Origin: Streptobacillus moniliformis DSM 12112
GTDB taxonomy: Bacteria; Fusobacteriota; Fusobacteriia; Fusobacteriales; Leptotrichiaceae
DNA: 64,000 nucleotides
Direction: 5' to 3'
Assembly: GCF_000024565.1 (NCBI RefSeq)
Contig: NC_013515.1
Span: forward strand, 1,408,497-1,472,496
Part shown: positions 1-64,000 of the stretch, one piece after another
Position numbering within the stretch: position 1 is the first letter of the stretch
How the letters are laid out: each line of letters begins with the position of its first letter
The notes under the pieces: model-generated
What the model saw: the letters and a program-made list of their open reading frames with translations, nothing else
Databases searched by the model: none
Told to the model about the DNA's origin: nothing
Program-made: the position numbers and the translations under genes

Positions 1-788
1 TCTTGATGCATAGATGGATAATGTTTTACCCCTTGAAACTCTTCTGTTGTAAACCAACAAACTAAATTTGTAATTTCTTCAACATCTAATGTAGTTCCTT
101 CTTTTTTTGCAACTGCTGCAAATTCTTCTACAATTTTACCTAATAATTCTCTTGATTTTTCAATCTTTCCTAACTGTAACATATTACAATCAAGTAAAGC
201 ACAACATGCATTCATAGTTCCATTAATACATGCTTTTCTCCAAATAGAAAATAAGATATCTTCAGAATATACTGTAGGTAATCCTGAATTATTAATACAT
301 TCTACAACCTTAATTGCATTTTCTTTCCCTGCTTCTGAAATATTTTGAATTTCTGTTTTACCATAATTAGTTACTTCAAACATTCCAGCACCTTTCATAC
401 CAGCTGTTAAAACTGTAACTCCCATTAAAATTTGTTCAGGTTTAACAAATTCTTTTAATGTGTCTATATGCCCTAATCCATTTAATAAACATAATACACT
501 TGTTTTTTCACTAATTAAATGTTTAACATCATTTAACATTTGTTTTAATTGCATAGATTTAGTAAATACTACTATTAAATCTGCACTTTCTTTATAACCA
601 GAAGGTAAATATGCTTCTGCTTTAATATTTTCTTCTACTCCAAGATTTTTAAAGTTGATTCCATTTTTATTAATAGCCTCAACATTTTCTTGCCATAAAT
701 CTAAAAAAATTACTTCATTTCCTGATTTTTTTAACATAGATCCATAAGTTGCACCCATAGCTCCAGTTCCTGCTATAATTATTTTCAT
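1..788 (-). CDS. panE: 2-dehydropantoate 2-reductase (partial)
   Basis: This NADPH-dependent enzyme reduces ketopantoate to pantoate in pantothenate and CoA synthesis. The ATG at 788-786 opens MKIIIAGTGAMGATYG, a Rossmann GxGAMG motif at residues 7-12. Further on the frame reads VFTKSMQL, LNGLGH and the family's C-terminal-domain segment EEFQGVKHYPSMHQ before running off the left edge. About 262 residues are visible of the usual 300 or so. No other pantothenate gene is in view. The ribosome site before this ATG is weak (GAAG); a better AAGGAG lies further upstream and is followed by an ATG with an immediate stop. The family call is firm; the substrate is inferred from family. Confidence 0.85.
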   Translation of the reverse strand, partial: MKIIIAGTGAMGATYGSMLKKSGNEVIFLDLWQENVEAINKNGINFKNLGVEENIKAEAYLPSGYKESADLIVVFTKSMQLKQMLNDVKHLISEKTSVLCLLNGLGHIDTLKEFVKPEQILMGVTVLTAGMKGAGMFEVTNYGKTEIQNISEAGKENAIKVVECINNSGLPTVYSEDILFSIWRKACINGTMNACCALLDCNMLQLGKIEKSRELLGKIVEEFAAVAKKEGTTLDVEEITNLVCWFTTEEFQGVKHYPSMHQ

Positions 789-800
789 ACTTCAAATTTT

Positions 801-816
801 TGTGATAAAAATCACA
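801..816. promoter_or_regulatory. CRP/FNR- or Rex-like palindromic operator upstream of panE
   Basis: TGTGATAAAAATCACA is a perfect dyad of the TGTGA-N6-TCACA form. That layout is recognised by CRP/FNR-family regulators, and Rex sites have similar spacing. It lies between the predicted promoter and the panE start, about 25-40 bases downstream of the likely transcription start, a position that suits repression. The protein that binds it is not identified here. Confidence 0.4.
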
Positions 817-845
817 TTCTCCTTTCAATTTTTATCTGTAACATG

Positions 846-875
846 ATTATATCATTAAAAAAAAGTATGTTGCAA
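846..875 (-). promoter_or_regulatory. predicted sigma70-type promoter of panE
   Basis: On the minus strand TATAAT (851-846) is preceded, 18 bases upstream, by TTGCAA (875-870). The predicted start near 839 places the TGTGA-N6-TCACA palindrome in the untranslated leader. Confidence 0.45.
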
Positions 876-914
876 CAAAAAAATGAATATTAAATTCAAG
901 ATTTTTCATAAATC

Positions 915-1292
915 TTAAAAAACACAATTATTAAATAATAAACTCTTATTAAAGCCTTCTAATTTTTTCATTACCTCTATATATTTTAAACCATATTCTA
1001 CTTTTAAATCCCCTATTTCCTTATGCAATGCCTTTTTGTATATTATAGCTTGTTTATGAACTCTAATATATGATAATTTGTTAAGATTTAATTTTGGATA
1101 TTTTTCAGGATCTATTTCTATATCATATTCTGGATTAAAATATTGTTTTTTAGTTATTGTTGAAACAGGTAATATTATACAATCATTATCATTAGTTTCT
1201 CCTATAACTAAAACTGGTCTTTCTTTAAGTCCTTTTCTTCTACTCCCTATATCAAAATACGGGAAAAGTGCAATAAATATTTTACCTATCAT
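915..1292 (-). CDS. PemK/MazF-like type II toxin, partner of a Panacea antitoxin
   Basis: The 125-residue protein (MIGKIFIALFPYFDIG...) has the PemK/MazF layout: an early beta strand, then KERPVLVIGE, then ILPVSTI. MazF/PemK proteins are usually mRNA endoribonucleases; the activity is inferred from family. The ATG at 1292 is chosen because AAGGGAG lies six bases before it; the reading frame is open further upstream but those codons are inside the upstream gene. The start overlaps the end of the Panacea gene by 11 bases, the translational coupling typical of toxin-antitoxin pairs. No HTH or membrane segment is visible. Confidence 0.7.
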   Translation of the reverse strand: MIGKIFIALFPYFDIGSRRKGLKERPVLVIGETNDNDCIILPVSTITKKQYFNPEYDIEIDPEKYPKLNLNKLSYIRVHKQAIIYKKALHKEIGDLKVEYGLKYIEVMKKLEGFNKSLLFNNCVF

Positions 1293-1776
1293 TTTCATCT
1301 CCCTTATGGTCATTAAATTCATCACAATACATATCCCAATAAGTATCATAAAGTCTTTCTTTTTCATCAAAAATTAAATTAACATCTATATTATTAACAC
1401 TCCTTTCATTTTCTAATAATCCTTTTCTTGCAAGTTTCCAAGCCCTTTCTTTATGTGTTAGATTTATAAGTTTACTCGAAGAATACAAACCATATTTTAT
1501 TATAACATTATTGATTATATATTTATTAAAGGTTTTTAAATTATAGTTTTGCTTATTCACACTCCTATTCCTATATCCATTTCTTACTTTAATTGATACT
1601 GGTCCCAATCTCCAAGCTTTCATTTTCTCAATAAACAATAAATTTCCTGTATAAAGTATTGATTCTTTTTGAGTGAAATATATAAGTTTTTGTAATTTTA
1701 TCTCATCTATATTTTCACTATACATCTCTTTATATCTTTTCACAATAAATCTAGCAACCTCAATAATTTTCTCCAC
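1282..1776 (-). CDS. Panacea (DUF4065/SocA-like) antitoxin
   Basis: The protein matches the Panacea domain: VARFIVKRYKEM, then KLQKLIYFTQKESILYTG near residues 28-48, then MKAWRLGPVSIKVRNGY. Panacea-domain proteins act as antitoxins to many unrelated toxins, here a PemK-like one encoded immediately downstream with an 11-base overlap. A GTG start at 1776 is preferred: GGTGG precedes it and the predicted -10 box lies only a few bases above the alternative ATG at 1791, which has no ribosome site. The remaining protein is about 164 residues. Pairing with the downstream gene is inferred from overlap and family. Confidence 0.7.
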   Translation of the reverse strand: MEKIIEVARFIVKRYKEMYSENIDEIKLQKLIYFTQKESILYTGNLLFIEKMKAWRLGPVSIKVRNGYRNRSVNKQNYNLKTFNKYIINNVIIKYGLYSSSKLINLTHKERAWKLARKGLLENERSVNNIDVNLIFDEKERLYDTYWDMYCDEFNDHKGDENDR

Positions 1777-1795
1777 TGTATCACCACCCATTAAT

Positions 1796-1824
1796 ATTAT
1801 ATCTCATAAATTAAAAAATGCAAA
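1796..1824 (-). promoter_or_regulatory. predicted promoter of the Panacea/PemK pair
   Basis: TTTGCA (1824-1819), 17 bases, TATAAT (1801-1796) on the minus strand. The start of transcription would fall close to the ATG at 1791, which supports the downstream GTG as the real start codon. Confidence 0.45.
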
Positions 1825-1867
1825 TACTTTTTAATGTTTTTTTATATATTTTTAATTAAAATAAAAA

Positions 1868-1887
1868 CATGCACAAAATTGTGCATG
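1868..1887 (-). terminator. rho-independent terminator of the aldo/keto reductase gene
   Basis: CATGCACAA pairs with TTGTGCATG and is followed on the minus strand by a T-rich run, directly after the gene ending at 1895. Confidence 0.7.
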
Positions 1888-1894
1888 CAATTAT

Positions 1895-2686
1895 CTATTT
1901 TTTATCATAAGGAAAATCATCTGGATCTAAACTAAATCTAACTCCTTCATCCATCATATCTATAGCCTTTAAATCTTCTTCATTTAAAATAAATGACTGA
2001 GAATTAAAGTTTTCTATTATTCTTGAAGGTGTTTCTGATTTAGGGATAGCATAAATACCTCTTTGTATATGCCAGTTTAATATTACCTGAGATGAAGTCA
2101 TGTTATATTTTCTTGCAATATTTAACAGAATTTCATCGTCTAAATATTTAGCCTTTGCTATAGGCATCCATGCCTCTACTTGTATACCTTCTTTTTTTAA
2201 ATATGATCTAAGTTCAGGTTGAGAAAATTTAGGGTGTAATTCTACTTGGTTGAAAAATGGTTTAATAGAGCAATGTTGTTTTAGTTTTTCTAAATGATGT
2301 ATCTTAAAATTACATACACCTATTTCTTTTACAGCTCCTTCATTTTTAAGCCTTTCCATCGCCTTATATGATTCTATAAACTTTTCTGGATGAGGCCAAT
2401 GAGATAATAAAATATCTATTTTTCCATCAAGTAGTTTATGACTTTCTTCAAAAGATCTCAAAGTATCATCATAACTCATATCACTTGGCCAAATCTTAGT
2501 AGTAATTACTAATTCATTTTTTAATTTGCAAGTCTTTAAAAAATCTCCTATAAAAGCCTCATTCTTATAATATGTAGCTGTATCTATCAACCTGTATCCA
2601 GCATCTATTGCAGTCTGTAATGCAGTTTTCATTTTTTCTTCATCAGTAATCTTATATACACCAAATCCTAATTTACCTATATTCAT
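1895..2686 (-). CDS. aldo/keto reductase
   Basis: The 263-residue protein is an NADPH-dependent aldo/keto reductase of the 2,5-diketogluconate reductase-like group. The usual tetrad can be seen: Asp35 and Tyr40 in IDTATYYKNE, Lys near 65 in ITTKIW and His near 98 in LLSHWPHP. The C-terminal half holds the cofactor region around AIPKSETPSRI. Length is slightly below the usual 270-280. It ends just before a strong terminator and starts 12 bases below pepC, so it may share that transcript. Substrate cannot be read from the sequence. Confidence 0.85.
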   Translation of the reverse strand: MNIGKLGFGVYKITDEEKMKTALQTAIDAGYRLIDTATYYKNEAFIGDFLKTCKLKNELVITTKIWPSDMSYDDTLRSFEESHKLLDGKIDILLSHWPHPEKFIESYKAMERLKNEGAVKEIGVCNFKIHHLEKLKQHCSIKPFFNQVELHPKFSQPELRSYLKKEGIQVEAWMPIAKAKYLDDEILLNIARKYNMTSSQVILNWHIQRGIYAIPKSETPSRIIENFNSQSFILNEEDLKAIDMMDEGVRFSLDPDDFPYDKK

Positions 2687-2697
2687 AATTCACCCCT

Positions 2698-4005
2698 TTA
2701 TTTACATAATGCTAAAGAACCCATAGGATCCCATGGTCTAAGTACTATAGGGTCATTATTTAACTTAGCTTGTAATTCTTGTGATAAATATTTTTTATTA
2801 ACTACTATTTGATATGTATATTTATCCATCCATTCATCACTCATTACAAAGTATCCTTTTTCTCCGTTTGCTTCTCCCCAGCTATTTTCAACTTTCCATC
2901 TAGTTGATTTACCATCAATGATATTTACTCCTGATAAAACCATAGCATGTGTCATTAAACTTTCACAATAATCAAGAGTTGCTGCCTTACTTTGTTCAAA
3001 TTTAATTCCGAAGCTCTTTTCAAATTCAAATAAATTTAAATCCATTATTCCTAAAGTTCTTTGTGAGTTTTGTCCAACATCACAACCAAACCACACAGTT
3101 TCTCCATCACTAATTTGTCTTATAGCTAATTTTTTAAATTCATCCATAGGTAAGTTTAAATATCTAACTGGTTTACCACCTATTACATTACCTAAATATT
3201 CTACAGTAAACATTTCATAAAATGGTTTATCTTTAGTAGGTGCATTTATTATACTTACATATTCATTTAAATCCATATTGATATATTTATTATAGAAATC
3301 TTGTGGATTAATGTTTAAATCTCTATGGAATTTTTTATCCTTATCATAGTATTCAAAGTTAAATGTTTTAGGTGGAACACCTAACATAACACATAAAAAG
3401 GCATATATTTCTTCAATCATAGTTTCTTTTAAATCATATAATCCTTTTTCATCTAAATCGCTATTTCTTAATATTTCAGCATTAAGTCTTAACTTTTTAT
3501 TTAAAAGTGTATTAAGCATAGCAGAATTTGATGAATGATATACTTCTGGCATAACACTTTTAGGTACTACTCCATATTTTTGTATTAAAGATACTACCAT
3601 ATCCCATTGTCCACCATCTTGTTGAGGTATAGATAATAGGTGATGAACTATTCTTGAATCTATATCTTCTTTGTGTGTTTTAATTATTGCATCTAAGAAA
3701 AAATTAGATTTTTCTAATTTATCCCAGAAGAAAGTATATGTTTGTGATAATTCAAAATTTTCTAAATTGTATTCTTTATTCATCTTATGTCTTAACGTAT
3801 TAAGTGCAGCAAATATCCAACATCTTCCACTTGATTTCTGATTTGATACTTTTCCTGTTTCAATATTTTCAGAAAACACATGTATAGTTTCAGCAAATAC
3901 TTCATTATTAATTACAGCATCACTAATCCCCATTCTAAGAGTTGCATTTTGTAACACTCTAAAATTCTTTTCGTTAAATTTTTGTTCCATTTTTTCAAGA
4001 TTCAT
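2698..4005 (-). CDS. pepC: aminopeptidase C (bleomycin hydrolase family)
   Basis: A cytoplasmic papain-fold cysteine aminopeptidase that trims peptides from the N-terminus. The 435-residue length is normal. The active-site Cys is near residue 62 in QKSSGRCWIFAALN, the His is in THAMVLSG and the Asn in VENSWGE. It follows the HMG-CoA reductase gene by 16 bases in the same direction and so is probably the last but one gene of the mevalonate operon, although its function is unrelated. Confidence 0.93.
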   Translation of the reverse strand: MNLEKMEQKFNEKNFRVLQNATLRMGISDAVINNEVFAETIHVFSENIETGKVSNQKSSGRCWIFAALNTLRHKMNKEYNLENFELSQTYTFFWDKLEKSNFFLDAIIKTHKEDIDSRIVHHLLSIPQQDGGQWDMVVSLIQKYGVVPKSVMPEVYHSSNSAMLNTLLNKKLRLNAEILRNSDLDEKGLYDLKETMIEEIYAFLCVMLGVPPKTFNFEYYDKDKKFHRDLNINPQDFYNKYINMDLNEYVSIINAPTKDKPFYEMFTVEYLGNVIGGKPVRYLNLPMDEFKKLAIRQISDGETVWFGCDVGQNSQRTLGIMDLNLFEFEKSFGIKFEQSKAATLDYCESLMTHAMVLSGVNIIDGKSTRWKVENSWGEANGEKGYFVMSDEWMDKYTYQIVVNKKYLSQELQAKLNNDPIVLRPWDPMGSLALCK

Positions 4006-4021
4006 AAAAAATCCCTTCTTT

Positions 4022-5242
4022 CTAATCTATATATTTTATTTTTTCTTTAACTTTGTCTAGTGTAATATGTGTTTCATTTTCAAATTCTTTTTCAAGAATT
4101 TTAATTTTTTCATCTTCTAATCCTAAATACATAGCAAATGATTTTAATTGTAATTTCATATGTCCTTTCTGTATTCCTACAGTAACTAATGCCCTAAGTG
4201 CAGCAAAATTTTGTGCAAGACCTACACAAGCAGTAATCTCTGAAAGTTCTTTTGCATTAAGATTTCCAAGTATTTCAAGTGATATTTTACTTGTAGGATG
4301 AACTCCAACTGAACCACCAAAACTTGCAATAGCTAAAGGTAGTTCTATTATACCATGTAATATCCCATTTTTGTACTTCCAACTAGTTAAGCTCTTATAC
4401 TTACCATCCCTTGATGCATAAGCATGAGCTCCTGCCTCTATTGCTCTCCAATCATTTCCTGTTGCAAGAGAAATAGCATCTATTCCATTAAATATCCCCT
4501 TATTATTAGTTACAGCCCTGTATATATCTGCATTTGCAAATTCTATTGCTTTTTCTATTTTTTTTCCTAAATCTTCTTCTATTTCTACAAAACATTCAGC
4601 CTTAACCATACTAGATGTAGAATAATTAGATATTATACTCATAAGTTTAGTTCCTAAACAAATTTCAACTATTACAGGAGCTATACTTTCAAGCATTGTA
4701 TTTACAGTATTTGCTCCCATTGCATCTACAGCATCTACATAAAGATAAATAATTAAAAAATCTTCTTTTTTTTCTAATTTAATATCTCTTGCTCCCCCAC
4801 CTAAATTTACTATACTTTTTTGAGAATCATTAGCAATTTTTAATAATCTATCTTTAATACTATATATATCATTTTTAGCTTTTTCAAAATCTTTAACATC
4901 ATATATTGCAATTTGCCCAATAATTAATCTATCAGTTATTTGAGCTTTAAATCCTCCACTTTTTTTAATTATCTTAGCTGCATTACATGCTGCTGCAATT
5001 ACTGATGGTTCTTCTATAGCAAAAGGTATAATATATTCTTTTCCATTGATTAAAAAATTAGTAGCTAATCCAAGAGGTATACCGTAAACTCCTATTTGAT
5101 TTTCTATAAACTTATCTGCCATTTCATCACTTAAAACATCAGAATCATTTAATATATTAAATGTATCTTCACTAATATTACCATTTTCCTTAAGTAATTT
5201 TATTCTATCTTCTCTACTTTTTTTATAGCTATCTTTCCACAT
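4022..5242 (-). CDS. mvaA: hydroxymethylglutaryl-CoA reductase, class II
   Basis: Reduces HMG-CoA to mevalonate, the committed step of the mevalonate route to isoprenoids. The 406-residue protein has the class II bacterial form: the catalytic Glu in AIEEPSVIAAA (about 77-78), NKGIFNGIDAISLATGND with the active-site region, and the GGSVGVHP segment. The start overlaps the end of mvaS by 14 bases, indicating coupled translation. Later pathway enzymes (mevalonate kinase and onward) are not in this window. Confidence 0.95.
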   Translation of the reverse strand: MWKDSYKKSREDRIKLLKENGNISEDTFNILNDSDVLSDEMADKFIENQIGVYGIPLGLATNFLINGKEYIIPFAIEEPSVIAAACNAAKIIKKSGGFKAQITDRLIIGQIAIYDVKDFEKAKNDIYSIKDRLLKIANDSQKSIVNLGGGARDIKLEKKEDFLIIYLYVDAVDAMGANTVNTMLESIAPVIVEICLGTKLMSIISNYSTSSMVKAECFVEIEEDLGKKIEKAIEFANADIYRAVTNNKGIFNGIDAISLATGNDWRAIEAGAHAYASRDGKYKSLTSWKYKNGILHGIIELPLAIASFGGSVGVHPTSKISLEILGNLNAKELSEITACVGLAQNFAALRALVTVGIQKGHMKLQLKSFAMYLGLEDEKIKILEKEFENETHITLDKVKEKIKYID

Positions 5243-6380
5243 AATCTATCACTTCATATATTCTTTTATGATTTAATATTTCTTTTAAATATACATCATC
5301 ATCAACAGCTCCTAAATACGCTGTTCCATTTTCATCTAAATTAATATCTTCAAAAAACATATTTTCATATTCTTCTACAGAATATTTTTTTCTATTATTT
5401 AATTTAATTTCTATTTTTTCTTTATCTATACTATTTTCATATCCCTTAACTAAAGTAACAGAGAAAAATTCTGCAACAGCACCTGATCCATAACTGAACA
5501 TTCCTATTTTATCTCCAACTTTAATATTTTTAGAATTAAGTATTAAAGATAACATAGATAAGTATAATGAACCTGTATATATATTTCCTACCCTTTTATT
5601 ATACTCTACACTTGCTTCAAATTCTTTTAATATCTTTTCATCATTTGTTATACTATTTAACCCTTTATATGCCATTTTAGTATATGGAACATGTAAACAT
5701 ATAGCACTAAAGTCTGTATTATTCAAATTCTTATACCCACTATATGATTTACTTAATAACTCTAAATATTTCTCAACTGAAAATTTTCCATCTACTAATG
5801 CATATTTTGAATAAGTTGGTCTCCAAAAATCCATAATATCTTCACTACATGCAATCTCATCGTTATTAAACTCAATTATAGATGGATTAGTTGAAACTAA
5901 CATTGCTATAGCTCCTGCTCCTTGGGTTACTTCACCACCTGTATTTTTACCATATTTTGCAATATCTGCTGCTATTACAAGTGCTTTAGAATTAGGATTC
6001 ATGGCAACATGTGCCTTAGCATAATCAAGACCTGCCGTAGCTCCAAAACATGCTTGCTTTATTTCTATACATTTACAATAATCATTAATTCCTAAATAAT
6101 TTTTAATATATATACTAGCAGCCTTAGATTCATCAATAGATGATTCAGTTGCAAATATTACCAAGTCTATATTTTTTTTGTCATCTTCTGTTAATATATC
6201 TCTTGTTGCCTTTATTGCAAGAGTAACTATATCTTGATTTTTAGAAGTAAATGACATCTCAAGTTGACCTATTCCCTTAGTAAATTTATCAACATCTACA
6301 TTTCTTGCTATTGCTAAATCCTTAATATCTAAATATTTATCAGAAAATTCTACCCCTATTTTATCTATTCCTATTTTCAT
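5229..6380 (-). CDS. mvaS: hydroxymethylglutaryl-CoA synthase
   Basis: Condenses acetoacetyl-CoA and acetyl-CoA to HMG-CoA. The 383-residue protein carries the catalytic Glu79 in IFATES and Cys111 in IKQACFGATAG, and a C-terminal SYGSGAVAEFFS segment. It begins two bases after the thiolase stop and overlaps mvaA, so the three genes form one tightly coupled operon that converts acetyl-CoA to mevalonate. Confidence 0.95.
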   Translation of the reverse strand: MKIGIDKIGVEFSDKYLDIKDLAIARNVDVDKFTKGIGQLEMSFTSKNQDIVTLAIKATRDILTEDDKKNIDLVIFATESSIDESKAASIYIKNYLGINDYCKCIEIKQACFGATAGLDYAKAHVAMNPNSKALVIAADIAKYGKNTGGEVTQGAGAIAMLVSTNPSIIEFNNDEIACSEDIMDFWRPTYSKYALVDGKFSVEKYLELLSKSYSGYKNLNNTDFSAICLHVPYTKMAYKGLNSITNDEKILKEFEASVEYNKRVGNIYTGSLYLSMLSLILNSKNIKVGDKIGMFSYGSGAVAEFFSVTLVKGYENSIDKEKIEIKLNNRKKYSVEEYENMFFEDINLDENGTAYLGAVDDDVYLKEILNHKRIYEVIDYVER

Positions 6381-6382
6381 AA

Positions 6383-7447
6383 TTATCTTTCAATTAAAAT
6401 CGAAATTCCCTGACCTCCTCCCACACAAAGAGTTGCTATTCCTCTTTTAAGATTTCTTCTTATTAATTCATGAACTAAAGTTACTACTATTCTTGCTCCA
6501 CTTGCACCTATAGGATGACCAAGAGCTATAGCTCCTCCATTTACATTTATTTTATCCTCTGGTATATTTAACTCCTTATTAAATGCTAGTGAAACTGCAC
6601 TAAATGCCTCATTTACTTCAAAAAGATCTATATCTTCTATAGTTAAATTAAACTTTTTAAGTAGCTTTTTAGTAGAATATATTGGAGCAAGCCCCATAAA
6701 ATTAGGATCATTTCCTACAGTTGCAAAACCTTTAATACTTGCTAATATTTCCATATTATTCTCTTTTGCATAATTACTATCAGCTAAAATTAACATGGCA
6801 GCTCCATCATTAATACCTGATGAATTAGCAGCAGTTACTTTACCATCTTCTTTAAATACTGTCTTTAACTTAGATAATTTCTCTCTTTCTAAATTAAATC
6901 TTGGATATTCATCTATCATTTCATTATATATTTCAGCTTTAAAATGACCATTTTCTATAGCATTTTGTGCTTTTTTTTGTGAATTAAAAGCAAAATCATC
7001 TAAAGCTTCTCTACTAAATCCATAAACATCTACTATATTTTCAGCAGTAATACCCATGTGAGTATTTGAAAAAGCATCTGTTAATCCATCTTTTAACATA
7101 TTTTCACTACCTGTCATCTTTTCCATACCACCTACTAACACAACCTCATTATTACCACTTACTATACTACTATATCCAAGTTCAATGGCTTTCATTCCTG
7201 ATCCACAAACCATATTTACTAAAAAAGCAGGAACTTCGTTTTCAAGATTTCCTTTAATAGCTATTTGTCTTGCAATATTTTGCCCCAAATTATTTGCTAA
7301 GACATTTCCTAATATTACCTCATCTACTTTGATATCACTTGTAATGGTTTTTAGTAAATCGGCTGAAAAATCAACTAAATCAACATCTTTATACATACCG
7401 TTATACTTAGCTATCGCTGTTCTCATAGCTCTAATTATTGATACCAA
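6383..7447 (-). CDS. thl: acetyl-CoA acetyltransferase (thiolase)
   Basis: Condenses two acetyl-CoA to acetoacetyl-CoA, the first step of the mevalonate operon. The nucleophile is Cys81 in NMVCGSGMKA; the C-terminal GGAIALGHPIGASGAR and CVGGGQG motifs carry the catalytic His and second Cys. At 354 residues it is shorter than the usual 390, the loss being spread over loops and the N-terminus. The start codon is TTG (7447-7445), supported by AGGAGG four bases upstream; no ATG is available in a sensible place. Confidence 0.92.
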   Translation of the reverse strand: MVSIIRAMRTAIAKYNGMYKDVDLVDFSADLLKTITSDIKVDEVILGNVLANNLGQNIARQIAIKGNLENEVPAFLVNMVCGSGMKAIELGYSSIVSGNNEVVLVGGMEKMTGSENMLKDGLTDAFSNTHMGITAENIVDVYGFSREALDDFAFNSQKKAQNAIENGHFKAEIYNEMIDEYPRFNLEREKLSKLKTVFKEDGKVTAANSSGINDGAAMLILADSNYAKENNMEILASIKGFATVGNDPNFMGLAPIYSTKKLLKKFNLTIEDIDLFEVNEAFSAVSLAFNKELNIPEDKINVNGGAIALGHPIGASGARIVVTLVHELIRRNLKRGIATLCVGGGQGISILIER

Positions 7448-7476
7448 CTCTCCTCCTAAATTTTCCCATAATATTA

Positions 7477-7505
7477 ATTATATCTTTTATTTAAAATTTT
7501 ATCAA
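7477..7505 (-). promoter_or_regulatory. predicted promoter of the mevalonate operon
   Basis: TTGATA (7505-7500), 17-base spacer, TATAAT (7482-7477), about 30 bases above the TTG start of the thiolase gene. Confidence 0.6.
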
Positions 7506-7515
7506 CATAAAAAAA

Positions 7516-7539
7516 ACAGAAGTATAAAATTACTCCTGT
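7516..7539 (-). terminator. terminator of the two-domain MliC-like gene
   Basis: ACAGGAGTA pairs with TACTTCTGT (one G-T pair) and is followed by eight T on the minus strand, directly after the gene ending at 7549. Confidence 0.75.
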
Positions 7540-7548
7540 CTTCTTAGC

Positions 7549-8199
7549 TTATTTATGTTCTTCTTCCATTCCTCTTGCATATCCTTTACTTGCTTTTCCA
7601 ACTTGGAAGTAATTTGCAACTTTACCATCTTTTTCAACAAAAGCTTCTGTCCCTTTTATTCCTAAAACTACTGTTTTATCGGCATTTGCAAACATTTCTC
7701 CTGATGCACTTACTATTCTTTCTAAATCGTGTTCCATTCCATCTACTCTAACAAATGCATGATCTCCTTTAATAATAACTAAAACATGTGAATGTGCTTC
7801 TCCTCTAACACTATGGTAATTTAAAACTATCTCTTCTACCATTTCTTGCATTGCATTAAATCCCATAACCTTATCATTCATTCTAACGAATGCATCTTTT
7901 CCTTTTATTCCTAAAACTACAGTTTTATCATCATTTGAAAACATTTCTCCTGATGCACTTTTCATTCTTTTTAAACTATATTTCTCTCCATTAATACTTA
8001 ATAATGCCATATCTCCATTAAGTATTGCCATAGCATTTTGATCTTCACTACCTAATAAGTCTACTCTAACTTCTTCATGCATCATTTCCATAGCAACTTT
8101 TTCTTCTTTAACCATCTTATTTGTATTCATCATTGTATTTGAATTTGCAAATCCATTAACTGCAAGTAATATGACAGGTATAATCATCATTTTTTTCAT
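7549..8199 (-). CDS. secreted protein with two MliC-like (lysozyme inhibitor) domains
   Basis: The 216-residue protein has a signal peptide (MKKMMIIPVILLAVNGFANS) and two tandem repeats. Each repeat carries SASGEMF, then TVVLGIKG, then AFV, resembling the SASGxxY...KGxxA core of MliC/PliC inhibitors of C-type lysozyme. The second repeat is closely similar to the single domain of the gene at 8347-8796. MliC proteins protect cell walls from host lysozyme; that role is inferred from motif similarity, and the classical conserved Cys residues are absent. It is probably periplasmic, as no lipobox is present. Confidence 0.6.
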   Translation of the reverse strand: MKKMMIIPVILLAVNGFANSNTMMNTNKMVKEEKVAMEMMHEEVRVDLLGSEDQNAMAILNGDMALLSINGEKYSLKRMKSASGEMFSNDDKTVVLGIKGKDAFVRMNDKVMGFNAMQEMVEEIVLNYHSVRGEAHSHVLVIIKGDHAFVRVDGMEHDLERIVSASGEMFANADKTVVLGIKGTEAFVEKDGKVANYFQVGKASKGYARGMEEEHK

Positions 8200-8311
8200 C
8201 TAAATCACTCCTTTTCTATTTACAACTTAATTATACAACCTAATAATTATTTTTCTTGTATATATTTATTAATTTTACCTTAGTTTTTCAATAAATAATT
8301 CAAAGAAAAAA

Positions 8312-8335
8312 GTAGAAGTAATTTCTTACTTCTAC
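8312..8335 (-). terminator. terminator after pgi and the His-tailed MliC-like gene
   Basis: GTAGAAGTA pairs with TACTTCTAC and is followed by TTTTTTC on the minus strand, just past the stop at 8347. Confidence 0.75.
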
Positions 8336-8346
8336 CTATATACCCC

Positions 8347-8796
8347 TTATTTATGATCGTGATCATGGTCATGATCATGTTCGTGTTTATGTTCATGCAT
8401 TTTTTTTGCATAACCTTTATTTGCTCTTCCAACTTGGAAGTAATTTGCAACTTTACCATTAATTTCTATAAATGAATCTGTTCCTTTTATTCCTAAAACT
8501 ACAGTTTTATCATCATTTGTAAACATTTCCCCTGATGCACTTACTATTTTTTCCAAATTGTATTCCATTCCATCTACTCTAACAAATGCATGATCCCCTT
8601 TAAGAATTACTAAAAGATGTGAATGAGCTTCCCCCTTAACACTATGGAAGTTATAAATAATTTCATCTTCCATAACATGAACATGTTCTTGAGTTTTTTC
8701 AATTTTCATCATTTTTTGTGTTCTTGGCATTGCATTTGAGTTTGCAAATCCACTTACAGTTAATAACATTGCTGAAATAACCATTAATTTTTTCAT
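8347..8796 (-). CDS. secreted single-domain MliC-like protein with a histidine-rich tail
   Basis: The 149-residue protein has a signal peptide (MKKLMVISAMLLTVSGFANS) and one MliC-like domain (SASGEMF at about 87-93, TVVLGIKG, then FQVGRANKGYA). It ends in a tail of alternating His and Asp/Glu (HEHKHEHDHDHDHDHDHK), a likely metal-binding segment. The paralogue at 7549-8199 lacks this tail. The gene starts 13 bases below pgi with its own AAAGGAG site and shares its terminator, so it is probably transcribed with pgi. Lysozyme inhibition and zinc binding are both inferred. Confidence 0.6.
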   Translation of the reverse strand: MKKLMVISAMLLTVSGFANSNAMPRTQKMMKIEKTQEHVHVMEDEIIYNFHSVKGEAHSHLLVILKGDHAFVRVDGMEYNLEKIVSASGEMFTNDDKTVVLGIKGTDSFIEINGKVANYFQVGRANKGYAKKMHEHKHEHDHDHDHDHK

Positions 8797-8809
8797 TTTA
8801 ATTTCTCCT

Positions 8810-10162
8810 TTATCTATTTGTTAATCTAATTAACAACTTTTTAGTTTCTTCCTCAAAACCAGGTTTTTCTAATAATGCAAACATATTTCTTTTATACTCT
8901 TCAACTCCTGGTTGATCAAAAGGATTTATACCTAACATATATCCACCTATAGCTACTGCCTTTTCAAAGAAATAGAACATATATCCTAAATGATAAGCTG
9001 TTGCCTCTGGTATATTAATCACAAGATTAGGTACATTCCCATCTACATGGGCAAGTATTACTCCTTTTGCTGCTTGTTTATTAACATAATCTATACCTTT
9101 TCCACTTAAATAATTTAATCCATCTAAGTCTGTTTCTTCTTTTTCTATTTGTATATCTACTTCAGGTCTATCTATTAAAAGAACTGTTTCAAACATAGTT
9201 CTTCTTGCCTCTTGTATAGATTGACCTATAGAATGTAAATCTGTTGAAAAGTCTGCACTAGTAGGATAAATTCCTTTTCCATCTTTTCCTTCAGATTCTG
9301 CAAATAATTGTTTCCACCATTCTGCGATATAGTGAAGTCTTGGTTCATAGTTAGTTAAAATTTCCATATTTTTCCCTTTATTATATAAAAGGTTTCTTGT
9401 TGCTGCATATATCATAGCATCATTTTCATAATATTCTTTAGTAGAATAATCTACCATAGCATCATATGCACCTTGCATTAATTCATCTATATTAATTCCT
9501 GCTACTGCTATAGGAAGTAAGCCTACTGCCGTTAATACAGAAAATCTTCCACCTACATTATCAGGAACTATGAAAGTTTCATAACCTTCACTAATTGAAA
9601 GTTTCTTTAATGCTCCTTTAGCTTTATCTGTAGTTGCATATATTCTTTTTGCAGCTTCTTCTTTTCCATATTTTTCTTCAAGTTTTTTCTTAAATACTCT
9701 AAATGCTATAGCTGGTTCTGTTGTAGTTCCTGATTTAGAAATTACATTAATAGAAAAATCTCTATCTCCTACTAAATCAAGTAAATGTTGTAAATATACT
9801 GGAGATATATTAGTTCCTGCAAAATATATTTCAGGTGTTTTTCTATCTTCTTTTTTCATGTTGTTATAGAAAGTATTAGATAAAAATTCTATAGCCGATT
9901 TTGCTCCTAAATATGACCCTCCTATACCTATTACTATCAATATTTCTGAATCATTTTGTATTTTTTCAGTTGCCTTTTTAATTCTTGCAAACTCTTCTTT
10001 ATCATAATTTTTAGGAAGATCTAACCAACCTAAAAAATCGCTGCCTGCCCCACTTTTATTCATAAGTATTTTATCTGCAAGCTCTACAAATGGTCTAATT
10101 TGTTCATATTCATGTTTAGCAATAAATGGCTCAACATATGTAGTTTCTAATCTAAGTTTCAT
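8810..10162 (-). CDS. pgi: glucose-6-phosphate isomerase
   Basis: Interconverts glucose 6-phosphate and fructose 6-phosphate. The 450-residue length is that of the shorter bacterial form. Visible motifs are [40 protein letters not shown] and [14 protein letters not shown]. It appears to be the first gene of a short operon with the downstream MliC-like gene. With manA and the PTS genes in this window it feeds sugar phosphates to glycolysis. Confidence 0.97.
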
Positions 10163-10250
10163 TTAATGTATCCTACCTTCAAATAAATATATTATAAGTA
10201 TATACTAATTTGAAAATTCTTTCAATAGTTCTTTTCCTCATTTTAAAACA

Positions 10251-10278
10251 TTGAAAATAATAAAATATGGGGTATAAT
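10251..10278 (+). promoter_or_regulatory. predicted promoter of the decayed ABC exporter
   Basis: TTGAAA (10251-10256), 16 bases, TATAAT (10273-10278) on the plus strand, running into the duplicated leader and the broken ABC gene. Confidence 0.5.
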
Positions 10279-10309
10279 ATATGAAAGGTGCAATAAATTT
10301 CAGAGAAAT

Positions 10310-10367
10310 AACCTTTTAATCCTTACGAAAAGATGTGATAGCAATGTTAAAAATAGAGGTAAAATAA
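10310..10367 (+). pseudogene. possible remnant of a deleted upstream ABC gene
   Basis: A leader resembling that of the following gene (AAGATGTGATAGCAATGTTA against AAGAAGTGATAATAATGTTT) opens a seven-codon frame, ATG at 10344 to TAA at 10367. Heterodimeric ABC exporters are encoded by two tandem genes with similar starts, so this could be the stump left after deletion of the first. The evidence is only the duplicated leader. Confidence 0.3.
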
Positions 10368-10407
10368 ATAAGACAATCTTTAATTTTTATGAAAAGAAGT
10401 GATAATA

Positions 10408-11996
10408 ATGTTTAAAATTTTAAAAAAAATAGAGAAAAAATATATTATAAGCTTATTTTTTCTAATAGTAATTGGAGCTATCTCAGAACCTTTGATAGCT
10501 TATTCATATATTCTTTTAGGTTCTAAAATAGAGGCTATAGACAATTTAGACTTTGGTTTTCTATATATATTTATAACTATCCTTTTTGCTTTAATAATAG
10601 CTGGAATAAATTATTTATTTGTAGATTTAATAATGAATGATATTGTAACAAATATTAGAAAAAAAATATTTCTATCAATTTTAAATAAGAAATCCTCAGA
10701 AATATTAAAAACATAAAAAACAAGTTATTATAACGATATTTTGAAAAAAATTGATATTTGGAAATTTAGAACTTTAAAAAGTACTATAGACATATTTGAA
10801 AAAACACTTCAAATAATCTTAACACTTTCTTTTATAACTTTAGTAGATTATAGGGTAAGTATTGTAGTTATTCTATTTCTAATCCCCCTTATAATTAACA
10901 ATATATATTTCCCTAAAAAAATGGAAAAATCATATAGAGAGTATATAGAAAAAGATAATGAACAACTTAAAAAGATGAAAGAATACTTCGATTCTATTCT
11001 AATAATTAAAAATAATAATGAAGAAAATGAATTTAGTTTAAAAATGAATGATGTATTAGAAGAACAAAATTTCTTATGGAAAAAGACATCTATATTAGGT
11101 AATTTAAGTGCTTTTATTGCAAATAGTGGAGTAATCTTATCACAATTTGCAGGTATATTTGTAAGTATATTGTTTTATAAAAATAACTATATATCTTTAG
11201 GTAGTTTAATAGCATTAATACAATTAACTATGTTTATAAATCAACCTGTAATAAATTTAATTAATTCTATAATAGGAATTAATTCTATGGGTGAAATAAA
11301 TAATTATATAGAAAATATAAATTTTGATGTAGAAGAAAAAAATCATATTATTTTGATTTCAATAATATAGATATTGTAAATTTAAACTATGAATATACTG
11401 AAGATAAAAAAGTATTTAAAGATAATCTTAATATGAGATTTGAGCAAGGCAAGAAATACTTAATAATAGGTGAAAGTGGATCAGGTAAATCAACTTTTTT
11501 AAAAATTCTTATGAAGTATCTTGAAGATTTTAAAGGTGAAATACTTGTAGATAATATATCATTAAAAGATATAAATGAAGAAACTCTTAATAAAAATATT
11601 TTCTATATTCCACAAAAGATCCATATTTTTTCAGATACAATAAAAAATAATATAGATATAAAAAATAGGTATAGTGAATCTGAAATACTAAATTCTATGA
11701 GAGAAGTTAATCTTGATAAATTAATTAAAAAAGAAGATGGTATAAATTCTATTATAGGTGAAGAAATTAATACTATTTCTGGTTGAGAAGCAGCAAGATT
11801 ATACATAGTTAAAGCAAAACTTTCAAATAAGAAAATTATAATAGCCGATGAAATATTATCTAACTTAGATAAAGAAAATTCATTGAATGTTGAAAAAAAC
11901 TTATTAAATTTAAAAGATAAAATATTAATTCATGTTGCTCATAACTATAACCAAGAATATATGGAAGAATATGATCAAATAATTAGAATAAAATAG
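10408..11996 (+). pseudogene. ABC exporter (fused permease and ATPase), broken
   Basis: Translating across three lesions gives one exporter of about 530 residues: membrane segments in the first 300 residues, a Walker A (GESGSGKST) near 11470, a degraded signature and a Walker B (IIIADEILSNLD). The lesions are an in-frame TAA at 10714-10716, a frameshift in an A tract of seven at 11336-11342, and a TGA at 11784-11786 that replaces the second Gly of the SGGE signature. ATG 10408 is preferred over GTG 10399 because AAGAAGTGAT serves as the ribosome site. It is the only long plus-strand gene in the left 50 kb. Substrate unknown. Confidence 0.75.
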
Positions 11997-12007
11997 TTAT
12001 AAAAAAG

Positions 12008-12034
12008 GGAGAATTTCAATTTTAGAAATTCTCC
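12008..12034 (+). terminator. terminator between the ABC and CPBP genes
   Basis: GGAGAATTTC and GAAATTCTCC form a perfect ten-base stem with a seven-base loop. The gene on the left points right and the one on the right points left, so it can serve both. Confidence 0.75.
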
Positions 12035-12042
12035 TACTTTCT

Positions 12043-12621
12043 TTATTTTAATCCTATTTCTAAATAAACATTAATTAAAGAAATTAGTATTATTAAAATC
12101 ATTACTATACTATTTTCAAATAAGAACTTTTTAATATCATAATAATTTAAAGATAACATCTTTAAATATTTCTTACCTTTAAAAATACTAATAATAAATG
12201 AAATTATTAATATAACAGCAACTATAACTGAAGATATATAATAAAAATCTGTTTTGAAAAATAATTTAGGTAAGTTGTATATAAAATTATATGTAATATG
12301 AGCAAATATTGAATATTTTAAACCAAATTCAACATATATTTTTGCTAAAATAATTCCCAACAAAAATGATACTATCCAAGAATCTATTCTTGAATGTGAT
12401 ATTGAAAAGATTATTGAGGTTATAAAAATAATACTTTTATATCCTTCTTTTTTTAATGTTTCTATTAAAAAAAATCTAAAAATTAATTCCTCTAAAATGG
12501 GTGCTAAAAAACTACTTAATAAAAACCAAATAATAATTGGTCCTAGAAACTCATAATTAGATCTATAATCTAATCCTAATAATATATTTAAATTCGAAAA
12601 TACATATCCTATTACTATCAT
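12043..12621 (-). CDS. CPBP-family (CAAX/Abi) intramembrane metalloprotease
   Basis: The 192-residue membrane protein has the CPBP motifs: EELIFRFFLIETL near residues 43-55, then IFSISHSRID and HITYN. CPBP proteins are Rce1-like glutamate intramembrane proteases, often linked to bacteriocin immunity; no function can be assigned here. The ATG at 12621 has no good ribosome site and the frame stays open about 45 bases upstream with hydrophobic residues but no standard start, so the N-terminus may be truncated. A hairpin with T run lies in that upstream stretch (12637-12664). Confidence 0.7.
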   Translation of the reverse strand: MIVIGYVFSNLNILLGLDYRSNYEFLGPIIIWFLLSSFLAPILEELIFRFFLIETLKKEGYKSIIFITSIIFSISHSRIDSWIVSFLLGIILAKIYVEFGLKYSIFAHITYNFIYNLPKLFFKTDFYYISSVIVAVILIISFIISIFKGKKYLKMLSLNYYDIKKFLFENSIVMILIILISLINVYLEIGLK

Positions 12622-12694
12622 TAATGATAATAAACTAAAAATGCATCTAAAAGGTGCATTTTTTATTACTTTAAAAATCTATATTAAATAAATA

Positions 12695-12730
12695 TAGTGC
12701 AACTCAAATCTTAAGCTTTTGAGTGCACTA
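12695..12730 (-). terminator. terminator of the mannose PTS operon
   Basis: TAGTGCACTCAAA and its near-perfect partner TTTGAGTTGCACTA form a long stem just past the DUF956 gene. A second hairpin (12637-12664, AATGCACC/AGATGCATT followed by T) lies further downstream. Confidence 0.6.
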
Positions 12731-12737
12731 TAATTAA

Positions 12738-13109
12738 CTATCTTCTTTTTATTAATCTCTTAAATCCTAAAATTATAACTTCTAAAAATGTTTTAGATTT
12801 AACCATTTTTGATTTATCTATATAGTTACTAACAACCTTTAATGTTTTCTTATTATCCTTAGTAGAAAATGAAAACTTCCCATTTCTTTTTGTGAATATA
12901 ACAAACCTAGTTATCCATCTTTTAAAAAAAACTTGAGCTGCAATATATTCAACTTCTTCCCAAGGTATTTGAATATAGTCATTAACATTCCTATCATTAT
13001 AATATTCAAATGATTTATCTCCTACAAGAACTTTACCATAACTTGTTATTCCAGAAAAAGAACTTGCATTTATAGTCAAATCTATTTTACTACTTAAAGA
13101 TTCTATCAT
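12738..13109 (-). CDS. manO: DUF956 protein, mannose operon-associated (ManO)
   Basis: The 123-residue protein matches DUF956: INASSFSGITSYGKVLVGDKSFEY is split over the N-terminus, followed by IQIPWEEVEYIAAQVFF and a basic C-terminus. DUF956/ManO genes accompany mannose-family PTS operons in Firmicutes and are thought to be regulatory. It follows manZ by one base and is the last gene of the operon. Confidence 0.8.
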   Translation of the reverse strand: MIESLSSKIDLTINASSFSGITSYGKVLVGDKSFEYYNDRNVNDYIQIPWEEVEYIAAQVFFKRWITRFVIFTKRNGKFSFSTKDNKKTLKVVSNYIDKSKMVKSKTFLEVIILGFKRLIKRR

Positions 13110-13110
13110 A

Positions 13111-14028
13111 TTACATTAAACCAGATAATCTTGCTAATATTCCAACTGCAAATAATACTACTATTATAGAAATTGGAGATATTTTTTTCTTAAGTAAATA
13201 ACAACATAATAAAGTTAATAATAATGCTGATATTCCAGGTATTAATGAATCTATATTTTGTTGTAATGTAGTAACTTTATCAATATTTAATCCTGTTGCT
13301 CCAAAAGAACTGTATTGTTCTAATGCTGATTTTATTCCTTCTGCTCCACTAGGTAATGTTTCCCAGTTAATGAATGCTCCCTCAGGTTGTTTAACAATTG
13401 ATACTATAGGTTTAAATGATATGCTAACCCAACGTTGAACTAATCCACCTATAATGAACATACCTAATATAGATGCTCCTTGAGTAATTTTACCAAGTAA
13501 TCCACCTGATAAGTCTTTAGTAATTTTAACTCCAACTTGATATCCAAATTCTTGTGTGTACCATAAGAATGCAAAACGCATAATATTCCATACAAAGAAG
13601 AATAATAATGGTCCTAATACACTTCCACCTAATGCAAGAGAAGCTCCAAGTGCCCCAAGTATTGGTCTTGCTGTAAACCAGAATACTGGATCTCCAACTC
13701 CTGCTAATGGTCCCATCATTCCTATTTTAACCCCTTGTATAGCTGCATCATCAACAGGTACTCCATTTGCTCTTTCTTCTTCTAAGGCAAGAGTAACTCC
13801 CATAACTGGTGCAGAAACATATGGGTGAGTATTATAGAACTCTAAATGACGTTCTAAAGCTGCTATTTGATCTTCTTTTTTTGTATATAGTTTTTTAATT
13901 GCTGGTATAATAGAGTAAGCCCATCCACCATTTTGCATACGTTCATAATTCCAAGAACCTTGAAGGAATTGATGACGTAGAGCTACTTTAAAACGATCTT
14001 TTTTAGATAATGTTATTTTATTTTCCAT
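13111..14028 (-). CDS. manZ: PTS mannose-family IID component
   Basis: The 305-residue membrane subunit partners with IIC in mannose-class PTS permeases. It shows the IID signature LRHQFLQGSWNYERMQNGGWAYSI (split over residues 17-40), MGPLAGVGDPVFWFTARPI, and C-terminal membrane segments. Genes run manX, manY, manZ, manO with short spacing. Since manX is interrupted, energy supply to this permease may be impaired. Confidence 0.95.
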   Translation of the reverse strand: MENKITLSKKDRFKVALRHQFLQGSWNYERMQNGGWAYSIIPAIKKLYTKKEDQIAALERHLEFYNTHPYVSAPVMGVTLALEEERANGVPVDDAAIQGVKIGMMGPLAGVGDPVFWFTARPILGALGASLALGGSVLGPLLFFFVWNIMRFAFLWYTQEFGYQVGVKITKDLSGGLLGKITQGASILGMFIIGGLVQRWVSISFKPIVSIVKQPEGAFINWETLPSGAEGIKSALEQYSSFGATGLNIDKVTTLQQNIDSLIPGISALLLTLLCCYLLKKKISPISIIVVLFAVGILARLSGLM

Positions 14029-14045
14029 TTTAAATCCTCCAAATT

Positions 14046-14858
14046 CTAATAATCATTTAATATATCATCTAATGGATCTCCTAAATTAGAACCATTATTT
14101 GAAGACGCTGCTGATTCTTTTAAGCCTAAGTAAATTAAAGCTAAACTTATTCCTATTGCCCCAAGAGCGATTAATGTTAATTGACTTATAGCTGCCAAAC
14201 AGAACCCTATTATAAAGAATGGCCATACTTCTTTAGTTGACATCATATTAATAACCATTGCATACCCAACAGCTGCTATCATTCCTCCACCAATTGCCAT
14301 TCCATCTGAAAGCCAAGCTGGCATTGCTTGTAATATGCTTGTAACTGCTGTTGTTGGAATTATACATAGTAATAATGCTGGTACTGCTATACGTAAACCT
14401 TGAATAAATAAAGCAAAGAATTGTAATGCTTCTATAGTTCTAATATTACCTTTTTTAGCTGCATCATCCATCAAGTGAACTATTGAAATTGATATTGTAC
14501 GAGCTATCATAGTTAAGAATAAACCTGCTACTGATAAAGGTATAGCAAGTGCTATAGCTGAGTTTATTGATCTAGTTACATCTGCTTCTCCACCATTTAA
14601 TCCTAAAACCATTATTATAGCTGAAGCTACTGAAGCAAGTGCAGCATCTGGAGCTATTGCTGCTCCAACATTTGACCAACCTAATGCTATCATTTGTAAT
14701 GAACCCCCAAGTATAACACCCTCAGTTAAATGTCCTGTAACAAGACCTATCAATGTACACGCAACTAGTGGTTGATGGAATTGGAATTGATCTAAAACTC
14801 CCTCCATTCCAGCTAAGAACGCAACAAAAACAACTAATAAAATTGTTATTAATGACAT
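14046..14858 (-). CDS. manY: PTS mannose-family IIC component
   Basis: The 270-residue integral membrane sugar channel. Visible features are the N-terminal membrane segment ending DQFQFHQPLVACTLIGLVTG (residues 23-42), GGSLQMIALGWSNVGAAIAP and several further hydrophobic helices. It lies 17 bases above manZ and 21 below manX. Confidence 0.95.
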   Translation of the reverse strand: MSLITILLVVFVAFLAGMEGVLDQFQFHQPLVACTLIGLVTGHLTEGVILGGSLQMIALGWSNVGAAIAPDAALASVASAIIMVLGLNGGEADVTRSINSAIALAIPLSVAGLFLTMIARTISISIVHLMDDAAKKGNIRTIEALQFFALFIQGLRIAVPALLLCIIPTTAVTSILQAMPAWLSDGMAIGGGMIAAVGYAMVINMMSTKEVWPFFIIGFCLAAISQLTLIALGAIGISLALIYLGLKESAASSNNGSNLGDPLDDILNDY

Positions 14859-14879
14859 ACTTATTCCTCCTGAATTATA

Positions 14880-15830
14880 TTAAAATTTTTCTCTAACTTT
14901 ATTTAAAATTTGTTCTATGTTTCCTGGTGTATCTGCTGGAACTTTTCTAACATCCATCTTAACCCCTAAACCTAGTAATTTTTCAAAAGTTTTTACATCT
15001 TCCATATCCATAGCTAAAGAAGTAGTTACAGCTACTTTACCAACTGAATGTGCCATAGACCCTATATTTAATTCATCTATTTTCATACCTTTTTCAATAG
15101 CTTTTAAAGCATCTTGAGGTGTTTCAAATAAAAGTAGGGCTTTTGTATTTCCAAAACGTGGATCTTTATCTACTTCAACCATTTTATCTATAGGTACAGT
15201 ATTAGCTTTAACACCTGGAGGTGCAGCTTCTGTTATCATAGTTTTTCTTAATGCATCTTTTGATACAGCATCTGAAACAACTATAATTCTATCTGGTCTA
15301 GTTGCTTTTGTCCATGAAGTTGCAACTTGACCGTGTAATAATCTTGTGTCAACCCTTGCTAATACATATTCTATTTTACCATCACCTAAATTTGTATTTA
15401 AGTTTGCAACTTGTTTTCTTACTTTTTTAGGTTCAAGTTCTTCAGGTTTAACTTTAATTCCCTATCTACCTTCATTTAAAATTTTTGATGCTAACTCATG
15501 TGCAGTAGTTACATCATCTCTAACATCTATTGCTTCTGCTAATAGTGGTAAATTTACACCTGTTACTATAGCCCAATTAGGATATTCTGCCATTAAAGCA
15601 TTTGCTTGATTAAATGGTGAGCCTGACCATATATCAACTAAAACTAATACTTCATTTTGATTATCAAAAGATTTAGCAGCTTCTACGATTTTATTTTTCA
15701 AATCTTCTGGTCCTTCATTTGGATATATACCAACAGCAGCTAAGTTTTCAACATCTCCAAGTATCATTTTACTTGTTTCAAGAATACCACTTGCTAAATT
15801 TCCATGACTTGCTATGATAATTCCTATCAT
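14880..15830 (-). pseudogene. manX: PTS mannose-family IIAB component, interrupted by an in-frame TAG
   Basis: The frame encodes a complete 316-codon IIAB fusion, a normal length, but codon 123 is TAG at 15464-15462, exactly in the linker after LNEGR. The IIA part has the phosphorylated His9 in IIASHGNL; the IIB part has ARVDTRLLHGQVATSW with its active His. After the stop, the first in-frame ATG is at 15239, past that His, so IIB restarted there would be inactive. One C to T change (CAG to TAG) explains it. It may be a recent nonsense mutation, a sequencing error or read through. IIA alone could still be made. Confidence 0.8.
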
Positions 15831-15908
15831 AATAATCTCCTTTCAATTTATATATATTTATTCAAAATTTTTGAATCAAAAATATTATTCAATAAACTCT
15901 ACATTTTA

Positions 15909-15937
15909 ATTATATTACATGATTTTCTAAATATCAA
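15909..15937 (-). promoter_or_regulatory. predicted promoter of the mannose PTS operon
   Basis: TTGATA (15937-15932), 17 bases, TATAAT (15914-15909). It is a sigma70-type promoter; no -24/-12 sigma54 element of the kind used by many mannose operons was found. Confidence 0.6.
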
Positions 15938-16010
15938 GAAAAAACACAAAAGAACTTAATGACTTTTTTAACTAAATTAAATTTTATTTTTATATTTCTT
16001 ATAAAAATAA

Positions 16011-16048
16011 AAAGATTAACAACTGCTTATTACAGAAGTTAATCCTTT
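16011..16048 (-). terminator. terminator of the small membrane protein gene
   Basis: AAAGGATTAACTTCTG pairs with CAGTTGTTAATCTTT around a short loop and is followed by TTTATTTTT on the minus strand. Confidence 0.65.
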
Positions 16049-16050
16049 TG

Positions 16051-16566
16051 TTATAATTCCTTTAAAAAATTAAATATATTTTGAGTTCTTACTTTAGTAA
16101 AAAACTTCATTTTTCTCTTTACTCCATTATCATATTCAATAAAAATACTCCCATTTTTCATTTCAATATTAGATATATTTTCTCTGATTATAATATCAGA
16201 GCCTAGAATTATAGTTTTATCATCATAATAAACTGTTCCCATATTAACAAAAATTAAAGCAAATAAGTATATTGCAAATCCTAATCTAATAACTTCTAAA
16301 TTTTCCAAAAACACACCTAAAATTAAAACTATAAAAGACAGAAAATACAGGCTATGTAGAAAAGAATCACTAGAACTAATTTTTTTAAATTGCATCTTAT
16401 TTATTATCTTTAAAAATTCTAAATAAAGTAAATATATATTAATTATGAGTGTTGTTATAGCAATTATTATACTACTTAAGTTATTAAAACCATTTAAAAT
16501 TAAGAAAAAATATAAAGGGATGAAGATAAAAAAATAGTATATAATTTTTAATTTTGTTTTATGCAT
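16051..16566 (-). CDS. small membrane protein of unknown function
   Basis: The 171-residue protein has four hydrophobic segments (about residues 7-24, 29-47, 68-86 and 92-110) followed by a soluble C-terminal region of about 60 residues rich in Ile, Lys and Asn (YYDDKTIILGSDIIIRENIS). The arrangement resembles small membrane proteins with a PH-like C-terminal domain, but no motif is decisive. It has its own promoter with an upstream palindrome and its own terminator, so it is a single-gene unit. Not recognised. Confidence 0.6.
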   Translation of the reverse strand: MHKTKLKIIYYFFIFIPLYFFLILNGFNNLSSIIIAITTLIINIYLLYLEFLKIINKMQFKKISSSDSFLHSLYFLSFIVLILGVFLENLEVIRLGFAIYLFALIFVNMGTVYYDDKTIILGSDIIIRENISNIEMKNGSIFIEYDNGVKRKMKFFTKVRTQNIFNFLKEL

Positions 16567-16622
16567 AAAACCTCCTAAAATGTAATAGTAGCTATAGTTT
16601 TAATATTTTTACAATTAACTAT

Positions 16623-16651
16623 ATTATACTTTAACATATGTATATAGTCAA
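16623..16651 (-). promoter_or_regulatory. predicted promoter of the small membrane protein gene
   Basis: TTGACT (16651-16646), 17 bases, TATAAT (16628-16623) on the minus strand. Confidence 0.6.
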
Positions 16652-16662
16652 TATAAATTATG

Positions 16663-16681
16663 TGTCATTTTAAAAATGACA
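16663..16681. promoter_or_regulatory. perfect palindrome just upstream of a -35 box
   Basis: TGTCATTTTAAAAATGACA has nine-base arms around a single A. It sits 11 bases above the TTGACT box, the usual place for an activator or repressor site. No T run follows on the minus strand, so it is not a good terminator for sdpI. Confidence 0.4.
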
Positions 16682-16777
16682 ATCAGATATATAGGTCTTT
16701 GTCTAAAAACAAAAATTAAAATAAAATGTTGATTATTAATATATATTAATTAATAACATATTTCAGATAATGAAAAA

Positions 16778-17416
16778 TTAACTATCTTTTTTACTATTTC
16801 TATATATCCAATATGAATAAACTATGATTAGTGGAAAAAGAATAAAAGCAAATATGTATAAATAAGGTATAAATACAGATAAAATTGTCATTATTCCTGA
16901 AATCACAAGTATTTTACCACCAAATCTATGTGTCTTATTCCAATTTTCTTCATTATTTAAAGTCCAAGGAGTTCTAATTCCTACAGTATAATTTTGTCTA
17001 GTTTTAGGAATATAGTTTCCTACTACTATTAAAACTATACCAACAAAAATTTTTGTTATCATTAACATATTTATGTTATATCCTAAAGATGCTAAAATAA
17101 CTAGTATTACAACAATATTAATGAATATAGGCCCTATCCATAAAACATTTTTAAATAAAAAGTTATTCTTATTTTCAATTTTTTTAGGATCTGCTTCAAG
17201 CATAAATATTGAAAAAATATTTAAAACTGCAAAAAATATAGGCATTCCAAATACAAAAACTTTTTTAGAAGTATATCCATCAATCTCTCCTGAGAAATTC
17301 CAATGTGTTGGAATCATTTCAGGTAACTTATCATATACCAATAAAGCATAAACTATAGGTAATAGACATAATAAAATAGAAATTAATATTTTTCTTTTAT
17401 TTAACATATACATCAT
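16778..17416 (-). CDS. sdpI: SdpI/DUF1648-family membrane protein
   Basis: The 212-residue protein has six hydrophobic segments, the DUF1648 core (LPEMIPTHWNFSGEIDGY near residues 30-47) and the SdpI motif NYTVGIRTPWTLNNEENWNKT. In Bacillus subtilis SdpI confers immunity to the SdpC toxin and, with bound toxin, sequesters SdpR. The start overlaps the end of the ArsR-type gene by 20 bases. No SdpABC toxin genes are nearby, so the role may be orphan immunity or general envelope stress. Confidence 0.8.
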   Translation of the reverse strand: MMYMLNKRKILISILLCLLPIVYALLVYDKLPEMIPTHWNFSGEIDGYTSKKVFVFGMPIFFAVLNIFSIFMLEADPKKIENKNNFLFKNVLWIGPIFINIVVILVILASLGYNINMLMITKIFVGIVLIVVGNYIPKTRQNYTVGIRTPWTLNNEENWNKTHRFGGKILVISGIMTILSVFIPYLYIFAFILFPLIIVYSYWIYRNSKKDS

Positions 17417-17672
17417 CTCCTTTAAAATTGTTAAACCATAAAATTAATTCTTCAAAAACTGAAATATTTAGTTCATAATAAATATAGTTTTTAAATTTAG
17501 TTTCATATATTAAATCAGCTTTTTTCAATAAATTCAAATGATATGAAACTGTTGGAGCTGTAATATTAAATGAACTAGCAATATCTCCTGCATTCATTTT
17601 ACCTTTTTTTAAAAGTAATAATATCTCTCTTCTAATTGGATCTGAAAGAGCTTTAAATGTATCCTTAAACAT
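17397..17672 (-). CDS. sdpR: ArsR-family repressor, SdpR-like
   Basis: The 91-residue winged-helix protein has the ArsR pattern: ALSDPIRREILLLLKKGKMN, then IASSFNITAPTVSYHLNLLKKADL as the recognition region. No metal-binding Cys cluster is visible, which fits SdpR-type rather than metal sensors. It is translated together with the overlapping sdpI gene and a perfect palindrome overlaps its promoter, suggesting self-repression. Confidence 0.85.
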   Translation of the reverse strand: MFKDTFKALSDPIRREILLLLKKGKMNAGDIASSFNITAPTVSYHLNLLKKADLIYETKFKNYIYYELNISVFEELILWFNNFKGDDVYVK

Positions 17673-17696
17673 AATATCTCCTCTATTTCTATATTT

Positions 17697-17735
17697 ATCT
17701 AATTAGATTATATTCTAAATAAATTATTTTGTCAA
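17697..17735 (-). promoter_or_regulatory. sdpRI promoter with overlapping palindromic operator
   Basis: TTGACA (17735-17730), 17 bases, TATAAT (17712-17707). The perfect palindrome ATCTAATTAGAT (17697-17708) overlaps the end of the -10 box and the expected start of transcription, the classical place for a repressor. Confidence 0.6.
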
Positions 17736-17741
17736 TATAAA

Positions 17742-17759
17742 AGAAGGCTTTCGCCTTCT
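17742..17759 (-). terminator. terminator of the hexuronate operon
   Basis: AGAAGGC and GCCTTCT close a GAAA tetraloop and are followed by TTTATA, directly after the uxuB stop. Confidence 0.8.
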
Positions 17760-17762
17760 ATT

Positions 17763-18593
17763 TTAAACTCCTGAATAAGCTGAAAATCCACAATCTACGG
17801 GTATACATATACCTGTAACTGCACTTGATTTATCACTATCTGCTAAAAATTCTAAAACTCCATTTAATTCTTCTGGTTTAACAAATCTTCCCATAGGTGT
17901 ACTATTTAGAATTTTCTCTGTTCTTTTAGTCGGATTTCCATTATCATCAAATAGTAATTTTTCGTTTTGTTTAGTTCTTAAAAAACCAGGAGCAATTGCA
18001 TTACATCTTAATCCAACATGTGAAAAATGTACTGCTGTCCATTGTGTAAAATTACTTACAGCAGCTTTTGCCCCTGAATATGCAGGAATTTTTGTTAAAG
18101 GAGTGTAAGCATTCATGCTTGAAATATTAATAATATTTGCTCCTTTTCTTCCTATCATATCCTTAGCAAATACTTGTGTAGGTAAAATAGTACCTAAAAT
18201 ATTTAAATCAAATACAAACTCTATTCCTTCTTTTTCTAAATCAAAAAAGCTTTTAATTCCATTTAAAATATTTAATTCATGATATTCATTATCTGTTGTT
18301 GCCTTAGGACTATTACCCCCTGCACCATTAATTAATATATCACAGCCCCCAAAATATCTATCTACCTCTTCTTTAGCTTTCTTTATACTTTCTATATCTA
18401 ATACATTACATCTAATAGCTAAAGTATCTCCACCATTTTCATTTATTTCATCTGATACTTTTTTAGCCATTTCAAAGCTTAAATCAAGTAATGCAATTTT
18501 ACATCCTTTTTCCGATAAAAACTTAGCCATTTCTGAACAGATTATTCCACCTGCTCCTGTAATAACTACCACCTTATTTTCTAACACTTTCAT
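17763..18593 (-). CDS. uxuB: SDR-family D-mannonate oxidoreductase (fructuronate reductase)
   Basis: The 276-residue short-chain dehydrogenase has the cofactor motif ITGAGGIICSEMAKF near residues 11-25, the catalytic Tyr and Lys in YSGAKAAVSNFT and a C-terminal VTGICIPVDCGFSAYSG. This SDR type (YjmF-like) reduces D-fructuronate to D-mannonate in Firmicutes. It overlaps uxuA by 20 bases. A GTG at 18587, with AAGGAG seven bases upstream, is a possible better start than ATG 18593. Confidence 0.8.
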   Translation of the reverse strand: MKVLENKVVVITGAGGIICSEMAKFLSEKGCKIALLDLSFEMAKKVSDEINENGGDTLAIRCNVLDIESIKKAKEEVDRYFGGCDILINGAGGNSPKATTDNEYHELNILNGIKSFFDLEKEGIEFVFDLNILGTILPTQVFAKDMIGRKGANIINISSMNAYTPLTKIPAYSGAKAAVSNFTQWTAVHFSHVGLRCNAIAPGFLRTKQNEKLLFDDNGNPTKRTEKILNSTPMGRFVKPEELNGVLEFLADSDKSSAVTGICIPVDCGFSAYSGV

Positions 18594-19632
18594 TCTCCTT
18601 CATTTTTTTACACATTTCCCATAATCCATTAATATATGTAGCACCTAAAGCCCTATCATAAAGTCCATACCCAGGTTTTGACTTTTCTCCCCAAATTTCT
18701 CTACCATGATCTGGTCTTAAATATCCTTTAAATCCCGCATCATAATATGCCTTAACTATTTCTGCAAAATCAAGAGATCCCTCACTAGATAAATGCCCTG
18801 ATTCTTCAAAACTTCCATCTTCTAAGATTTTAATATTTCTTAAGTGTGCAAAAGGAACTCTTCCCATTCCTGCATATTTTTTTACCATAGCAACAAAATC
18901 ATTTTTCTTGTTACATCCAAGAGAACCTGAACATAAGGTAATACCATTATTTTTAACATCATATAGCGATAAAAATCTATCTAAATCTTCTTCATTTTTA
19001 ATTATTCTTGGTATTCCAAATATAGGCCAAGGTGGATCATCTGGATGTATACCCATATCGATATCACATTCAATTGCAACTGGAATTATTTCTTCTAAGA
19101 ATAATTTTAAATTATTCCAAAGTCCTTCCTCACCTAATTTTTGATATGAATCTATTAACTCTTTTACTTGACTAGGGCTATATGACAAATCCCAACCAGG
19201 AAGTGCAAGCTTAGTTGGATCAAGCTTTTCTATTTGTGATCTGTAGTAAACCAAAGCTTTTGAACCATCAGGTAAGACCTTATCTAACTGACTTCTAGTC
19301 CAATCAAATACAGGCATGAAATTATAGCAGATAGTCTTAATGCCTACATTTGCACATCTTCTAATATTTTCTTTATAATTTTCTATATATTCCTTATATT
19401 TCCCTCTTCTTAACTTAATATCTTCATGAACAGGAATACTTTCTATAACTTCCATATCAAGATTATAGCTATTTACCATTTCCTTTAACTCTATTAAATC
19501 TTCCATAGGCCAGATTTCACCTACAGGAACTGAATATATTGCTGTAACTACTCCACTCATACCTGGTATTTGCCTAATATTTTCTAATGTTACAGTATCA
19601 TCTTTACCATACCATCTAAATGTCATTTTCAT
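18574..19632 (-). CDS. uxuA: mannonate dehydratase
   Basis: Dehydrates D-mannonate to 2-keto-3-deoxygluconate. The 352-residue TIM-barrel protein begins MKMTFRWYGKDDTVTLENIRQ and carries IHPDDPPWPIFGIPRI and YLRPDHGREIWG, conserved metal-binding regions. It lies directly below uxaC, whose GGAG TAG end provides the ribosome site. The next step (KDG kinase and aldolase) is not in this window. Confidence 0.95.
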   Translation of the reverse strand: MKMTFRWYGKDDTVTLENIRQIPGMSGVVTAIYSVPVGEIWPMEDLIELKEMVNSYNLDMEVIESIPVHEDIKLRRGKYKEYIENYKENIRRCANVGIKTICYNFMPVFDWTRSQLDKVLPDGSKALVYYRSQIEKLDPTKLALPGWDLSYSPSQVKELIDSYQKLGEEGLWNNLKLFLEEIIPVAIECDIDMGIHPDDPPWPIFGIPRIIKNEEDLDRFLSLYDVKNNGITLCSGSLGCNKKNDFVAMVKKYAGMGRVPFAHLRNIKILEDGSFEESGHLSSEGSLDFAEIVKAYYDAGFKGYLRPDHGREIWGEKSKPGYGLYDRALGATYINGLWEMCKKMKENESVRK

Positions 19633-19634
19633 TT

Positions 19635-21035
19635 CTACTCCAATCCAAAATACTCTAAGGCATTTTTATATGAAATATTTTCAATTAATTTTCGCAAAAG
19701 TCTATCATCATTAGGTATTTCTCCCTTAATTACCAAATCACCTATAAATTCACAAAGTATTCTTCTAAAATAGTCATGTCTAATATATGAAACAAAACTT
19801 CTGGAATCTGTTAACATTCCTACAAAATTCATTAATAATCCTTGATCAGCAAGTGATTTAAGTTGTCTTAACATACCCTCTTTAGTATCGTTAAACCACC
19901 AACCTGAACCGTATTGTAAATATCCTTTAGGAAGATTTGAACTAAAATTAGCTAAACTACAAGCTACAATATTATTTTGACTTGGATCTAAGTTATATAT
20001 TATGAATTTAGGTAATGAATTATTTTCTTTCATCAATGAAAGCAAAAGATTTAAATTTTTTGCAACATTACCCTGATCCATTATAGAATCTGAACCTGCA
20101 TCAAATCCTATGGTTTTAAGTAATGTTACATCATTATTTCTAATTGCTCCAAAGTGAAGTTGCATTACCCAACCAAGTTCCTTGTATTTTTTCGATAAAT
20201 CTATAAAAAAGGCTGTTAAATATTTCATATATTCTATATCTGTAATACTTTCCTTATTTAATACCTTAGTAAATATATCTTCTACTTCTTCTTTACTATA
20301 TTTAGTAAATTCTAATTTAGATATTCCATGATCAGATATATTACAACCCTTATCATTAAAATATGTTATTCTTTCATACATAGCTTCTATATATTCATCA
20401 TATGTATTAATTTTTTTTCCTGTAATTTCAGAAAGTTTATCAACATACATTAAAAAAATTTCACTTCTCAAATTAAAGAAGGCATCGGGTCTAAATCCAG
20501 GCTCTACTCTAACTTTAAAATTAGTATCTTTTTTAATTTCATCATGATATCTTAAATCATCGAGAGGTCCATCTGTAGTACAAACATATTCCACATTTGA
20601 TATTTCTATAAGTTTTTTAGGGCTTAATTTCTTATCCTTAATTACCTTATTTGCCCTTTCCCATATTTCTTCCCAATTTTCACCATTTAATAATTCATCT
20701 ATATCAAAATATTTTTTTAATTCCATAGCTGACCAATGAAATAAGGGATTTCCTAAAGTGCTTTCTAAAGTATATGCCCATGCCTTAAATTTTTCCTTAT
20801 TACTCACATTTCCCGTAATATTAGTTTCACTTACACCGTTTGCTCTCATTGCTCTCCATTTATAGTGATCTCCTAATAGCCAAATTTCTGTAATATCTTC
20901 AAATTCTTTATCTTCAGCTATTAACTTAGGATCTAAATGGCAATGATAGTCTATTATTTTTTTATCTTTTGCAATGTTATATAGTTTTTTTGATATGTCA
21001 TTATGTAACATAAAATTATTAGTTATAAAGGTCAT
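19635..21035 (-). CDS. uxaC: glucuronate isomerase
   Basis: Isomerises D-glucuronate to D-fructuronate. The 466-residue amidohydrolase-fold protein begins with the metal-binding IIDYHCHLDPKLIAED (about residues 28-43) and carries LLGDHYKWRAMRANG, VMQLHFGAIRNN and MLTDSRSFVSYIRHDYFRRILC. It is the first enzyme of the uxaC-uxuA-uxuB block, 15 bases below the LacI-type regulator. Beta-glucuronidase upstream supplies its substrate. Confidence 0.96.
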   Translation of the reverse strand: MTFITNNFMLHNDISKKLYNIAKDKKIIDYHCHLDPKLIAEDKEFEDITEIWLLGDHYKWRAMRANGVSETNITGNVSNKEKFKAWAYTLESTLGNPLFHWSAMELKKYFDIDELLNGENWEEIWERANKVIKDKKLSPKKLIEISNVEYVCTTDGPLDDLRYHDEIKKDTNFKVRVEPGFRPDAFFNLRSEIFLMYVDKLSEITGKKINTYDEYIEAMYERITYFNDKGCNISDHGISKLEFTKYSKEEVEDIFTKVLNKESITDIEYMKYLTAFFIDLSKKYKELGWVMQLHFGAIRNNDVTLLKTIGFDAGSDSIMDQGNVAKNLNLLLSLMKENNSLPKFIIYNLDPSQNNIVACSLANFSSNLPKGYLQYGSGWWFNDTKEGMLRQLKSLADQGLLMNFVGMLTDSRSFVSYIRHDYFRRILCEFIGDLVIKGEIPNDDRLLRKLIENISYKNALEYFGLE

Positions 21036-21050
21036 TTTATGTTATCCTTT

Positions 21051-22043
21051 CTATTTTTTTAATGTCGATTCTCTAACTATTAACTCTGATGCAATTTCAA
21101 AACTTTTATCTATCTCATTATTATTTTCTATTTTATCTATTAATATTTCTAATAGTTTTTTAGCAATTAATTCAAAATTTTGTTTTATAGCTGTTATAGA
21201 TGGTGTAAGTGCAGAACATATAAAGGTATCTCCAAAAGTTATTACTTTAATATCTTCTGGGCATTTAATACCTAATTTAGAAAATGCTCTTAAAGCCCCA
21301 AAAACTGGATAATCTGAATCTAATAATATTGCATCTGGCAACTTATTTTGACTATGTAATAAAGATATATATTGCTCTACACTTTCAGGAGAAGAAAAAC
21401 CATCTATAACATTTTCTTCAAGATATTCTATTTCATTTATATCTAAAACTTCTTTATATCCTTGTATTTTTTTAATTGCTGTAAAACTATTTTTATTATC
21501 TAATAAGAATAATATATTTTTACAATTTTGAGTTATTAAATGTTCTGTTGCAATAATACCACTTTGAAATTGATCAGTACCTACATAACTATAGTTTCCA
21601 TATATACCTGAAATAACAAAGGGTAATCCACTTTTTTTAACATATTCTATATCTTCAATTTTTTTAGGATTTAATAATATTATTCCATCATAATATCCTT
21701 TAGAAATTCCTCCATAAGGATTTTCTTGTAAATCGTTTACCGAATTATATACTATAATTTCATAATCATTTATCTTTTCTAAAATATATTGCATAATAAT
21801 ATAGTTTTTATTAAGTGGATGTTTTTTAGATATATTTGCTACTAGTGCTATATTTCTTGATTTACTTTCAGATAATCTTTTAGCATTGTAGTTTATACTA
21901 TAATTATATTTTTTCATAATATCTAAAACTTTATTTCTAGTTGAAAGCTTTACTCCACTTTGATTATTTATTACTTTTGAAACTGTTTTTGTTGATACAT
22001 CTGCAATTTTAGCTATAGTTTTAATAGTTATTTTTTCATTCAT
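21051..22043 (-). CDS. LacI-family regulator of the glucuronide cluster
   Basis: About 330 residues: an N-terminal HTH (TIKTIAKIADVSTKTVSKVINNQ, split near residues 4-26) with a hinge helix, then a periplasmic-binding-like sugar-sensing domain (VGTDQFQSGIIATEHL, AILLDSDYPVFGALRAF). It sits inside the cluster and four GTAA-N4-TTAC-like sites lie at the two predicted promoters, so it probably represses both units and responds to a hexuronate; the ligand is inferred. ATG 22043 is preferred to GTG 22052 on ribosome-site spacing. Confidence 0.88.
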   Translation of the reverse strand: MNEKITIKTIAKIADVSTKTVSKVINNQSGVKLSTRNKVLDIMKKYNYSINYNAKRLSESKSRNIALVANISKKHPLNKNYIIMQYILEKINDYEIIVYNSVNDLQENPYGGISKGYYDGIILLNPKKIEDIEYVKKSGLPFVISGIYGNYSYVGTDQFQSGIIATEHLITQNCKNILFLLDNKNSFTAIKKIQGYKEVLDINEIEYLEENVIDGFSSPESVEQYISLLHSQNKLPDAILLDSDYPVFGALRAFSKLGIKCPEDIKVITFGDTFICSALTPSITAIKQNFELIAKKLLEILIDKIENNNEIDKSFEIASELIVRESTLKK

Positions 22044-22081
22044 AAATTTCACATCTTTCTTAACAATATTTATACTTAGAT

Positions 22082-22131
22082 ATTATAACTTATTATAAAA
22101 ATTGTCAACAGAAAAATGTACAACGGTTACC
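22082..22131 (-). promoter_or_regulatory. predicted promoter and operator of the LacI regulator/uxaC unit
   Basis: TTGACA (22108-22103) and TATAAT (22087-22082) lie 15 bases apart on the minus strand. Upstream, AACGGTTACC (22122-22131) matches one half of the GTAA-N4-TTAC operator and overlaps the stop of the transporter gene. Confidence 0.45.
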
Positions 22132-23572
22132 TCTTAGAGTTCTTTAAATCACTTATATGTTTTTGTATTTCTTCCATTTTCTCAGCAGTTAATGGATAAA
22201 ATTTTAATGAAATAACTGAAGCTATCCACCCAAGTATTGGTAATCCTAAAAACAGAAACATAGCTGCATAAAATAACTGTGGAGTATTCACATCCCCTAT
22301 TTTAGGAAATCCATTTGTATATCCTATCATAGCAATTACAACTCCTATTATTGTTGTTGAAATAGAAGATATAATTTTATCTACAAATGAGAATAATGTT
22401 CCCATCATACCTGGTACATACTTACCAGTTCTGTATGTTTCATAATCTGAACAATCTGCTATGGCATTAATTGTTAATCCACCACTTGCTCCAATAAGTC
22501 CTCTTCCTATACACCAAAGTGCTATAAAAGCTAGAGTTTCAAAGCCAAATAAATTATTTGCACTAATTTTTGTTGGATCTCCAAATTGGAATAATAGGAA
22601 TAATAACATGTAAGTTATAATAGCACCCCAAGCAGTTGTTATCATACCTTTTCTTATTCCAAGTTTTCTTGAATATTGAGCAAAATATTGTAATAGTATG
22701 AATGCTGGTATTATAGTTATTAATGCAAGCTTAGATTGTAAAGTATTATCTCCCATTATGATACCATAAACCATTATTCCTACAGCTGCATTTCCAGCAG
22801 TAGTTAATGCTATCTTATCTGTTGATGCTGCTACTATTAAAGTTTGTATAGCTCTATTATTTTTTATAATATCCACATAATCTCTGAATTTAATATTTGA
22901 TTTAACCTCACCTGTTCCAAAAAATTCTAATCTATCTTTTTGATATATACCTATAACTGATAATATAGTTAATATTGCACTTGCAAACATAAATGTGAAT
23001 ACAAATTCTCTAAATAACTCTAAAGTAAATGCATTACCATATTTAGGTAATAAATATCCATTTACATAAGTTGGTAAAATTAATGAAAGAAAAACTAGGG
23101 TATAACCACCTTCAAAGCTTGAAAATAAAGGTCTTTGTTTAGGATCATTAGTAATACAAGCCTGACCTGCTTTAGTTACAGCTGTTTGACATGTGTATCC
23201 TAGAATATATATAACATAGACTACTAAGAAAAAAGGAAATCTCATATTTTCAGGTAATGTTGGTGTAACTATGTATATTAATGTCATAGTAATAGCCATA
23301 ATTATATTACCCATAATCATATATGGTCTAAATTTACCAAACTTACCATTAGTTCTATCTATTAAATATCCAACTAATGGATCTGTAATACCATCAAAAA
23401 TTCTCATTGTTGTTAATATATTTGAGATAAATACTGTAGCAACTCCCATAAATCCAGTTGCAAAATATCCTAAGTAAAATGTCAATGCAAAAAATATATT
23501 AGTTGCTGTATTATTTAACGAAAATAACGCTATTTGCCAGATTTTTGCTCTATTGTATTTTATATTTTCCAT
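22127..23572 (-). CDS. GPH-family glucuronide transporter (MFS superfamily)
   Basis: A 481-residue protein with about twelve membrane segments. DGITDPLVGYLIDRTNGKFG, near residues 60-80, is the hallmark of the glycoside-pentoside-hexuronide (GPH) cation symporters such as UidB and MelB. It lies 25 bases below the beta-glucuronidase gene, so glucuronides or glucuronate-containing disaccharides are the likely cargo. No fused PTS-type regulatory domain is seen. Confidence 0.85.
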   Translation of the reverse strand: MENIKYNRAKIWQIALFSLNNTATNIFFALTFYLGYFATGFMGVATVFISNILTTMRIFDGITDPLVGYLIDRTNGKFGKFRPYMIMGNIIMAITMTLIYIVTPTLPENMRFPFFLVVYVIYILGYTCQTAVTKAGQACITNDPKQRPLFSSFEGGYTLVFLSLILPTYVNGYLLPKYGNAFTLELFREFVFTFMFASAILTILSVIGIYQKDRLEFFGTGEVKSNIKFRDYVDIIKNNRAIQTLIVAASTDKIALTTAGNAAVGIMVYGIIMGDNTLQSKLALITIIPAFILLQYFAQYSRKLGIRKGMITTAWGAIITYMLLFLLFQFGDPTKISANNLFGFETLAFIALWCIGRGLIGASGGLTINAIADCSDYETYRTGKYVPGMMGTLFSFVDKIISSISTTIIGVVIAMIGYTNGFPKIGDVNTPQLFYAAMFLFLGLPILGWIASVISLKFYPLTAEKMEEIQKHISDLKNSKR

Positions 23573-23597
23573 TTTATCCTCCTATTATTTCACCTTA

Positions 23598-25364
23598 TTA
23601 ATTAAATTCGGGTATGTTATTCCATCTTTTTCTTAAATGATGGGCTACTAGTTTTGGCATTCTATCTCTTGTAAATACACCTTTTTTATTCCCCTTAACC
23701 CTAAATATTCCAAATTTTGTTTGAAAATCTGAAAAATTCCATGTTTGTTCACCTATAAAATAGTCTAAACTATCAAATACTCTTTCATTCATTTTGTAAT
23801 ATTCAACTTGAAATTCTTCTGTAAATGGTGTTCTAATATCTATATCATGCATACCAGAAATAGTATCTGCTCCATATTCTGTAAACATTATTGGTTTATC
23901 TGGAAATAATTTATGCCAATATTCTAATTCTTTTCTCATATTTTCTTCTGCTGTTTCTAAATCAGATAAATCTACATACCAACCATAATATCTATTTAAA
24001 CAAATTACATCACATAAACTAGAAACTAAACATTTACCAGCTGGTGCAAGCATAATATTTGCAAAAGTACATGGTCTATTTTGATTATCTAAATCTCTTG
24101 CCAGTTTAAATAAAGGTTCAAAATACTCATATGCTCCAATTTCAGAACTAGCTGGTTCATTAGCTATAGACCACATTACTACACATGCATGATTTTTATC
24201 CCTCTTGATTAATTCTTTTATTACCTGTTCATGAGCTTTTCTTGTATCTAAAGTTTTCCAAGTATTTTTCTTTTCTTTACTACCCGTAAGATTAAAACCA
24301 AAATTTTCCATTAATCCCACAGCCGTTGTTTCATCTATTACAACAAAACCTTCCCTATCTGCAAGCCTCATCATTTCTTCAGAATATGGATAATGTGATG
24401 TTCTAAATGAATTAGCTCCTATCCACTTCATTCTACTAATATCTACTACATTAGAAACTTCATCTAATCCCCTACCATGTAAATATGTGTCTTCATGTTT
24501 ACCAAATCCTTTAAAATAAAAAGGTTTTCCATTAATTAAAAACTTATTATCTTTAACTTCAACAGTTCTTATTCCAAATTCTTCTATATACACATCTTCC
24601 ATTTTGCCTGATTCATTAAATAATTCTACTTTAGCCTTGTATAAATATGAAATTAATGGTTGCCATAATATGACATTTGATATATTTAGGTCATTACCTC
24701 TTGCAACTATATTATCTTCTTCATCTAAAATAGTAATTCTAATATCTTTTAAATCCCCTATTACATCTACTTTTATATCTATATTTGCATCTACTTTTTC
24801 ATCTTTATTAAACACATCATATGTAATAGTTATATCTCCTATATGATTTTTAGGTTTAATCCATAATTTTACAGGTCTATGTATACCAGCATAATTAAAA
24901 AAATCAAAATTTTCATCTACTACTTTTTTTACTACATTTCCATTTTCATCCTTAATTTCTTCATAATTTCCTACTGGAAGTGAACTATAATCTAATATAT
25001 TTGAAACTAAAACATCTAATTTATTTTCACCTAAATTAACAAATTCTGTAATTTCAAATTCAAAAGGAGTAAATCCACCTTTATGTTCTCCTACAAAAAT
25101 ATTATTAATATATACTCTTGCATTATGTGATACAGAACCAAATCTTAAATATATGCTTTTGTCTAACATGTATTTAGATACTATAAAATTTCTTGAATAA
25201 GTCATATTACCTACATAATGCTTTTTTTCAAATTCAGAAAACTGATCATTAAATGAGCCTGGTACACTAATCCTATATTTTGTTAAATCATTTTCAAAAC
25301 TAAAATCCCATATGCCATTTAATTCTATAATTTCTCTACTTAATGTTGATAATGGATATAGCAT
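23598..25364 (-). CDS. uidA: beta-glucuronidase (glycoside hydrolase family 2)
   Basis: Hydrolyses terminal beta-D-glucuronides. The 588-residue length suits the family. The layout is jelly-roll (IYLRFGSVSHNARVYINN), immunoglobulin-like, then TIM barrel. The acid/base Glu is in MWSIANEPASS and the nucleophile Glu in MFTEYGADTISG; GFGKHEDTYLHGRG and NAFRTSHYPY-like NSFRTSHYPYSEE are typical. ATG 25364 is chosen because AAGGAGGG lies six bases before it. No signal peptide, so it acts in the cytoplasm after uptake. Confidence 0.95.
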   Translation of the reverse strand: MLYPLSTLSREIIELNGIWDFSFENDLTKYRISVPGSFNDQFSEFEKKHYVGNMTYSRNFIVSKYMLDKSIYLRFGSVSHNARVYINNIFVGEHKGGFTPFEFEITEFVNLGENKLDVLVSNILDYSSLPVGNYEEIKDENGNVVKKVVDENFDFFNYAGIHRPVKLWIKPKNHIGDITITYDVFNKDEKVDANIDIKVDVIGDLKDIRITILDEEDNIVARGNDLNISNVILWQPLISYLYKAKVELFNESGKMEDVYIEEFGIRTVEVKDNKFLINGKPFYFKGFGKHEDTYLHGRGLDEVSNVVDISRMKWIGANSFRTSHYPYSEEMMRLADREGFVVIDETTAVGLMENFGFNLTGSKEKKNTWKTLDTRKAHEQVIKELIKRDKNHACVVMWSIANEPASSEIGAYEYFEPLFKLARDLDNQNRPCTFANIMLAPAGKCLVSSLCDVICLNRYYGWYVDLSDLETAEENMRKELEYWHKLFPDKPIMFTEYGADTISGMHDIDIRTPFTEEFQVEYYKMNERVFDSLDYFIGEQTWNFSDFQTKFGIFRVKGNKKGVFTRDRMPKLVAHHLRKRWNNIPEFN

Positions 25365-25374
25365 AATTCCCTCC

Positions 25375-27096
25375 TTATAACTTAGCTTGCCATTGACCAG
25401 CCCATACATTTTCATTAAAATGTTTTCCTTTAAATTCTGATTTTCCCATTAATTTTTCTATTAAAGTATCTATAGTTACTTCATTATCATAATATGCATT
25501 TATATAGCATTTCACCATAGTGGCATCATGTAAATGATTAGTGAAATTAAAAGACACCATTACTGTTGGTACTTCATGTACATACCATGGAATTTCATTA
25601 GACATAGGTCCACTCCATTTTATTCTCATATTATTTGCTTCAGCATATCCTTTAATATTTGCAAAAACTAATGCTAAATCTACTTCACTTCTATACTTTT
25701 CTATAGACCCCTTTTCTCTTTTTCCTGATTCATTTACAGTTACTTCAAAGCCTTTTTCTTCTAACTTCTTAATACAATATTCTTGAAATTTTTCATTGGG
25801 TCTATATATACCATTTTTCTCTCCTTCAAGTATATATAGTCTAACTTTTTTATGTTTTTCAGGATTAATAGGTAATTCAAATTTAGTATTCTTTATCAAA
25901 CTAATACCTTTATCTACTGCTTCTTTTTGCATTTTAATATGTTTTTCACAACCTATTAAATCTAATCCTTTTTCATCTTTTAATAAAGTATTTTCTTTTT
26001 GTCTAATATGTAAGTTTAACTTTGCTTTTAAACCTAATATTCTTCTAACTGCATCATTTAATCTTTCTTCTGTTATTATTCCCTTTTTATAACCATCTAA
26101 CATATATTTAAAATCTTCATCTATATCATTAAAGAATAAGAACATATCACAACCTGAAGCTATAGCTAAAGGTACATAATCTTTTCTTCTCATACTAGCT
26201 GTCATACCTAACATATGAGAAGCATCTGTAATTACAAGACCATTAAATTTTAATTTATCTTTCAATAAATCTTCTATTAATTCCTTAGATAATGTAGCTG
26301 GCAGAATATCCTTATCTTCAAGACTTGGATTTATTAATTTCTGATAATGTGGAAGTGCAATATGCCCTGCCATTATCATTTCTACACCATTATTAATATG
26401 ATTTCTATAAACTTCTCCAAAAGATCTTTCCCATTCTTCTACAGTTAACTCATTTACTCCTAAAATTAAATGTTGATCTCTTTCTTCTGTTCCATCTCCT
26501 GGGAAATGTTTAATACATTTTATAACATTACTCTTATCAAGACCTTCAAGATATGCATTACTATGTTTAATAACAATATCTACATCTCTACCATAAGCCC
26601 TTGTATTTACTATAGTATTTCTCCAATTTTTTAATACATCTACACATGGATCAAAATTAACATTAATACCTAATGCCTCTTCTTCAACTCCACTTACATA
26701 ACCTGCATTATATGAAACTTCTAAATCTCCACTTGCTTCACACATAGCAGCTGTTGCGATATATGTACCATCTGAGCATGCTCCATTACCACCTGAATCA
26801 CAATTTGCAGCAATAAGTAAGGGTATCTTAGAATTTTTTTGTAGATTATTTAAAAGATTCATTACCTCATATTTATTACCACCTTGATACCTTGCACCAC
26901 CAACTTTAAATTTAGTAATGATCTCTTCATTTGAATACTTTGATTCTGTAGCTAGATCACCTAACCAAAACAGATTAAAAAATAGTTGACCAATTTTTTC
27001 TTCATCTGTAATACTTGATAAAGTATCTTCTACCCATTTAATTTGTTCATCATCTAAATTGTATGGTTTTTCCCTTAAATTAACTAATTTTGACAT
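25375..27096 (-). CDS. glycoside hydrolase family 3, beta-N-acetylhexosaminidase-like
   Basis: A 573-residue protein with the NagZ-type signature KHFPGDGTEERDQH (the Asp-His pair characteristic of N-acetylglucosaminidases) and a nucleophile Asp in LVITDASHMLG. A C-terminal alpha/beta domain follows (IKGYAEANNMRIKWSG). The start at 27096 has GGAGGTAAT before it. It lies ten bases above beta-glucuronidase; together they could open GlcA/GlcNAc disaccharides such as those from hyaluronan, which is an inference. No signal peptide is seen. Confidence 0.82.
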   Translation of the reverse strand: MSKLVNLREKPYNLDDEQIKWVEDTLSSITDEEKIGQLFFNLFWLGDLATESKYSNEEIITKFKVGGARYQGGNKYEVMNLLNNLQKNSKIPLLIAANCDSGGNGACSDGTYIATAAMCEASGDLEVSYNAGYVSGVEEEALGINVNFDPCVDVLKNWRNTIVNTRAYGRDVDIVIKHSNAYLEGLDKSNVIKCIKHFPGDGTEERDQHLILGVNELTVEEWERSFGEVYRNHINNGVEMIMAGHIALPHYQKLINPSLEDKDILPATLSKELIEDLLKDKLKFNGLVITDASHMLGMTASMRRKDYVPLAIASGCDMFLFFNDIDEDFKYMLDGYKKGIITEERLNDAVRRILGLKAKLNLHIRQKENTLLKDEKGLDLIGCEKHIKMQKEAVDKGISLIKNTKFELPINPEKHKKVRLYILEGEKNGIYRPNEKFQEYCIKKLEEKGFEVTVNESGKREKGSIEKYRSEVDLALVFANIKGYAEANNMRIKWSGPMSNEIPWYVHEVPTVMVSFNFTNHLHDATMVKCYINAYYDNEVTIDTLIEKLMGKSEFKGKHFNENVWAGQWQAKL

Positions 27097-27109
27097 ATTA
27101 CCTCCATTT

Positions 27110-27907
27110 CTATAATTTTTTATTATATTCATCAATATATTTTTGATCATCATATTGATTGTTAATAAACTCATCTAAAATCTTATCTTTGAATCTAGCC
27201 CAACTTTTAGATTCATCATCAAAAATTATTGGATAAAAATGTATTCCATTATCTTTTGCAGCAGTGATATCGCCAGGTGAATCACCTATCATTAATACAT
27301 CATTTACATCTAAATCATTATCTATTAATATTTTTTTTATACAATCTTTTTTACTTCCTGTATCCTGACCCATTACTATATCTACATATTTAAGTAAGCC
27401 ATGTCTTTCCCATTCAGAAAGTATAGCTTCCTTATTAGCAGATGAAACTATTACAATTTTAACTTTGTCCTTCATTACCTCAAATACTTCTTTTACCATA
27501 TCAAATGGTTTATCCATTCCTTCTAGTGAAACTATTTTTTTATTTACTTCCAAACTCCAATTTAAAGCTTTTTTAAGTTCTTTTGAATCAGTAATCTCTA
27601 TTTCCTTAATTAAAGAATTGTTTGATAACTCACTAGTTGTTTTTATCCAATTATCAACTTCATTAAGTTTTGTATACTTGGGATATTTTTCGCTAAATAT
27701 TTTAAAAATTTCATTTAATCCGTGAAATCTATTTATTCCTCTAGTTTTTGAATAAAGGTTAATATGATTCCATAATGTTAGAAATTCTTCTCTTTCTTCA
27801 ATATTCCAAAAATCAGCAGCAATAGGACCAAAACATTCTATATGCTTATAGTTCATAGTATCCATTACACATCCATCAGAATCAACACATACAATTTTTT
27901 TCATCAT
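27110..27907 (-). CDS. HAD-superfamily hydrolase
   Basis: The 265-residue protein has the HAD motifs: I, VDSDGCVMDT (residues 7-16); II, VIVSSANKEA; III/IV, Lys in TGSKKDC and MIGDSPGDITAAKDNG. It probably dephosphorylates a sugar phosphate, but the substrate is unknown. It is the first gene of the glucuronide operon, 13 bases above the GH3 gene, with AAAGGAG before its ATG pair. Confidence 0.85.
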   Translation of the reverse strand: MMKKIVCVDSDGCVMDTMNYKHIECFGPIAADFWNIEEREEFLTLWNHINLYSKTRGINRFHGLNEIFKIFSEKYPKYTKLNEVDNWIKTTSELSNNSLIKEIEITDSKELKKALNWSLEVNKKIVSLEGMDKPFDMVKEVFEVMKDKVKIVIVSSANKEAILSEWERHGLLKYVDIVMGQDTGSKKDCIKKILIDNDLDVNDVLMIGDSPGDITAAKDNGIHFYPIIFDDESKSWARFKDKILDEFINNQYDDQKYIDEYNKKL

Positions 27908-27928
27908 TTTTCACTCCTTTCACTTTTA

Positions 27929-27983
27929 GTAATCGTTTACCATAATTAATCAAATAAAAAGTTACAATAAGTAACCGTTTACC
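27929..27983. promoter_or_regulatory. two LacI-type operators in the leader of the glucuronide operon
   Basis: GTAATCGTTTACC (27929-27941) and GTAACCGTTTACC (27971-27983) each contain GTAA-N4-TTAC with a central CG, the typical form of LacI-family sites. They lie about 65-120 bases below the predicted start of transcription. A regulator of that family is encoded in the same cluster. Confidence 0.65.
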
Positions 27984-28026
27984 AAATGTAATTAAATAAA
28001 ATAAAGTAAGGACATTTACTTTATAG

Positions 28027-28082
28027 AAACCGTTACACTACTTTTTTCAAAAATAGTATACCTTGAAAATTTAAATAGTCAA
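28027..28082 (-). promoter_or_regulatory. promoter of the glucuronide operon with an overlapping operator
   Basis: TTGACT (28082-28077), 16 bases, TATACT (28060-28055). AAACCGTTAC (28027-28036), a third site of the GTAA-N4-TTAC type with one mismatched end, falls at about +12 to +21, a repressing position. Confidence 0.6.
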
Positions 28083-28124
28083 TACCTTTTTTACTTTTTC
28101 ATAATTTTTATTGTAAAATAAAAA

Positions 28125-28145
28125 GACAATACATTATGTATTGCC
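28125..28145 (-). terminator. terminator of the barrel gene pair
   Basis: GGCAATACAT and ATGTATTGTC form the stem, followed by TTTTTATTTT on the minus strand, five bases past the stop at 28150. Confidence 0.75.
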
Positions 28146-28149
28146 CCAT

Positions 28150-28800
28150 TTAAAATGTATATCCTGCCTCTATACCTAATACTCCCTTAATATTTCCTGT
28201 ATAAACTGCAACATTATATTTATCATCTATCTTAAGCCCAAAAGACATTTTACCTACTGTTATAAGTTCAGGATTTTTTAATGTTCCATTCTCTATTAAA
28301 GGACCTATTCCTAATCCAATTTCTGCTCCAGCATATATCTTAAGTCTTTCCTTTAAATTATAGTTAAAATCTACTTCTCCACCTAAAGCTATGTTAGGAG
28401 TAATTTTTTTTGTTCCTGTTGATTGTATAATTGTAGCAACATTTAAATTCACTTTAGGTCCAAAAGTAACATAAAATTTTTCATTAATATCAGCTTTCCA
28501 TTCTGCTAGAAATGAAGTTGATGTAGAAATATATTCATTTGCTTTAACATCACTTTTAGTACTAATAGCTCCCAAAGCTACTTCTACTCTATATCTTGGT
28601 CCAGATAATTTAGTAAAAGCTTCATCTACTTTTTTATTTTCTTCTTTTTTATTTAACATATAGTTTGTGTTATTTAAATTATTTATTTCATTTCTATTCT
28701 CTATTGTACCTAAATCAGAAATATCACTAACTTTATTATTTTCTACTGAAAATGAAGTTAATCCAATAAATAGAATTATTGATAATAATATTTTTTTCAT
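28150..28800 (-). CDS. outer-membrane beta-barrel protein, GPRYRV family
   Basis: The 216-residue protein has a signal peptide (MKKILLSIILFIGLTSFS), a 50-residue Asn/Lys/Glu-rich linker, then a barrel-like domain starting at GPRYRV with alternating strands (FGPKVNLN, VDFNYNLKERLKIYAG) and ending GIEAGYTF. The terminal Phe is the usual signal for BAM assembly. Four members of this family occur in the window; the second is directly upstream, 15 bases away. Function unknown; a small eight-strand barrel or surface antigen is likely. Confidence 0.72.
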   Translation of the reverse strand: MKKILLSIILFIGLTSFSVENNKVSDISDLGTIENRNEINNLNNTNYMLNKKEENKKVDEAFTKLSGPRYRVEVALGAISTKSDVKANEYISTSTSFLAEWKADINEKFYVTFGPKVNLNVATIIQSTGTKKITPNIALGGEVDFNYNLKERLKIYAGAEIGLGIGPLIENGTLKNPELITVGKMSFGLKIDDKYNVAVYTGNIKGVLGIEAGYTF

Positions 28801-28815
28801 ATTTTTTCCTTTCTT

Positions 28816-29355
28816 CTAAAAAGTGTACCCTGCTTCTACACCTATAACACCCTTAATATCTCCTGTATAAAATGCTAGATTAAATTTATCTTTTACTTTA
28901 ACACCTAGCGAAATTTTACTTTCAGTTTTAAGTTCAGGTCCCTGAAAATGATTATGGCTAGAACTAACAAATGCTTGAAATCCTATTCCTGTTCCAACTT
29001 CCATACCAGCATATATTTTAACATCTTCTATTACTTTATAGTTAAAATCTATTTCTCCTCCCAATATTATACTAGGATTAATAGTTGTAGCGTCCATACT
29101 TCCTATAAAGTTTTCAAAATTTAAACTAACTTTAGGTCCAAAACTAATGTCAAATTTCTTATTAAATTTAAGTTCCCACTCAGGTAAAACTGAAACAGAG
29201 CCTGAAAAAAATTTATAACCACTTGTAAGTGCAAATCTTCTATCATCAATAAATCCTGTTGATATATCAACTCTATATCTTGGTCCAGTAAAATTATTTG
29301 AAAGTGATATTAACCCCCCCCCGACAAATAATATAGACAATAGTAATTTTTTCAT
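28816..29355 (-). CDS. outer-membrane beta-barrel protein with an intragenic poly-G tract
   Basis: The 179-residue protein shares the GPRYRV-to-GYTF barrel with its neighbour but has no linker. Its signal peptide contains Gly12-Gly13-Gly14, encoded by nine consecutive G (minus strand, 29322-29314). Gain or loss of one G would shift the frame and stop translation early, the standard mechanism of translational phase variation. In this sequence the frame is open (ON). A good promoter stands at 29435-29463. Confidence 0.75.
   Translation of the reverse strand: MKKLLLSILFVGGGLISLSNNFTGPRYRVDISTGFIDDRRFALTSGYKFFSGSVSVLPEWELKFNKKFDISFGPKVSLNFENFIGSMDATTINPSIILGGEIDFNYKVIEDVKIYAGMEVGTGIGFQAFVSSSHNHFQGPELKTESKISLGVKVKDKFNLAFYTGDIKGVIGVEAGYTF
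29314..29322 (-). repeat. nine-G contingency tract inside a signal peptide
   Basis: Nine C on the plus strand give three Gly codons in the N-terminal signal peptide. Such tracts are very rare in this AT-rich DNA; all four in the window belong to surface-protein genes or their promoters. Confidence 0.75.
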
Positions 29356-29434
29356 TATTATTCCTTTCTATAAAAAATATTTTATTATATATTTTGGCTT
29401 TTTATTTTTAATCCTTATTTTTCTGCCAAAGAGA

Positions 29435-29463
29435 ATTATACTTTATTTTTTTAAATTTGTCAA
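29435..29463 (-). promoter_or_regulatory. predicted promoter of the barrel gene pair
   Basis: TTGACA (29463-29458), 17 bases, TATAAT (29440-29435). An insertion-element remnant begins only 18 bases above the -35 box. Confidence 0.65.
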
Positions 29464-29467
29464 TTGT

Positions 29468-29480
29468 AAATAAGTTATTA
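29468..29480. repeat. 13-bp direct repeat flanking the insertion region (left copy)
   Basis: AAATAAGTTATTA occurs here and again at 31907-31919, exactly outside a pair of inverted repeats, as a target-site duplication would. Confidence 0.6.
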
Positions 29481-29676
29481 GGCATGGTGTCATAACAAAT
29501 GCACAAAATTATTTTCTTTTTTCTTTTTTTGAATAGCAAATGCACAAAAAATAAATTGTATCAAAATAAATTTTATGTTAAAATTATTTTGACTTATTTA
29601 CATAAGATGAAATACTTATTTCATCATATCTTATTTCCTCTATATTTAATTTTTCTAGTATGTATTTTGGGAAAAT

Positions 29677-30734
29677 CTATAGAAACATTTTTATAGGGGA
29701 TTTATTATTATATTTTACCTTATACAAACTATTTAAATTTGATACAATATAGTTTATATCATTTTGACTATAATTTTCTATATCTGTCCCCTTAGGTATA
29801 AATCTTCTTAAAAGTGTATGAATATTCTCTATATTTGGCTTTTGATAAGGACTTGCTGGTTTACAATAAAATATTTCACATCTTTTTGTATATGAACCAT
29901 ATACACTCCTACTTATTTCTTTATACTTTAAAAATTCACTACCTTGATCTGATAATAAAAGTCCAAATAATCTCTTAAAATATTTATGACCTATCCTTCT
30001 TTCAAGCCAATCTAATACTTTTACAACACTTTGTGGTTCTTTATTCTTTATCTTAAATGCAAATAGAAATTGTATCTTAGGTATAAAGAATGTAAGCAAA
30101 TAATTTATTCCACTATCTCTACTACCTTGTACTAAATCTAATTCACATATTGTAAAATTCTTATTTTTAAATACATAATTTAAAAAATCTTCATATTCTT
30201 TTCCCTCTAATAGTTTTTTCCTACTTAACATTTGATAAGTTTGTTTACTTTCATATTCCTTTACCTTAACTTTCTTTATCTTCTTTTTATCATATTTTAA
30301 TAAACCTTTTTCAATCCAGTTATATATAGTCTTTTTAGATATTTTCTCATTATATTCCTTTTGTAAATATGAAAGTATATGTGAAATAGGTTGACCTCTT
30401 TTTAATACTTTCTTTTATTTCTATCATAAGATGCTTGTGCTATTTTACTATCATATACAACATAATCATATGTACATAATTTATTTATATATCTAGGACA
30501 TTTATTACATACTATAGGTTGTTTCTTTAGTATTTCACATATATTATCTTCTATATTTTCTAAATGATTACCTATCATTTTATCGTTATATTTTAATATT
30601 CTTCTATTTTTTATTTCTCTCATAACGGTATGATATTATATTTCTAATATATTTGAAATCTCTTTAATTGTTTTACCTTCTCTTATACATAATTCTATTT
30701 TTATTCTATCTTCATATTTTAAGTTTTTATTCAT
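29677..30734 (-). pseudogene. IS30-family transposase, broken
   Basis: Read across two lesions this is an IS30-type transposase of about 350 codons: an N-terminal HTH (MNKNLKYEDRIKIELCIREG, ISNILEI), a zinc-like CNKCPRYINKLC, then a DDE catalytic domain with DQGSEF and NIENIHTLLRRFIPKGTD. An in-frame TAA near 30637 interrupts the HTH, and one A is missing in the run at 30409-30411, shifting the frame before LKRGQPISHILS. ATG 30732-30734 has AAAGGT upstream. Confidence 0.8.
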
Positions 30735-30864
30735 TTTAATTACCTTTCTTTTTAATCAAATTTTGTGCATTTGTTTTTTTTACTTTTGTGCATTTGACCT
30801 TCAAAAATAGAATAATGTATTACGCCTATAGTATTTAAATATTTATTGCCTATTTTGTCAATTA

Positions 30865-30892
30865 ATATTAAAAATGAACTAATTTGTAAATT
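30865..30892. repeat. 28-bp direct repeat, left copy
   Basis: Identical over 28 bases to 31809-31836 (begins ATATTAAAAATGAACTAATT). The two copies flank the second transposase remnant, as a long target-site duplication would. Confidence 0.7.
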
Positions 30893-31808
30893 CTTAATTG
30901 TCAATACATATGTTACATAATAAGAAATAAATTTAATATAAGTTAGAGTTAGTTAATTGTCTAAGTGTTTAATTAAGTGTTTAGTTTAGTTAAGTGTTGT
31001 TTAATGTTTTTTAATTGATTGTTAGAGTGTGTGAAGTGAGATTGGGGCAAATTTGGCTTTTTTGCCCTTTTAAGCCTCTTTCTTAACCTTAGTGAAGTAT
31101 TCCCTCACAACCTCATTTGGACTCTTAAAATTAAGCACTGTCTTTGCCCTATTATTATACAGCCTTTCATGCCTTTTAACATTTTCTATTAATTCTTCCT
31201 CGCTCCTAAATTCTTTCCTACTATACAATATCTTTCCATCTTCCCTATCCGTTACATCTTTATCATTTACAAACTCATATCCATTATCTACCTGTATAGT
31301 CTCTATCTTAAAGCCTATAGCCCTTTCTAACTCCTTAATGTACTTTGATGTCTCATATGTACTCTTTTCCTTTACAACCTTTAATACCCTCTTCCTACTA
31401 TACTCATCTATAGCAGTTATCTGATAATATCTAATCCCCTTTGATCCTACACATACTACCAAAGCTTCTATTATACCCCTTATTCTTACAACTAACATAT
31501 ACTTGGGCTAATCCATAACTTCCATGTTTTTTTAACATATTCTTTATTAGTATTAATTCTTCTTCTGTATGGGCATTTGGGCTTGTATGGGGCTTTCTTG
31601 AACCTATTATTTGTATGATAACGCCTTGCTGCTTTAGTTACTCCATTTTTTATTGCATATTCACATAATCTATGGCGAAATTTCATTTCTTCTGTTATAA
31701 TACTCATGAGAGATACACCTTTGATTGTTTTAGTTTTTGTCAAACTCTATTATATCAAATGTATCTCTCTTTTTTTATTTTTTTGTTACATATGTTTTAT
31801 CACATTAC
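30893..31808. mobile_element. second IS remnant with 28-bp target duplication
   Basis: A 916-bp segment lies between identical 28-bp repeats. Its ends show related inverted motifs (ACATATGTTACA near the left end, ACATATGTAACA on the minus strand at the right). IS1202-group elements are known for 24-29 bp target duplications, which fits; the transposase inside is also of the DDE/integrase-core type. The element was inserted into the remains of the IS30-like element. Confidence 0.55.
31070..31707 (-). pseudogene. integrase-core (IS1202/IS481-like) transposase, internally deleted
   Basis: The N-terminal HTH reads EEMKFRHRLCEYAIKNGVTK and AARRYHTN, then the frame is lost. The C-terminal part resumes with SKGIRYYQITAIDEYSRKRV, QVDNGYEFVNDKDVT and YNNRAKTVLNFKSPNEVVRE. 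The region between NDKDVT and LYSRKEF is too short: the segment that normally carries the catalytic Glu has been deleted, as has most of the middle. The element cannot be active. Confidence 0.7.
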
Positions 31809-31836
31809 ATATTAAAAATGAACTAATTTGTAAATT
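31809..31836. repeat. 28-bp direct repeat, right copy
   Basis: Partner of 30865-30892. The palindrome CTAATTTGTAAATTAG overlaps its right end, and ATGAACTAATTT (31818-31829) is repeated inverted as AAATTAGTTCAT at 31859-31870. Confidence 0.65.
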
Positions 31837-31906
31837 AGACAGAAGTCCCTTTTTTACTAAATTAGTTCATGTTTTACCCTTTGTGCATTTGTTTTTACAC
31901 TATGCC

Positions 31907-31919
31907 AAATAAGTTATTA
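31907..31919. repeat. 13-bp direct repeat flanking the insertion region (right copy)
   Basis: AAATAAGTTATTA, identical to 29468-29480. Confidence 0.6.
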
Positions 31920-32017
31920 TTTCACAATAAGATAAATATATATTCTGATTTATTCCAATTCTAATTTATATTACTAAAAATAAAGGTATAAAGCCATAAC
32001 TTTATACCTTTTCAATG

Positions 32018-33052
32018 TTATTTAATTCTATATATTGCTGATTCATTTTTACTATGATTTGCAGCTATTACTATATCTTCATTTTCTAAATTAATAGCAT
32101 CTAAATTAGCTGTACCTACTCCTTTTTCTATGGTAGTGGCAACATATTTCCCATCTATATATTGTATATAGAATAACTCAGAATCTAATCTTCTAACACC
32201 ACAAACAAAAGTATTAACTCCTCTAAATTTAGTTGCAATTAAAGCATGTGCAAAGTCTATTTTATTTTCATATTCATAAACTTTAACTAATTTTCCACTA
32301 CTTTGATTATATATTCTAATTTTATCTCCATGGAAAGCTTCTATAGTTATTATTTCATCTATTCCATCACCATCTAAATCTGACAGGGCTATTTCTCCTG
32401 TTGGGAAATCACATAATCTTTCAAATTTCCAATTAGAAATATCACCATTAATATATAGCTTATCTATACCTTGATCACTTCCAAAATATATTTCATTATG
32501 ACCCTCTCTAGTGTCATGATAAAATCCGTGATTTCTATATAGGTCTGTTTTTATTTCCTGTAATTCAATTTTTTCATTTAAGTCCTTAGGTAATTTACCT
32601 GCAAATATAGAACCTGGAACTCTCCAATCTTCTTTATCTTCCTTTTTATTTGATATAGTCGCAATTACTATATACACATCCTCATCAACCTTAGTTAATG
32701 TAAATCTATGCATATATTCTTTCTTTATTATATCTTTAAAAGTCCATGTACCGTTTTCATAAACTCCCCAAACTATTCTTGATCTGCTTGGGCTTTCTTT
32801 TAAATAGAAATCTTTTATGGCTATAATTTCATTTTCTTTACCAGGAATTTGAACAATAGACATACATCCACCACCATTTTCCCACATTGTTTCTATTTCA
32901 GAAAAATCATTACCTCCATAACTATAACATGGTCTTCCTTCATTAACATAAGCTTCACTTGCAACTATTATCTTATATCCTTCAGAAGTTTTTAAATGAC
33001 TTGCACAATAAGCTCTATCTAAATCACCTAATCTTTGTTTTACTATTTCCAT
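32018..33052 (-). CDS. propeller-like protein of the ascorbate operon, function unknown
   Basis: The 344-residue protein has no signal peptide or membrane segment. It is rich in short beta-strand units and holds a calcium-loop-like DLDGDGIDEIITIE near residues 235-250, a feature of FG-GAP/VCBS-type beta-propellers. It is the last gene of the ula operon, 17 bases below the XRE regulator. A sugar-related enzyme or sensor acting with that regulator is possible, but nothing in the sequence proves it. Confidence 0.6.
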   Translation of the reverse strand: MEIVKQRLGDLDRAYCASHLKTSEGYKIIVASEAYVNEGRPCYSYGGNDFSEIETMWENGGGCMSIVQIPGKENEIIAIKDFYLKESPSRSRIVWGVYENGTWTFKDIIKKEYMHRFTLTKVDEDVYIVIATISNKKEDKEDWRVPGSIFAGKLPKDLNEKIELQEIKTDLYRNHGFYHDTREGHNEIYFGSDQGIDKLYINGDISNWKFERLCDFPTGEIALSDLDGDGIDEIITIEAFHGDKIRIYNQSSGKLVKVYEYENKIDFAHALIATKFRGVNTFVCGVRRLDSELFYIQYIDGKYVATTIEKGVGTANLDAINLENEDIVIAANHSKNESAIYRIK

Positions 33053-33069
33053 ATTATTCCTTTTCTTAA

Positions 33070-33477
33070 TTAAGTTTTCATAATTAATCTAACATATTGT
33101 TTAACTAATTTTAATTGACTTGAGGTCATTTTACTTAAATCTTGCATGATATCTATGATTTTTTCATCAGAAATATCCTCTATTATCTCATTCCATATTT
33201 CATTTCTTAGTTCACGTCTATCCTTATCCGTATAACCTATTATTTTATACAACTTTAGATGATCAATTTCTAATATCCTCGCTATATTTTTTAATAATAA
33301 CGGATTCGTCATATTATGTTTCCCTAATTCTAAATTAGATAAATATGCAGGACTAATATTTAGCATATCTGCCATTTCTCTTAGTCCTATTGATTTTTTA
33401 GTTCTCTTATTTCTAATATATTCCCCTAATGCTATAACTAAATTAGGATTCGTTTTTATATCAAATTTATCACACAT
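33070..33477 (-). CDS. XRE-family transcriptional regulator
   Basis: The 135-residue protein has an HTH_3 domain at about residues 14-68 (IGLREMADMLNISPAYLSNLELGKHN is split over the two helices) and a helical C-terminal part likely to dimerise. It lies between ulaF and the propeller gene in the same direction, so it may control the ascorbate operon; the usual UlaR (DeoR family) is not present. Confidence 0.82.
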   Translation of the reverse strand: MCDKFDIKTNPNLVIALGEYIRNKRTKKSIGLREMADMLNISPAYLSNLELGKHNMTNPLLLKNIARILEIDHLKLYKIIGYTDKDRRELRNEIWNEIIEDISDEKIIDIMQDLSKMTSSQLKLVKQYVRLIMKT

Positions 33478-33496
33478 AAAATATCCTCATTCCAAA

Positions 33497-34192
33497 TTAC
33501 TTTTGTCCGTAATACGCATTTTTACCATGTTTTCTTAAATAATGTTTATCTAACAATTCTTGTTGCATTTTATTAACATTTGGATTAATAACTTCTGTCA
33601 TTATTGCCATTTTTGCAACTTGTTCCAGTACTACAGTATTATGAACAGCTTCAGCTGGATTTTTACCCCATGTAAAAGGTCCATGACTATGTACTAAAAC
33701 AGCAGGTATATCCAAAGGATTAATATTTCTTTCTTCTAGTGTTTCTATTATAACACTTCCAGTTTCTTTTTCATAGTCATTTTTTATTTCATTTTCAAAC
33801 ATTTTTCTAGTACATGGTATATTTCCATAAAAGTAGTCAGCATGAGTAGTTCCATAGGCAGGTATATCCTTTCCTGCTTGAGCCCACATAACAGCATGAC
33901 TAGAATGAGTATGAACTATAGCTCCTATTTCTTTATATCTTTTATACAATTCTATATGAGTTGGTGTATCTGATGATGGTTTTAAATGTCCTTCAACTAC
34001 ATTTCCATCTAAATCTACTACAACCATATCACTGGCTTTCATATTTTCATAATCTACACCACTAGGTTTAATTACTACAAGATTAGTTTCTCTATCTATT
34101 CCACTAACATTTCCCCAAGTGTAGATTACAACACCTCTTTTAGGTAATTCTATATTAGCCTTAAAAACTTCTTCTTTTAACTTTTCTAACAT
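33497..34192 (-). CDS. ulaF: L-ribulose-5-phosphate 4-epimerase
   Basis: Converts L-ribulose 5-phosphate to D-xylulose 5-phosphate, the last step of ascorbate use. The 231-residue class II aldolase-fold protein shows [20 protein letters not shown] and YGTTHADYF with the zinc-binding His residues, and [16 protein letters not shown]. It overlaps ulaE by seven bases. AraD is the same fold; the ula context supports UlaF/SgbE. Confidence 0.92.
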
Positions 34193-35064
34193 GAATATCC
34201 TCCTTTTCTCATAGCTTCTAAAACAAACTCTCTTGCTTTTTTTACTTCTGTTTTACCTTGTTCAATATCGCTATAATTTTCAGTCCACATTTCTATCAAA
34301 AATGGACCCGAATAATTTAAAGAGAATAATTTTTCAAAACATTTAACAAAATCTACGCAACCAGCACCAAAATCTACTTCCTTAAATTTTCCAGGGAAAT
34401 TATCTACTACTGCAAGAGTATCTTTAACATGTATTGCTACAATTTCTTTATTAGTCATTCCTAATTCTAATTCTTTTGATACATCATTTTCTTGCCAAGC
34501 ACTTAAATTTCCTAAATCTGGGTAGACTTTAAGATAAGGTGAGTTTACTAATTTTGAATATTTCATATATTTAGTAATTGAGTTTATAAACGGGTGATCC
34601 ATAATTTCTATAGCCAAACACACATTATATTCCTCAGCCATTTTTAAAGCTTTAGATAAATTTTCTATAAAATATTTTTCAGTAATTTCATCACTTTCTT
34701 CATAATAAACATCATAACCTGCTAACTGAACTATTCTAATACCTAATCTATCTGCGAAAAGTATAGCTTTTTCCATTAATTCCATAGATTTTTTTCTAAT
34801 ATCTTCATCATGAGATCCCATGGGATACCTTCTATGACCACTAAAGGTCATAGTCGGTATTCTCATGTTATTAATATTTAATTCACATTTTAATTCATTT
34901 ATTGTATTAATATCCCAATCAAGTCTAGCAAGTCTATCATCACTTTCATCTACAGAAATTTCAATAAACGTAAATCCTAGTTCTTTTGCAAGCTTTATTT
35001 TTTCTTTAAAACTATGTTTTTTAGGCAAAGCCTTTTCATAAATACCTAATTGCAAATTTTTCAA
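34186..35064 (-). CDS. ulaE: L-xylulose-5-phosphate 3-epimerase
   Basis: Epimerises L-xylulose 5-phosphate to L-ribulose 5-phosphate. The 292-residue TIM-barrel protein begins [19 protein letters not shown] and carries [25 protein letters not shown] and FDFGAGCV-like [14 protein letters not shown], typical of UlaE. It lies 13 bases below ulaC. Confidence 0.93.
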
Positions 35065-35077
35065 CTCTTTTCTAAAT

Positions 35078-35530
35078 CTATTTAATAATTTCTTCTATAT
35101 ATGCTAATAATTCTTCTGGTGTTTTTTTATCTCTAATTCTATCAAAAGATTCTTCATCATCAAATAAAGTAACTATTTGTGGGATAACTTCTGCTATATG
35201 AGTTTCTGAATCTGTAGCTGAAAATCCTATTAATATATCTATCATCTCTCCTGTTGGAAATTCTATTGCATCATTTAGAGTTAAAAATGTAAAAGCATTT
35301 TTTATAGCTCCCATTTCTCCTCTTTCATGTGGCATTGCAATCCCTGGACCTATGATATAAAAAGGACCTATTTCATTTGTTCTATCTATTATAGCTTTAG
35401 GATATTCTGGTTTAACTGATCCATTTTTTAATAAAGGTTCAAAAAGTAATTCTATAGCTTCTTGCCAATTAGATACATTTTTCCCTAGTTGTATAGATTT
35501 ATTATCCTTTAATGAATCTACTATATTCAT
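35078..35530 (-). CDS. ulaC: PTS ascorbate-specific IIA component
   Basis: The 150-residue IIA protein of the mannitol/fructose fold transfers phosphate from HPr. The phosphorylated His is His68 in GPGIAMPHERG. It follows ulaB without a gap. Confidence 0.9.
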   Translation of the reverse strand: MNIVDSLKDNKSIQLGKNVSNWQEAIELLFEPLLKNGSVKPEYPKAIIDRTNEIGPFYIIGPGIAMPHERGEMGAIKNAFTFLTLNDAIEFPTGEMIDILIGFSATDSETHIAEVIPQIVTLFDDEESFDRIRDKKTPEELLAYIEEIIK

Positions 35531-35812
35531 TTATACTCCTATTCCAGCTAATTTTAATTTTTCTTCTAGTTCAGCTTCATTTAACATATTTTGTACACCT
35601 ATTAATATTGTTGGAGCTTTAACATTTAATTCTCCTACCATATGGATAGAACTAATAACTATATCGTAATTACTTAATCCTGATTTTGCTTCTCCAATAC
35701 TACAAGAACTAACATCTGCGGCTATTTTTAATTTATCAAGAACCTTTTTCATTTTCATTTTCATAATCATACTAGTTCCCATTCCACTTCCACAAACTGC
35801 TAAAACTTTCAT
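35531..35812 (-). CDS. ulaB: PTS ascorbate-specific IIB component
   Basis: The 93-residue IIB protein carries the phosphorylated Cys7 in the loop VLAVCGSGMGTSMIMKM, then a Rossmann-like body. It stands between ulaA and ulaC. Confidence 0.92.
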   Translation of the reverse strand: MKVLAVCGSGMGTSMIMKMKMKKVLDKLKIAADVSSCSIGEAKSGLSNYDIVISSIHMVGELNVKAPTILIGVQNMLNEAELEEKLKLAGIGV

Positions 35813-35845
35813 GTTTCCCTCTTTTCTGAAATATATTTTCTATTT

Positions 35846-37303
35846 CTATTCTTCTTCAACTATTCCTTCATAATATTGCTCTTTATTTTTACATCTTCTA
35901 TATTGTAATATTGGGATAGCTAGCATAGATACTACTGCTAAAATATATCCTGATAATCCTAGATATTTAATTAATAATCCTTGTGCTAACCAAACTGTTG
36001 ATTGATCTATATTTCCATGCCAACCACCAAAACCAATTAATCCAAACACTACTACTGCAACTGCACCTAATAATACTTGTAATATACCTGAAATAAATGT
36101 AGTTATTGCTACAGCTTTTACTCCACCACGTTTATTAGCAAATACTGCTATAGTTGCATTATCAAAGAATACTGGAACAAATCCTGTAACTATTAATACT
36201 GGTATTAATAATGGGTTAAATAATCTTAAAACTATTAAAGATCCTATTGCTAAGAATTGCCCTAAAACTCCAAATAAGAAACCAAATAATATTGCATTTT
36301 GTGATCCAAATCCATATGTAGCTGCACAATCAACTGCTGGTATAGCTCCAGGTATTATAGTATTTGAAATTCCTTGGAATGATATTGTTAATTCTGAAAC
36401 AAACATTCTTACACCTTGTTTTAATACTGATAAGTAAACAGCAAATTTTAAAGAAGTTTCAACTACATATATTAAGAATGATTTATTTCCAGTAATATAC
36501 GCTACAGATTTATCTCCTAATAAAACTTCTGGTCCTAATACATACATTATTATACCAAAGAAAACCATCATTAATGTTCCTGTTGCAACTATATCATCAT
36601 GGAATATTGATAACCATTTAGGTAATTTGATTTCATCAACACCTTTTTTAGGATCTCCTAATTTTGGTGAAATTCTATCTGCAAACCACACTGCAACCAT
36701 TTGTTGATGTCCTATTGCAAAACCAGCATTACCAGTTAATCTTTGAGTAGGTTCTACTGATAAGTTAGATGCCACTGCCCAATAAACTCCTGAAAAAATA
36801 CCTATAAGTGCTGCTCCATAGAAATTTCTGAACATTGGTAATAAGAAAAATATCATCCAAGTTGCAGTAGTTGCTTGTTGTTGCATTATATGACCTGTAA
36901 TAAATAGAGTTCTAACTTTAGTATATTTTCTAAATAATACTAATAAAATATTTATTCCAAACCCTATAAGTAAAGAAAACATTACCCAAGCAGCTGTTAA
37001 TCCTATAGTCTCTAAAGCACTATTAACTGCATTTAATCCAAAATATGGATCTATAACAGAAGCACTTAGATTATATTTAGTGTTTAATCCTGCAAGTATA
37101 GGTCTAAATGTTACAACTAATCCACCTGCTCCAACATTTAAAATTAAATAACCAACTGTTGCCTTTAAAAACCCTGCAAATGCTTCATAAAATGGTTTTT
37201 TTAGTAATAAGTATCCAACAAATACTAATAATCCAACAAAAAATGGTGGGTTTGTTAAAACATTACTTCCAAACCAAATCAAAGCTTTAGTTAAAATTTC
37301 CAT
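35846..37303 (-). CDS. ulaA: PTS ascorbate-specific IIC permease
   Basis: The 485-residue membrane permease for L-ascorbate has about eleven hydrophobic segments and the UlaA motifs TGHIMQQQATTATWMIF and GHQQMVAVWFAD. It brings ascorbate in as the 6-phosphate, used next by UlaG. It starts 23 bases below ulaG. Confidence 0.95.
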   Translation of the reverse strand: MEILTKALIWFGSNVLTNPPFFVGLLVFVGYLLLKKPFYEAFAGFLKATVGYLILNVGAGGLVVTFRPILAGLNTKYNLSASVIDPYFGLNAVNSALETIGLTAAWVMFSLLIGFGINILLVLFRKYTKVRTLFITGHIMQQQATTATWMIFFLLPMFRNFYGAALIGIFSGVYWAVASNLSVEPTQRLTGNAGFAIGHQQMVAVWFADRISPKLGDPKKGVDEIKLPKWLSIFHDDIVATGTLMMVFFGIIMYVLGPEVLLGDKSVAYITGNKSFLIYVVETSLKFAVYLSVLKQGVRMFVSELTISFQGISNTIIPGAIPAVDCAATYGFGSQNAILFGFLFGVLGQFLAIGSLIVLRLFNPLLIPVLIVTGFVPVFFDNATIAVFANKRGGVKAVAITTFISGILQVLLGAVAVVVFGLIGFGGWHGNIDQSTVWLAQGLLIKYLGLSGYILAVVSMLAIPILQYRRCKNKEQYYEGIVEEE

Positions 37304-37326
37304 AAATATCTCTCCTTATATATATA

Positions 37327-38388
37327 TTACAATATTGATGTAAATGGTAAATCAGGTTCTATTGTGAAAGCATCTTCAAATCCTCTTGGATACATGTACT
37401 CTAAATCATCTTTATTATCAGGGAATACAAAATGCCCTCCAGGTTGCCATATGTATGGTTTAAATTTATATTTCAATCTATCTTTTCTATAATTCCATAG
37501 TAAAGTAATTTCTTTAGGATCAGCCATGAAATTAGACCATATGTCATGATGTATAGGTATTACAACTTGTGTTTTTAATCCTTCTGCAACTCTTAATACA
37601 TCAGAAGCTGTTAATTTATCTGTCATTCCTCTAGGATTTTCTCCATATCCAACAAGAGCAACATCAACTTTATTTTCATTTCCATGTTTTACAAAGAAAT
37701 TAGAATGGTGTGAATCCCCTGCATGATATATATTGCCACCTGTAGTTTTAAATAAGTAATTTACTGCCATTTCATCCATGTCAGGTGGTAATTTATCTTT
37801 TAATACAACATCATCATCTACTGTTAATAACATAGTTCTATCAAAAGATTCTAACATTTTTATCTTAGTATCTTTTATTTCTATTTCATCTCCTGGTTTA
37901 ACTGTAATCATTCTTTCTTCAGGAACTCCCCATTTTCTCCAAATATCTGTACAGCTCTTTGGACCTATAAATTTAGTATCAGGGCAATTTTGTAAAACTG
38001 CTGCTGCAACATTTATATCTATATGATCACTATGTGAATGTGTTGAAATTAAAGCATCTAATTCTCTTATAGCAAATGGATCTATAACACAAGGTGTAGT
38101 TCTTAAATTTGGTTGTAATGCTACGCATCCTACAGCTCTTTGGTGTTGATGTTTAGCCTTCATCAATTTATTAGATTTTGTTTTTTTACCTGTTGAAACC
38201 CATAAATCTACACAAAGATTAGCTCCTCCTTCACTTTTAATCCAAATTCCCATATTTCCTAACCACCACATTGAAACTGTTCCAGGTTTTACCTCAGTTT
38301 CAGCAATCTCTTCATTTATCCAAGTTCCCCATTCTGGGAATGTTTGTAAAATCCAAGATTCTCTTGTAATTTCATTAACTTTTGCCAT
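37327..38388 (-). CDS. ulaG: L-ascorbate-6-phosphate lactonase
   Basis: A 353-residue metallo-beta-lactamase-fold lactonase that opens L-ascorbate 6-phosphate to 3-keto-L-gulonate 6-phosphate. Metal ligands are in [15 protein letters not shown], and further motifs are [12 protein letters not shown] and [12 protein letters not shown]. It is the first gene of the operon. The next enzyme of the pathway, UlaD decarboxylase, is missing from the cluster. Confidence 0.95.
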
Positions 38389-38439
38389 TATATCCTCCTA
38401 AATAAAAAAAATAAAGTGTTAATAATTTGTTAACAATAT

Positions 38440-38467
38440 ATTTTACCTCAAGAAATTAAATAGTCAA
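38440..38467 (-). promoter_or_regulatory. predicted promoter of the ula operon, similar to the cstA promoters
   Basis: TTGACT (38467-38462), 16 bases, TAAAAT (38445-38440). The stretch from TTGAG through TAAAATATATTGTTA is nearly the same as at both cstA promoters, although the genes are unrelated. Confidence 0.6.
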
Positions 38468-38523
38468 TAGTCTAATAAAAATTTTTTTATAATTCTAAAA
38501 AATAATAGATAAATTCATATTAA

Positions 38524-38560
38524 AAGGATTGATCTCTATTTTTCAAAGAAATCAATCCTT
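38524..38560 (-). terminator. terminator of the first cstA gene
   Basis: AAGGATTGATTTCT pairs with AGAGATCAATCCTT, followed by TTTAATAT on the minus strand; the T run is short. Confidence 0.5.
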
Positions 38561-38611
38561 ATCAATAGTTTAAACTAATTGTGTACAATTAATTTAATAT
38601 ATATATTTTTT

Positions 38612-40030
38612 TTATTCTGCATTCTTCTTTTTATTAGTTAAAAAGAATCCTAAAGTACATAGTCCTGAGAAAATTATTCCTATGATTATAGCTATATTTT
38701 CAACTAACCTTGTATCTATACCATTAAAGAATCTAACAAACCCTTCTGGTGCTGCAATTATATATGAAGTTACAACAACAGTCATAAACATAGCTGGAAC
38801 TAACGCTACCCAGTAATTCCTATTTCTATTTGCTAAGTATTTAACTGCTGCCCAAAGACTTATTGTTGCAAGAGTTTGATTTGACCAACTGAAATATCTC
38901 CATACAACTGAAAATTCAATGAAACAAAGTAAAATTCCTAAAATGAAAAGTGGTGTTACAACTATAAATCTATTAACTATTGGTCCTTGTTTAAGATTAA
39001 ATGCATCTGCTATTGTAAGTCTTGCACTTCTAAATGCTGTATCTCCAGAAGTTATAGGGCAAACAACAATACCTAATAGAGCTAAAACTCCTCCTATTTT
39101 ACCTAAAATACCTATTGATATCTTATTAACTACTACCGCAGGAGCTCCAGCATGTGTTAATCCTTCAATTCCTCCAAAGAAAGACATTGCAGCTGCTGCC
39201 CAAATAAGAGCTATCATACCTTCAACTATCATTGCACCGTAAAATACTCTTCTACCCTCTTTTTCTGATCTTATACATCTTGCCATCATAGGTGATTGAG
39301 TTCCATGAAATCCACTAATTGCTCCACAAGCTATAGAAATAAATAAATACGGGAAAATTGATCTTCCTGCTGGATGCATATTTACAAATGCTATTTCAGG
39401 AATTTTGAACCCTTTTAAAAGTAATCCTCCAGCTATTCCTACTGCCATTAAAAGAAGTGAAAGTCCAAATACTGGATAAATTTTTCCTATAACTTTATCA
39501 ACAGGCAAAATAGTAGCAAATAAATAATAAGTTATTATTACTCCTAACCATATTTCATATCTTATTCCTGTAATATCAGTTAAAATTTGTGCTGGACTCA
39601 TTATGAATATAACACCAACAAGTAATAATAAAACTATAGAGAATATTCTCATTAATTGTTTAGCTGTTAACCCTAAATTTTTACCAACTATTTCAGAAAC
39701 AGAAGCCCCATCTTGTCTAACAGACATCATTCCTACTAAATAATCATGAACTGCACCAGCAAAAATACATCCAAACACTATCCAAATAAAAGCTATTGGT
39801 CCCCATAAAGCTCCTGCAATTGCTCCAAATATAGGTCCAGTTCCTATTATATTAAGAGATTGTATTAAAAAAGCTCTAGTCCAACCAATTTCAACATAAT
39901 CAACACCATCACTCATTCTTTTAGATGGAGTTAACTTGTTCTCATCTGAGCCGAAAATTTTATCAACAATTTTACCATAAATAGTATATCCAAGTATAAG
40001 TGCTATAATTGAAAATATGAAACTATACAT
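38612..40030 (-). CDS. cstA: CstA-family carbon starvation protein (pyruvate/peptide transporter), copy 1
   Basis: The 472-residue protein has about twelve membrane segments and the CstA signature (VEIGWTRAFLIQSLNIIGTG near 50-70, GAVHDYLVGMMSVRQDGASV). CstA/BtsT proteins import pyruvate or peptides during carbon limitation. Its neighbour at 40514-41932 is of equal length and very similar, so the pair arose by tandem duplication that included the upstream promoter and small-RNA region. AAGGAG precedes the ATG. Confidence 0.92.
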   Translation of the reverse strand: MYSFIFSIIALILGYTIYGKIVDKIFGSDENKLTPSKRMSDGVDYVEIGWTRAFLIQSLNIIGTGPIFGAIAGALWGPIAFIWIVFGCIFAGAVHDYLVGMMSVRQDGASVSEIVGKNLGLTAKQLMRIFSIVLLLLVGVIFIMSPAQILTDITGIRYEIWLGVIITYYLFATILPVDKVIGKIYPVFGLSLLLMAVGIAGGLLLKGFKIPEIAFVNMHPAGRSIFPYLFISIACGAISGFHGTQSPMMARCIRSEKEGRRVFYGAMIVEGMIALIWAAAAMSFFGGIEGLTHAGAPAVVVNKISIGILGKIGGVLALLGIVVCPITSGDTAFRSARLTIADAFNLKQGPIVNRFIVVTPLFILGILLCFIEFSVVWRYFSWSNQTLATISLWAAVKYLANRNRNYWVALVPAMFMTVVVTSYIIAAPEGFVRFFNGIDTRLVENIAIIIGIIFSGLCTLGFFLTNKKKNAE

Positions 40031-40090
40031 AATTTTATCTCCTTTAAAGTTTTTATTGGTTATAAAATACTAATCATTTTATAACAATAT

Positions 40091-40118
40091 ATTTTATCTC
40101 AAAAAGTTTAAAAGTCAA
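40091..40118 (-). promoter_or_regulatory. predicted promoter of cstA copy 1
   Basis: TTGACT (40118-40113), 16 bases, TAAAAT (40096-40091), followed by ATATTGTTATAAAAT. Confidence 0.6.
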
Positions 40119-40178
40119 TAAGTCATTTTCAATTTTAAAAAGTGAAAGAATTAACAATATATGGTGTTTCTAAGCTAG

Positions 40179-40325
40179 TTGACAAAAGTAAAAAAATGGT
40201 ATTTTATTAGTGAAAATCTAAGAATTTATACTATATAATCTATATGAAATTAATTACAAATTTAAGTAAATTTATAAAATTATCAGACATAGATCCTCTT
40301 ACAATGTAGATGATTTTTATATAGT
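40179..40325 (+). ncRNA. diverged copy of the candidate small RNA
   Basis: This region aligns with 42088-42231: TTGACA at 40179, CAAATTTAAG, then TATCAGACATAGA and CTTACAATGTAG. The -10 box is weak and the terminal stem has lost several pairs, so this duplicate may be decaying. One outer pair of the inner hairpin changed on both sides (G-C to A-T), weak support for a conserved RNA stem. Confidence 0.3.
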
Positions 40326-40436
40326 GTTATTACATTAATATTTATATTGATCTTTAAAAAAAATGAATTTATTAATATGAGATGATGTTTTCTTTTATTC
40401 AGTTAATAGTTTTATTTTGTAAATCTGTTTCATTAA

Positions 40437-40477
40437 AAATAGCCTCCTATGATTTATTTTATCATAGAAGACTATTT
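40437..40477 (-). terminator. terminator of cstA copy 2
   Basis: AAATAG(T)CTTCTATGAT and ATCATAGGAGGCTATTT form a long stem followed by TTTAATG on the minus strand, just past the gene ending at 40514. Confidence 0.65.
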
Positions 40478-40513
40478 CTTTTTAATTTATATATTTTTTA
40501 TCATACTATTTTT

Positions 40514-41932
40514 TTATTCTACATTCTTATTTTTATTAGTTAAAAAGAATCCTAAAGTACATAATCCTGAGAAAATTATTCCTATAATTATAGCTATATT
40601 TTCAACTAAGTTTATATCTATTCCATTAAAGAATCTCACAAACCCTTCTGGTGCTGCAATTATGTATGAAGTTACAACGACTGTCATGAACATAGCTGGA
40701 ACTAAAGCCACCCAGTAGTTCTTATTTCTATTTGCTAAGTATTTAACTGCTGCCCAAAGAGTTATAGTTGCAAGAGTTTGGTTTGACCAGCTGAAATATC
40801 TCCATACAACTGAAAATTCTATGAAACAAAGTGAAATCCCTAAAATGAAAAGTGGTATTACAATTATAAATCTATTAATTATTGGTCCTTGTTTAAGATT
40901 AAATGAATCTGCTATTGTAAGTCTTGCACTTCTAAATGCTGTATCCCCAGAAGTTATAGGGCAAACAACAACTCCTAGTAGAGCTAATGCTCCTCCTATT
41001 TTACCTAAAATACCTATCGATATCTTATTAACTACTACTCCAGGTGCTCCAGCTAGTGCTAATCCCTCAATTCCTCCAAAGAAAGACATTGCAGCTGCTG
41101 CCCAAATAAGAGCTATTATACCTTCTGCTATCATTGCACCATAAAATACTCTTCTTCCTTCTTTTTCCGATCTTATACATCTTGCCATCATAGGTGATTG
41201 TGTAGCATGGAATCCACTAATTGCTCCACAAGCTATAGAAATACATAAGTAAGGGAAAATTGATTTTCCTGCTGGATGCATGTTTACAAATGCTATTTCA
41301 GGAATTGTGAATCCTTTTAAAAGTATTCCTCCACCTATTCCTATTGCCATTAAAAGAAGTGAAAGTCCAAATACTGGATAAATTTTTCCTATAACTTTAT
41401 CAACAGGTAAAATAGTTGCAAATAAATAATAAACTATTATTAGTCCTAACCATACTTCATATCTTATTCCTGTAATATCAGTCAAGATTTGTGCTGGACT
41501 CATTATGAATATAACACCAACAAGTAGTAGTAAAACAACAGAGAATATTCTCATTACTTGTTTAGCAGTTAACCCTAAATTTTTACCAACTATTTCAGAA
41601 ACAGAAGCCCCATCTTGTCTAACAGACATCATTCCTATTAAATAATCATGAACTGCACCAGCAAAAATACATCCAAATACTATCCAAATAAAAGCTGCTG
41701 GTCCCCATAAAGCCCCTGCAATTGCTCCAAATATAGGTCCTGTCCCTGCTATATTAAGAAATTGTATCAAAAAAGCTCTTGCCCAACCTATTTCAACATA
41801 ATCAACACCATCACTCATTCTTTTAGCTGGTGTTAACCTGTTCTCATCTGAACCGAAAATTTTGTCAACAAATTTACCATAAATAGCATATCCAAGTACA
41901 AGTGCCATAATTGAAAATATAAAGCTATACAT
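40514..41932 (-). CDS. cstA: CstA-family carbon starvation protein, copy 2
   Basis: The ATG at 41932, with AAAGGGG about eight bases upstream, gives 472 residues, the same as copy 1; an upstream ATG at 41965 has no ribosome site. It keeps the same motifs (VEIGWARAFLIQFLNIAGTG, GAVHDYLIGMMSVRQDG). Differences between copies are scattered and conservative, so both probably work. Transport of pyruvate or peptides is inferred from family. Confidence 0.92.
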   Translation of the reverse strand: MYSFIFSIMALVLGYAIYGKFVDKIFGSDENRLTPAKRMSDGVDYVEIGWARAFLIQFLNIAGTGPIFGAIAGALWGPAAFIWIVFGCIFAGAVHDYLIGMMSVRQDGASVSEIVGKNLGLTAKQVMRIFSVVLLLLVGVIFIMSPAQILTDITGIRYEVWLGLIIVYYLFATILPVDKVIGKIYPVFGLSLLLMAIGIGGGILLKGFTIPEIAFVNMHPAGKSIFPYLCISIACGAISGFHATQSPMMARCIRSEKEGRRVFYGAMIAEGIIALIWAAAAMSFFGGIEGLALAGAPGVVVNKISIGILGKIGGALALLGVVVCPITSGDTAFRSARLTIADSFNLKQGPIINRFIIVIPLFILGISLCFIEFSVVWRYFSWSNQTLATITLWAAVKYLANRNKNYWVALVPAMFMTVVVTSYIIAAPEGFVRFFNGIDINLVENIAIIIGIIFSGLCTLGFFLTNKNKNVE

Positions 41933-41992
41933 AATTTCATCCCCTTTAGAGTTTTTATTGGTCATAAAATGTTGATAATTTTATAACAATAT

Positions 41993-42020
41993 ATTTTACC
42001 TCAAAAAGTTTAATAGTCAA
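41993..42020 (-). promoter_or_regulatory. predicted promoter of cstA copy 2
   Basis: TTGACT (42020-42015), 16 bases, TAAAAT (41998-41993), then ATATTGTTATAAAAT as in copy 1. Confidence 0.6.
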
Positions 42021-42087
42021 TAAGTTATTTTTAATTTTAATAAAAAAATTAATAATATAAATCTATTTTCATAATATTTTAAACTAG

Positions 42088-42115
42088 TTGACAAAAATAA
42101 GAAAAAGGGTATCAT
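42088..42115 (+). promoter_or_regulatory. predicted promoter of the candidate small RNA
   Basis: TTGACA (42088-42093), 16 bases, TATCAT (42110-42115) on the plus strand, divergent from cstA copy 2. Confidence 0.5.
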
Positions 42116-42121
42116 ATTATT

Positions 42122-42231
42122 GCAGATAGAGAAATCTATACTGTCTAATTTCTATGAAACTGAATGCAAATTTAAGCGACTTTATAAAGTCATCAGACAT
42201 AGAGCCACTTACAATGTAGGTGGTATTTTTT
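42122..42231 (+). ncRNA. candidate structured small RNA, about 110 nt
   Basis: No reading frame is present. From the 5' end three elements fold: CAG-ATAGA closing a GAAA loop with TCTAT-A-CTG; a paired region TCTATG...CTGA with TCAG-A-CATAGA that encloses the hairpin GACTTTATAAAGTC; and a terminator-like stem CCACTTACA/TGTAGGTGG followed by TATTTTTT. A plus-strand promoter stands upstream and the second, diverged copy lies at the same place beside the other cstA gene. It is not recognised as a known family. It may regulate cstA or act in trans. Confidence 0.45.
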
Positions 42232-42311
42232 GTATATAAAAATATTATTAACTCAAAGAAAATGGAAAAATTAAAATTAATAAGTCTTTCATAAGATTAT
42301 AAAAAAATAAA

Positions 42312-42330
42312 AAAGGGCAACAAGCCCTTT
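42312..42330 (-). terminator. terminator of the rRNA operon
   Basis: AAAGGGC and GCCCTTT around TTGTT, followed by a T-rich run on the minus strand. Confidence 0.8.
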
Positions 42331-42357
42331 ATGTATATAACTTAAATAACAATCAAT

Positions 42358-42434
42358 TGGCGACCTTGGAAGGATTTGAACCTTCGACCCTCTGATTAAC
42401 AGTCAGATGCTCTAACCAACTGAGCTACAAAGTC
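42358..42434 (-). tRNA. tRNA-Asn (GTT)
   Basis: The minus strand folds as a 77-nt cloverleaf with an acceptor stem GACTTTG/CAAGGTC, D stem GCTC/GAGC, anticodon loop CTGTTAA (anticodon GTT), a T arm with GGTTCAAATCC and an encoded CCA end. It is the last gene of the rRNA operon, seven bases after 5S. Confidence 0.96.
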
Positions 42435-42441
42435 AAAAAGA

Positions 42442-42551
42442 GTTTGGCAACTACCTATTTTCCCTATTACTAAGTATCTTCAGCGTACACAGACTTAACT
42501 ACTAGGTTCGAAAAGTAACTAGGTGTATCCCTGTGGCTAACATCACCAAAC
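42442..42551 (-). rRNA. rrf: 5S ribosomal RNA
   Basis: GTTTGG and CCAAAC close the outer helix; the internal CGAACC and the overall length of about 110 bases fit 5S RNA. It lies about 50 bases after the 3' end of 23S. End positions are within a few bases. Confidence 0.93.
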
Positions 42552-42603
42552 AAAAAGCAAGAAATATAAGACAATCAAAAATGAATAGTAAAGTAAAGAA
42601 TAA

Positions 42604-45510
<2,907 letters not shown>

Positions 45511-45735
45511 TATCATCTCTTTTTTATATCATCTCTATATATTTTCTCTTACAGTTTAACTACTCTATCTTTTCTTTCGTCTCTGTTTAAAGTTGTAATT
45601 CTTTACTCTCTACTATTCATTTCTCATTGTCCTATACTCTTAAATAAAAGAACTCCTTAAAGATTAAAGGAATAAATAAAGCAAACAAAAGAGTAAAAGT
45701 AAGTATAAGTGTGTTTATGTATATATATTCTCCTT
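45511..45735 (-). other. 16S-23S internal spacer without tRNA
   Basis: The 225-base spacer has no tRNA gene. It holds the arms of two processing stems: GGAATAAATAAAGCAAACAA (45669-45688) is the exact complement of a stretch above 16S near 47354, and 45599-45641 pairs with the region below 23S. Confidence 0.7.
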
Positions 45736-47258
<1,523 letters not shown>

Positions 47259-47411
47259 TTTATTTTAAATATTTCTTGTTCTTCACCTTTTGTCTCTTAT
47301 TCTTAACTTACTAAAGCTATTTTACTCTAAATAAAATTGACTTGTCTTTACTTGTTTGCTTTATTTATTCCTTCTCTTTCCATTGTCCTTTGTTCTTAAT
47401 CGAACTCAATC

Positions 47412-47440
47412 ATATTATCATATCATTTATTCTTTGTCAA
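47412..47440 (-). promoter_or_regulatory. predicted rRNA operon promoter
   Basis: TTGACA (47440-47435), 17 bases, TAATAT (47417-47412), about 155 bases above the 5' end of 16S. Confidence 0.6.
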
Positions 47441-47510
47441 CATATTTTTTTTACTTTTTTTGTTTTCCCCTCAAAATCATTTCATGAAAAGGTTGCTTTT
47501 ACTATGTTTT

Positions 47511-48470
47511 CTACTTAGCTAAACTTCTTAAAATTTCTAATTTACCTTCTATATTAATTTTTACATTAGCTGGAATAAGTAAAGTTTCTCCTTTTTTTAC
47601 ATCTATAGTTTCCACATCACTTATTATTTTTCCATCACCTTCAAGTATAGAATAAATCATCATATCCTTATCTATATCTTCAAAGCTATTTTCTATTTTT
47701 ATCTTATCAATAGAGTAATATGGTGTATTTGAAATATTTTTTCTAAATTCTCCATCTTTAAAATTAGTATTAAGCACTTTAGGTTTTAATGAGAAATCTA
47801 TAACCTCTGCTGCATCTTCTAAATGTAATTCTCTTAACCTCCCATTCTCTAATCTATCAAAATCATATATTCTATATGTAATATCCGAATTTTCTTGTAT
47901 TTCTGCAAATATTACAGAACCTTCAAGACTAGCATGAACTGTCCCAGGTGTTACATCTATCATATCACCTGTTTTGACAGATATTTCTTCAAACATATCA
48001 GTAAAATCATTTTTTCTTGTTTTTTCTAAAAAGCTTTCTTTATCATATCCTGGTTTCATACCCATAATTAATTTAGCATCATCACTTGCATACATAATAT
48101 ACCAAGATTCATATTTACCAAGTTCATTATGTTTTTTTAATGCAACTTCATCACTTGGATGAACTTGTATAGATAATCTATCATTTACATCTAAATATTT
48201 TATCAATAAAGGAAATCTATCTGGATGATTTTCATATATTTTTTCTCCAACTAATTTCCCTTTATATTCCTCAAACAATTCTTGCAAGCTCTTTCCTTTA
48301 AGATAACCATTAGCCACTATGCTCATACCATTAAAATGAGATGAAACTTCCCATGATTCTCCATAATTTCTATCATCTGGTAATTTTATACCCAATTCTT
48401 TTTCTAAATTTTTTCCTCCCCAAACTTTAGGTATTAATACTTTTTCAAATTTCAATGGATATAGTCTCAT
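47511..48470 (-). CDS. manA: mannose-6-phosphate isomerase, class I
   Basis: Interconverts mannose 6-phosphate and fructose 6-phosphate with a zinc ion. The 319-residue protein has a cupin fold with KYLDVNDRLSIQVHPSDEVA (near residues 91-110) and GDMIDVTPGTVHASL carrying metal ligands. It would process the product of the mannose PTS at 13-16 kb. It stands alone, just upstream of the rRNA operon in coordinates but reading the same way. Confidence 0.93.
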   Translation of the reverse strand: MRLYPLKFEKVLIPKVWGGKNLEKELGIKLPDDRNYGESWEVSSHFNGMSIVANGYLKGKSLQELFEEYKGKLVGEKIYENHPDRFPLLIKYLDVNDRLSIQVHPSDEVALKKHNELGKYESWYIMYASDDAKLIMGMKPGYDKESFLEKTRKNDFTDMFEEISVKTGDMIDVTPGTVHASLEGSVIFAEIQENSDITYRIYDFDRLENGRLRELHLEDAAEVIDFSLKPKVLNTNFKDGEFRKNISNTPYYSIDKIKIENSFEDIDKDMMIYSILEGDGKIISDVETIDVKKGETLLIPANVKINIEGKLEILRSLAK

Positions 48471-48550
48471 ATTCTACCTCTTTTCTTCAACATTTTTACA
48501 TTTAATTTTTATACTTAAATTTTATCAAATTTAAAAGAAATAGTCCATAT

Positions 48551-48847
48551 TTAAACTTCTATTTCTACAATATCTTCTATATTTATCTTTTCTTTAATTA
48601 TAACTATAAATCCTGTTTCTAAATCTATATTTGAAACCTTACCAAGTGTTTCTATATATCCCTTCTCTTTATACCATTTAATTTTTAAAACATCACCTTT
48701 TTTAATATTATTAATTTTACAGTTAAGTTCATCATATTTTTCCTCTGATAATTCCATTCTTTCCTGAGGGATTATTTCTTTTTCATGTATTAATTCATAA
48801 AATCCTTTAAGCGGTGAATAAGGCATAAATTGTTTTGCTCTATCCAT
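48551..48847 (-). CDS. YolD-like protein
   Basis: The 98-residue protein begins DRAKQFMPYSPLKGFYELI, the YolD signature, and ends in a small beta-rich domain. YolD-type genes are usually paired with Y-family polymerases in Firmicutes. It overlaps the polymerase gene by eight bases. Its role in polymerase control is inferred. Confidence 0.85.
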   Translation of the reverse strand: MDRAKQFMPYSPLKGFYELIHEKEIIPQERMELSEEKYDELNCKINNIKKGDVLKIKWYKEKGYIETLGKVSNIDLETGFIVIIKEKINIEDIVEIEV

Positions 48848-50105
48848 TATGACCTCCTATTAGTTTATTTCTAGCCTTAGCCGTTGATTTTTCATTTATA
48901 CTTCTTCCTTTGAGAATTGCATTTTTCCCAAATTTTTCTTTAATTTCTAATATTGCTTTTTGAGCTTTTTCATTTTTTTCATCTAAATGAGTTTCATCAA
49001 AAATCTCTTTTTGTATCCAAGCATCTTCTAATACATTATTAAGAGATAAAGTTATCTGCTTAATTTTTAAACTTTTATCAACTTTTTCATTAAAAAACTC
49101 AGTATAAATTTTAGATAACTTTCTAAATGAATTAGTTCTTATCCCAATCTTTTTACTTCCACTAACTCTTTTTTTATCTATACCGCTATATCTTACTCCT
49201 AAATAGATATTATCTATAGTATAGTTAAAGGCAACAAGTTCTAAAACTAAATTATCAAGCATTTCAAGCATAATCATTTTAGCATCTTCAAAGTTATAGT
49301 CATCAAATAATATCTGTGAATTTGAAATTGATTTAGTCTTTGATTTATATGCTTTTATTTCTGCTATAGTACAAGGTTCAATTCCATGTGAATGTTCTAT
49401 TAAAAACAGAGCATTTTCTCCAAATTCATTATAAAGAATTTCTTCATCCATTAAAGAGAGTGAATACAGGTCATAAACACCATATTTTTCTAATCTTTTA
49501 GCTATCCCCTTTCCTATATTCCATATATCTGTAATAGGTCTATGCTTCCATATATATTTTTTAAATCTATTTAAATCCAACATTCCTATTTCATCTTTTA
49601 CCTTTTTAGCAACCACATCTAATGCTACTTTAGCTAAAAAAAGATTAGTTCCTATTCCTGCACTAGATGGTATCTTCATTTCTTCAAAAATAGCATTTTT
49701 TATCATTATTACTATATCTTTAGCCCTCATGTTATATAGTTTTAAATAAGGAGTGAGTTCTATAAAACATTCATCTATAGAATATATGTATATATCTTCT
49801 GGAGCTATATATCTTAAATATATTGCATATATTTCAGCGGAATATTTCATATATAGTTTCATTCTAGGCATAGCTTTTATATATTCTATATCTTCAGGTA
49901 TTTGAAAAATTCTACATCTATTTTTAACTCCCTGTTTTTTCATATACGGAGTTATTGCAAGGGTTACAGCTCCATTACCTCTAGTTTCATCTGCCACAAC
50001 AAGATTAGTTGTAAAAGGATCTAAATTTCTTTCTGCACATTCAACAGAAGCATAAAAACTTTTAAAATCTATACATGCATACACTTTTTCTTCCTTTACA
50101 TCCAT
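48840..50105 (-). CDS. Y-family DNA polymerase (UmuC/UvrX type)
   Basis: The 421-residue lesion-bypass polymerase shows the catalytic Asp in YACIDFKSFYASVECAERN (residues 8-26), the second acidic site in YIYSIDECFIELTPYL, a helix-hairpin-helix region (IWNIGKGIAKRLEKYGVYDLYSL is split there) and a little-finger domain. It resembles the UvrX/YqjW group carried by Firmicutes and mobile elements. No LexA box was recognised upstream. Confidence 0.92.
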   Translation of the reverse strand: MDVKEEKVYACIDFKSFYASVECAERNLDPFTTNLVVADETRGNGAVTLAITPYMKKQGVKNRCRIFQIPEDIEYIKAMPRMKLYMKYSAEIYAIYLRYIAPEDIYIYSIDECFIELTPYLKLYNMRAKDIVIMIKNAIFEEMKIPSSAGIGTNLFLAKVALDVVAKKVKDEIGMLDLNRFKKYIWKHRPITDIWNIGKGIAKRLEKYGVYDLYSLSLMDEEILYNEFGENALFLIEHSHGIEPCTIAEIKAYKSKTKSISNSQILFDDYNFEDAKMIMLEMLDNLVLELVAFNYTIDNIYLGVRYSGIDKKRVSGSKKIGIRTNSFRKLSKIYTEFFNEKVDKSLKIKQITLSLNNVLEDAWIQKEIFDETHLDEKNEKAQKAILEIKEKFGKNAILKGRSINEKSTAKARNKLIGGHNG

Positions 50106-50244
50106 AATATTTACACACTCCTCTTGTAATATTTTTATATCAAACGCTAAATATTTTACTTTTTATGTTATAATTATATTACTAAAACAATCAAAAAACA
50201 AGTCATTTTTTAACTAATCTATTCATATTTAATAATTTTTAATG

Positions 50245-50250
50245 TATAAT
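50245..50250 (+). promoter_or_regulatory. -10 box of the GntR gene
   Basis: TATAAT eight bases above an ATG at 50258; transcription would start about there, so the downstream ATG at 50273 is the true start. No clear -35 box. Confidence 0.4.
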
Positions 50251-50272
50251 ATACATAATGGAGGTGAAAATC

Positions 50273-50995
50273 ATGAAGGAAAACGAACATTTCTATTATT
50301 CTATATATGAAGAATTTAAGGAAAATATTTTAAATGGTAAATTTATGCCTGGAGATAGACTTGAATCTGAAAGAAGCTTATCTCAAAGATATGGCGTTAG
50401 CAGAAATACTATACGTTCAACTCTAAATTTACTTGAAAAGGATGGATATATTTTTAAAGTTCAAGGTAAGGGAAACTTTATTGCTAGCCAAAAAATGAAT
50501 CAAAATCTTAATACTTTCTATAGTTTTTATGAAAATATTAAATCAGCAGGTAAAGAACCTAAATCAGAAATAGTTTTTCATAAAATTATGAAAGCTAATT
50601 TCAAACTTTCAGAAATTTTTAGAATACCTCTAAATTCAAAAATAATATATTTTGAAAGATTGCGTTTCATGGATAATGATCCAATAATATTTGAAAAAAC
50701 TTATCTACCAATGTATAGATTTAATGGTTTTAATCCTCTTGAATTAAATAATAAATCTATGTATAATATCTTTGAAAATGAATATGGAATTATTTTTTCT
50801 AAGGCAATAGAAACTTTAAAACCTATACTTATTTCTGATAAAAAAGAGAAAAATTTACTTAATTTAAAGAAAACTAGTTTAGGAATGAATATAATTAGAA
50901 CTACATATGAAAAAGAAAAAATAATTGAATATACCGTATCAAATATCAAAAATGATGTTTTTGAATATAGAATAACATTAAATAAAGGATGGTAA
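50273..50995 (+). CDS. GntR-family regulator with UTRA domain
   Basis: About 240 residues: an N-terminal winged helix (FMPGDRLESERSLSQRYGVSRNTIRST spans residues 22-48) and a C-terminal UTRA effector domain (FERLRFMDNDPIIFEKTYLP). The start at 50273 has GGAGGTGA eight bases upstream. Its stop overlaps the start of the threonine deaminase gene, so it probably controls that gene; the effector is unknown. Confidence 0.88.
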   Translation: MKENEHFYYSIYEEFKENILNGKFMPGDRLESERSLSQRYGVSRNTIRSTLNLLEKDGYIFKVQGKGNFIASQKMNQNLNTFYSFYENIKSAGKEPKSEIVFHKIMKANFKLSEIFRIPLNSKIIYFERLRFMDNDPIIFEKTYLPMYRFNGFNPLELNNKSMYNIFENEYGIIFSKAIETLKPILISDKKEKNLLNLKKTSLGMNIIRTTYEKEKIIEYTVSNIKNDVFEYRITLNKGW

Positions 50996-50997
50996 AA

Positions 50998-52203
50998 ATG
51001 ATTAAATTAGATGATATAAAAAAGGCAAATGAGAATATTAAAAATTCTATTAAAAGAACTCCTCTTATTGAGTGTCCACTACTAAATCATATTACTGGAG
51101 CTAATGTATATTTAAAACTTGAAAACTTACAAAAAACAGGTTCTTTTAAAGCTAGAGGAGCAATAAATAAGATAATGCATCTAACAGAAGAAGAAAAAAA
51201 ACGTGGTGTAATTGCTTCATCTGCTGGAAACCATGCACAAGGAGTTGCTCTTGGTGCTAGTCAAGCTGGAATTAAAGCAACTATAGTAATGCCTAAATTT
51301 GCACCTATATCTAAAATTCTTGCAACTAAAAGCTATGGAGCAGAAGTAATACTTGAAGGAGAAACATTTAATGATGCTTATGAACATGCTTTAAAAGTTC
51401 AAAAAGAAAACGATTATGTATTTTTACATGCATTTGATGATGATGAAATAATAGCTGGGCAAGGTACTATAGGTCTTGAAATATTTGAAGATTTAGAAAA
51501 TGTAGATGTTGTATTATGCCCTGTAGGTGGTGGAGGAATAATGGGTGGTATCGCCGTTGCTCTTAAAACATTAAAACCTAATGTTAAATTAATAGGAGTA
51601 GAAGCTGCTAACATGCCATCAATGAAAAAAGCATTAGAAAATAATGGACCACTACTTGTAACAGGACCTCAAACTATAGCAGATGGTATAGCAGTAGGGC
51701 GTGTTGGTAATAGAACTCATGAAATTTTTAAAGATTTAATAGATGATATAGTAATAGTAGATGAAGATGAAATAGCTCAAGCTATTTTATTCTTGATGGA
51801 AAAATCAAAAGTTGTAGCAGAAGGTGCTGGAGCTACTGCTCTTGCTGCTGTGCTTGCAAACAAGGTAGATGTAAAAGGATTAAATGTTGCCATAGTCATA
51901 TCTGGTGGTAATATAGATATCACTAATATAGAAAAAATTGTAAATAGAGCTCAAATAATACAAAATAAGAGAGCTAAGCTAAATATATTAATTAAAGATA
52001 TGGTTGGTGAGTTAAGTAAACTAACTAAAATCATTTCAGAAGAACACACAAATATCCTATACTTAAACCAAACAAGATATTCTAATAACTTAAAAATAAA
52101 TGAACAATTATTAGAAATAGTTATTGAATGTGTAGATAGCAATCATCTTCAAGGGTTACTTAATAAATTAACAGAAAATAATTTTAAATACACACTTGTA
52201 TAA
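50998..52203 (+). CDS. ilvA: threonine ammonia-lyase (catabolic type with ACT-like domain)
   Basis: Deaminates threonine to 2-oxobutanoate. The 401-residue PLP enzyme has the lysine in TGSFKARGAINK (about residues 50-61), the glycine-rich CPVGGGGIMGGI and a C-terminal ACT-like domain (LNILIKDMVGELSKLTKII). ATG 50998, with AAAGGA upstream, is preferred to ATG 50989, which overlaps the regulator's stop. No isoleucine synthesis genes are near, so a catabolic role is likely. Confidence 0.92.
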   Translation: MIKLDDIKKANENIKNSIKRTPLIECPLLNHITGANVYLKLENLQKTGSFKARGAINKIMHLTEEEKKRGVIASSAGNHAQGVALGASQAGIKATIVMPKFAPISKILATKSYGAEVILEGETFNDAYEHALKVQKENDYVFLHAFDDDEIIAGQGTIGLEIFEDLENVDVVLCPVGGGGIMGGIAVALKTLKPNVKLIGVEAANMPSMKKALENNGPLLVTGPQTIADGIAVGRVGNRTHEIFKDLIDDIVIVDEDEIAQAILFLMEKSKVVAEGAGATALAAVLANKVDVKGLNVAIVISGGNIDITNIEKIVNRAQIIQNKRAKLNILIKDMVGELSKLTKIISEEHTNILYLNQTRYSNNLKINEQLLEIVIECVDSNHLQGLLNKLTENNFKYTLV

Positions 52204-52211
52204 ATAAAATG

Positions 52212-52237
52212 ACTTGTAACCTTAATAGGTTACAAGT
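52212..52237 (+). terminator. terminator of the threonine deaminase gene
   Basis: ACTTGTAACC and GGTTACAAGT form a perfect stem with a six-base loop, followed by TTTTTTT. Confidence 0.88.
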
Positions 52238-52253
52238 TTTTTTTATTTATAAA

Positions 52254-53057
52254 TTAAAAAGTATATCCAACCTCTACCCCAAAGTTTCCTTTTCCATACC
52301 CTCCAAAAAATCCTACATTATATTTATCATTTATCTTAAATCCTATTGATAATTTAGCTATATACACTACCTTTAAACTTTTAAATATTTGATTACTAGA
52401 ATAAGGAGTCCATAATTCAATCTCATTATCTTTACCACCTTGACCACTGTAATAACTTCCCGTTCTAGTATTGATTTTTTCTCCTATCCCTATCTGTGTT
52501 TCTATTCCTGTATATATTTTTAAGTTATCTTTTAGTTTATAATTAAAATCTACCCCAGTTCCTAATGATACTGACATAAGAATTACATTTTTATCTGTTT
52601 CAGTTGTAAGAGCTCTATTATCTCCATTTGCTACATATAAAAGATTGGCTGATATCTTTGGTCCAAATGTTATATCAACTTCTTTATTAATTTCTACTTT
52701 CCATTCTGGTAAAAATGATATTGACTTATATGCATGATATCCTATTTTTTTTATTTTTGTATTATATATTGGTAATGTACTTATAGTTCCACCTATTCTA
52801 TATCTTGGTCCACTTATATTAAATTTACTCTTTTTAGATTTATTAGAAACTAATTCTGTTTTTTCAACCTCTACAGCTTTATTTAGTTCTTTTTTATTTT
52901 CTACTTTCATCTCTTCTATTTTAATTTCTTTATATGAATCAGATTTTATAGTTTTAATTTCATATCTTTTATTAACTTTCGGTCTATTTCTATTTTTTTT
53001 GGCTGAAAATGAAAATAAACCAATAACTAGTAATAATGATAACATTAATTTTTTCAT
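52254..53057 (-). CDS. outer-membrane beta-barrel protein, GPRYRV family, with long linker
   Basis: The 267-residue protein has a signal peptide (MKKLMLSLLLVIGLFSFSA), a Lys/Glu-rich linker of about 65 residues that may be helical, then the barrel domain starting GPRYRIGG and ending FGVEVGYTF. It is the third family member in the window. Its start lies inside the 3' end of the next barrel gene, and an AGAAG there is its only ribosome site. It is probably controlled by the poly-G promoter further up. Confidence 0.7.
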   Translation of the reverse strand: MKKLMLSLLLVIGLFSFSAKKNRNRPKVNKRYEIKTIKSDSYKEIKIEEMKVENKKELNKAVEVEKTELVSNKSKKSKFNISGPRYRIGGTISTLPIYNTKIKKIGYHAYKSISFLPEWKVEINKEVDITFGPKISANLLYVANGDNRALTTETDKNVILMSVSLGTGVDFNYKLKDNLKIYTGIETQIGIGEKINTRTGSYYSGQGGKDNEIELWTPYSSNQIFKSLKVVYIAKLSIGFKINDKYNVGFFGGYGKGNFGVEVGYTF

Positions 53058-53649
53058 GTTTTACTTCTATACCACCAACTGATTCTTTTCTAAGTCCAAA
53101 TTCTGTATAAAGTCCTATATTATATTTATTTATATTTGTACCTAGTGAAACTTTTCCAAGTAACATTGGATGCATTTTTAAGGTAACAGTTCTTCCAGTT
53201 CCTTTACTATAATCAGAATATGATACATGTATATCTGGTCTTATAGTTGCTAATGTTTCTAATCCTGTATATATCTTAATATTATCTTTTATACTATAAT
53301 TAAAGTCCATTCTAAACACTGTTCCAATACTAAGATATAGTATTCTATTTATATCATTATCAATATAAGTTTCATAAGTTGTTGTAAATATACTTCCTGT
53401 AACTTTAGGTCCAAATGACATTGAAAACTTTTTATTAATTTTAATTACCCATTCTGGTGAAAATCCTAAACCCATATCTATGTTTAATAAATTTCCTGTA
53501 AAATTATTCCATTCTCTTTCTCTATCATGAGGATCAGGTTTATATCCTATACCTAATGTTCCATCTATCTTATATCTTGGCCCTGTTATCTCTATTGGAA
53601 ATGAATATATTCCTATTAAAAATATTATTGTTAATATCAATTTTTTCAT
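52990..53649 (-). CDS. outer-membrane barrel protein with altered C-terminus (GPRYRV family)
   Basis: The 219-residue protein has a signal peptide (MKKLILTIIFLIGIYSFP), then TGPRYKIDG and barrel-like strands, but after GGIEV the expected GYTF end is missing. Instead the frame runs about 25 residues into the next gene, out of frame (KHEKINVIIITSYW). A short deletion that removed the barrel end, the stop and the spacer would explain this. Without the terminal Phe, assembly may fail. It is the first gene after the 13-G promoter. Confidence 0.65.
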   Translation of the reverse strand: MKKLILTIIFLIGIYSFPIEITGPRYKIDGTLGIGYKPDPHDREREWNNFTGNLLNIDMGLGFSPEWVIKINKKFSMSFGPKVTGSIFTTTYETYIDNDINRILYLSIGTVFRMDFNYSIKDNIKIYTGLETLATIRPDIHVSYSDYSKGTGRTVTLKMHPMLLGKVSLGTNINKYNIGLYTEFGLRKESVGGIEVKHEKINVIIITSYWFIFIFSQKK

Positions 53650-53681
53650 TTTTCACTCCTAAATATCTTTTTTACCCATAT

Positions 53682-53715
53682 ATTAGACCCCCCCCCCCCC
53701 GACTTATTTTGTCAA
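53682..53715 (-). promoter_or_regulatory. poly-G phase-variable promoter of the barrel pair
   Basis: TTGACA (53715-53710), AAATAAGTC, thirteen G (53700-53688), then TCTAAT (53687-53682) touching the tract. The spacing is 22, far from the optimum of 17, so this state is probably OFF or weak. Confidence 0.75.
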
Positions 53716-53995
53716 TGTTTTTGTTGGTTAATTATAAGATGTTATTTTATTTAAAAAAAAAGAAATTTCCATTTTGTAGAAATTTCTCTTAATTTTTATT
53801 TTATTTCAGAATAGCCCCTTATTTATTTTTTTCTAATTTTACTATTCTTTCAATCAATTGTAATATCTTTTTATTATTTTCTATATTTTCATTTTTTAAT
53901 TCCTTCAGTTCTTTTTCAAATAATTTTATCTTTAATTCATGTTCATAAACTTTTTCATCAAGTAAATTAATATTTCCATTTCTTTGTAAAGATAA
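53701..53995. repeat. 295-bp direct repeat, copy 1
   Basis: Almost identical to 61929-62219. It contains the -35 box of a poly-G promoter, the autotransporter terminator and the last 60 or so codons of the autotransporter. Differences in the noncoding part are a G/T change and the length of an A run. The coding ends are identical, while upstream parts of the genes have diverged, pointing to gene conversion. Confidence 0.8.
53761..53788 (-). terminator. terminator of autotransporter 1
   Basis: AGAAATTTC and GAAATTTCT on either side of a nine-base loop, followed by T on the minus strand. Confidence 0.75.
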
Positions 53996-55516
53996 TAACT
54001 CTTTACTTCTCTTTTCTATATTATCAAATTGATAGCCTATTCCTGCTCCTAATGATACATGTCCTCTCGTATTTATTGATCCTCCTGCTCTATAAACTAA
54101 CTTTTCATTTGAGCCTGATAATCCTATTGCAAATGCATGTTCTCCATTATAATATCCATATGATCCTGACAGGTTATGACCTTTAGCATTTACTTGGGCT
54201 AAATTTGACATTGCTATTGCATTTGCTATCCCACTATTTGCTGCTACTCCTTTTGATATATCTTCTTTTACTTTATCTGATATATCTATACTTACTTCAC
54301 TTCCACTTGCTTTTGTTTTAATGTGTTCTGATCCTTTAATACTAAAGTTTAAACCTCCATTTTTATTTAACTTTTGAGCTTCTGTACTTCCACTATCTCC
54401 ACTAATTGATATAGTATTATTTCCTAATTTATCTACTTTTTTATCAACATATTTGTGTAAAGACTTTAATTGAGCTACATTTACTGCATCTGTATCTAAT
54501 GTCCCTGCTGCTAGTCCTGTTATCTGTCTTGTTATTCCTTTTTCTATATCTCCTATTGATACTTCTCCATAATGTGATTTCCAAGCACTTGCTATTTTTG
54601 AATATTTTCTATACTTTTCTTCAAAATCTTTACTTAAATTATTATTCATAGACTTATCATTATTTTTATTTGAGTTATTCTTTTTCAACGAGTCTTCAAT
54701 TTCTTTTTCTAAGTTTAAGTATTCATCATATTTATCTTTTGTTAACTTATCTTTTAAATCTACATTTTTATCCGTTAACGCATCATATCCAAATCTATCC
54801 TTATTATTTCTTTCTTTTGCTACTGAATAAGACCCCAATGCAACAGAGTTGTGAGATTTTACTTCAGAATTACTTCCTAAAGCTGTTGCTCCAAATAAAT
54901 TATCATCTATTTTACTATCTGCTCCTATAGCCACGTTATTTTCACTATGTTTCCCATTAGATTTTGCCCTATGTCCTATAACAACTCCATTAAGCTGAGA
55001 ATGAGTATCCTCTCCTATAGATATACCTCTATTATGACTTATAGCCTTTTTTCCTAATGCTATAGATCCTGAGTTAGCTTTACTCTCTGCACCTATTGAT
55101 ATGGCATTTTGTCCGTCTGTATATGTGTTTCTACCTATGGCTATACTATCTGTTGTATTAGCATTTGCCTTTTCTCCTATTGCTATCGCATTCTTTGAAT
55201 TAGCTTGTGAGCTTGTTCCTATAGCTATTGCATTTGAAGGATCAGTACCATTAGTATTTTTGGGCGATCCTACATAAGCCCCTTTCCCTATAGATATACC
55301 ACTAGTTGCTTTAGAGGTTGCCTCTGATCCTATTGCTATTGATTCTTGCTTTTCAGCTTCTGCCTTATATCCTATAGCTATTGATTTATCTCCAGTGTCT
55401 TTTGCTTCACTTCCTATTTTTACTTTATTATTATCTACACTTATATTTGTATTTGTATTTGTGTGTGTAACCACAGAAGTAAATAAAAGAATAGTAATTA
55501 AATTATTTCTTTTCAT
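53819..55516 (-). CDS. trimeric autotransporter adhesin (YadA-like), copy 1
   Basis: The 565-residue protein has a signal peptide (MKRNNLITILLFTSVVTHT), then a head of about fifteen YadA-type repeats (SIAIG, AIAIG, SVALG spaced 14-16 residues), a neck/stalk (ITGLAAGTLDTDAVNVAQLKSL) and a YadA anchor with GYYNGEHAFAIGLSGSN and SLGAGIGYQF. In known type Vc proteins GYQF is close to the end; here about 60 further residues follow, a Leu/Lys/Glu-rich coiled coil with a start RSKELLSLQRNGN, which would sit in the periplasm. Host adhesion is inferred. Confidence 0.9.
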   Translation of the reverse strand: MKRNNLITILLFTSVVTHTNTNTNISVDNNKVKIGSEAKDTGDKSIAIGYKAEAEKQESIAIGSEATSKATSGISIGKGAYVGSPKNTNGTDPSNAIAIGTSSQANSKNAIAIGEKANANTTDSIAIGRNTYTDGQNAISIGAESKANSGSIALGKKAISHNRGISIGEDTHSQLNGVVIGHRAKSNGKHSENNVAIGADSKIDDNLFGATALGSNSEVKSHNSVALGSYSVAKERNNKDRFGYDALTDKNVDLKDKLTKDKYDEYLNLEKEIEDSLKKNNSNKNNDKSMNNNLSKDFEEKYRKYSKIASAWKSHYGEVSIGDIEKGITRQITGLAAGTLDTDAVNVAQLKSLHKYVDKKVDKLGNNTISISGDSGSTEAQKLNKNGGLNFSIKGSEHIKTKASGSEVSIDISDKVKEDISKGVAANSGIANAIAMSNLAQVNAKGHNLSGSYGYYNGEHAFAIGLSGSNEKLVYRAGGSINTRGHVSLGAGIGYQFDNIEKRSKELLSLQRNGNINLLDEKVYEHELKIKLFEKELKELKNENIENNKKILQLIERIVKLEKNK

Positions 55517-55524
55517 TTTAACTC

Positions 55525-55564
55525 ATATAATACATTTTACTATATTATATACATTACCCTCCTC
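55525..55564 (-). promoter_or_regulatory. ribosome site-hairpin leader of autotransporter 1
   Basis: The strong GAGGAGGG site (55564-55557) is about 40 bases above the ATG at 55516. Between them ATATAATA (55550-55543) and TATTATAT (55532-55525) pair and would bring site and start close. A five-codon frame (ATG TAT ATA ATA TAG) starts just after the site. The direct upstream sequence of the ATG has no good ribosome site. Confidence 0.45.
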
Positions 55565-55601
55565 ATATATTTTATAATTTTTTGTAAAATTATACTTCAG
55601 T

Positions 55602-55631
55602 ATTATATCAAAATAAATATTATTTTGTAAA
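55602..55631 (-). promoter_or_regulatory. predicted promoter of autotransporter 1
   Basis: TTTACA (55631-55626), 18 bases, TATAAT (55607-55602). The sequence here is nearly the same above autotransporter 2. Confidence 0.55.
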
Positions 55632-55666
55632 TATATAAACAAATTTATTTTATTCAGTGTAAATTT

Positions 55667-57152
55667 TTATTTGATTTTACTCTCATAAGGATTTAAAATT
55701 ATTTCTTTTCCATCTAAAGTTATTTTTTGTTCAACATTTGATAGATTATGCATAAGTATTTTTTCACTTCTATTATATTTCATCTTATACACAAATACCT
55801 TATTATTCCCTGTTTCTACTGCCTCAAATTTTCCATATTTTAACTCATCATTTTCTTTTCTAATTTTTATCCACAGCTTATAATGATTTAAAAGTGAATT
55901 AGAATCCATTTTCTGACTATAATAATCCTTTGTTTCTATATTAAGTTCTACAGGTTCCCATCTTGTTTGAAATTCATCATTCCATATATATGGTTCTCTT
56001 ATTAACTCATCTGGTTTTTTACCTTTCATTCCTAATTCTTCACCATAATATATATACGGATTACCAGGTAGGGTAAGTAGTATACTTGCAGCAACTTTTT
56101 GTCTTTCAAGATCAGATAACTTTTCTGAAAGTCTACTTTGATCATGATTAGTTAAAAATGTAGCATCTATATATTCTTTATTACTTTTTTCATATAAATT
56201 ATACACCCTTGTTAATTTTGAACTAAGTTCTTTAGAACTTTCTCTAATTAAAGCATTAATTATACCTTTTTCTGAAAATTCAAAATTAAAATTAGAATCA
56301 AATACAGTAAAGTATTTAGAAACTATCTCAGGTGCAGTCCATACTTCTCCTACTATATACACATCTTTTTTAATTTTAACTAATTCATCCCTAAATTCAG
56401 ACCACCATTTAATGTTCTCCTCAAATAAATTAACATCCTTTGAATATTCTCCTTTACCATAAGCATGTGGTGCCGCATCTATTCTATATCCATCTATTCC
56501 TACCTCATTTATCCAATATTTAGATATCTTATGTATTTCTTTTCTAACTTCCTTTTCTCTTAAATTTAGATCTGGCATTCCACTCCAAAAAATCCCAAAA
56601 TATTTCTCTTCATCATTTAAATTATGCCATGCTCTCCCTCCAAGTGGAGCTGATTTAAAATCAATTTTTTCATTATTATTCTTTTCTATTCTATAGAACT
56701 TCCTATATTTACTATTCTTATCTACAAGTACATCCTTAAACCAAGGGTGTTCACTGCTAGTATGATTTATTGGTAGATCTATAATTACCTTTATACCTAA
56801 CTGATGACTAGCCTTAACAAATTTTTTAAAATCTTCTATATCACCATATTCAGCATCTATTAGTAATCAATAACATCATATTTATGATAACTAGGAGAAG
56901 AAAAAATCGGAGTTAACCATATACCTTCTATTCCTAAATCTTTAAGTTCAGGGAGTTTTGCTCTTATACCATTTAAATCTCCTATACCATCTCCATTAGA
57001 ATCAGCAAAAGATCTAACAAATATTTCATAATATATGGCAGTTTTAGCAATCTTATCCTCATGTGTATTCTCATATTTCTTTGATTTAACACAACTAAAT
57101 ATTAATGTAAATACAGCTATTAATGTTAAAATACTTTTTTTAATATATTCAT
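55667..57152 (-). pseudogene. alpha-amylase family (GH13) lipoprotein, frameshifted
   Basis: Read across two shifts this is a complete GH13 enzyme. A signal with lipobox LIFSC is followed by [20 protein letters not shown]. The catalytic Asp is in GIDGYRIDAAPHAYG, the Glu in IVGEVW and a third Asp in LTNHDQSR. The ATG (57152-57150) is out of frame because an A run has seven instead of eight (57141-57135), and a second shift near 56860 produces TAA TAG after HKYDVIDY. The C-terminal 303 codons remain open. It may be a true pseudogene or show sequence errors. Confidence 0.7.
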
Positions 57153-57203
57153 ACCTTTCTAGTTTATTTAAAAATAGAGGCAGTACATAATACTACCTCT
57201 AAC

Positions 57204-57974
57204 CTATTTTTGACTTAATATTAATGGTTTTCCATCTACTATTGCAACAGAGTGCTCAAAATGAGCTGATCTTTTTTTATCTTGAGTAACAACTGTCCAC
57301 ATATCTTTTAAAATTTTAACTTTAAATGTCCCTATATTTACCATAGGTTCTATAGCTATTACTAAACCATTTTCTATTTTTAATCCTGTATTTGCTTTAC
57401 CATAATTTAATACATAGGGATCTTCATGCATAGCAAATCCTACACCATGCCCTGAAAAATCTCTTACAACTGAAAATCCAAATTTTTCTACATATTGTTG
57501 TATAGCAAATCCTATATCTCCTATCCTATTTCCTGCCCTTGCTTGTTCTATTCCTATTTCTCTAGCTTTTTCTGTAACTTCTATAAGTTTTCTTGATTTA
57601 TCATCAATATTTCCAACAGCAAATGTTTTAGCAGCATCTCCAAAATATCCATCAAGTATAGTAACTGTATCTAAAGAAAGTATATCTCCTTCTTTTAATA
57701 TCTCAGTCTTACTTGGTATTCCATGAACAACTTTTTCATTTATTGAAATACAAGTACTTGCTGGATAGGTTGGATATGGCCAACCTATATCATAACCTTT
57801 AGTTCCAGGAATTGCACCTTGGCTCATTATGTAGTCTTCACATATTGCATCTATCTCCCAAGTTGATATTCCAGGTTTGATATATTTAGGAATAATATCT
57901 TCATAAAGTCTAGCAATTATTTCATTAGCTTTCTTTATCTTCTTTATATCCTCTAAAGTTTTTAATTTTACCAT
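57204..57974 (-). CDS. map: methionine aminopeptidase type I
   Basis: Removes the initiator Met. The 256-residue protein has the metal ligands: Asp in LSLDTVTILDGYFGDAAKTF, His in FSGHGVGFAMHEDPYV and Glu in IAIEPMVN and HFEHSVAI. It follows adk by 18 bases, the order conserved in many bacteria (adk-map), but the rest of that ribosomal block is absent. Confidence 0.95.
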   Translation of the reverse strand: MVKLKTLEDIKKIKKANEIIARLYEDIIPKYIKPGISTWEIDAICEDYIMSQGAIPGTKGYDIGWPYPTYPASTCISINEKVVHGIPSKTEILKEGDILSLDTVTILDGYFGDAAKTFAVGNIDDKSRKLIEVTEKAREIGIEQARAGNRIGDIGFAIQQYVEKFGFSVVRDFSGHGVGFAMHEDPYVLNYGKANTGLKIENGLVIAIEPMVNIGTFKVKILKDMWTVVTQDKKRSAHFEHSVAIVDGKPLILSQK

Positions 57975-57992
57975 TTTTACCCTTTCTGGTTA

Positions 57993-58692
<700 letters not shown>

Positions 58693-58716
58693 TTAAGAAT
58701 AAATGTTAAATATTAC

Positions 58717-59673
58717 TTAATTCTCATTTAAAATATCTGCAATAATATCGACAGATTTTTTAGCTTCAGGTATAGGGAAAAGTGGATAATCATGATTTAA
58801 ATTTTCTCCTACAATTAAATTAAATTTAACTTTTTCTTTTCTTAGTTTATCTACAAGTAACATAATATCAGGATAAAGTATATCTCTAGTTCCTGTAATT
58901 ATTGTTAAATTCTTTAAAGCACTCACATCGCCAAAAATTGGACTTAATCTTGAATCCTTTAAATCTTGCCCATCTGACCAAAATTTAGCTGCAGCCATAA
59001 GTTTTGAGCTTTGTAGCCAAGGATCAACTTTCTCATAAAGTAAAATATCTGGATTTTCCATAGTTAAATCTACCCAAGGTGAAATTGCTATTATTTTTTT
59101 AGGGGCTTTTATACTAAGTTTTTTTAATTCTTCTGTTAGACCTAAAGCAAAACCTCCACCTGCACTATCTCCCATTAAAACTACATCCTTATCCTTTGAT
59201 ATTTCTTTATAAAGAGAAATTACTTTTTCATATGCATCCTTAAAATTATACTTAGGAGCTCTTGGATAGATTGGTAATATTACTCTTATATCAGACTTTT
59301 TTATTAAATTATATAAGAATGTAAAGTGATTAGGATCAGGTTCATGAATGTATGAACCTCCATGAAGATAAATTACAACATCTCCTTTACCATTCTCATT
59401 TAAATGTAAAACTTGCATGCCCATGTATTCTTTAATTAATATATTTTCATAATATCCATTAGGAAGCATATACAATTCTTCTTTCATACACTTTCTTTCC
59501 CTTAACTATGCTTCCATTTTTTCCTGTGTAACTTTCTCATAATTAGTTACTTTTAAATAAATTTCTGCTACAGTTGCTAACACACTTCTTTTGTAATAAA
59601 ATCTTGATGATAAAAAGATAGTCAATATTAAAAATATTGCTATCATAATTATCAATTTAAACATTTGTTTCAT
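58717..59673 (-). pseudogene. membrane-anchored alpha/beta hydrolase (HSL-type esterase), interrupted by TAG
   Basis: The main part (ATG at 59487, 256 residues) has the oxyanion HGGSYIHEP, nucleophile GDSAGGGFALG and typical C-terminal His region (NLNHDYPLFP). Just upstream, in the same frame, a 55-codon part (ATG 59673, AAGGAG site) encodes a membrane segment and VAEIYLKVTNYEKVTQEKMEA, like the N-terminus of such esterases; the two are separated only by TAG at 59508-59506. Read through gives 318 residues, normal for the family. The hydrolase could still start at 59487 (AAGGGA upstream), losing its anchor. Confidence 0.65.
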
Positions 59674-59761
59674 ATTACTCCTTTTAAAATAACCACACGA
59701 TTATCAATATTTTTCTCTAATATTTAATACACTTTTAAGATTTTTAGCTTTATATATATAA

Positions 59762-59883
59762 CTATTTTAAAAATAAATTTTTTAAATTATCTCCAATAAA
59801 TATCAAATTCTTCTTAATACTATATGACTTATACAAAAAATTAGATATTAATAAAATGCTTTTTTTACTTTTATTTTTTTCAT
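59762..59883 (-). other. possible small frame with strong ribosome site, broken at an A run
   Basis: GGAGGTG precedes ATG 59883-59881. The frame stops after eleven codons as written. If the seven-A run after the ATG had eight, 40 codons (MKKNKSKKSILLIS...) would be open to TAG at 59764-59762. No homology is recognised. It lies in an otherwise empty area, so it may be a real short gene or chance. Confidence 0.2.
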
Positions 59884-60435
59884 TACACCTCCAAAAAAAC
59901 ATATAAAATAGAATTTATTTTAACAAAAAATAATTCACCTAAAGTAACATACTATTTCCAGTTAACTATATATTTTTACTTATATGATAAAGATATTCTA
60001 TTTTTATTATACATTAAAATTAAAAAAGTTAGAATATATTTATAAAATATTTTCCAACTTTAAATTTTCAAATAACTCTATTTTACTTCCATCTTCACTC
60101 TTCTATTTAAATGTTTTACTTGTTTTTTTGTATCAACTATATTACTCTACACTGTCAGTATATATAATCCAAAAGCATTCATCTTTCTTTAATTTAGTCC
60201 TCATATATTTATCATATATTACTAAATTTTTATAATAGTTATTACTATTCCTTAATTACATCTTTATTTTAATTTCGATTTGAAAAATAATTTCTTAAAT
60301 TTAAATTCCAGATAAATCTATAGTTAACTATAAAAAAGTTTTTTATAATTTAATTACATATCGTATCTTATTTTCATGATTTATCAAGCATTTAAACACA
60401 AAAATTCAAAAATAAAATTAAGATCTTAATTAATT
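59884..60435. other. 550-bp AT-rich stretch without recognisable genes
   Basis: Very AT-rich with only a chance plus-strand frame (59984-60235) that lacks a ribosome site and any recognisable domain. No convincing promoter, RNA or repeat was found. Confidence 0.5.
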
Positions 60436-61878
60436 TTACCAATTATATCCTATTTTTGTATTTAAGCTAATTTTATGCGAATCTTTATATAGCTTTTCAT
60501 TATTATTAGTATTTCCATCAAATCTTAAATATGTATCAATATTAAATTTGTCAACTTTATAATTCAATCCAATTTTAAAATCATATGATATCCCTATATT
60601 ATTTATATAATCTTTCCATTTAGAATTTTCAATTTTATCTTTTATAAATTTATTATTTCCATTTAACTCAATACCTAAATCTCTAAAAATCTCATCATCA
60701 ATATTTAACTCTGTAATAATTTCATTTTCATCAATATCAATAATTATTGGCTTATCATGTACAGCACTTTCTGAACTCATTTCTCTTTTTCTATATTTCT
60801 CTATTTTTAATTTTGAAGTTATACCAACATTCTCATAATTAAATCCCAATTTAGAGTTTAAATATATATTTAAATTTTTAATTAAACCATACTCAATTAA
60901 AACTCCACTTGATAAAGTATTTTTAAAAATATGGTTTATCTCATTTGAAGTTATTATTCTATCATATAATGTTGAATCATCTTCATTTTCTGGAATTCTT
61001 TCTGATATTGTATCCAACAAATTATCTTCAGTATAAATATTAGAATATGTTATTGATGGTGTAATACTAGTATAATTTTCAATTTGTGGATAAATTTTTA
61101 GATTTTTAATAATATTAAATTTTTTAGAGTATTTATTATATAATTCAAAACTATGTTGATGAACATATTCATCATAAATTCTTTGAACTCCTTTATATAA
61201 ATTATTATCTATAACTTCACTCTCTCTATTAATTATATTTTTATACTTCCCATAATTATATTTATATGCAATAAAACTTTCTATATCACCTTTATTATTT
61301 TTTAATTTAAATTTAGCATTTGCTCCTATTGCAAAAATATGAGCATGAGTTTTTAAGAATAAATCTCCTAACTTATTATCATAATGAATAAATCCTCCTA
61401 TTTTAGCATTATCTCTAATAGAATAATTTCCACCAACAGTTACATTTAATCCTTGAATATCTTCTCTTGAAGCTCCTATATTTGAACCTATTTTAAAATA
61501 AACATTATCTTCAAAAGTTGGTTCTAACTTATAATTTGAATATGTTTTAAATCTAATTAATTGATAATTACGAAAACTTCTGTTTTTTAATAATGCTAAT
61601 GTCTTTACTTTTCTTAAATTTTCATAATTTTTATCATCTCTAACCAATCCATTTTGTTCTAATTTTTTAAATCTATTTATAAATTCTTCAATTTTTGAAT
61701 CTTCTAAATCATTATATGATTTATATGTACTACTTTCTATCATTTTTTTAACTTCAGCTAATTTTTCACCGAAAATATAATCGTGTATTTCTTTATTAAG
61801 ATCCGAAAAGTCCTTTAAAGTATCCGATTCGGATATTAAACTTACTAAAGTACTTAAAAATAACAATAATCTTTTCAT
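60436..61878 (-). CDS. outer-membrane beta-barrel protein under a poly-G promoter
   Basis: The 480-residue protein has a short signal (MKRLLLFLSTLVSLIS), a helical N-terminal part to about residue 105, then about a dozen alternating amphipathic strands ending KISLNTKIGYNW. The aromatic last residue suggests BAM-dependent assembly; strand number is consistent with an autotransporter-type or porin-type barrel, but no passenger or motif is recognised. AAAGGAG precedes the ATG. The 11-G promoter 35-65 bases above makes it a candidate phase-variable antigen. Confidence 0.7.
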   Translation of the reverse strand: MKRLLLFLSTLVSLISESDTLKDFSDLNKEIHDYIFGEKLAEVKKMIESSTYKSYNDLEDSKIEEFINRFKKLEQNGLVRDDKNYENLRKVKTLALLKNRSFRNYQLIRFKTYSNYKLEPTFEDNVYFKIGSNIGASREDIQGLNVTVGGNYSIRDNAKIGGFIHYDNKLGDLFLKTHAHIFAIGANAKFKLKNNKGDIESFIAYKYNYGKYKNIINRESEVIDNNLYKGVQRIYDEYVHQHSFELYNKYSKKFNIIKNLKIYPQIENYTSITPSITYSNIYTEDNLLDTISERIPENEDDSTLYDRIITSNEINHIFKNTLSSGVLIEYGLIKNLNIYLNSKLGFNYENVGITSKLKIEKYRKREMSSESAVHDKPIIIDIDENEIITELNIDDEIFRDLGIELNGNNKFIKDKIENSKWKDYINNIGISYDFKIGLNYKVDKFNIDTYLRFDGNTNNNEKLYKDSHKISLNTKIGYNW

Positions 61879-61911
61879 TATAACTATTCTCCTTTATATC
61901 TATATACAAAT

Positions 61912-61943
61912 ATTGTACCCCCCCCCCCGACTTATTTTGTCAA
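61912..61943 (-). promoter_or_regulatory. poly-G phase-variable promoter of the 480-residue barrel gene
   Basis: TTGACA (61943-61938), AAATAAGTC, eleven G (61928-61918), then TACAAT (61917-61912). Spacing is 20; loss of three G would give 17. Confidence 0.75.
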
Positions 61944-62219
61944 TGTTTTTTTTTGGTTAATTATAAGATGTTATTTTATTTAAAAAAAAAAGAAATTTCC
62001 ATTTTGTAGAAATTTCTCTTAATTTTTATTTTATTTCAGAATAGCCCCTTATTTATTTTTTTCTAATTTTACTATTCTTTCAATCAATTGTAATATCTTT
62101 TTATTATTTTCTATATTTTCATTTTTTAATTCCTTCAGTTCTTTTTCAAATAATTTTATCTTTAATTCATGTTCATAAACTTTTTCATCAAGTAAATTAA
62201 TATTTCCATTTCTTTGTAA
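61929..62219. repeat. 295-bp direct repeat, copy 2
   Basis: Partner of 53701-53995; includes the promoter -35 region, autotransporter terminator and 3' coding end. Confidence 0.8.
61991..62017 (-). terminator. terminator of autotransporter 2
   Basis: AGAAATTTC and GAAATTTCT around nine bases, followed by a long T run on the minus strand (ten A on the plus strand). Confidence 0.78.
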
Positions 62220-63740
62220 TGTTAATAATTCTTTACTTCTTGAACTTACACTATCAAATTGATAACCTAATCCTGCCCCTAAAGCTACATTACCTCTTGT
62301 ATTTAATGATCCACTTGCCCTATATGTTAGATTAAAGGCTTCACTTCTTCCTGATAGTCCTAATGCAAAGGCATGCTCTCCGTTATAGTAACCATATGAT
62401 CCTGCTATGTTGTGTCCTACTCCACTTATCTGTGGTAAATTTGCCATAGCTACTGCATTTGCTATCCCACTATTTGCTGCTACTCCTTTTGATATATCTG
62501 ATTTTACTTTATCACTTAAATCTACAGTTACTGTATTATCTTTAGCTATCGTTGTGATGTTTTCTGTCCCCTTAATACTAAAATCTAAGCCTCCAGATTT
62601 ATTTAATGCTTGAGCTTCTGTCTTCCCACTATCTCCACTAAATGAAATAGTATTACTACCCAACTTATCTACATATTTATGTAAAGATTTTAATTGGGCT
62701 ACATTTACTGCATCTGTGTCTTTACTACCTGCTGCTACTCCTGTTATTTGCCTTGTTATACCCTTATCTGTATCTCCTACTGACACTTCTCCATAATGAG
62801 ATTTCCATGCCATTGCTATCTTTGAATACTCTTGGTACTTTTTATAAATTTCTGTACTATTTTTTATTTTTTTATAATTTTCTTGCTTTCCATTAACAAC
62901 ATTTCCTTCTGGCATTTGTTTTTCTAATAATTCCTTAATTTCTTGTTCTAATTTATGATATTTTTCTTTATCTTCTTCAGTAAGTTTATCTTCTAATGAA
63001 ACATTTTCATTAGTTAATGCATCATAACCTAGTCTATCCTCTCTTCTCTTTGCCACTGAATATGATCCAAGTGCAACAGAATTATCTTCTTCTACTTTGG
63101 AATTACTCCCTAATGCTGTTACTCCAAATAAATCATCTCCTACATTACTATCTGATCCTATAGCAACATTATTTTCACTATGATTACCTTTAGACTTAGC
63201 TCTATTTCCTATTACTACTCCATTTAATTGTGATTCTGTTTCTTCTCCAATAGAAATTCCTTTATTATGACTTAATGCTTTTTTTCCTAATGATATTCCA
63301 GATGAATTAGCCTTACTTTCTCCTCCTATAGCTATTGCACCTTGTCCATCAGTATAAGTCTTTTTACCTATTGCTATACTATCTGTTGTATTAGCATTAG
63401 CTTTTTCTCCTATTGCTATTGCACTCTTTGAGTTTGCTTCTGAATCTGTTCCTATCGATATTGCATTTGTAGCATCATTACTATTAATTTTCCCTGTATT
63501 TGCTCCCTTACCTATAGCTATACTGGTATCTGCTTTTGCCTTAGATTCTACTCCTATTGATATAGATTCTTTCTTTTCTGCCTCTGCCTTATATCCTATA
63601 GCTATAGATTTATCTCCTGTATCTTTTGCTTCTTTTCCTAACTTTACCTTATCACTTTCTGTATTATTGTTTTGAGTTGTGTTTGTGTATGTTATTACAG
63701 AAAGAAATAAGAAAATTGTAACTAAATTATTTTTCTTCAT
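62049..63740 (-). CDS. trimeric autotransporter adhesin (YadA-like), copy 2
   Basis: The 563-residue protein has the same layout as copy 1: signal (MKKNNLVTIFLFLSVITYT), YadA-like head repeats (SIAIGYKAEA, AIAIGEKANA), ITGVAAGSKDTDAVNVAQLK, then the anchor with GYYNGEHAFALGLSGRS and ALGAGLGYQF. The last 60 or so residues (from RSKELL) nearly match copy 1 and form a coiled coil beyond the anchor. Head repeats and the linker (about 250-300) differ most. The leader and promoter are shared with copy 1. Confidence 0.9.
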   Translation of the reverse strand: MKKNNLVTIFLFLSVITYTNTTQNNNTESDKVKLGKEAKDTGDKSIAIGYKAEAEKKESISIGVESKAKADTSIAIGKGANTGKINSNDATNAISIGTDSEANSKSAIAIGEKANANTTDSIAIGKKTYTDGQGAIAIGGESKANSSGISLGKKALSHNKGISIGEETESQLNGVVIGNRAKSKGNHSENNVAIGSDSNVGDDLFGVTALGSNSKVEEDNSVALGSYSVAKRREDRLGYDALTNENVSLEDKLTEEDKEKYHKLEQEIKELLEKQMPEGNVVNGKQENYKKIKNSTEIYKKYQEYSKIAMAWKSHYGEVSVGDTDKGITRQITGVAAGSKDTDAVNVAQLKSLHKYVDKLGSNTISFSGDSGKTEAQALNKSGGLDFSIKGTENITTIAKDNTVTVDLSDKVKSDISKGVAANSGIANAVAMANLPQISGVGHNIAGSYGYYNGEHAFALGLSGRSEAFNLTYRASGSLNTRGNVALGAGLGYQFDSVSSRSKELLTLQRNGNINLLDEKVYEHELKIKLFEKELKELKNENIENNKKILQLIERIVKLEKNK

Positions 63741-63750
63741 CCTAATTTGT

Positions 63751-63786
63751 ATAATATATAAATATATTATATCTTTGTTCCTCCTT
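63751..63786 (-). promoter_or_regulatory. ribosome site-hairpin leader of autotransporter 2
   Basis: AAGGAGGA (63786-63779) is about 38 bases above ATG 63740. ATAATATA (63770-63763) and TATATTAT (63758-63751) between them form a hairpin, as in copy 1, although the sequence around it has diverged. Confidence 0.45.
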
Positions 63787-63844
63787 ATATACCAACATTT
63801 TTAAATTGTTTATACCATACTTGAATTTAAAATTTTACTTCAGT

Positions 63845-63874
63845 ATTATACCAAAAGAGATACGATTTTGTAAA
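63845..63874 (-). promoter_or_regulatory. predicted promoter of autotransporter 2
   Basis: TTTACA (63874-63869), 18 bases, TATAAT (63850-63845), same as copy 1. Confidence 0.55.
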
Positions 63875-63948
63875 TATATAAATAGACTTTTTTTATTCAG
63901 TATAATAATGTAATGTGTTTAAATTTAAATTTTATTTATTCTACCGAC

Positions 63949-63979
63949 ATTATACCCCCCCCCCACGATATTTTGTCAA
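63949..63979 (-). promoter_or_regulatory. poly-G phase-variable promoter above autotransporter 2
   Basis: TTGACA (63979-63974), AAATATCGT, ten G (63964-63955), then a perfect TATAAT (63954-63949). Spacing is 19. It may be a second promoter for autotransporter 2, about 200 bases above its ATG, or the remains of a promoter whose gene was lost. Confidence 0.7.
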
Positions 63980-64000
63980 TAAAATTTATACAAATATATT

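Follow-up and report, generated by a model that had tools for sequence, protein, structure and literature searches.

Between a cstA gene and an rRNA operon of Streptobacillus moniliformis DSM 12112 lies a short stretch that resembles a gene for a small non-coding RNA, and a similar stretch lies beside a second, neighbouring cstA gene. This locus raises the question of which RNA is encoded there, how it came to this place and whether it has a function of its own. The analysis covered the 64,000-nucleotide stretch of chromosome around the locus, referred to here as the window. The RNA next to the rRNA operon is called copy 2 and its counterpart copy 1. Elsewhere, the window contains two paralogous YadA-like trimeric autotransporter adhesin genes with near-identical C-terminal ends (53819–55516 and 62049–63740), an ABC transporter spread over three adjacent reading frames that looks like a broken gene (10399–11786), and transposase fragments with an integrase core domain (rve), apparently from a decayed IS element (29677–31498).

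Identity and structure of the RNA

Copy 2 was matched to the DUF3800-I family (RF02969) by the Rfam covariance model with 69.9 bits, against a gathering cut-off of 44.2, and an E-value of 1.1e-8 computed for the whole 64-kb window. The match spans model positions 1 to 115 of 115 and is the sole RF02969 match over the cut-off in the S. moniliformis genome. Membership of copy 2 in this family, which is typed as 'Gene; sRNA' by Rfam, is practically certain, and the statement of an earlier note on this DNA that no known family was recognized did not survive the covariance search. Qrr also gave a weak match, which was judged to be due to chance (22.7 bits; cut-off 50; E = 0.37).

Most other elements described in that note were recovered, including a plus-strand promoter, a structured RNA, a terminator with six T residues, and a position between cstA copy 2 on one side and the tRNA-Asn, 5S and 23S genes, on the other strand, at the 3' side. 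Coordinates are listed in Table 1. The fold was examined in an alignment of 15 homologues, consisting of 14 Leptotrichiaceae RF02969 members and copy 1. The consensus contains 26 pairs, with 91% of the cells paired and 12 pairs altered on both sides. In the shuffle control, 0 of 500 alignments were as high in paired cells or in two-sided changes, and slid alignments gave 32–43% paired cells. The three-helix fold with a 3' terminator is present in copy 2, and every aligned DUF3800-I member consists of a single structural unit without tandem repeats. The offset from promoter to RNA is constant in nearly all homologues, linked to a protein gene or solitary, and separate transcription of the RNA is therefore probable. 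Copy 2 is a predicted independently transcribed RNA of about 115–120 nt with its own promoter and terminator, in agreement with the stand-alone sRNA divergent from cstA that had been proposed. The reading as a riboswitch, or as another element controlling cstA in cis, was rejected, since the RNA is divergent from that gene, has a promoter and a terminator of its own and matches a family of sRNAs.

Table 1. Features of the RNA locus and its surroundings, in window coordinates
Feature	Position	Strand	Basis
Promoter, sigma-70/SigA type (TTGACA, 16 nt, TATCAT)	42088..42115	+	sequence; offset to RNA common to nearly all homologues
-35 box TTGACA	42088-42093	+	sequence
-10 box TATCAT, 16-nt spacer to -35	42110-42115	+	sequence
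DUF3800-I RNA, copy 2 (intact)	42115..42234	+	RF02969 match
Hairpin P1, GAAA loop	42122..42144	+	Rfam alignment; helix 1 covariation
P2 domain, outer stem TCTATG/CATAGA around conserved CTGAATGCAAATTTAAG and a covarying hairpin	42151..42203	+	Rfam alignment; helices 2 and 3
Conserved CTGAATGCAAATTTAAG segment inside P2	42160-42177	+	
Intrinsic terminator, hairpin and T6	42204..42231	+	sequence; helix 4
Terminator hairpin alone	42204-42224	+	
T6 alone	42226-42231		
Copy 1, decayed homologue of promoter and RNA	about 40179..40322	+	76% identity to copy 2
cstA copy 2, divergent neighbour	40514..41932	-	PF02554
cstA copy 1, part of the duplicated cstA–RNA block	38612..40030	-	PF02554
tRNA-Asn, end of rRNA operon; borders the G002 prophage site	42358..42434	-	ARAGORN
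Segment missing at the G002 cstA–tRNA-Asn junction, ending at AATAAGTC	42024..42274	.	pairwise comparison

DUF3800 is the usual partner of the RNA

When counted from the protein side, 75 of 76 loci encoding a DUF3800 protein of this clade have the RNA. In 35 of 36 viral records, the RNA and the DUF3800 gene share a strand and the RNA lies directly upstream; the sole exception ends at a contig edge, and one of the 35 RNAs scores 43.3 bits, slightly below the RF02969 cut-off. The same arrangement was found at all 40 genome loci examined. The end of the RNA and the DUF3800 start codon are within about 30 nt of each other. The genome loci come from Bacillota, Spirochaetota, Actinomycetota, Pseudomonadota and others, as the taxa are named in the records.

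The AlphaFold model of the DUF3800 partner (pLDDT 92.8) is closest to RNase HII (1eke) in fold comparison, with an E-value of 2e-5 and a probability of 1.00. This likeness came from fold comparison alone; when the DUF3800 profile was searched against PDB sequences, no match was obtained. All 31 sequences compared have D7, E8, D140 and D200, residues that, as putatively mapped on the model, fit an RNase-H-type acidic site. An RNase H fold and a tie to ncRNAs have been assigned to DUF3800 in published analysis (PMC10910872; also PMC12669027).

No DUF3800 gene was found directly downstream of copy 2, in the window or in the S. moniliformis genome with PF12686 and a clade-specific profile, and none was detected with these profiles in three sister species of the genus. 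The same PF12686 search was positive in genomes G007, G014, G015, G016, G019 and G029. Copy 2 is a partnerless DUF3800-I RNA, without a detectable DUF3800 gene in its genome. It shares with the family the sequence, the three-helix fold with terminator, the promoter position and a score well above the cut-off, but it differs in having no DUF3800 gene adjacent or in the genome, in lying divergent from cstA beside an rRNA operon, and in being one of two tandem copies of which the other is decayed. The RNA family is known; the genomic context of copy 2 is unusual.

Relationship of copy 2 to prophage RNAs

The RNAs nearest to copy 2 belong to sibling prophages of the Streptobacillus type and lie there between the repressor region and the integrase. 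The prophage of the sister genome G002 has the order repressor, IrrE-like gene, RNA and tyrosine integrase. Its RNA is 87% identical to the window RNA, and it has no DUF3800 gene. In IMG/VR, this prophage corresponds to L235, in which only the RNA lies between the repressor region and the integrase (L235:11000-14240), unlike its sibling L236, which has the same gene order plus a DUF3800 gene between RNA and integrase. Over 150 nt, the RNA and promoter of L236 share 90.7% identity with those in the window. In the RNA-only prophage (G002/L235), the ATGCAAAA start of DUF3800 is still present, but beyond it the sequence diverges and the gene is lost. The two siblings differ in the defence cassette located there, which in L236 (8000-14470) also contains a DUF3644/EC042_2821 endonuclease-like gene together with the RNA–DUF3800 pair.

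In the G002 prophage, the integrase ends against a terminator and tRNA-Asn that are also found at the flank of the window RNA. At the cstA–tRNA-Asn junction of G002, the RNA segment is wholly missing, and the idea that the RNA would accompany cstA in relatives was not borne out in this sister genome, where the RNA sits in the prophage. The sequence AATAAGTC, beside the rRNA terminator, is common to the window junction and the prophage/rRNA junction. The two rRNA operons of the S. moniliformis genome are 99.4% identical (window 42276-45636); this likeness stops at 42276, at AATAAGTC next to the RNA-bearing segment, and the other operon has AATAAATC in place of AATAAGTC. The end of identity at AATAAGTC is a possible integration or recombination boundary. 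A second att half-site was not found on the G002 contig, where the AATAAGTCCTTT motif occurs just once, and a search of the S. moniliformis genome for integrase relics yielded no more than one integrase, 35% identical and some 930 kb distant.

Judging by the gene orders of G002, L235 and L236 and the junction comparisons, a prophage-borne RNA–DUF3800 cassette most likely left the RNA here, and we consider it probable that copy 2 derives from a prophage. The source cassette would have had the order promoter, RNA, terminator and DUF3800, between the repressor region and the integrase, beside tRNA-Asn and the rRNA genes. Along a putative path of excision or deletion, DUF3800 and the remaining prophage would have been lost, and the RNA would have stayed at the rRNA flank, later to be duplicated with cstA.

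Duplication with cstA and selection on copy 2

The duplicated block of cstA and RNA is 87% identical. The earlier note had described the RNA as duplicated with cstA and a diverged copy as occupying the same place beside cstA copy 1. Both the duplication and the second copy are present in S. moniliformis. The association with cstA is, however, confined to this species, the partner elsewhere being DUF3800, and copy 1 is a decayed relic, so that the two RNA copies cannot be equated. On present evidence, the link between RNA and cstA is positional only. Copy 1 falls outside RF02969: a search over 2.3 kb returned no Rfam match for it, even with the threshold relaxed to E < 1. Its helices, its -10 box, which is weak, and its terminator are damaged, and its MFE is -11.3 kcal/mol, compared with -31.3 kcal/mol for copy 2. 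Across the RNA, 18 of 26 private changes in copy 1 are from GC to AT. From this pattern of change, copy 1 looks free of constraint.

Private changes since the duplication, counted at sites where two outgroup prophage RNAs agree, number 1 in copy 2 and 28 in copy 1 (p = 1e-7). The cstA coding sequences, which stem from the same duplication event, diverged evenly (42 vs 47 changes, p = 0.67). Fourfold synonymous divergence of cstA amounts to 25 of 185 sites; at this rate about 7.8 changes are expected over the 115 sites of the copy 2 RNA, and 1 is seen (Poisson P = 0.004). The imbalance between the RNA copies, set beside the even divergence of cstA, indicates that copy 2 is constrained, and purifying selection on it appears likely, with the qualification that the argument draws on one duplication and that gene conversion of cstA or re-supply of copy 2 by phage could mimic the pattern. 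Purifying selection would have held copy 2 while its tandem duplicate decayed.

These results bear on the reading that copy 2 is a neutral relic, the remainder of a lost prophage or defence cassette with no present function. The complete lack of DUF3800 in the genome and the decay of the copy beside cstA copy 1 are what such a reading predicts, and in genome G031 an RNA is indeed decaying along with a broken DUF3800 gene. Copy 2, however, has kept its promoter, all helices and its terminator, and gained its single private change over the same time and in the same region as the 28 of copy 1. We regard a neutral relic as unlikely.

Solitary RNAs in phages and other genomes

A blastn search of phage and plasmid collections with the window RNA gave no match; other family members used as queries gave matches. 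A pattern based on the RNA core identified 20 viral loci, of which 8 have no DUF3800 gene in the DNA examined, a proportion that comes from a biased sample, as pattern scans give. These 8 solitary viral RNAs pass RF02969 with 76–103 bits. No DUF3800 gene was found in the whole records L218, L219, L223, L226, L227, L234 and L235, or in a whole Mycoplasma prophage record with an RF02969 RNA, each of which may be a fragment; the control record L236 was positive in the same search. In these seven viral records and the Mycoplasma prophage record, possibly fragments, the RNA is thus carried on a phage without its cognate protein.

The solitary viral RNAs are flanked by lysis genes on one side and an integrase on the other, or else have Abi_2, HicAB or Panacea–PemK genes as neighbours. 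On one phage contig (L218:386-1369), the RNA follows the lysis genes and lies 22 nt upstream of genes encoding a Panacea (SocA-like) antitoxin and a PemK/MazF-like toxin. In another case, a solitary RNA lies 55 nt upstream of HicA. Prophages of Mycoplasma anserisalpingitidis and M. anatis have intact solitary copies after a dnaB-like gene. Unannotated, intact solitary DUF3800-I RNAs were observed downstream of dnaB in the Mycoplasma prophages L239, L240 and L241 (MW353172, MW353169 and MW353166). In Leptotrichiaceae as a whole, 8 of 14 RNAs are solitary, and several of the copies lie ahead of RelB or GNAT genes or of a RelA/SpoT-type gene, a defence candidate termed PDC-S33 by PADLOC. In two Leptotrichiaceae genomes (L021:2616-3872 and L026:625-1873), the RNA is 72–80 nt upstream of a gene for a RelA/SpoT-domain protein. 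Phages from three groups repeatedly carry intact, partnerless DUF3800-I RNAs.

The location of RNA and terminator 10–80 nt upstream of DUF3800, Panacea–PemK, HicAB, RelB and RelA/SpoT genes is consistent with a cis-acting leader, by which DUF3800-I RNAs would attenuate transcription of whichever defence or toxin–antitoxin gene follows, DUF3800 being merely the commonest. A leader role in the window is nearly excluded, however, because the plus strand downstream of copy 2 is solely antisense to tRNA-Asn, 5S and 23S. In the Mycoplasma prophages, no DUF3800-sized gene lies on the same strand before a convergent gene about 450 nt away. Retention of the RNA in the window and in these prophages is left unexplained by a leader, which we consider improbable.

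Possible function of the solitary RNA

Several known systems resemble the RNA–DUF3800 module or its solitary RNA. RCd22 of Clostridioides difficile binds and neutralizes the AbiF toxin in cis and in trans (PMC12373285). The complete DUF3800 module shares with AbiF/RCd22 the prophage gene order of promoter, ncRNA, terminator and protein and an ncRNA of about 100–130 nt, whereas the RNA family there is RF03085 and the protein a HEPN Abi_2, and here the protein is the RNase-HII-like DUF3800. Type III toxin–antitoxin systems (ToxIN, CptIN and TenpIN) also have an RNA upstream of a nuclease gene, a predicted one in the DUF3800 module; ToxI, however, is a tandem-repeat pseudoknot cut by ToxN, but DUF3800-I is one folded unit without such repeats. 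Phages can hold an antitoxin RNA without the toxin, as in pseudo-ToxI (PMC3475682), and with Racrs they keep repeat RNAs alone to defeat defence (PMC10651486). Racrs are similar to solitary DUF3800-I RNAs in being lone phage-borne copies of an RNA whose usual place is in a host defence complex, but they mimic CRISPR repeats, and the DUF3800-I RNA has no such target.

Based on the RCd22–AbiF layout and on phages that keep lone antitoxin or repeat RNAs, we infer that the window RNA may be an antidote acting in trans. In the complete module, the RNA would bind and restrain the RNase-HII-like DUF3800, as RCd22 does with AbiF and ToxI with ToxN, and the terminator between RNA and DUF3800 may set the RNA:protein ratio. 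Gene order and the RNase-HII-like fold of the partner point indirectly to such neutralization of a nuclease. A solitary RNA would then be a standing antidote in trans, guarding the cell or the carrier phage against DUF3800 modules on mobile DNA. No demonstration of DUF3800 toxicity or of an antitoxin role of the DUF3800-I RNA was found in the publications consulted. For copy 2, a trans antitoxin or antidote role is, by this analogy, a plausible suggestion that falls somewhat short of probable.

Although its stand-alone promoter and terminator and its duplication along with cstA would suit a regulatory sRNA that was domesticated, acts in trans and has nothing to do with DUF3800, such as one base-pairing with mRNAs like that of the divergent cstA, this is very unlikely, as the conserved parts match DUF3800-linked RNAs (37 of the 43 strongly conserved columns of the DUF3800-I RNA are kept by copy 2), the cstA gene of G002 has no such RNA, and the RNA beside cstA copy 1 decayed though that cstA copy is intact.

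Taken as a whole, the reading of copy 2 as a stand-alone, prophage-derived RNA that selection maintains and that probably binds DUF3800 nucleases in trans in the manner of an antitoxin has in our estimate an even chance of being right. More broadly, solitary DUF3800-I RNAs might form a recurrent RNA-only antidote class, with temperate phages of Fusobacteriota, Bacillota and Mycoplasmatota, and this chromosome, keeping the RNA without the nuclease to neutralize modules in hosts or incoming elements; this extension is tentative and rather doubtful.

DUF3800 RNAs have so far been catalogued from sequence, without an assigned function. At this locus the RNA is intact, the protein is absent and a decayed duplicate provides an internal control, which suggests that the RNA acts in trans in its own right. 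If the solitary RNA protects against an RNA–DUF3800 module, this module would join AbiF and the type III systems as an RNA-controlled defence. If the antidote reading is true, the solitary RNAs would represent a new sort of RNA anti-defence element.
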